Of a DNA stretch of 21,006 bases, positions 1 through 21,006 are shown piece by piece. The position numbers and the translations under genes are program-made. The first letter of the stretch is position 1. Each line of letters opens with the position of its first letter. Where the stretch lies: positions 1-21,006 of the IMG/VR virus record IMGVR_UViG_3300002835_001332; one strand, 5' to 3'. The stretch comes from a virus. The notes beneath the pieces were generated by a model that did not search any database, was not told where the DNA came from, and saw only the letters and a list, made by a program, of their open reading frames with translations.

Positions 1-1
1 A

Positions 2-358
2 CCCACTACCCCTATTATTAAAAAGCGCAAAGGACCAGGTGGTCCAATGCCTGGTAGTGGTCGCAAGAAAGGTAGCACAACTAAACTAAGTGCAGAACGC
101 ATTCTTAATCAGATTGAAAATACCTGTGGTAAACCCTTTGAAGAACTATTAGCAGAAGGTTATCAATTGACCATTATTGCATGTGACATGCCTGCTCGAC
201 AAAAGTATGAGCAAATGATTTTGAATAAAGTCATTGCTGATAAGCAAGAGTTGGATGTTACTACACTTGGACAAAGTTTAAACAACAAGTTTGTGTTCCC
301 ACAAAAAGAGTTGCCTGAATTTAATCCATTACCTATTGATTATTCTATAACTACCTAA
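2..358 (+). CDS. Probable terminase small subunit (5' end outside window)
   Basis: The frame is open from the window edge; the first internal ATG is at 47 and gives 103 residues. The codons before that ATG encode basic, Pro/Gly-rich residues that run smoothly into GSGRKKGSTTK, so the true start may lie upstream; a weak purine-rich stretch before position 47 leaves the internal start possible. The stop overlaps the start of the large terminase subunit by one base (TAATG), which implies translational coupling. A small, basic protein with a GRKKGS-type N-terminus directly before TerL fits the DNA-recognition subunit of the packaging terminase, which binds pac or cos and loads the genome on the motor. 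The call rests mainly on position; I see no clear-cut helix-turn-helix. The GRxxGSTT motif recurs at the start of the HNH protein at 1799. Confidence 0.6.
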   Translation, partial: PTTPIIKKRKGPGGPMPGSGRKKGSTTKLSAERILNQIENTCGKPFEELLAEGYQLTIIACDMPARQKYEQMILNKVIADKQELDVTTLGQSLNNKFVFPQKELPEFNPLPIDYSITT

Positions 359-1794
359 TGAACCAAATTGATATTCCTCTGTATGGTGAGCAAAGCACAC
401 TATTAAGTGACTGGCTCACCACAGACAAACACTGCATTAATATCGTGCCTGTTGGTAGTGGCAAGACATTCCTTGCCTCGATAGCATTGCCATTGTTTGC
501 AACAGATGAAAAATATCACAAGCAAAAGGATATCATATATTCGGCTCCCACTGGACAAATGATTAAATCATTGATTTGGGAACCATTGAAGCGTAGTTGC
601 ATAGAACACTTTGGATTGAAAGACGGCGAACACATCAACAATAGTGAACTTACTATTAAGTTTCCTAATGGTGTGTTTATTCGTTGTAAAAGTGCAGAGC
701 AACGTGAGAACTTACGTGGTTTGAACGTTGGTGTATGGGTCGCAGACGAAGCAAGTTTGTACACACAAGACACACTACAAGAAATTACAAACCGACTAAG
801 ACCTAAGGTAGGTCAACCTGACACTCAGGGTAGATTGATATTGATTAGTACACCAAATGGTAATGGTCCATTATATGACCTATATCAGTTGGCACTAGGA
901 ATGCCTGACAAATATATTGTGCGTCACATGAATTACTTGCAGATGCGCAGTGGTAATAAGGCATTCATCGAAGAGCAGAAGCGCATACTATCGCCATTGA
1001 AATTTCAACAAGACTATATGTGTAGTTGGGACAGCACAGAAAATCAATTTTTCTATGCTTGGAGTAAACACAAGTATACAAAAGAATTGTTTGACAATGG
1101 TCGTGATTTGTATTCATTTCACGATTTTAACAAACGTAGGATGTGTGCTACTGTGGCCCAAGTTACGAGGGCTGGTGAGAAAGATGGCACGATTGAGATA
1201 TTGAAAAGTTATGCATTGAATGATGCAAGCACTGAAGATATCGCAAGAGCAATTCGTGTTGACTTTCCACAACGTAGAATCAACAGCATTATCGATATGA
1301 GTGGTACACAATTGAATCGTGATACCACAAGTCCTTTTGGTACAACTGATAGGATCATATTAGAGAAGTATGGTTTTACAATCGTGAACAATCGTAAATC
1401 TAATCCACTGATTGCAGACACCGACAATACTAGCAATAGTTTCATTAATAGGGGTGGCTTATGGGTAAGACCTGACGACAATTTACTCCTCGAGGCACTA
1501 AGCACTTATCATTATGAAGATGGTAGTAGAAAAAAACTTGTCAAATACACTGAGCAGAAATATGCTCACATCGATGGATTGGGTGATAGTGTGCGTTATG
1601 GTATTCATTACTTGTTCCCAATCACTCATGATGGTTTGAACTTACCAGAGTATGTTGGCATGGACAGTAGATATCAAAGTATCAATAGACCAGGCGTTGA
1701 ACATATGCCAGTCAGCCCATTGTATCCTGGTGGTCCTACATGGGAAGAAATTATGAGTGGCGATGAACAAGAAAAAGATTATCAAGTATGGTGA
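358..1794 (+). CDS. terL: Terminase large subunit (packaging ATPase-nuclease)
   Basis: This 478-residue protein is the motor that pumps phage DNA into the prohead and cuts the concatemer. The N-terminal ATPase domain shows a P-loop (IVPVGSGKTF, about residues 29-38), a Walker B motif (GVWVADEAS, with D130 and E131 as acidic pair) and a coupling motif (LILISTPNG, about residues 160-168). The C-terminal RNase H-like nuclease domain has three well-placed aspartates: D256 (FHDFN), D313 (IIDMS) and D410 (GLGDSVRYG). Length and order are typical of TerL. The ATG overlaps the upstream stop by one base. Its last bases contain the GGTGA that serves as ribosome binding site for the HNH gene. Whether packaging is headful or cos cannot be decided here. 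Confidence 0.95.
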   Translation: MNQIDIPLYGEQSTLLSDWLTTDKHCINIVPVGSGKTFLASIALPLFATDEKYHKQKDIIYSAPTGQMIKSLIWEPLKRSCIEHFGLKDGEHINNSELTIKFPNGVFIRCKSAEQRENLRGLNVGVWVADEASLYTQDTLQEITNRLRPKVGQPDTQGRLILISTPNGNGPLYDLYQLALGMPDKYIVRHMNYLQMRSGNKAFIEEQKRILSPLKFQQDYMCSWDSTENQFFYAWSKHKYTKELFDNGRDLYSFHDFNKRRMCATVAQVTRAGEKDGTIEILKSYALNDASTEDIARAIRVDFPQRRINSIIDMSGTQLNRDTTSPFGTTDRIILEKYGFTIVNNRKSNPLIADTDNTSNSFINRGGLWVRPDDNLLLEALSTYHYEDGSRKKLVKYTEQKYAHIDGLGDSVRYGIHYLFPITHDGLNLPEYVGMDSRYQSINRPGVEHMPVSPLYPGGPTWEEIMSGDEQEKDYQVW

Positions 1795-1798
1795 ACAA

Positions 1799-2251
1799 AT
1801 GAATAGAGGAAGACCAATTGGCTCAACAACACCTATCAAAGATAGACTGTTGCGTAAGATTAAAATCAACGATGTTACTGATTGCTGGGAATGGCAAGGT
1901 GGTAAAAACAATGTTGGTTATGGTATGATTCGTGACGAACACGGGATGCGTACTACGCATCGTGTAAGTTACGAAGAACATAAGGGAAGTATCCCTAAAG
2001 GCATGTGCGTTTGTCATAGTTGCGATAATCCTAAATGCGTGAATCCTGACCATTTGTGGTTAGGCACTAAAAAAGATAATTGGCAAGATATGATTAACAA
2101 AGGTAGAAATAATTTTGTTGGAGTTAACACACCAACGTCTTGCATTCACTGTGGTTTGACTACGACTCCACCAATGATTGCACGTTGGCATAACGATAAC
2201 TGTAAACACAAATTAAGTAGTATAAATACAATATCTACCTCAGTTCAATAA
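1799..2251 (+). CDS. HNH homing-type endonuclease (HNH_3 plus C-terminal zinc knuckle)
   Basis: I place the start at ATG 1799 (150 residues) rather than at an in-frame GTG at 1757 inside terL: GGTGA lies 5 bases before the ATG, and the 15-base leader GGTGAACAAATGAAT is identical to that of the gene at 7488. The protein has a CWEWQG...GYG segment (residues 29-42), an HRVSYE segment (54-59), and the HNH core VCHSCDNP.CVNPDHLWLGT with H73, N82 and H85 as likely catalytic or metal residues. DN..DM..KGR follows at 93-103. Near the C-terminus, C115, C118, H131 and C135 form a likely zinc knuckle of the type seen in phage homing endonucleases. The N-terminus (RGRPIGSTT) resembles that of the terminase small-subunit candidate. 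HNH proteins beside terminases can also help cut DNA during packaging, so selfish homing and a packaging role are both possible. Confidence 0.88.
   Translation: MNRGRPIGSTTPIKDRLLRKIKINDVTDCWEWQGGKNNVGYGMIRDEHGMRTTHRVSYEEHKGSIPKGMCVCHSCDNPKCVNPDHLWLGTKKDNWQDMINKGRNNFVGVNTPTSCIHCGLTTTPPMIARWHNDNCKHKLSSINTISTSVQ
2221..2233 (+). promoter_or_regulatory. T4-late-promoter-like motif before portal gene
   Basis: TATAAATACAATA lies in the last codons of the HNH gene and begins 46 bases before the portal ATG. It matches the T4 late promoter core TATAAATA exactly. No convincing -35 box is visible upstream. It belongs to a set of similar motifs at 3930, 7668, 15814 and 18852. Promoter activity is inferred from recurrence and placement only. 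Confidence 0.5.
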
Positions 2252-2266
2252 AAGAGAACACAATCT

Positions 2267-3907
2267 ATGAAGAATTCAGAACTATTACAAAGAAACCCTA
2301 TCTATGAAGCATTGTATGACCAGATGTTGGCATACCAATACGCATACTTGGGAGGCTATACTTTCAAACAGTATGTTCGCAAGAAAAGACCTAGCGAAGA
2401 TAGCAATTTATGGATTGATTTAATCAATAACACAGTTGCACAGCCCATTTGTCGCTATATCGTTGACACAATCAACGATGTATTGTTTGAACCAGGCGTA
2501 AAACGCAATATTCAATTCTGTACGCCAGCAGGAGCGTACATTGACCCTAAAAATACTGAGTGGGCAGACTTGTTTACACTAGATGCTGACTTAAACAACA
2601 GAACAATCACTGCGTTTATGGAAAGTATTGGTGACTTAACCAGTATTTTCGGCCATTGCTGGGTTGCAGTTGACATGCCACAAGCACAAAATGGCAACTT
2701 AGGTAGACCTTATGTAGTAGGTATTAGTCCATTAGACGTATGGGACTGGGAATTTGATTGGTATGGTGGCAGACCTATACTAAAGTATGTAAAAATCAAA
2801 GAGATGGAAGACAAAGATTGCTATTACTTAAAGTGTTATCACTTAGGTACAGCAACAAGTCCTAGTTATTGGAAAAGTTACGAAGTTGAAAAAGGTAGCA
2901 ACAGTGAAAAACTAGAGCAGGCAGCCGAAGTAACTGGCGAAGGCGTGTTTCCATTAGGTATGAGCATTCCTGTGTTCATCAGTTATGGTCGCAGAGATCC
3001 ACGTTCAATTGAATTTGGCGTAAGCGACATTGATGCGGCAACAGATGCACAACGTGAACATTACAAATTAGAATGCGAAGCATATTCAGCACTACAATTC
3101 GCACACACATTGATTCGTGCAGATAAGGGCATTACTATTCCTGTACATGCTGGTGCTATTGTTCGTGCAACTGAAGGACAAGTAGAAGCCATTCCAATTG
3201 ATACTGGCGATGTTGACATGATTATCAGAAAGCAAGATGCTATTCTAGACCAAATCGAAACATTGACAGGTCTTGGTGGACTACGCAACACAAAGAATCA
3301 GATTGCAAGTGGTATTGCAATTATTGAAGAACGCAAAACATTACATAGACTTGCAAAAGCAAAAGCACGATTGATGGAAGTCACTGAAGAGTTGATTTTC
3401 ACTTATGCCGCACGTTTTATGGGTATGCGTTGGGCAGGCGAAGTCGTTTACAACACAGACTATGAAGCACATGACACAAATTACAGAATGGCATTGATTA
3501 AAGAAGCAAAGACGTTGGTACAAGACGATCCAACAATCAATGCATTAATCAGCAAAGAAATCATTGGTATGCTTGCTCCAGCAGAACAGATTCCAGAATA
3601 CGAGCAAGTTTACATTGACACAATTCAAGATCCAAAACTCAAGAAACTTATGACTGATACCAATACACAGGTATTGAGTCGTGACCTAGACCCAAGCATG
3701 ATTCCAACTCATGACGAGCATGGGGAAGAGGGCGATGAAGAAAATGAGATGGAATATGAAAAAGAGAATGAAGAGGGGTATGAGGGCGATGGTACAAGTT
3801 CTACCATTTTAGGAGGTCCAGGTACACCAATTCAGAATACTGGAATCAGTTACTATCCACAGCAAGCAGTTGCAGTGCAATTAACTGGTCTCAATACGGG
3901 CAGATAA
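2267..3907 (+). CDS. Portal protein
   Basis: A 546-residue protein in the classical slot between terminase and scaffold/capsid genes. Portal proteins form the dodecameric ring at one capsid vertex through which DNA enters and leaves and to which TerL and the tail connector bind. Family-like features are the N-terminal helical segment (QMLAYQYAYLGGYTFKQYV), the clip/stem-like central region (WDWEFDWYGGRPILKYVKI) and the long helical stretch around residues 245-390 (DAQREHYKLECEAYSALQ; ERKTLHRLAKAKARLMEVTEEL). Residues 483-508 form a low-complexity acidic tail in which 15 of 26 residues are Asp or Glu. Upstream AAGAGAA is only a modest ribosome binding site. The assignment rests on position, size and overall pattern rather than a single signature motif. 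Confidence 0.85.
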   Translation: MKNSELLQRNPIYEALYDQMLAYQYAYLGGYTFKQYVRKKRPSEDSNLWIDLINNTVAQPICRYIVDTINDVLFEPGVKRNIQFCTPAGAYIDPKNTEWADLFTLDADLNNRTITAFMESIGDLTSIFGHCWVAVDMPQAQNGNLGRPYVVGISPLDVWDWEFDWYGGRPILKYVKIKEMEDKDCYYLKCYHLGTATSPSYWKSYEVEKGSNSEKLEQAAEVTGEGVFPLGMSIPVFISYGRRDPRSIEFGVSDIDAATDAQREHYKLECEAYSALQFAHTLIRADKGITIPVHAGAIVRATEGQVEAIPIDTGDVDMIIRKQDAILDQIETLTGLGGLRNTKNQIASGIAIIEERKTLHRLAKAKARLMEVTEELIFTYAARFMGMRWAGEVVYNTDYEAHDTNYRMALIKEAKTLVQDDPTINALISKEIIGMLAPAEQIPEYEQVYIDTIQDPKLKKLMTDTNTQVLSRDLDPSMIPTHDEHGEEGDEENEMEYEKENEEGYEGDGTSSTILGGPGTPIQNTGISYYPQQAVAVQLTGLNTGR

Positions 3908-3929
3908 TGTTATGATTTATTCTATCCCG

Positions 3930-3942
3930 AATAAATACATTA
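3930..3942 (+). promoter_or_regulatory. T4-late-promoter-like motif before scaffold/capsid genes
   Basis: AATAAATACATTA lies in the 82-base gap between portal and scaffold genes, 60 bases before the scaffold ATG. It is identical at 12 of 13 positions to the motif at 18852. It would drive the scaffold and major capsid genes. A short inverted repeat (CCGAA at 3927-3931, TTCGG at 3953-3957) flanks it. Function is inferred. Confidence 0.5.
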
Positions 3943-3989
3943 CAACAATTACTTCGGTAGTTACGTTATAACTAAGGAAAAAATTAACA

Positions 3990-4769
3990 ATGGATATTAA
4001 GAATAACTTCGTTGGCAACGATACAGCCACTGGTGTTGCGCAGGATCACGAAGGTGATGACAGCAATGAGCAAAACGTTAATCCTGGTGCTATTCGTAAA
4101 AGCACAACTCAGTCAGTATTGGCTGCATTAAGCAACGCAAGTGGAGTTCAGTTCCAAAGCGTTGAAGATGCAATTGGATACATGGCAAGAGTAGGCGCTC
4201 AAACAACAAACGGTGGCAACGCACAGCCAGTAGAACCTCAAAATCAGCAACGTTCAAATCGTGTCACGACCAATGACTTGCATGAGCAGTTCCAAAGACT
4301 TCAAACAGACTTGGCTCGTAAAGACCAAGCACTACGTGAGAAGGAATTGGACGGCGATATTCAGCGAGCCATGTCAGACAGATTCGATCCCGACCTAGTA
4401 GATTATGCACTTAATAAAGTTAAGTCCAACATTCAATGGAATGATGATGGTACTTACGTGATAGTCAACAGCAAAGGACAAGAACGTTATGGAATGGATG
4501 GTTCTCCTCTAACAATCTCTGGTCTAGTTAATGAAGTTGCACAAGGCAATCCAAAGTTGCTCAAGCAAAGTTCTAGTACTGGAGGTTCGGGCTTAAGACC
4601 TGGTATGGGTCAGTTCGCAGGCGCACAAGATGACTCAATTCCTGATTACAGTCGTGATCCAGCCGCATTTAATGCGTGGGCAAGTCGTAATGGATTAGGT
4701 AAGAGAGTTGGCCTTAAGGGCATGGGTGTAACTGCTTCTGCATCAACATCAAGTCGAAAAATCATATAA
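3990..4769 (+). CDS. Capsid scaffold-like protein
   Basis: A 259-residue protein directly before the major capsid gene, the usual place of the internal scaffold that guides procapsid assembly. The N-terminus is polar and low in complexity. A helical, coiled-coil-prone segment follows from about residue 93 to 132 (NDLHEQFQRLQTDLARKDQ, then REKELDGDIQRAM). The C-terminus is Gly/Ser-rich and basic, as in scaffolds that dock on the coat through a basic tail. AAGGA 14 bases before the ATG is the likely ribosome binding site. I see no protease signature, so this does not look like a protease-scaffold fusion. The call is by composition and position. Confidence 0.75.
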   Translation: MDIKNNFVGNDTATGVAQDHEGDDSNEQNVNPGAIRKSTTQSVLAALSNASGVQFQSVEDAIGYMARVGAQTTNGGNAQPVEPQNQQRSNRVTTNDLHEQFQRLQTDLARKDQALREKELDGDIQRAMSDRFDPDLVDYALNKVKSNIQWNDDGTYVIVNSKGQERYGMDGSPLTISGLVNEVAQGNPKLLKQSSSTGGSGLRPGMGQFAGAQDDSIPDYSRDPAAFNAWASRNGLGKRVGLKGMGVTASASTSSRKII

Positions 4770-4792
4770 TTGCCAAATAAAGGAGAAATAAC

Positions 4793-5848
4793 ATGGCATA
4801 CGTCTTAGGTGGCGGTAATAATGAAGCAGATGGCTTCACAACAGCAATCGCCGGTTTCGCACTACGTGCAATGCACGAATCAAATGGTCTAGTTAACATG
4901 ACCAACGTTGTTACACCTACACAGGGTAACGAATACTTAGTTCCACAGTTCGCACCAATCACTTATCAGGATTACACTCCTGTAGGTAATGCTGGTACTT
5001 GGGGCACAGGTAACGCAAACGTACAGAACCCATCACTTGGTCAAGGTTCTATCACAGCAACTCCAGCAGTTGCAACAACTGCATTCGATATTTTCTACGG
5101 ATGGACAACTTCATTCCAGTTAGCAGCCACTCTTGGTGCTGAATTGGGTGATTCATTCGCTGAAAAGGTTGACCAGCGTGTAACAAAAGCCTTCTTGTCA
5201 TTCAAGGCTACACCACTCAACGATTTCTACCCAACAAGTGCTGACGGCTTCGACCGTGTAAGCGCACTTGGTGCTATGGAATTGATGGCTGCAGGTCTAC
5301 CTTCTAACACAGCAGGTTGGACAACTGGCTTCACCACAAGTGAAGTACTTGACCTAGTTCGCTTAGTTAAGCAGAACTTCAAAGTCGCTCGTATGCCTGG
5401 TGCTCCAGTCATCGTTCTTGACTCAAACGGTTATGTTCAGGAAGCAGTAGTAGGTTCACCTGGTGGTTCAGGTTCTTCATTAACTCGTCTATTAGGTGAG
5501 TTAACTGGTGGCGCTGTATCACAAGCAGGCGGAAGCAACTTGTCAGCACTCGGTAACGAATTGCTATCAACTGGTCGTATCGAATCAGTTTATGGTTGCA
5601 TGATTATGTTCACTACATTCTTAACACCAACAACACGTGTATTCCTAGGTCAGCAGTCAGCAAGCAATTGCTTGGTCGGTGCTTACTTCGGTGACAGTGC
5701 ATTGTTCACTGTTATGAAGGAAGGTCTACAGATTAAGACTGGTGAAACTCCAGGTGGTCTACAGATGTGGCTCACAGGCGTTGGATACTTCGGTTCTGGC
5801 GTAGGTGACGGTCGTCGTGGTGGTGCTATTAACATCTATCAGGACTAA
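4793..5848 (+). CDS. Major capsid protein
   Basis: A 351-residue protein with a very strong ribosome binding site (AAAGGAGA) just after the scaffold gene, and Gly/Ala/Thr-rich beta-type composition typical of HK97-fold coat proteins. It would form the icosahedral shell. The N-terminus (MAYVLGGGNNEADGF) is not a long charged delta domain, and no maturation protease gene is seen nearby, so assembly probably relies on a separate scaffold. All 19 phenylalanines are encoded by TTC, whereas the fibre gene at 17611 uses TTC for only 2 of 19; this suggests translational selection on a heavily made protein. A strong hairpin follows 10 bases after the stop. Confidence 0.88.
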   Translation: MAYVLGGGNNEADGFTTAIAGFALRAMHESNGLVNMTNVVTPTQGNEYLVPQFAPITYQDYTPVGNAGTWGTGNANVQNPSLGQGSITATPAVATTAFDIFYGWTTSFQLAATLGAELGDSFAEKVDQRVTKAFLSFKATPLNDFYPTSADGFDRVSALGAMELMAAGLPSNTAGWTTGFTTSEVLDLVRLVKQNFKVARMPGAPVIVLDSNGYVQEAVVGSPGGSGSSLTRLLGELTGGAVSQAGGSNLSALGNELLSTGRIESVYGCMIMFTTFLTPTTRVFLGQQSASNCLVGAYFGDSALFTVMKEGLQIKTGETPGGLQMWLTGVGYFGSGVGDGRRGGAINIYQD

Positions 5849-5857
5849 TTTGAATAA

Positions 5858-5883
5858 GAGAGAGTATGGCAACATACTCTCTC
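5858..5883 (+). terminator. Perfect 11-bp hairpin with GCAA loop after capsid gene
   Basis: GAGAGAGTATG (5858-5868) and CATACTCTCTC (5873-5883) pair perfectly around a GCAA (GNRA) tetraloop. It begins 10 bases after the capsid stop. Only ATTGTCT follows, without a proper T tract, so it may be a partial terminator, an RNA processing site or a 3' stabiliser of the capsid message rather than a full intrinsic terminator. On DNA, the paired arms would work equally in either direction. Confidence 0.7.
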
Positions 5884-5901
5884 ATTGTCTAGGAAAATAA
5901 T

Positions 5902-6429
5902 ATGTCAGTACCATATCAAAGAATCTCAAATGCAACTGTAGCAGACATTCAGTTTTATGATCCTGCGGCTGAACGCCGTGCGGCTGCTCTTAATGTTGAT
6001 TGGGAACCTTATTTCAAAGTAGGAAGTCAGGAATGGCTATACAAAATGGAATTTGGTTGGTGGCAGAATTACTGCGACACTGTGATTGGTGCTTACTATT
6101 ATACGAATCTGCCTAATGGACAATTGATTTCTAGTTTCAATCCTAATCTATTGATTAAGAATGACCAGACATTAATTAGACTTGATACATTTGGCGCAAT
6201 CTTAGTTTTCTACGAAAGCCTTGTTACTGACGTTAGTAACATGAACGAAGTAGACAAACAAAACTATGATTTTGCTAAAATGCGTTGTGATGAAGAATGG
6301 CGCAAAGCGCAAGAGTTAAGTAACTGGTATGACCTGTTCCAAGATGCTCCACAAGGTCCAACGACTAAACTGGAAGAAAACTGGACAGCAGATCCAAATT
6401 ACTTTAACGGAGATAGGAGATACTTCTAA
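5902..6429 (+). CDS. Head-tail connector-like protein
   Basis: A 175-residue protein following the capsid gene, in the usual position of head-completion/adaptor proteins that sit under the portal. It is rich in aromatic residues (EFGWWQNYCD, GAYYYTN) and its C-terminal part is helical and charged (EVDKQNYDFAKMRCDEEWRKAQEL). AGGAA precedes the ATG by about 8 bases. Its stop overlaps the next start by one base (TAATG). No signature motif is recognised, so function is inferred from gene order. Confidence 0.6.
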   Translation: MSVPYQRISNATVADIQFYDPAAERRAAALNVDWEPYFKVGSQEWLYKMEFGWWQNYCDTVIGAYYYTNLPNGQLISSFNPNLLIKNDQTLIRLDTFGAILVFYESLVTDVSNMNEVDKQNYDFAKMRCDEEWRKAQELSNWYDLFQDAPQGPTTKLEENWTADPNYFNGDRRYF

Positions 6430-6875
6430 TGACACATACCTATGTGCCATTAAATGCTCCACTCGTTACTACAAGCGAGATTATCGAAGCATTGCGTTTG
6501 ACTATTCCTCAACAATGGAATATTCCAATCTATGATGACTTCCCTAGTGTTGTAGATGTTGTGCGTTATGGCATTTATGTCAGTGACGTACACACTGTAA
6601 GCAGGTCAGTTAATCAGTTGGGTGTTACATATTGTAGCAACATGTACAACGCTGTGGATCAATTTGGAGTGACTTACATCAGTTTCCAAGATGACCCATA
6701 CAACATTCAAGTTAATGCAATCATTGCTAACTTAGCAACTGACCAAATTAATGGAAGACCATTGTTTGATGGTTACTTTAGTGTAACTTTTGAACAGAAT
6801 CTAGTATATGGTCCAACACAAGCAGAACGACATGACTGGACATTTCAAATGACCCGTTTAGAATTTAATACATAA
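6429..6875 (+). CDS. Tail terminator / tail completion-like protein
   Basis: A 148-residue protein between the connector and the tail tube gene, the usual place of the tail terminator that caps the tube and joins it to the head. It begins with a helical stretch (TTSEIIEALRLTIPQQW) followed by beta-rich sequence, which fits the small alpha/beta fold of these proteins. A strong AGGAG at 6415-6419 lies inside the end of the upstream gene, and the start overlaps that stop by one base. Identity rests on order and size. Confidence 0.55.
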   Translation: MTHTYVPLNAPLVTTSEIIEALRLTIPQQWNIPIYDDFPSVVDVVRYGIYVSDVHTVSRSVNQLGVTYCSNMYNAVDQFGVTYISFQDDPYNIQVNAIIANLATDQINGRPLFDGYFSVTFEQNLVYGPTQAERHDWTFQMTRLEFNT

Positions 6876-6901
6876 GCCACTAACCTTAAGGAGAACATAA
6901 A

Positions 6902-7420
6902 ATGGCAAGAATTACAGTTAACGAATCAGGCACACAACCATTGCTTCTATTGAGCATGGATATTGCCAACGCAACTGCTGCCAATCTAGCAAATGGAAAT
7001 ATCGCACTTGCTAATAGCCTTTCTGTAACATGCTTACAGGATATCACTATTACATCAAGCACCGGTATCTTCTCATGGACAGATTTTTGCAGTATCGACA
7101 CTAACAAAATCACCACACCAGCAGATAACGAAGTTTCTACAAACATTGTTATCGATCCAACTGGATACTTTGGTGCCAACACAGCAATTCAAACTGCTGA
7201 GGATCAAGGCATTGCAAGTTTGAGCCAGAACAAGATTCCTGTTCAGTTCAAACTAGTATGGAACAATGACAATCCTAACGCAAACGTTGCGAACTCATAC
7301 TTCACAACTGGCGTTGGTTACATCAGTTCACTTGCACCTACAGTAAGTCCTGAAGCGCCTGTCTGGGTCACACCAATGACAATCGCTGTTGATGGTACAA
7401 TGTATAACGGCATTAACTAA
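6902..7420 (+). CDS. Major tail tube protein
   Basis: A 172-residue, Thr/Asn/Ala-rich, beta-type protein with a very strong ribosome binding site (AAGGAGAA) and an intrinsic terminator just after it, as expected for an abundant structural protein. It lies after the tail terminator-like gene and before the chaperone pair and tape measure, which is the standard siphovirus slot of the tube subunit. No sheath-like gene accompanies it, arguing for a non-contractile tail. I do not see a diagnostic motif; the call is from context and composition. Confidence 0.75.
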   Translation: MARITVNESGTQPLLLLSMDIANATAANLANGNIALANSLSVTCLQDITITSSTGIFSWTDFCSIDTNKITTPADNEVSTNIVIDPTGYFGANTAIQTAEDQGIASLSQNKIPVQFKLVWNNDNPNANVANSYFTTGVGYISSLAPTVSPEAPVWVTPMTIAVDGTMYNGIN

Positions 7421-7443
7421 TATCGTTATATGATGTAAATATG

Positions 7444-7471
7444 AGGGGACGCCTAAAAACGTCCCCTTTTT
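7444..7471 (+). terminator. Intrinsic terminator after tail tube gene
   Basis: AGGGGACG (7444-7451) pairs with CGTCCCCT (7460-7467) around an 8-base loop and is followed directly by TTTT. This is a good factor-independent terminator. It would lower read-through from the abundant tube gene into the chaperone and tape-measure genes. Confidence 0.88.
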
Positions 7472-7487
7472 ACTAAAAGGTGAACAA

Positions 7488-7676
7488 ATGAATGAAAATC
7501 CATGGTTAAAGACTGATGAAGAAAAGTTGCGCAGTCTAATAGCCGATGAAGCAAAAATGATGCCCATGTTAGATAACATGCAAGCAACAGTAAAGCAACT
7601 AAAAGCAAAACAAGCATTTCGTCTAGCACTTCTCAATCAATTACTAGAGAATCAAGACGATAATGACAATAAATAA
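7488..7676 (+). CDS. Small charged helical protein, unknown function
   Basis: A 62-residue protein starting 17 bases after the terminator, with AAAAGGTGA as ribosome binding site. It is almost entirely helical in appearance, with heptad-like spacing of Leu/Met/Ala (DNMQATVKQLKAKQAFRLAL) and a highly charged C-terminus (NQDDNDNK), so a short coiled coil is likely. It sits between the tube and chaperone genes. I do not recognise a family. Its leader GGTGAACAAATGAAT is identical to that of the HNH gene. Confidence 0.65.
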   Translation: MNENPWLKTDEEKLRSLIADEAKMMPMLDNMQATVKQLKAKQAFRLALLNQLLENQDDNDNK

Positions 7677-7680
7677 TATA
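7668..7680 (+). promoter_or_regulatory. Weaker T4-late-like motif before chaperone genes
   Basis: AATAAATAATATA overlaps the last codons of the 62-residue gene and starts 39 bases before the chaperone ATG. It shares AATAAATA with the motifs at 3930 and 15814 but lacks the following C. A promoter here, after the terminator at 7444-7471, would explain how the chaperone and tape-measure genes are transcribed. Evidence is only sequence similarity and location. Confidence 0.3.
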
Positions 7681-7706
7681 CGTGAAACAATTTAAGGAGA
7701 CAACAA

Positions 7707-8003
7707 ATGAAACTTTCACAAATCACAGCAAAACCCCAACTAATCGAAGTAGTCATTGATGATGAAGATACCATCAGTGAGTTTGGCGAGTCATTGTCAT
7801 TCTATACTTGGGATCGTCAACCAATGGATGTGTTTCTCAAATTAGCAAATATTGAGCAAGACGCAGACAACAACGTAATTGCAATCGTAAAAACATTAAT
7901 CTTAGATGAGAATGGCAAAGAGATTCTTGCAGATAACAGAACCTTGCCTGCAAAGTTATTGATGAAATCAATTGCAAAGGTTACTGAATTGCTGGGAAAG
8001 TAA
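7707..8003 (+). CDS. Tail assembly chaperone, lambda G-like (0-frame product)
   Basis: A 98-residue acidic protein just upstream of the tape-measure region, the place of the lambda G / GT chaperone pair that coats the tape-measure protein and recruits tube subunits. AAGGAGA at 7693-7699 is a strong ribosome binding site. The sequence FYTWDRQPMDVFLKLANIEQ and the overall size fit phage tail assembly chaperones. Its last codons read CTG GGA AAG TAA and contain a GGGAAAG slip site, so a fraction of ribosomes should shift -1 and continue to 8266, making a 186-residue fusion. Family call is from context plus the frameshift arrangement. Confidence 0.75.
   Translation: MKLSQITAKPQLIEVVIDDEDTISEFGESLSFYTWDRQPMDVFLKLANIEQDADNNVIAIVKTLILDENGKEILADNRTLPAKLLMKSIAKVTELLGK
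7994..8000 (+). promoter_or_regulatory. Programmed -1 ribosomal frameshift site GGGAAAG
   Basis: GGGAAAG is in the proper register (CT-G GGA AAG-TAA). The two tRNAs can re-pair on GGG and AAA, after which translation continues with GTA at 8000. The 0-frame stop follows immediately. The same heptamer is used in the lambda G-T frameshift. The -1 frame is open from 7988 to the stop at 8264-8266. A weak hairpin (TGATA 8008-8012 with TATCA 8020-8024) lies 7 bases downstream. Confidence 0.9.
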
Positions 8004-8266
8004 CAAATGATAGTGTCGATATCAAGTCACAAAAAATGGCTATGATATTGATGATTGACGAGTTGAGCAAGAGATATGGTCTCTTGCCCAGCGAGGTTAT
8101 TAGAAGAGCAGATACTTTTGATGTTTGGATTATGGACTGTTCATTATCATTCCACAAATATCATGAGTACAAGCAGGGCCATAATGGTAAGGCGCCAGTC
8201 CCAGATTATAGCACTGACGAATTGAAATCTATGTTAGCGAGGAACAGAAAAGATGTTAAAGGCTAA
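8000..8266 (+). CDS. Tail assembly chaperone T domain, made by -1 frameshift from the upstream gene
   Basis: The second part of the GT-type chaperone, 88 codons from the slip site to the stop. It has an ATG at 8036 (76 residues), but no ribosome binding site stands before it (TCAAGTCACAAAA), which argues against independent initiation. In the lambda system the T domain binds the tail tube protein while the G domain binds the tape measure. Here the segment contains a helical stretch (MIDELSKRYGLLPSEVIRRADTFDVWIMDCS), a pattern common in T-domain proteins of siphophages. Its end overlaps the next gene by 14 bases. The fusion would be 186 residues. Confidence 0.8.
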   Translation, partial: VTNDSVDIKSQKMAMILMIDELSKRYGLLPSEVIRRADTFDVWIMDCSLSFHKYHEYKQGHNGKAPVPDYSTDELKSMLARNRKDVKG

Positions 8267-8543
8267 AATTGTTGTTAACAATATCACACCTAGTGCTACT
8301 AGAATTCAAAATGCACTTGCTAAGTTGCCTCAAGAAGCATACAAAGTGTTCAAAGACAACACACCTATTAAAACAGGTAATGCACGTAGAAAAACTCGAC
8401 TATCAGGCGACACTATCAGAGCAGATTACCCTTACGCAGAAAAATTAAACGAAGGTTACAGTAAGCAAGCACCACAAGGCATGGTTACACCAACAGAAAA
8501 GTTTTTGCGCAAGCGAATCAGAGAAATATTGCGTGGAAAATAA
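8253..8543 (+). CDS. HK97 gp10-like tail/neck protein
   Basis: A 96-residue basic protein with the pattern TPIKTGNARRKTRL ... YPYAEKLNEGYSKQAPQGMV.PTEKFLRKRI, which matches the HK97-gp10-like family (TPxxTG...RxS...YAxxxxxG...P.GF..P). Family members act at the head-tail interface or tail completion. GAGGAA about 8 bases before the ATG lies inside the end of the T-domain reading frame. The position after the chaperones and directly before the tape measure is unusual; the family normally sits ahead of the tube gene. Confidence 0.75.
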   Translation: MLKAKIVVNNITPSATRIQNALAKLPQEAYKVFKDNTPIKTGNARRKTRLSGDTIRADYPYAEKLNEGYSKQAPQGMVTPTEKFLRKRIREILRGK

Positions 8544-8551
8544 GGTGACCT

Positions 8552-11014
8552 ATGGCAGACTTAAAATATTCAGTAGAGATTGATACCAGAGGCGCAACAA
8601 GCGCACTTAATGGATTAAAGGCAGCAATCGCAGGTGTTGTTGCTGGCTTAACCACAGGTGTACTTGTTGATTTCGCAGACTCTATTACATCATTAAAGAA
8701 TAAACTTGCCACAATCACACCTGAACTAGCAAATGTTGATAAGCAATTCAAAGCAATTGCTGCCATTGCTATTAGTTCAAGAACACCACTAGAACAAACT
8801 GGTGACTTGTACTTTAGAATTGCACGTGCGGCTGATGATTTAGGTATCAGCCAGCAAGAAGCCGCAAACATTACAGATAGTGTTGCAAAAGCAATCAGTG
8901 CTACTGGATTGTCTGCACAAGAAGCCGCAGGTCCACTATTACAATTGGGCCAGGCATTGCAATCAGGGCGTTTTCAGGGTGATGAATTACGTAGTATCTT
9001 AGAAGGTATGCCTGTTGTTGCTAAGGCAATGGCAGACAGTCTAGGTGTTACTGTTGGTGAACTACGTGAACTTGGTAGTCAAGGTAAGATTACTGGTGAT
9101 GTGTTTGTGCAAGCAATGCGCAAAGCAAAAGACAGTATTGATGAAGCATTCTTACGTACACAACCTACAATCAAGCAAGCATTTGAAACATTAAAGACAA
9201 GCAGTAAACTTGCATTTGATGAGTTTGAGAAGAACTCTAAAACAGGTGCTTCAACAGCACGTGTAATCGAATATCTTGGCTTTATGATGTTCAAGGCTGC
9301 TAAGAATATTGATGAATTTATTGGCCCACTAAAGATTCTAATTCAAATTCTTGCAACACTTGCTACATTTACTATTGTTGGTAGAGTAATTAGAGCAATT
9401 GGTGCTGCCTTTACTGCAACATCAACAGCCATTTCTACCTTTTCTGCGGCCGCAACAGGGGCAGTAAGTACTTTCAGAGCAGGATTTGCTTCTTTAGGTA
9501 GAACAGTTGAAGTTGCTACATGGTATATTGCACGTTTCATGAAAGGCAATGCAACCTTAAGCAGTTTGTTAGTGGATCTTGGAAAAAGATTCGCATTCGT
9601 TAGACAGGGCGTTGGTCTCTTAGGTAAAGCATTCGTATCAATTAAAGGTTACTTATTGCAATTAGCAACAGCGATTGCAAGTTTTCTTGGTATTGACGCA
9701 TTAATTGACAAGATTAAAGAAATTGGCAGTGGCACAGGCGAAACTGCTGATGATATGGCTGACTTCCGTAAAGAACTAGCCAACATGAAGAATGGCTTGG
9801 ACGATACTGCTGGTGCAGGCGCAAGTGCCATTGCAACACAAAAAGAACTTGCTAGAGCCGCCGCAGAAGCCGCATATCAATTAGCACTTGAAGCAAAACA
9901 ATATCACGATGCAGTAGCAGAACAGAAGAAAAATCTTAAAACACAAATGGAAAACATTGGTGTTGCAGAAGATATCTTGCGTGTTCGTGAAAATCTTTTA
10001 GAGTTTGATAGAAACTATGCTCAAGAAGAGAAAAGATTAAGCGAAGCAATTGCTAAAGCAAGTTTAAGTAAAGATGACAAAGAACGCAAGAGCATTGCGT
10101 CATTAAGAGAATACTTAAAACAATTACGTGAATCACGTGACGCAGACCGTGCTGCCATTGAAGGTCAAACACAAGCAATCAACGAAAAGTTGGCCGCTGA
10201 CAGATTACAACAATATCAGACAGAAGCACTCATCAAAGCAAATGAAGAGTTGCAAAAAGTCCAAGATGACATTGCCAAATTGACAATGACTGAAATGGAA
10301 AAGAAATATTATGATATTGATAGAGCAGCCAAGCAAGCAGCCGAATCTGCTATTCGTGCAGAAGAAAAGATTCGTGGACGCAAGTTAACAACTAACGAAG
10401 CAAAAGCATATTATGATGCGGCAAAGCAAGGTGCTGAAGAACTCAAAACAGCAAATCAAGACCTTGTTAATCAGTCAATGACATTTGATACTGGTTGGAA
10501 GCAAGCACTCAATAACTATTTGACAGAAAGCACAGATAAAGCCGCACAAGCAAAACGTGTGTTTGAAGGATTTACAAAGGGCATTGAAGATGCATTCGTA
10601 AACTTTGCTAAGACAGGTAAGTTGTCATTCAAAGACCTATTGAACTTCATGCTTGAAGAGTTTGTACGTAGCAACGTAAGAAACTTGTTCGCAGATATCT
10701 TCGGTGGTGGTGGCAGTGGTGGCAGTACTATTGGTAGCATTTTTAAGTCAATCTTTGGTCTTCGTGCTGATGGTGGCCCTGCACAAGCAAATAAACCATA
10801 TATTGTTGGTGAGGAAGGTCCAGAACTATTCGTACCTAAAGGAACTGGTACAGTATTGCCTAATGGTGTTGGTATGGGTGGCACAACAAATAACACTTAT
10901 ATTACTAACAACATTCAAGCAGTTGACGCAAAGAGTGTTGCGCAATTATTTGCTACAAATCGCAAAGCATTGTTAGGGTCAGTTGAAATGGCACGTAAAG
11001 AATTGCCGTACTAA
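8552..11014 (+). CDS. Tape measure protein
   Basis: An 820-residue protein that sets tail length and is ejected with DNA. The N-terminal third carries the tape-measure domain pattern (SSRTPLEQTGDLYFRIARA, LQLGQALQSGRFQGDELRSI, LEGMPVVAKAMADSLGVTVG, ELRELGSQGKITGDVFVQAM). A hydrophobic, potentially membrane-active stretch follows near residues 260-300, then long charged helices (about 420-560) rich in Ala, Glu, Lys and Gln. The C-terminus has the lambda gpH-like end: FKDLLNFMLEEFVRSNVRNL, a Gly-rich linker, and ADGGP...PYIVGEEGPELFVP from residue 739. At about 0.15 nm per residue the tail would be roughly 120 nm long. AAGGTGA is the ribosome binding site. I see no lytic transglycosylase motif. 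Confidence 0.95.
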   Translation: MADLKYSVEIDTRGATSALNGLKAAIAGVVAGLTTGVLVDFADSITSLKNKLATITPELANVDKQFKAIAAIAISSRTPLEQTGDLYFRIARAADDLGISQQEAANITDSVAKAISATGLSAQEAAGPLLQLGQALQSGRFQGDELRSILEGMPVVAKAMADSLGVTVGELRELGSQGKITGDVFVQAMRKAKDSIDEAFLRTQPTIKQAFETLKTSSKLAFDEFEKNSKTGASTARVIEYLGFMMFKAAKNIDEFIGPLKILIQILATLATFTIVGRVIRAIGAAFTATSTAISTFSAAATGAVSTFRAGFASLGRTVEVATWYIARFMKGNATLSSLLVDLGKRFAFVRQGVGLLGKAFVSIKGYLLQLATAIASFLGIDALIDKIKEIGSGTGETADDMADFRKELANMKNGLDDTAGAGASAIATQKELARAAAEAAYQLALEAKQYHDAVAEQKKNLKTQMENIGVAEDILRVRENLLEFDRNYAQEEKRLSEAIAKASLSKDDKERKSIASLREYLKQLRESRDADRAAIEGQTQAINEKLAADRLQQYQTEALIKANEELQKVQDDIAKLTMTEMEKKYYDIDRAAKQAAESAIRAEEKIRGRKLTTNEAKAYYDAAKQGAEELKTANQDLVNQSMTFDTGWKQALNNYLTESTDKAAQAKRVFEGFTKGIEDAFVNFAKTGKLSFKDLLNFMLEEFVRSNVRNLFADIFGGGGSGGSTIGSIFKSIFGLRADGGPAQANKPYIVGEEGPELFVPKGTGTVLPNGVGMGGTTNNTYITNNIQAVDAKSVAQLFATNRKALLGSVEMARKELPY

Positions 11015-11029
11015 TAATAGGAATAAGAT

Positions 11030-11719
11030 ATGTCAGGATTACAGACAATTATTAACAATTGCAACGGGATAACAATCAATCGTAGAAAGGTTGTTGGTAT
11101 TCAGTATACACGCAATGAAAGTCCACGCACAAGTTTAACGCCAACATATAACCCTTGGCGCTTTAGTGTTCAGATGCCAGGTTCATTGCGTTATAACGAA
11201 GCACGTAGTTTAATGGAAGCAATCGACACATTGGATCGTTATACACCACAAACAATTACGTTTGGTAATGTAAGTTGCTTGAACTGGATCTTTAGATATC
11301 AGGGTGCAATGACTAGTGGACAGATTAATACAATCACAGTGCAATCATTTACAGGCAATCAGTTAGTATTAACTGGTCTACCTACTGTAGGATCAAGCAC
11401 AGTATTGTTTGAACCTAATGACTTGATTCAGATTGGTACAAATCCATATCCATTCACTAGCACTACACAAATATTACGTGGTAGTGGAAGTACAGTAACA
11501 ATTACAACAAATAGACCTAACATCATTAGTTCAAGCGTAGTAGGATTAGGAATCACAGTTGGCAATGCATGTCAATTTAGAGTTTTCTGTCCTAACATGC
11601 CAACATATAGTTTAAGTCCAGGCGGCTATCAGAAAAATTCAAGTGGTGTTGTTGTTGGCAACGCACTTATTAACTTTGATAGTGAGTTTGACCTATATGA
11701 GTGGGTAGGAACAACATAA
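11030..11719 (+). CDS. Distal tail / minor tail-like protein
   Basis: A 229-residue, beta-rich protein directly after the tape measure, the usual place for the distal tail protein or lambda M/L-type minor tail proteins that start the tail tip. The N-terminal part (GIQYTRNESPRTSLTPTYNPWRF, split by position around residues 24-46) is followed by MPGSLRYNEARSLMEAIDTL and then by a Thr/Ser/Asn-rich beta insert around residues 95-185 that looks like an added Ig-like domain. AGGAATAAG precedes the ATG. Exact orthology is uncertain. Confidence 0.6.
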   Translation: MSGLQTIINNCNGITINRRKVVGIQYTRNESPRTSLTPTYNPWRFSVQMPGSLRYNEARSLMEAIDTLDRYTPQTITFGNVSCLNWIFRYQGAMTSGQINTITVQSFTGNQLVLTGLPTVGSSTVLFEPNDLIQIGTNPYPFTSTTQILRGSGSTVTITTNRPNIISSSVVGLGITVGNACQFRVFCPNMPTYSLSPGGYQKNSSGVVVGNALINFDSEFDLYEWVGTT

Positions 11720-11729
11720 GGAACAAATC

Positions 11730-12419
11730 ATGGAAAATATCCCAGAGGTAGCCAATAGTCCACCGTTTATTAACAGTGCTGAGTTTGTCAAACTCACAGT
11801 GTATAACGAATATGGCAACACAGCAAACGTAAACGTTTATACGTTTAGTTCTGCATATAAGTCAGAGACTATTGCAAACACAGTTTATGAACCACTAGGT
11901 GGGCTGATACAAGTTGGTGCGCAAGCACGTGACTTGCGTGTAACATCAGCAGACACTAGTATCAGTTTAAGTGGTGTAGATGGTAACAACATCTATATCG
12001 TGCTTGGTACAAACATCAAAGGTAGCAAAGTAGAAATCATTCGTGGCTTTTATGGCACAAGTGACGGTAACGTTGCTAACTTATATAACCTAACAAATAC
12101 ATACCCTCGTTTCACAGGTATCGTAACTAGTTACAGTGTTAATGAAGAACGTGAAGGTGAGAATGACAACTTCACAGTTGCTATTAACGCAAGCAGTTAC
12201 AAAGCAGTACTTGAAAACAGGGTTGCAGGTCGTAAGACGAACAAAAGCAGTTGGCAGGTGTTTAACTCAACTGACAGTGGAATGAATAACGTGTATTCCA
12301 TCGCTGACCAAGCGTTTGAGTTTGGCAAGAAGCCAACAGGCACACCAATCAACAGCAGTGGTGCTGGACTTGGTCGTGGACAGTTTGGAACTGAGCAATC
12401 ATATATCCAGGAAAATTAA
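11730..12419 (+). CDS. Tail hub-like minor tail protein
   Basis: A 229-residue protein with the pattern of phage tail hub / lambda L-like minor tail proteins: an N-terminal beta segment (EFVKLTVYNEYG), a central GVDGNNIYIVLGTNIKGSKV stretch, and near the end the characteristic RVAGRKTNKSSWQVFNSTDS-GMNNV motif (about residues 165-190). These proteins form the hub ring that links the tube end to the J-like central protein. AAGGAACAA is the ribosome binding site. The C-terminus is Gly-rich and disordered-looking. Confidence 0.65.
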   Translation: MENIPEVANSPPFINSAEFVKLTVYNEYGNTANVNVYTFSSAYKSETIANTVYEPLGGLIQVGAQARDLRVTSADTSISLSGVDGNNIYIVLGTNIKGSKVEIIRGFYGTSDGNVANLYNLTNTYPRFTGIVTSYSVNEEREGENDNFTVAINASSYKAVLENRVAGRKTNKSSWQVFNSTDSGMNNVYSIADQAFEFGKKPTGTPINSSGAGLGRGQFGTEQSYIQEN

Positions 12420-12422
12420 CAA

Positions 12423-12875
12423 ATGAACATTAGATTAGCAAATAAATTTGACCAACCACATATCTTTAAAATGCTACGCAATTTTAGAGACTGTAGCCCT
12501 ATTCAAGTTATGTCTACTATAGACAACGAAGAATACGTCAGTAAGTTATTGAATGCATTGTTGCATGGCAGAGGCGTAGTATTGATTGCAGAGAAAGAAG
12601 AACCAGTAGGTATGCTCATGGCTGTGATTGACCAAAATGTGTGGGATCCAAATGTATTTCTAATGAAGGAACTTGTTTATTGGGTTGAACCTGAATATAG
12701 AGGAACTACAGCAGGATATAGATTATTAGCAAAGTATAACGAACTTGCCAAAGAATTAGTTGATGAAGGCAGAATTAGTTTTTATACTATGAGCAAGTTG
12801 GCAAAATCTCCTGACTTAGATTATGGTAGATTTGGCTATCAACGAGTCGAAGAAACTTGGGTAGCAGGAGTATAA
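12423..12875 (+). CDS. GNAT-family N-acetyltransferase-like protein
   Basis: A 150-residue protein with a GNAT outline: N-terminal beta strand and helix (MNIRLANKFDQPHIFKMLRN), central strands (VVLIAEKEEPVGMLMAVI), motif A strand-helix KELVYWVEPEYRGTTAGYRL with the acetyl-CoA-binding segment R93-G-T-T-A-G98, and a C-terminal FGYQRVEETWV strand. The pyrophosphate loop is a variant of Q/RxxGxG/A, with Thr at the fourth position. Such enzymes transfer an acetyl group from acetyl-CoA to an amine; the substrate is unknown. The gene starts 3 bases after the hub-like gene and ends one base before the J-like gene, so it is firmly inside the tail-tip operon, at the position where lambda has K and I. 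Confidence 0.78.
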   Translation: MNIRLANKFDQPHIFKMLRNFRDCSPIQVMSTIDNEEYVSKLLNALLHGRGVVLIAEKEEPVGMLMAVIDQNVWDPNVFLMKELVYWVEPEYRGTTAGYRLLAKYNELAKELVDEGRISFYTMSKLAKSPDLDYGRFGYQRVEETWVAGV

Positions 12876-12876
12876 C

Positions 12877-15807
12877 ATGGCATTAGTAACAGCATTAGTG
12901 GCAGCAGTTGGATTGACGGGCTTTACTGCCACAGTCGCAACATTTGCAATTAGAACAGTTTTAAGTATTGGCGTTAGCAAACTTATTGGTAACAGATTAG
13001 GTAGCAAAGCCGCAGGCGCAGAACCAGCAGGTTCACGTGTGCAGTTGCCACCTGCTACTGATAACAAACTACCTGTAATTTATGGTAGTGCGTTTGTTGG
13101 ACCAATCATTACAGATGCAAAAATCAGTGCAGACCAAAAGACAATGTGGTATGTCTGTACATTTGCAGAACATACAGACACTACAGCAGGCAGTGGATAC
13201 ACATTTGACCAACTATTTTATGATGGTAAACTTGTAACGTTTGGTGCAGGCGATTATGGTGGCAATAACAAAGTTGTAAGTTTGACAACAAACACACAAG
13301 GTGGTGGTACTGTTGATACTAAAGTCAATGGTAACTTATGGATCTATTTGTTCCCTAATGGCGTAGCAGGTAGTCAGGCAGGTGGTAACACTGGATCAAC
13401 AAGCGCAGTTACTATTATGAGTGACAGCAATATTCCTATCAATCAAAGATGGAATGAACCTGCAATTTATACAAACAATGGTCAAAGTGTGCAAATGTCA
13501 AATTGTGCGTTTGCTATCATCAAAGTTGTTTTCAATGAAAATGCAGGTACAACACAAATTGGCGCACTAAGCGCAAAGATTACAAATACACTAACAAAAC
13601 CAGGTAGTGTAATCAAAGACTATCTATTGAATTCACGTTATGGTTGTGGTATTCCTCTTGCTAATATTGATACAGCAAGTTTGACTACATTAGATACTTA
13701 TTCAGATTTGCCTGTGTACTACACACCACAAGGTGGAGGACCATTAACATCGCAAGTACGATATCGTGTCAATGGTCCATTGGATACAGGTCAAGATTGC
13801 TTGACTAACTTACAGTTATTAGTTGATAGTTGCGATAGTTGGTTGCAATACAGCGAACTGACTGGCAAGTGGAAAGTTGTTATCAATCAAAGTTATACAG
13901 AAGCAGGCGAAACACTGAGTAGTTTGTATAGTGTTGATAATGACAACTTAGTTGGTGGCATTGATATCAGTCCTATTGATTTGAACGCAAGTTACAATCA
14001 GTTGGAAGTACAATATCCAAACGAAAACATCAAAGACCAAACAGACTTCATCTTTGTTAACTTGTTCACTGAATATCCAAGTTTGATTAGTGAGAACGAA
14101 CCACTAAACAAACTTACATTGCAGTCACAGATTATGAACAACTTTGTGCAAGCAAAGTTTATTGGTATTCGCAGACTATTGCAAGCACGTGAAGATTTAG
14201 TCATTAGTTTTGCAACAGACTATAGTGGTATTCAAGTAGAAGCAGGTGATGTTATCAAGGTAACATTAAGTCAATATGGCTGGACTAACAAATTGTTTAG
14301 AGTCAGTAATGTTACTGAAGAAAAGTATCCAGATGGTAATCTTGGTGCTAGATTAGTTGCGTTTGAATACAATGACAGTATCTATGACGATGATTTAGAT
14401 ATCACTGACTTTGTGCCAGCAGATAACACAGGTTTAACTGATCCTAACATTATTAGTACTCCAGATGCCCCACAGATTTTAGTAAATGATTTAGGAACTA
14501 TTGATACTTTCCAAGTATTTGGTAATGTGCCTGACACTGGACTAGTAACTAATCTTGATTTTAATTTTGGTACAGATAGTAATGTATCAAATCATACATT
14601 TTATAGCACAGTTAATAATGCCAATGGTATACCTTTAACTAATAGCGACAGTGCAAATAGTGTTTACAATACATATGTTGTAGATGTAAGTACTTTGCCT
14701 ACTGGAAATTATTATTGGTCTTTAACAGCACGTAATAGATTTGTTGGTGTTGACAGTAATGCAAGTAACGTTGTTAATTGGAATGGTACTAATGTTAGTA
14801 CACCTAGTGCTACAACATTTTGCAATGCAACTAGTAATGGAACTATTATTACATCAGATGCATTGCCGTTTGGAGGAACTGGTAATAGTTTTATAGGCTC
14901 GTTTGCAAAAGCCTTTCTTAAGTCTTATGATTTAGAAGTTGTAAGTGGTACTGGTCAATTTGCAGCCAACACTAGAATTACAAGTTTTACAAGTAATACA
15001 CAATATACAATTAACAATGTACCAACTGTTGCATTAAGCAATGCATGTATTAAATTTGTTGGTGGTGGTATTTTTGGTAATAACATTCAAGCAAATACTG
15101 TTACTGGCAATAACATTCAAGCAAATACTGTTACTGGCAATAACATTCAGTCAAATACGATTACTTACAATAATCTTGGTAACACAGTTGTTGCTTTAGG
15201 TCCTTTAGCAAATTACACGTATCAAGTACCTAATCAATTTGCAAATACTGTAACATTACCAGTAAACGTTAGTACTTTTGGCAATATTGCTACTGGTAAC
15301 TTTGACGCCCCTAAATTTATCAATTCAACATATTCAGGAGGAGGTGGATTACATCCATATGCTGATGGTAATGCCACAACTGCTATGGGCTATACTGCAA
15401 ATAGTACAAGCGCATATCAGCCTGCATTTGCAAGTCAGTTAACATTATACAATGGTGATTTAAATTGGTATTGCTTAGAATATGATTCATTTGCTAATAC
15501 TGTTTCTACTAATGAAAGATTGTTTATAAGTGTAGAACATCAATTTTTTGCAAATGCTGATTGTGTAATTCAACTTGCACCTTTTATTACATTTACAGCA
15601 TATCCTGGATTAGCAGTTATTAATACGGCTGGATCATTGTTTACACAAATTTTACCTGCAGGAGCACCAATGTATTCTGATATAGAAACTTCTATTTTTG
15701 GAGCAAACACCATTGATGGTGGCGGAGTTATGATTAGACTTTTGACTAGTTCTGCAAATGTAGTAGCAATATCTGGTGGCTTATCACTTACAAAGTCAAA
15801 ATTATAA
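12877..15807 (+). CDS. J-like tail tip / central fibre protein
   Basis: A 976-residue protein in the place of lambda J, the host-specificity protein at the tail tip. It begins with a hydrophobic stretch (VTALVAAVGLTGFTATVATF), as in many J homologues, then RVQLPPATDNKLPVIYGSAF and the long hub-domain region (NSRYGCGIPLANIDTASL; DSWLQYSELTGKWKVVINQS; EAGDVIKVTLSQYGWTNKLF) up to about residue 520. From residue 529 (PDAPQILV) an FnIII-like domain follows, then beta-rich fibre sequence containing three 10-residue repeats (735-764). The rest is probably surface-exposed and variable. AGGAG lies 7 bases before the ATG. It overlaps nothing and ends 33 bases before the first receptor cassette. Confidence 0.85.
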   Translation: MALVTALVAAVGLTGFTATVATFAIRTVLSIGVSKLIGNRLGSKAAGAEPAGSRVQLPPATDNKLPVIYGSAFVGPIITDAKISADQKTMWYVCTFAEHTDTTAGSGYTFDQLFYDGKLVTFGAGDYGGNNKVVSLTTNTQGGGTVDTKVNGNLWIYLFPNGVAGSQAGGNTGSTSAVTIMSDSNIPINQRWNEPAIYTNNGQSVQMSNCAFAIIKVVFNENAGTTQIGALSAKITNTLTKPGSVIKDYLLNSRYGCGIPLANIDTASLTTLDTYSDLPVYYTPQGGGPLTSQVRYRVNGPLDTGQDCLTNLQLLVDSCDSWLQYSELTGKWKVVINQSYTEAGETLSSLYSVDNDNLVGGIDISPIDLNASYNQLEVQYPNENIKDQTDFIFVNLFTEYPSLISENEPLNKLTLQSQIMNNFVQAKFIGIRRLLQAREDLVISFATDYSGIQVEAGDVIKVTLSQYGWTNKLFRVSNVTEEKYPDGNLGARLVAFEYNDSIYDDDLDITDFVPADNTGLTDPNIISTPDAPQILVNDLGTIDTFQVFGNVPDTGLVTNLDFNFGTDSNVSNHTFYSTVNNANGIPLTNSDSANSVYNTYVVDVSTLPTGNYYWSLTARNRFVGVDSNASNVVNWNGTNVSTPSATTFCNATSNGTIITSDALPFGGTGNSFIGSFAKAFLKSYDLEVVSGTGQFAANTRITSFTSNTQYTINNVPTVALSNACIKFVGGGIFGNNIQANTVTGNNIQANTVTGNNIQSNTITYNNLGNTVVALGPLANYTYQVPNQFANTVTLPVNVSTFGNIATGNFDAPKFINSTYSGGGGLHPYADGNATTAMGYTANSTSAYQPAFASQLTLYNGDLNWYCLEYDSFANTVSTNERLFISVEHQFFANADCVIQLAPFITFTAYPGLAVINTAGSLFTQILPAGAPMYSDIETSIFGANTIDGGGVMIRLLTSSANVVAISGGLSLTKSKL
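15079..15168 (+). repeat. Three tandem 30-base repeats inside J-like gene
   Basis: Units 15079-15108 and 15109-15138 are identical and encode NNIQANTVTG; the third (15139-15168) is degenerate and encodes NNIQSNTITY. Being exactly 10 codons long, copy-number change would keep the frame. The repeat resembles triple-helix or beta-solenoid fibre segments. Confidence 0.95.
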
Positions 15808-15813
15808 AACTTG

Positions 15814-15826
15814 AATAAATACAAAT
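15814..15826 (+). promoter_or_regulatory. T4-late-promoter-like motif before first receptor cassette
   Basis: AATAAATACAAAT lies in the 33-base gap after the J-like gene and begins 27 bases before the next ATG. A transcript starting just after it would have a leader of about 15 bases that still holds the AAGG ribosome binding site. Function is inferred from similarity to the other motifs. Confidence 0.45.
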
Positions 15827-15840
15827 AAGGAAACACGAAC

Positions 15841-16341
15841 ATGAGTTTACTATTAAATGGCGCTAAAACGCTAACAATCGCTGGAACAGTAATGTCTTGT
15901 ATAGAAATCTATACAGGCGAAGCATATACCTTACCATTTACCTTTACTGATTCAGTTGGTGATCCAATTGATTGTACAGGCTGGACATTGGGTATTGGTG
16001 CCAAATATTATATTGCTGACACAGCAACATATAATCCAACTAATACTGAAGTTAATTTAGGCAACTTGACATTGACCAGCCCTCAGCCAACAGCAAATGC
16101 ATATTCTACACTAACTGCGGCATTTACAACTGCATCAAGTGGTATTGGATACATTTATGTGCCAGCAACTATCACAGGTGGAACAGGTTCACCTAATCCA
16201 ACTCCAATCATTACTCTTGCAAATACTACTGATAACACGCACTTAGTAGTATTGACGATGAGTGTAACAAGAACTGACCCATTAAGTTCGCAACAAGACA
16301 TTAGCAGAGAACCAATTGGACTAATTGTAAGGTATCAGTAA
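15841..16341 (+). CDS. BppU-like baseplate/fibre adaptor
   Basis: A 166-residue protein whose first part (EIYTGEAYTLPFTFTDSVGD-PIDCTGWTLGIGAKYY, residues 21-57) resembles the N-terminal Ig-like domain of BppU-type upper baseplate proteins and similar fibre-attachment proteins. The rest is beta-rich and Thr-rich. It opens a cassette of fibre genes, and a protein with a comparable start opens the second cassette at 18927, so it probably anchors the downstream fibre proteins to the tail tip. AAGGAAA is the ribosome binding site. The BppU relation is from pattern memory. Confidence 0.6.
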   Translation: MSLLLNGAKTLTIAGTVMSCIEIYTGEAYTLPFTFTDSVGDPIDCTGWTLGIGAKYYIADTATYNPTNTEVNLGNLTLTSPQPTANAYSTLTAAFTTASSGIGYIYVPATITGGTGSPNPTPIITLANTTDNTHLVVLTMSVTRTDPLSSQQDISREPIGLIVRYQ

Positions 16342-16342
16342 T

Positions 16343-17611
16343 ATGAGTGATATCAATTTAGATTTTGTTGTTGACAGTAGTAACATAAATGTTACTGTTG
16401 ACACTAACGACATAACATTTACACCTCAAGATATTTCTTTGAATATCTACAGCACTGCCGTGTCTGTACCAGGCGGTTCATCAGGACAGTTGCAATATAA
16501 TAACGCTGGCATATTAAGTGGTGTACCTAATGTAACATATACTAGTGGCAATCTTTCATTAGGTAATGTTAGTAATGTTCGCATCAATGGTGGTGTTAAT
16601 GGTTACTTTTTGCAAACAGATGGCACTGGTAATTTAACTTGGGCTGTAGGTGGAGGTGGAGGTAATGGTTCGCCAGGTGGTAGCAACACACAAATTCAGT
16701 TTAATGATAATGGCGTATTTGGTGGCAATGTTGGATTTACATTCAATAAAACCACAGGTGATGTTGCTGTACCTGCAAATTTAACTGTTACTGGTACATT
16801 AAATGCAAACATTGGTGCTCCTGGAAATACAACAGAAATTGTATTCAATCAAGGAGGGGCATTTGCAACCAATGCAAATTTAAAATATTCATTTGGTTCA
16901 TTAAATGTAAGTAATGGCGCAGTTATTGCAGATTCATTTACTGGTAATGCCGCAAATATGTTTAGTATTAATGGTGGTAATGTTACAGGTAACGTTCCAT
17001 CTTCAGTGCTTGCTAATGTTGCAAATTTTGCTGGTAGTGTAACCACAAACGCACAACCTAATATCACAAGTGTTGGCACATTAAGTTCATTGACAGTAAC
17101 TGGCAATATTAATGCAGGTAATGTCAGTGCTACATTATTGGGTGGTACATTAACAACGCCAGCACAAACAAGTGTTACATCTCTTGGAGTATTAACTGAT
17201 ATCTCTACTACTGGAACAACATCAATTTATGAAGCAATTGAAAATGTTGCTATTATTGGTGCACAAACAGGCACTTACAACTATAATTTCTTAGATGGTG
17301 CGATTCAGTATAGTACTGCTAATGCAACTGCTAACGTTACATTAAATTTTAGAGGTAACTCAGGATCAACATTGAATAGTGTATTAGGCAATGCAAAAAG
17401 TGCAACTGCTACCTACGTTATGACTACAGGTACAACTGGATATGCAGTAAATGCAGTTCAGATTGATAGTTCTGCACAGACGATTAAATGGGTAAATGGT
17501 TCTACCCCTGCATTAAACAGTAACAGTGTTACTGCATTTACCTTTACATTAATCAAAACATCAACTACACCTACATATACAGTATTAGGTAGCGCAACAA
17601 GGTACGCATAA
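16343..17611 (+). CDS. Modular tail fibre protein (IQFN repeats)
   Basis: A 422-residue Gly/Asn/Thr-rich fibre protein. It holds three copies of a degenerate module: GQLQYNNAGILSG, TQIQFNDNGVFGG and TEIVFNQGGAFAT. A later block, TTNAQPNITSVGTLSSLTVT, is typical of phage fibres. NGYFLQTDGTGNLTW and the TQIQFND module recur in the fibre at 19705, so the two genes are paralogous in part. The C-terminus (residues about 350-422, with VQIDSSAQTIKWVNGSTPAL and FTLIKTSTTPTYTVLGSATR) resembles a C-terminal domain widespread in structural proteins of aquatic phages. The start follows the adaptor stop by one base, and the stop overlaps the next ATG by one base (TAATG), so the three genes are translationally coupled. 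Confidence 0.8.
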   Translation: MSDINLDFVVDSSNINVTVDTNDITFTPQDISLNIYSTAVSVPGGSSGQLQYNNAGILSGVPNVTYTSGNLSLGNVSNVRINGGVNGYFLQTDGTGNLTWAVGGGGGNGSPGGSNTQIQFNDNGVFGGNVGFTFNKTTGDVAVPANLTVTGTLNANIGAPGNTTEIVFNQGGAFATNANLKYSFGSLNVSNGAVIADSFTGNAANMFSINGGNVTGNVPSSVLANVANFAGSVTTNAQPNITSVGTLSSLTVTGNINAGNVSATLLGGTLTTPAQTSVTSLGVLTDISTTGTTSIYEAIENVAIIGAQTGTYNYNFLDGAIQYSTANATANVTLNFRGNSGSTLNSVLGNAKSATATYVMTTGTTGYAVNAVQIDSSAQTIKWVNGSTPALNSNSVTAFTFTLIKTSTTPTYTVLGSATRYA

Positions 17612-18846
17612 TGCCATTAAATGCAACATTCAGTGCGGCAAGTATTCGTGGTTACTCAGCCCAAAGTGTAAATTTTTGGAATCCAACTCAAGTTGTGACT
17701 GCAAGCGATGCTGGTGCCAATGATGCCTTTGGCACTTCATTGGCTGTAGATAGCAATAATTTATATATGGCTGTTAGTGCAAGTGGCGATAATACTGGTG
17801 GAAATCAAGGAAGCGTTTATATTTTCTTTAGAGGTAGTGGTAGTTGGGTACAACAACAAAAAATTACATCGCCTACTACTTCATTAAATTTTGCTACTAG
17901 GCAATTAGCAATGAATGCTAATGGCGATTATTTAGCCATTCCAGATACCCAAGTAAATAGAGTTTATGTTTATACTAGAGTTAGTTCAACGTGGACTTTA
18001 CAAGCAACACTAACTGGTAGCGATACTGTAGCAGGTGACCAATTTGGCAGAGCAATATCAATTTCATCTAATGGTGATTATCTTGTAGTTGGTGCGCCAA
18101 ACGCAGATATTAGTGGGCAAACAGATGCAGGTGCGGCATATATTTTTATACGTTCGGGTACTACTTGGACTCAGCAAGCAAAATTGCAGGCAAGTGACAG
18201 ACAAGCAAACGACATATTAGGTACTAGTGTAGTTATTAATTCTACAGGAGACTTTGTTGCATTAGGTGCGCCACAAGAAGATAATGTTGGTAGTAATGCT
18301 GGTGCCACATATTTTTATACACGTTCAGGAACTACATGGACTCAACGTAATAAAGTGCAGTCTAGTGACGTTAGTGCTAATGATAACTTTGGTGGAAGTT
18401 TATCAATTAGCGCAGATAATTTATATTTGATTATTGGTGCACGAGGTGACAATGGCGATTCAGGTTCAGTGTATGTTTTTAATTATATAGGTGGGTCTAT
18501 TGTTTATACACAAGGTGCTAAAGTTACACCTAACATACCTATTGCAGGCCAATTGTTTGGTACTAATTCAGATATAAATTTTGATGGCACTAGAATGGTT
18601 GTAAGTGTTGAAAGTAATTCTGCTGATGGTCAAAGCGTATATTTGTTTGAACGCAGTGGTAGCACTTGGACACAATCATTTCAGATTGTAGTAAACAATC
18701 AATCACAGTATTTTGGATTAGGTTCTGATGGGCCAGTACCAGGAATTGTGGTAGGCACATCAAATCCTAACATCATTATATGTGACTTTGGCGCTGATGC
18801 AGGCGCAGGAAACTTATCAGGTGTAGTTAACTACTTTAATTTATAA
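17611..18846 (+). CDS. FG-GAP beta-propeller receptor-binding protein candidate
   Basis: A 411-residue protein that appears to be one seven-bladed propeller of the FG-GAP / integrin-alpha type. Seven repeats start near residues 28, 86, 135, 193, 250, 306 and 360. A repeat reads roughly: xxSDxxANDxFGxSxxI, then GDYLxVGAPxxD, GAxYxFxRSGTTWTQQAKL. Blades 3 and 4 match the pattern best (DQFGRAISIS, LVVGAPNAD; DILGTSVVIN, VALGAPQED); blades 2 and 7 are the most degenerate. The first 27 residues could attach it to the fibre or adaptor. Such propellers bind proteins or glycans, so a receptor-binding role is likely but inferred. It uses TTT for 17 of 19 Phe codons. It starts on the TAATG overlap with the preceding fibre gene and closes the first receptor cassette. 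Confidence 0.78.
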   Translation: MPLNATFSAASIRGYSAQSVNFWNPTQVVTASDAGANDAFGTSLAVDSNNLYMAVSASGDNTGGNQGSVYIFFRGSGSWVQQQKITSPTTSLNFATRQLAMNANGDYLAIPDTQVNRVYVYTRVSSTWTLQATLTGSDTVAGDQFGRAISISSNGDYLVVGAPNADISGQTDAGAAYIFIRSGTTWTQQAKLQASDRQANDILGTSVVINSTGDFVALGAPQEDNVGSNAGATYFYTRSGTTWTQRNKVQSSDVSANDNFGGSLSISADNLYLIIGARGDNGDSGSVYVFNYIGGSIVYTQGAKVTPNIPIAGQLFGTNSDINFDGTRMVVSVESNSADGQSVYLFERSGSTWTQSFQIVVNNQSQYFGLGSDGPVPGIVVGTSNPNIIICDFGADAGAGNLSGVVNYFNL

Positions 18847-18851
18847 GGTAG

Positions 18852-18864
18852 CATAAATACATTA
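18852..18864 (+). promoter_or_regulatory. T4-late-promoter-like motif before second receptor cassette
   Basis: CATAAATACATTA begins 6 bases after the propeller stop and 75 bases before the next ATG. It is identical at 12 of 13 positions to the motif at 3930. No -35 box of the standard type is visible. Function is inferred. Confidence 0.5.
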
Positions 18865-18869
18865 TCACG

Positions 18870-18898
18870 CCCTACAACTGCGAGACAGCATGGTAGGG
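18870..18898 (+). other. Leader hairpin in the gap before the second receptor cassette
   Basis: CCCTAC (18870-18875) pairs with GTAGGG (18893-18898); inside the loop, CTG (18878-18880) can pair with CAG (18886-18888). If transcription starts just after the motif at 18852, this hairpin would form the very 5' end of the message. GCGAG occurs three times here (18880, 18905, 18914), the last as part of the ribosome binding site. No T tract follows, so it is not a good terminator. A role in message stability or translation is speculative. Confidence 0.4.
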
Positions 18899-18926
18899 TT
18901 AACAGCGAGAAAAGCGAGGAAATCAA

Positions 18927-19712
18927 ATGGCAAAATTCAGCCAAAACACACTCAATCAAGTCGCGGGCTTTGACGGGCAAATTATTGCTCAGGAACTTGT
19001 CTATAATCAAGACGATTTCTGGAATCTAAGTTGGGCCAGCGTTATCAATTATCCTAATGGATGGCAAGCAACTACGGAACCAGTCGATTTGACTGGCGCT
19101 ACCATTAGTGTACAAATTATTCGTAGAGCATTAGAAAACTTCCGTGATAGTCGCACTGGATTAGACTTTATTATCCATGACTATCCATTAATCAAGCAAT
19201 TAGCAACAATCACACAAAGCGATTCAGCAACAGATTACTTTACAACAGACGATACCAGTGATTTGTTTGTTGGACAAGCAGTAACTTTTACAGGGACGGT
19301 ATTTGGAAATGTCGCTATCAACACTGTTTATTATGTTAAAGAGATTCCTACAGCAACTACATTCAGTATCAGTGATACGAGGGGATCAGGGCCAAGTTAT
19401 ACTCCAGGTTCTACATATCAACTAGCAAGTGCTAGTGGTTCAATGGTAATGAACATTGCACCACCTAATACACAAACATTAACAGTAAGCAATCGTGATG
19501 ATGCAGAAGGCACATTCACAGTTACAATTGATACTGGTAGTTGGGAAGTTGTAGCAGGCGATCCAAACCTAGATATTAACGCAGACGAACCAGTTTGTTT
19601 TACTGGTCGCATTAAAATTAGTTTTCCAGCAGTAGGTAGTCAACCTGCTTATGATGAAGTAGTTTTTCTTTTATTCCTCGTAGCGAGTGATGGAGTTGTC
19701 AACAATGGCTAA
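18927..19712 (+). CDS. BppU-like adaptor with inserted beta domain
   Basis: A 261-residue protein. Its first part (YNQDDFWNLSWASVINYPNG, then EPVDLTGATISVQIIRR, residues 26-65) resembles the BppU-like start of the 166-residue protein at 15841. Residues about 100-150 (LFVGQAVTFTGTVFGNVAIN-TVYYVKEIPTATTFSI) form a TTYYVK-type beta module that I recall from many aquatic phage structural proteins and that seems inserted in the adaptor domain. The C-terminal part (EGTFTVTIDTGSWEVV, CFTGRIKISFPAVGSQPAYD) completes the Ig-like pattern. It opens the second receptor cassette and is expected to anchor the fibre encoded next. GAGGAAA is the ribosome binding site. The next ATG lies 8 bases inside its end. 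Confidence 0.6.
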   Translation: MAKFSQNTLNQVAGFDGQIIAQELVYNQDDFWNLSWASVINYPNGWQATTEPVDLTGATISVQIIRRALENFRDSRTGLDFIIHDYPLIKQLATITQSDSATDYFTTDDTSDLFVGQAVTFTGTVFGNVAINTVYYVKEIPTATTFSISDTRGSGPSYTPGSTYQLASASGSMVMNIAPPNTQTLTVSNRDDAEGTFTVTIDTGSWEVVAGDPNLDINADEPVCFTGRIKISFPAVGSQPAYDEVVFLLFLVASDGVVNNG

Positions 19713-21006
19713 TCAAATTACAGTAACCAGTGGAACTGGTAATATTCAAATCACAACAAGCCGTGCAGTTATTGGTACAGTAGCGAACGTAGCAAGTGCG
19801 AACTATGCAAACTTTGCTAACGTAGCAAATACAGCAAACACTGCAATCGCATTAGATGCAAACATTGCAAACGTTAGTATCAGTGGTGGTACAAATGGAT
19901 ATGTATTGCAGACAGATGGCTTAGGCAACTTAACATGGACTGCACAAACTGGTGGTGGTGGCAATGCCAATGCCGCAGGTAGTAACACACAAGTACAATT
20001 CAATGACGCAGGTGTATTTGGTGCTGATGCAAACTTAACTTTCGACAAAACAACAGGCGTATTGACAGCCGCAAAAGTTGCTGGTAATGGTGCCGCACTT
20101 ACATCAATTACAGGCGCAAACGTAACTGGTACTGTTGCTAACGCAACTTATGCAGTTAGTGCTGGAAGTGCTAATACTGCAACAACTGCAGGCACTGTAA
20201 CAACTAACGCACAACCAAACATTACTAGTGTTGGTACACTAACTGGTTTAACAGTTAATGGTAATATCAGTGCAAACGTTATCACTGCAAACACACTAGT
20301 TGGTAATATTGCTCTTACACAAGTCAACTATGTTGACTTTGATACAGCAAATGGTACGCCTGGTTTCCAAACAGGTCGTGTATATTGGGATAACAGTAAA
20401 GATACACTTGCAATCGATATGAATGCAGGTGGCAATATCACACAGCAAGTTGGTGAAGACCAATATATTTTTATTAAAGCAAACGCAACAATTACTGCTG
20501 GTCAAGTAGTTATGTTCAATGGCGTGCAAGGAGATACAATCTTAGGTGCACCTGCAAACACAGCAAGTGTTGGATTCGTTCCACGTTATGTAATGGGTGT
20601 TGCTCCAGCAAACATCGCTAATGGTAGCAATGGTTACGTACAAACAGTTGGTGAAGTTTATAACTTACAAACTAACGCATTTACTGCTGGTAGTATCTTA
20701 TATCTACAAGCAAACAGTAATGGTGCATTAACTGCAACAGAACCAACTGCGCCAAATCCAAAGATTGTATTGGCTGCTTGCTTAACACAATCAAGCACAC
20801 CTAGTGCAAGTAATGGTAGAATTCAAGTAAGACCAGATTTTGGCTATTACATGAATCAATTGCATAACGTAAGCAATGCGTCTGCAAACACAGGTGACGT
20901 ACTTGTTTACAACAGTAGCAATGTATGGACACCAAGCAACACTGTACCGTTAGCAAATCTTGCAACATATGCAACAACTGCAAATGCTGTAGCAGGTGCT
21001 AACGTC
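19705..21006 (+). CDS. Second modular tail fibre protein (3' end outside window)
   Basis: An open frame of 434 codons from ATG 19705 to the window edge without a stop, with GGAG about 10 bases upstream; it overlaps the preceding gene by 8 bases. The N-terminal half is Ala/Asn/Thr-rich with ANxANxA runs. It carries NGYVLQTDGLGNLTW, GSNTQVQFNDAGVFG and TTNAQPNITSVGTLTGLTVN, each close to a segment of the fibre at 16343. The second half (about residues 240-375: ITQQVGEDQYIFIKANATIT, VPRYVMGVAPANIANGSNGY, ILYLQANSNGALT, RIQVRPDFG) matches a domain I remember as common in fibre or structural proteins of aquatic phages. It is probably the main fibre of the second receptor cassette. Confidence 0.85.
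   Translation, partial: MANQITVTSGTGNIQITTSRAVIGTVANVASANYANFANVANTANTAIALDANIANVSISGGTNGYVLQTDGLGNLTWTAQTGGGGNANAAGSNTQVQFNDAGVFGADANLTFDKTTGVLTAAKVAGNGAALTSITGANVTGTVANATYAVSAGSANTATTAGTVTTNAQPNITSVGTLTGLTVNGNISANVITANTLVGNIALTQVNYVDFDTANGTPGFQTGRVYWDNSKDTLAIDMNAGGNITQQVGEDQYIFIKANATITAGQVVMFNGVQGDTILGAPANTASVGFVPRYVMGVAPANIANGSNGYVQTVGEVYNLQTNAFTAGSILYLQANSNGALTATEPTAPNPKIVLAACLTQSSTPSASNGRIQVRPDFGYYMNQLHNVSNASANTGDVLVYNSSNVWTPSNTVPLANLATYATTANAVAGANV

Follow-up and report, generated by a model that had tools for sequence, protein, structure and literature searches.

Shortly upstream of the tape measure gene of the uncultured phage studied here, two reading frames, G and T, overlap by a few nucleotides. 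The initial annotation had proposed a lambda-type -1 frameshift giving a 98-residue G-like protein and a 186-residue GT-like fusion. Comparative evidence and the predicted fold of G strongly support this proposal, and we put at roughly 0.93 the probability that a programmed -1 frameshift yields two tail assembly chaperones of 98 and 186 residues from a single start. Throughout, the window designates the whole 21,006-nt stretch of viral DNA that was analyzed.

A slippery heptamer lies within a 16-nt overlap of two reading frames

The junction and its surroundings contain the following features.

7693-7700, + strand: ribosome-binding site of the G gene, UAAGGAGA, 6 nt before the ATG at 7707 (anti-SD duplex of -9.0 kcal/mol)
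7707-8003, + strand: putative G-like tail assembly chaperone, 98 aa, 0 frame (open reading frame, 165 related loci, predicted fold)
7994-8000, + strand: predicted slippery heptamer G_GGA_AAG (phase, conservation, codon choice)
8001-8003, + strand: 0-frame stop TAA, no spacer (directly after the heptamer in all unique junctions but one)
8000-8266, + strand: T-like domain, -1 frame, 88 aa and stop, predicted to be made only as a fusion (frame and conservation)
8036-8038, + strand: first in-frame ATG of the T frame, an unlikely start (SD-like site absent nearby; position of the first ATG varies)

The 98-residue G frame ends in CTG GGA AAG TAA, which places GGGAAAG in the phase X_XXY_YYZ with 0 nt between the heptamer and the stop. 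The -1 frame is closed by a TGA at 7985-7987, is open from 7988 onward and runs through the slip site to a stop at 8264-8266. The 0 and -1 frames are jointly open over 16 nt only, and the heptamer lies inside this overlap. Both the register of the heptamer right before TAA and the open state of the -1 frame at the slip site, as initially described, were thus borne out. After slippage, the -1 frame would contribute 88 residues starting with a valine (GTA, 8000-8002), giving a fusion of 98 + 88 = 186 residues. Furthermore, a scan of the whole G gene revealed GGGAAAG to be the only phased X_XXY_YYZ heptamer in its 0 frame.

The junction is conserved as nucleotides

Relatives were gathered first with G as the query and afterwards with a profile of T (499 matching stretches, 80 of which were retained for the comparative set), and one bacterial contig from a beta-proteobacterial MAG was added. 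The set comprises 165 loci, in which certain contigs are counted more than once, and contains 87 unique junctions and 58 clusters at 85% nucleotide identity. The phase of T with respect to the G stop is -1 in 165/165 loci. Downstream of the slip, stop codons interrupt the 0 and +1 frames in 165/165 loci, and 163/165 have 240 nt of uninterrupted -1 frame; at one locus (L047), T has 46 codons only.

Conservation of the heptamer and of the immediate TAA among homologues had been named initially as a check, and both turned out to be almost fixed over the 87 unique junctions. All but two of them carry GGGAAAG or GGGAAAA at the slip site, and the stop follows directly in all but one, the L054 type, in which a single TTT codon intervenes. 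The two exceptions at the slip site, L032 (GGGGAAG) and L074 (GGGGGAA), are both without a canonical heptamer. For these two variants normal A-site tRNA re-pairing would be impossible, and P-site-only slippage or another mode would be needed.

Codon choice at the slip site departs from that in the remainder of the G gene. The leucine codon of the heptamer is TTG or CTG in 57/57 clusters vs 29% of leucine codons elsewhere in G, the glycine codon is GGA in 55/57 clusters vs 10% elsewhere, and the lysine codon is AAG in 41/56 clusters vs 22% elsewhere. Among the conserved codons within the last 40 of the G gene, the heptamer glycine codon has the lowest entropy. The junction is therefore conserved as nucleotides, beyond the conservation of its residues.

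These data bear on the simplest competing explanation, namely a heptamer that arose by chance next to an overlapping open reading frame unrelated to G. About 1.05 copies of a bare GGGAAAG are expected per window by chance, so that the heptamer alone is not significant and the case rests on its placement and conservation. However, its phase, its position in the 16-nt overlap and its conservation are above chance. Together with the codon bias, and over 165 loci, they refute this explanation, whose probability we regard as negligible.

T is probably translated only as a fusion to G

T could also be a gene of its own, with re-initiation past the G stop, or coupling to it, delivering ribosomes to ATG 8036 or to a different in-frame start. 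The -1 frame has no ATG earlier than this one. The distance of about 33 nt between the G stop and ATG 8036 would suit such a start, as would the ATG that occupies the equivalent codon in 40/58 clusters; in the remaining clusters, however, the first ATG is elsewhere or missing. The absence of a ribosome-binding site at ATG 8036, pointed out in the initial annotation, was confirmed, as no SD-like sequence was found near it. Across the family, an SD-like site is absent near any in-frame T start in 53/58 clusters, whereas one is present at the G start in 58/58 clusters. Furthermore, the ten codons preceding ATG 8036 show a dN/dS-like ratio of 0.23 in the -1 frame and of 3.2 and 2.1 in the other two, indicating protein-type selection upstream of the supposed start, and the T protein alignment is conserved from the slip residue onward. 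An independent or coupled start at ATG 8036 was rejected on these start-signal and codon-evolution data, and we consider it very unlikely.

Homologues that lack the heptamer and possess separate start signals for the two frames were also looked for, and the outcome favors frameshifting. These observations strongly support the reading, drawn from sequence comparison, that T is made exclusively as part of a GT fusion.

The predicted fold of G resembles that of tail assembly chaperones

No convincing sequence match of G or T to a named chaperone family was found in Pfam, PHROGs, NCBIfam, the PDB or named phages, and the named phages of the collection contained no convincing homologue of either protein. 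When the AlphaFold2 model of G (pLDDT 83, pTM 0.74) was compared with the PDB, 2OB9, the tail assembly chaperone of HK97, ranked first in both Foldseek (E 0.24, probability 0.77) and VIA-align (Z 6.5 over 90 residues), a moderate match. YqbN (3KLU) was the third match (Z 4.2), and viral models named tail assembly chaperone were matched as well. The modeled fold of G is thus like that of known tail assembly chaperones, at the level of a moderate match. For T, phrog_6541, annotated as of unknown function, matches 34/51 members (best E 1.8e-6). The T model is of modest confidence (pTM 0.50), and a fold search with it returned no match.

Two genes follow T.

8253-8543, + strand: neck/tail-completion-like gene, between T and the tape measure gene (phrog_169, E 4.6e-9)
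8552-11014, + strand: tape measure protein, 820 aa (TMP_3, E 4e-55; Tape_meas_lam_C, E 6.8e-15; PHROG tape measure families)

The start of the neck-like gene overlaps the end of T, and this gene is found downstream of T in 155/155 loci with room for it. Upstream, a gene at 6902-7420, in the position of a major tail protein gene, is kept in 148/148 related loci; it has no PHROG or Pfam match, and no library identified it as a major tail protein.

By arrangement and predicted fold, the locus is very probably a lambda-type G/GT chaperone frameshift, the core biology of which is already known. What appears to be new is its signal architecture, a conserved dnaX-like set of putative stimulators combined with an adjacent stop. 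The stimulator candidates, an SD-like element and two hairpins, are signals absent from the initial annotation.

An SD-like element precedes the heptamer

7977-7983, + strand: SD-like candidate stimulator, AAGGTTA here and AAGGTGA in the family consensus, 10 nt before the heptamer

Anti-SD pairing peaks across the family with an 8-nt window ending 7-11 nt before the heptamer, where it averages -5.5 kcal/mol vs -2.2 in synonymous-codon controls (z about -8 to -9, and about -9 at gaps of 8-10 nt). The consensus AAGGTGA ends 10 nt before the heptamer and reflects a preference for the lysine codon AAG (46/56) and the valine codon GTG (32/54). Since the -1 frame is non-coding at this element, the overlap of reading frames cannot explain its conservation. 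The version present in the window, AAGGUUA in the mRNA, is weaker (-3.8 kcal/mol). Internal SD sequences of this kind figure prominently in E. coli dnaX and, by estimate, in 56% of IS elements (PMC5009743).

The same element could in principle act without any frameshifting, by recruiting ribosomes to a non-standard start codon that immediately precedes the heptamer in the -1 frame. The spacing of about 7 nt to this codon suits initiation. However, the candidate codon, GCT in the window, varies from cluster to cluster among GTT, ATT, ACT, GCT, CTT, TTT, CCT and TCT, and the stretch of -1 frame that is open ahead of the heptamer contains no ATG, GTG or TTG in any of 57 clusters. Internal initiation would also leave the conserved heptamer unexplained. 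For lack of a usable start codon and for this last reason we rejected it as extremely improbable, and we retain the SD-like element as a candidate stimulator of the -1 frameshift.

Two conserved hairpins follow the junction

8015-8052, + strand: hairpin SL1 (minimum free energy fold; family z; compensatory pairs in two clades)
8062-8092, + strand: hairpin SL2, over the codons of LxKRYGLLPS (family z; double changes)

RNAalifold gave no pairs when all 57 sequences were used to find a single consensus RNA fold, because clades pair differently. Hairpins were thus assessed by folding clades separately and by comparing per-sequence energies with permutations, in which codons were permuted within columns among sequences sharing the residue. 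This analysis gave z scores of -13.3 for SL1, -9.2 for SL2 and 0.0 for a neighboring control stretch; the permutation breaks relatedness, and parts of G also reach z values of -3 to -6, which are the background against which the hairpin scores are to be read. Along the core clades, a sliding scan found structure concentrated in two sharp peaks, one spanning +4 to +48 and the other +49 to +102 relative to the stop, with little around them. In the window itself, positions 8004-8095 fold with -31.4 kcal/mol (z -5.25 vs dinucleotide shuffles).

Covariation points to the same two hairpins. Compensatory changes in SL1 exchange C-G and U-A at columns 41/71 in the GGGAAAA clade, and G-C and A-U at columns 43/78 in another clade. 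In SL2 they affect columns 92/122, 95/119 and 98/116, with 28 double-change cells vs 12.3 in shuffles, a value that 0/500 shuffles attained. Rfam contained nothing relevant. In a deep clade (L068, L073, L079 and L085), GGCGAGG just after the stop pairs with CCTCGCC about 55 nt later, with a change to G-U in L073.

SL1 starts 7, about 10 or 14 nt after the heptamer in three clades, and the 14 nt seen in the window is longer than usual for a stimulator. With about 60 nt between it and the heptamer, SL2 is too distant to stimulate slippage in a simple, direct way, and no conserved pseudoknot or SL1-SL2 loop-loop kissing contact was seen by eye. Both points would fit genuine frameshifting accompanied by a different task for SL2, and perhaps for SL1, such as mRNA processing, mRNA stability or regulation of the downstream gene. 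In contrast, the proximity of SL1 to the heptamer, and the fact that structure downstream of the slip peaks at SL1 and SL2 only, argue for a role in the frameshift. We consider another purpose for the hairpins a substantial possibility, albeit the less probable one, and treat them below as putative stimulators.

The GGGAAAA clade (L018-L165, 15 clusters) has both the strongest SD-like site (median -8.2 kcal/mol) and the strongest SL1 (median -13.7). A pairing of GGGAAAA with stronger signals as compensation was considered and rejected; the association occurs in a single clade and is therefore no evidence of compensation.

The adjacent stop may tune the ratio of the two products

Distances from slip site to stop average 26 nt in the phages used to train PRFect and 36 nt in those of the Xu set (PMC10885494). 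The immediate stop seen here was initially described as unusual, which does not hold for this family, nearly all of which has it fixed. Furthermore, precedents exist elsewhere: RSV and BYDV have a stop directly after the slippery site (PMC4373837), and so, in the zero frame, does a minority of dnaX genes in bacteria (PMC5009743).

It had also been suggested that the stop itself may promote pausing and tune the ratio of the products. In the one relevant experiment found, -1 frameshifting at the HIV slippery sequence in bacteria decreased when a stop was placed right after it, and an excess of release factor 2 abolished this frameshifting (PMC4373837). These results lead us to read the stop as a competitor that would tune the ratio, and not as a pause that promotes slippage, which the HIV-site experiment does not support. 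By analogy with this published work, competition between the adjacent stop and slippage through release factor is the more likely role.

A model for the synthesis of G and GT

We infer that most ribosomes would read G to its TAA and release the 98-residue protein, and that a minority would be slowed by the SD-like contact behind them and by the hairpin ahead. In these, tRNA-Gly and tRNA-Lys would re-pair from G_GGA_AAG to GGG_AAA, and the slipped ribosomes would continue in the -1 frame to produce the 186-residue GT fusion (...LLGK-VTNDSVDIK...). A ribosome that translocated without slipping would meet release factor at once; with the stop as the next codon, termination would compete with late slippage and help to set the G:GT ratio. 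By analogy with lambda, G would coat the tape measure protein, and the T domain of GT would recruit the major tail protein.

One may speculate further that the SD-like contact, the heptamer with its adjacent stop and the two covarying hairpins form a composite, release-factor-sensitive element that sets a G:GT ratio different from that of lambda, with SL2 acting at a distance. We regard this extension as tentative and rather unlikely in its full form.

The comparison with lambda G/GT reveals a shared heptamer, G_GGA_AAG, a shared -1 direction, and a short chaperone with a longer fusion encoded shortly before the tape measure gene, without detectable sequence similarity. However, the lambda heptamer lies 15 nt before the G stop instead of 0 nt, and a neck-like gene separates T from the tape measure gene only here. 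Furthermore, the SD-like element that occurs family-wide here at the 10-nt spacing has no counterpart at that distance in lambda, where the best pairing is -2.5 kcal/mol at 16 nt, and the downstream fold of lambda has a z of -1.87, compared to two hairpins here. HK97 gp13, the protein of the best PDB match, is also annotated with a -1 frameshifted longer form and shares 9% identity with G; a simple phase scan did not locate the HK97 slip site.

In E. coli dnaX, the SD-like element is separated from the slip site by a gap of 10 nt. In the present family, an SD-like element about 10 nt upstream is found at the family level, being weak in the window and missing in some deep clades, and SL1 occupies the place of the dnaX stem shortly downstream of the heptamer, with a spacer of 7-14 nt depending on the clade. 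The two systems thus share an upstream SD-like element, the role of which in dnaX is described in PMC5009743, tandem slippery codons ending in A_AAG, and a downstream hairpin. In contrast, the gene and the heptamer are different, and the shift leads to early termination in dnaX and to extension here. RSV and BYDV resemble the present family in that a stop codon comes immediately after their slippery sequence (PMC4373837), but their slippery sequences and gene functions are different and their ribosomes are eukaryotic.

Tail chaperone frameshifting is widespread, and clear stimulatory signals at phage G-T sites have rarely been described; the literature that we searched contained no report of a conserved SD-like element with hairpins at such sites. 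The family provides about 58 diverged natural versions of the cassette that differ in heptamer, SD strength and hairpin position, with which trade-offs between elements and the setting of the ratio by the adjacent stop become directly testable. It also suggests a likely function for two protein families without names in Pfam, PHROGs or NCBIfam.

Other genes of the window

The terminase large subunit has a relative in Vibrio phage 1.157.O. An HNH endonuclease gene at 1757-2251 (HNH_3, E 1.7e-12) overlaps the end of the terminase gene and is followed by a gene at 2267 that would encode the portal, judging by its position. The gene at 4793-5848 is in the position of the major capsid gene; PHROGs and Pfam gave no match for it, and neither did tblastn against named phages. 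A GNAT-family acetyltransferase (12423-12875, E 1.1e-5) is encoded among the tail genes. Finally, the tail-fiber region encodes a protein (17611-18846) with at least four FG-GAP repeats (E 1.9e-50), a beta-propeller-type domain that is commoner in cell-surface proteins.
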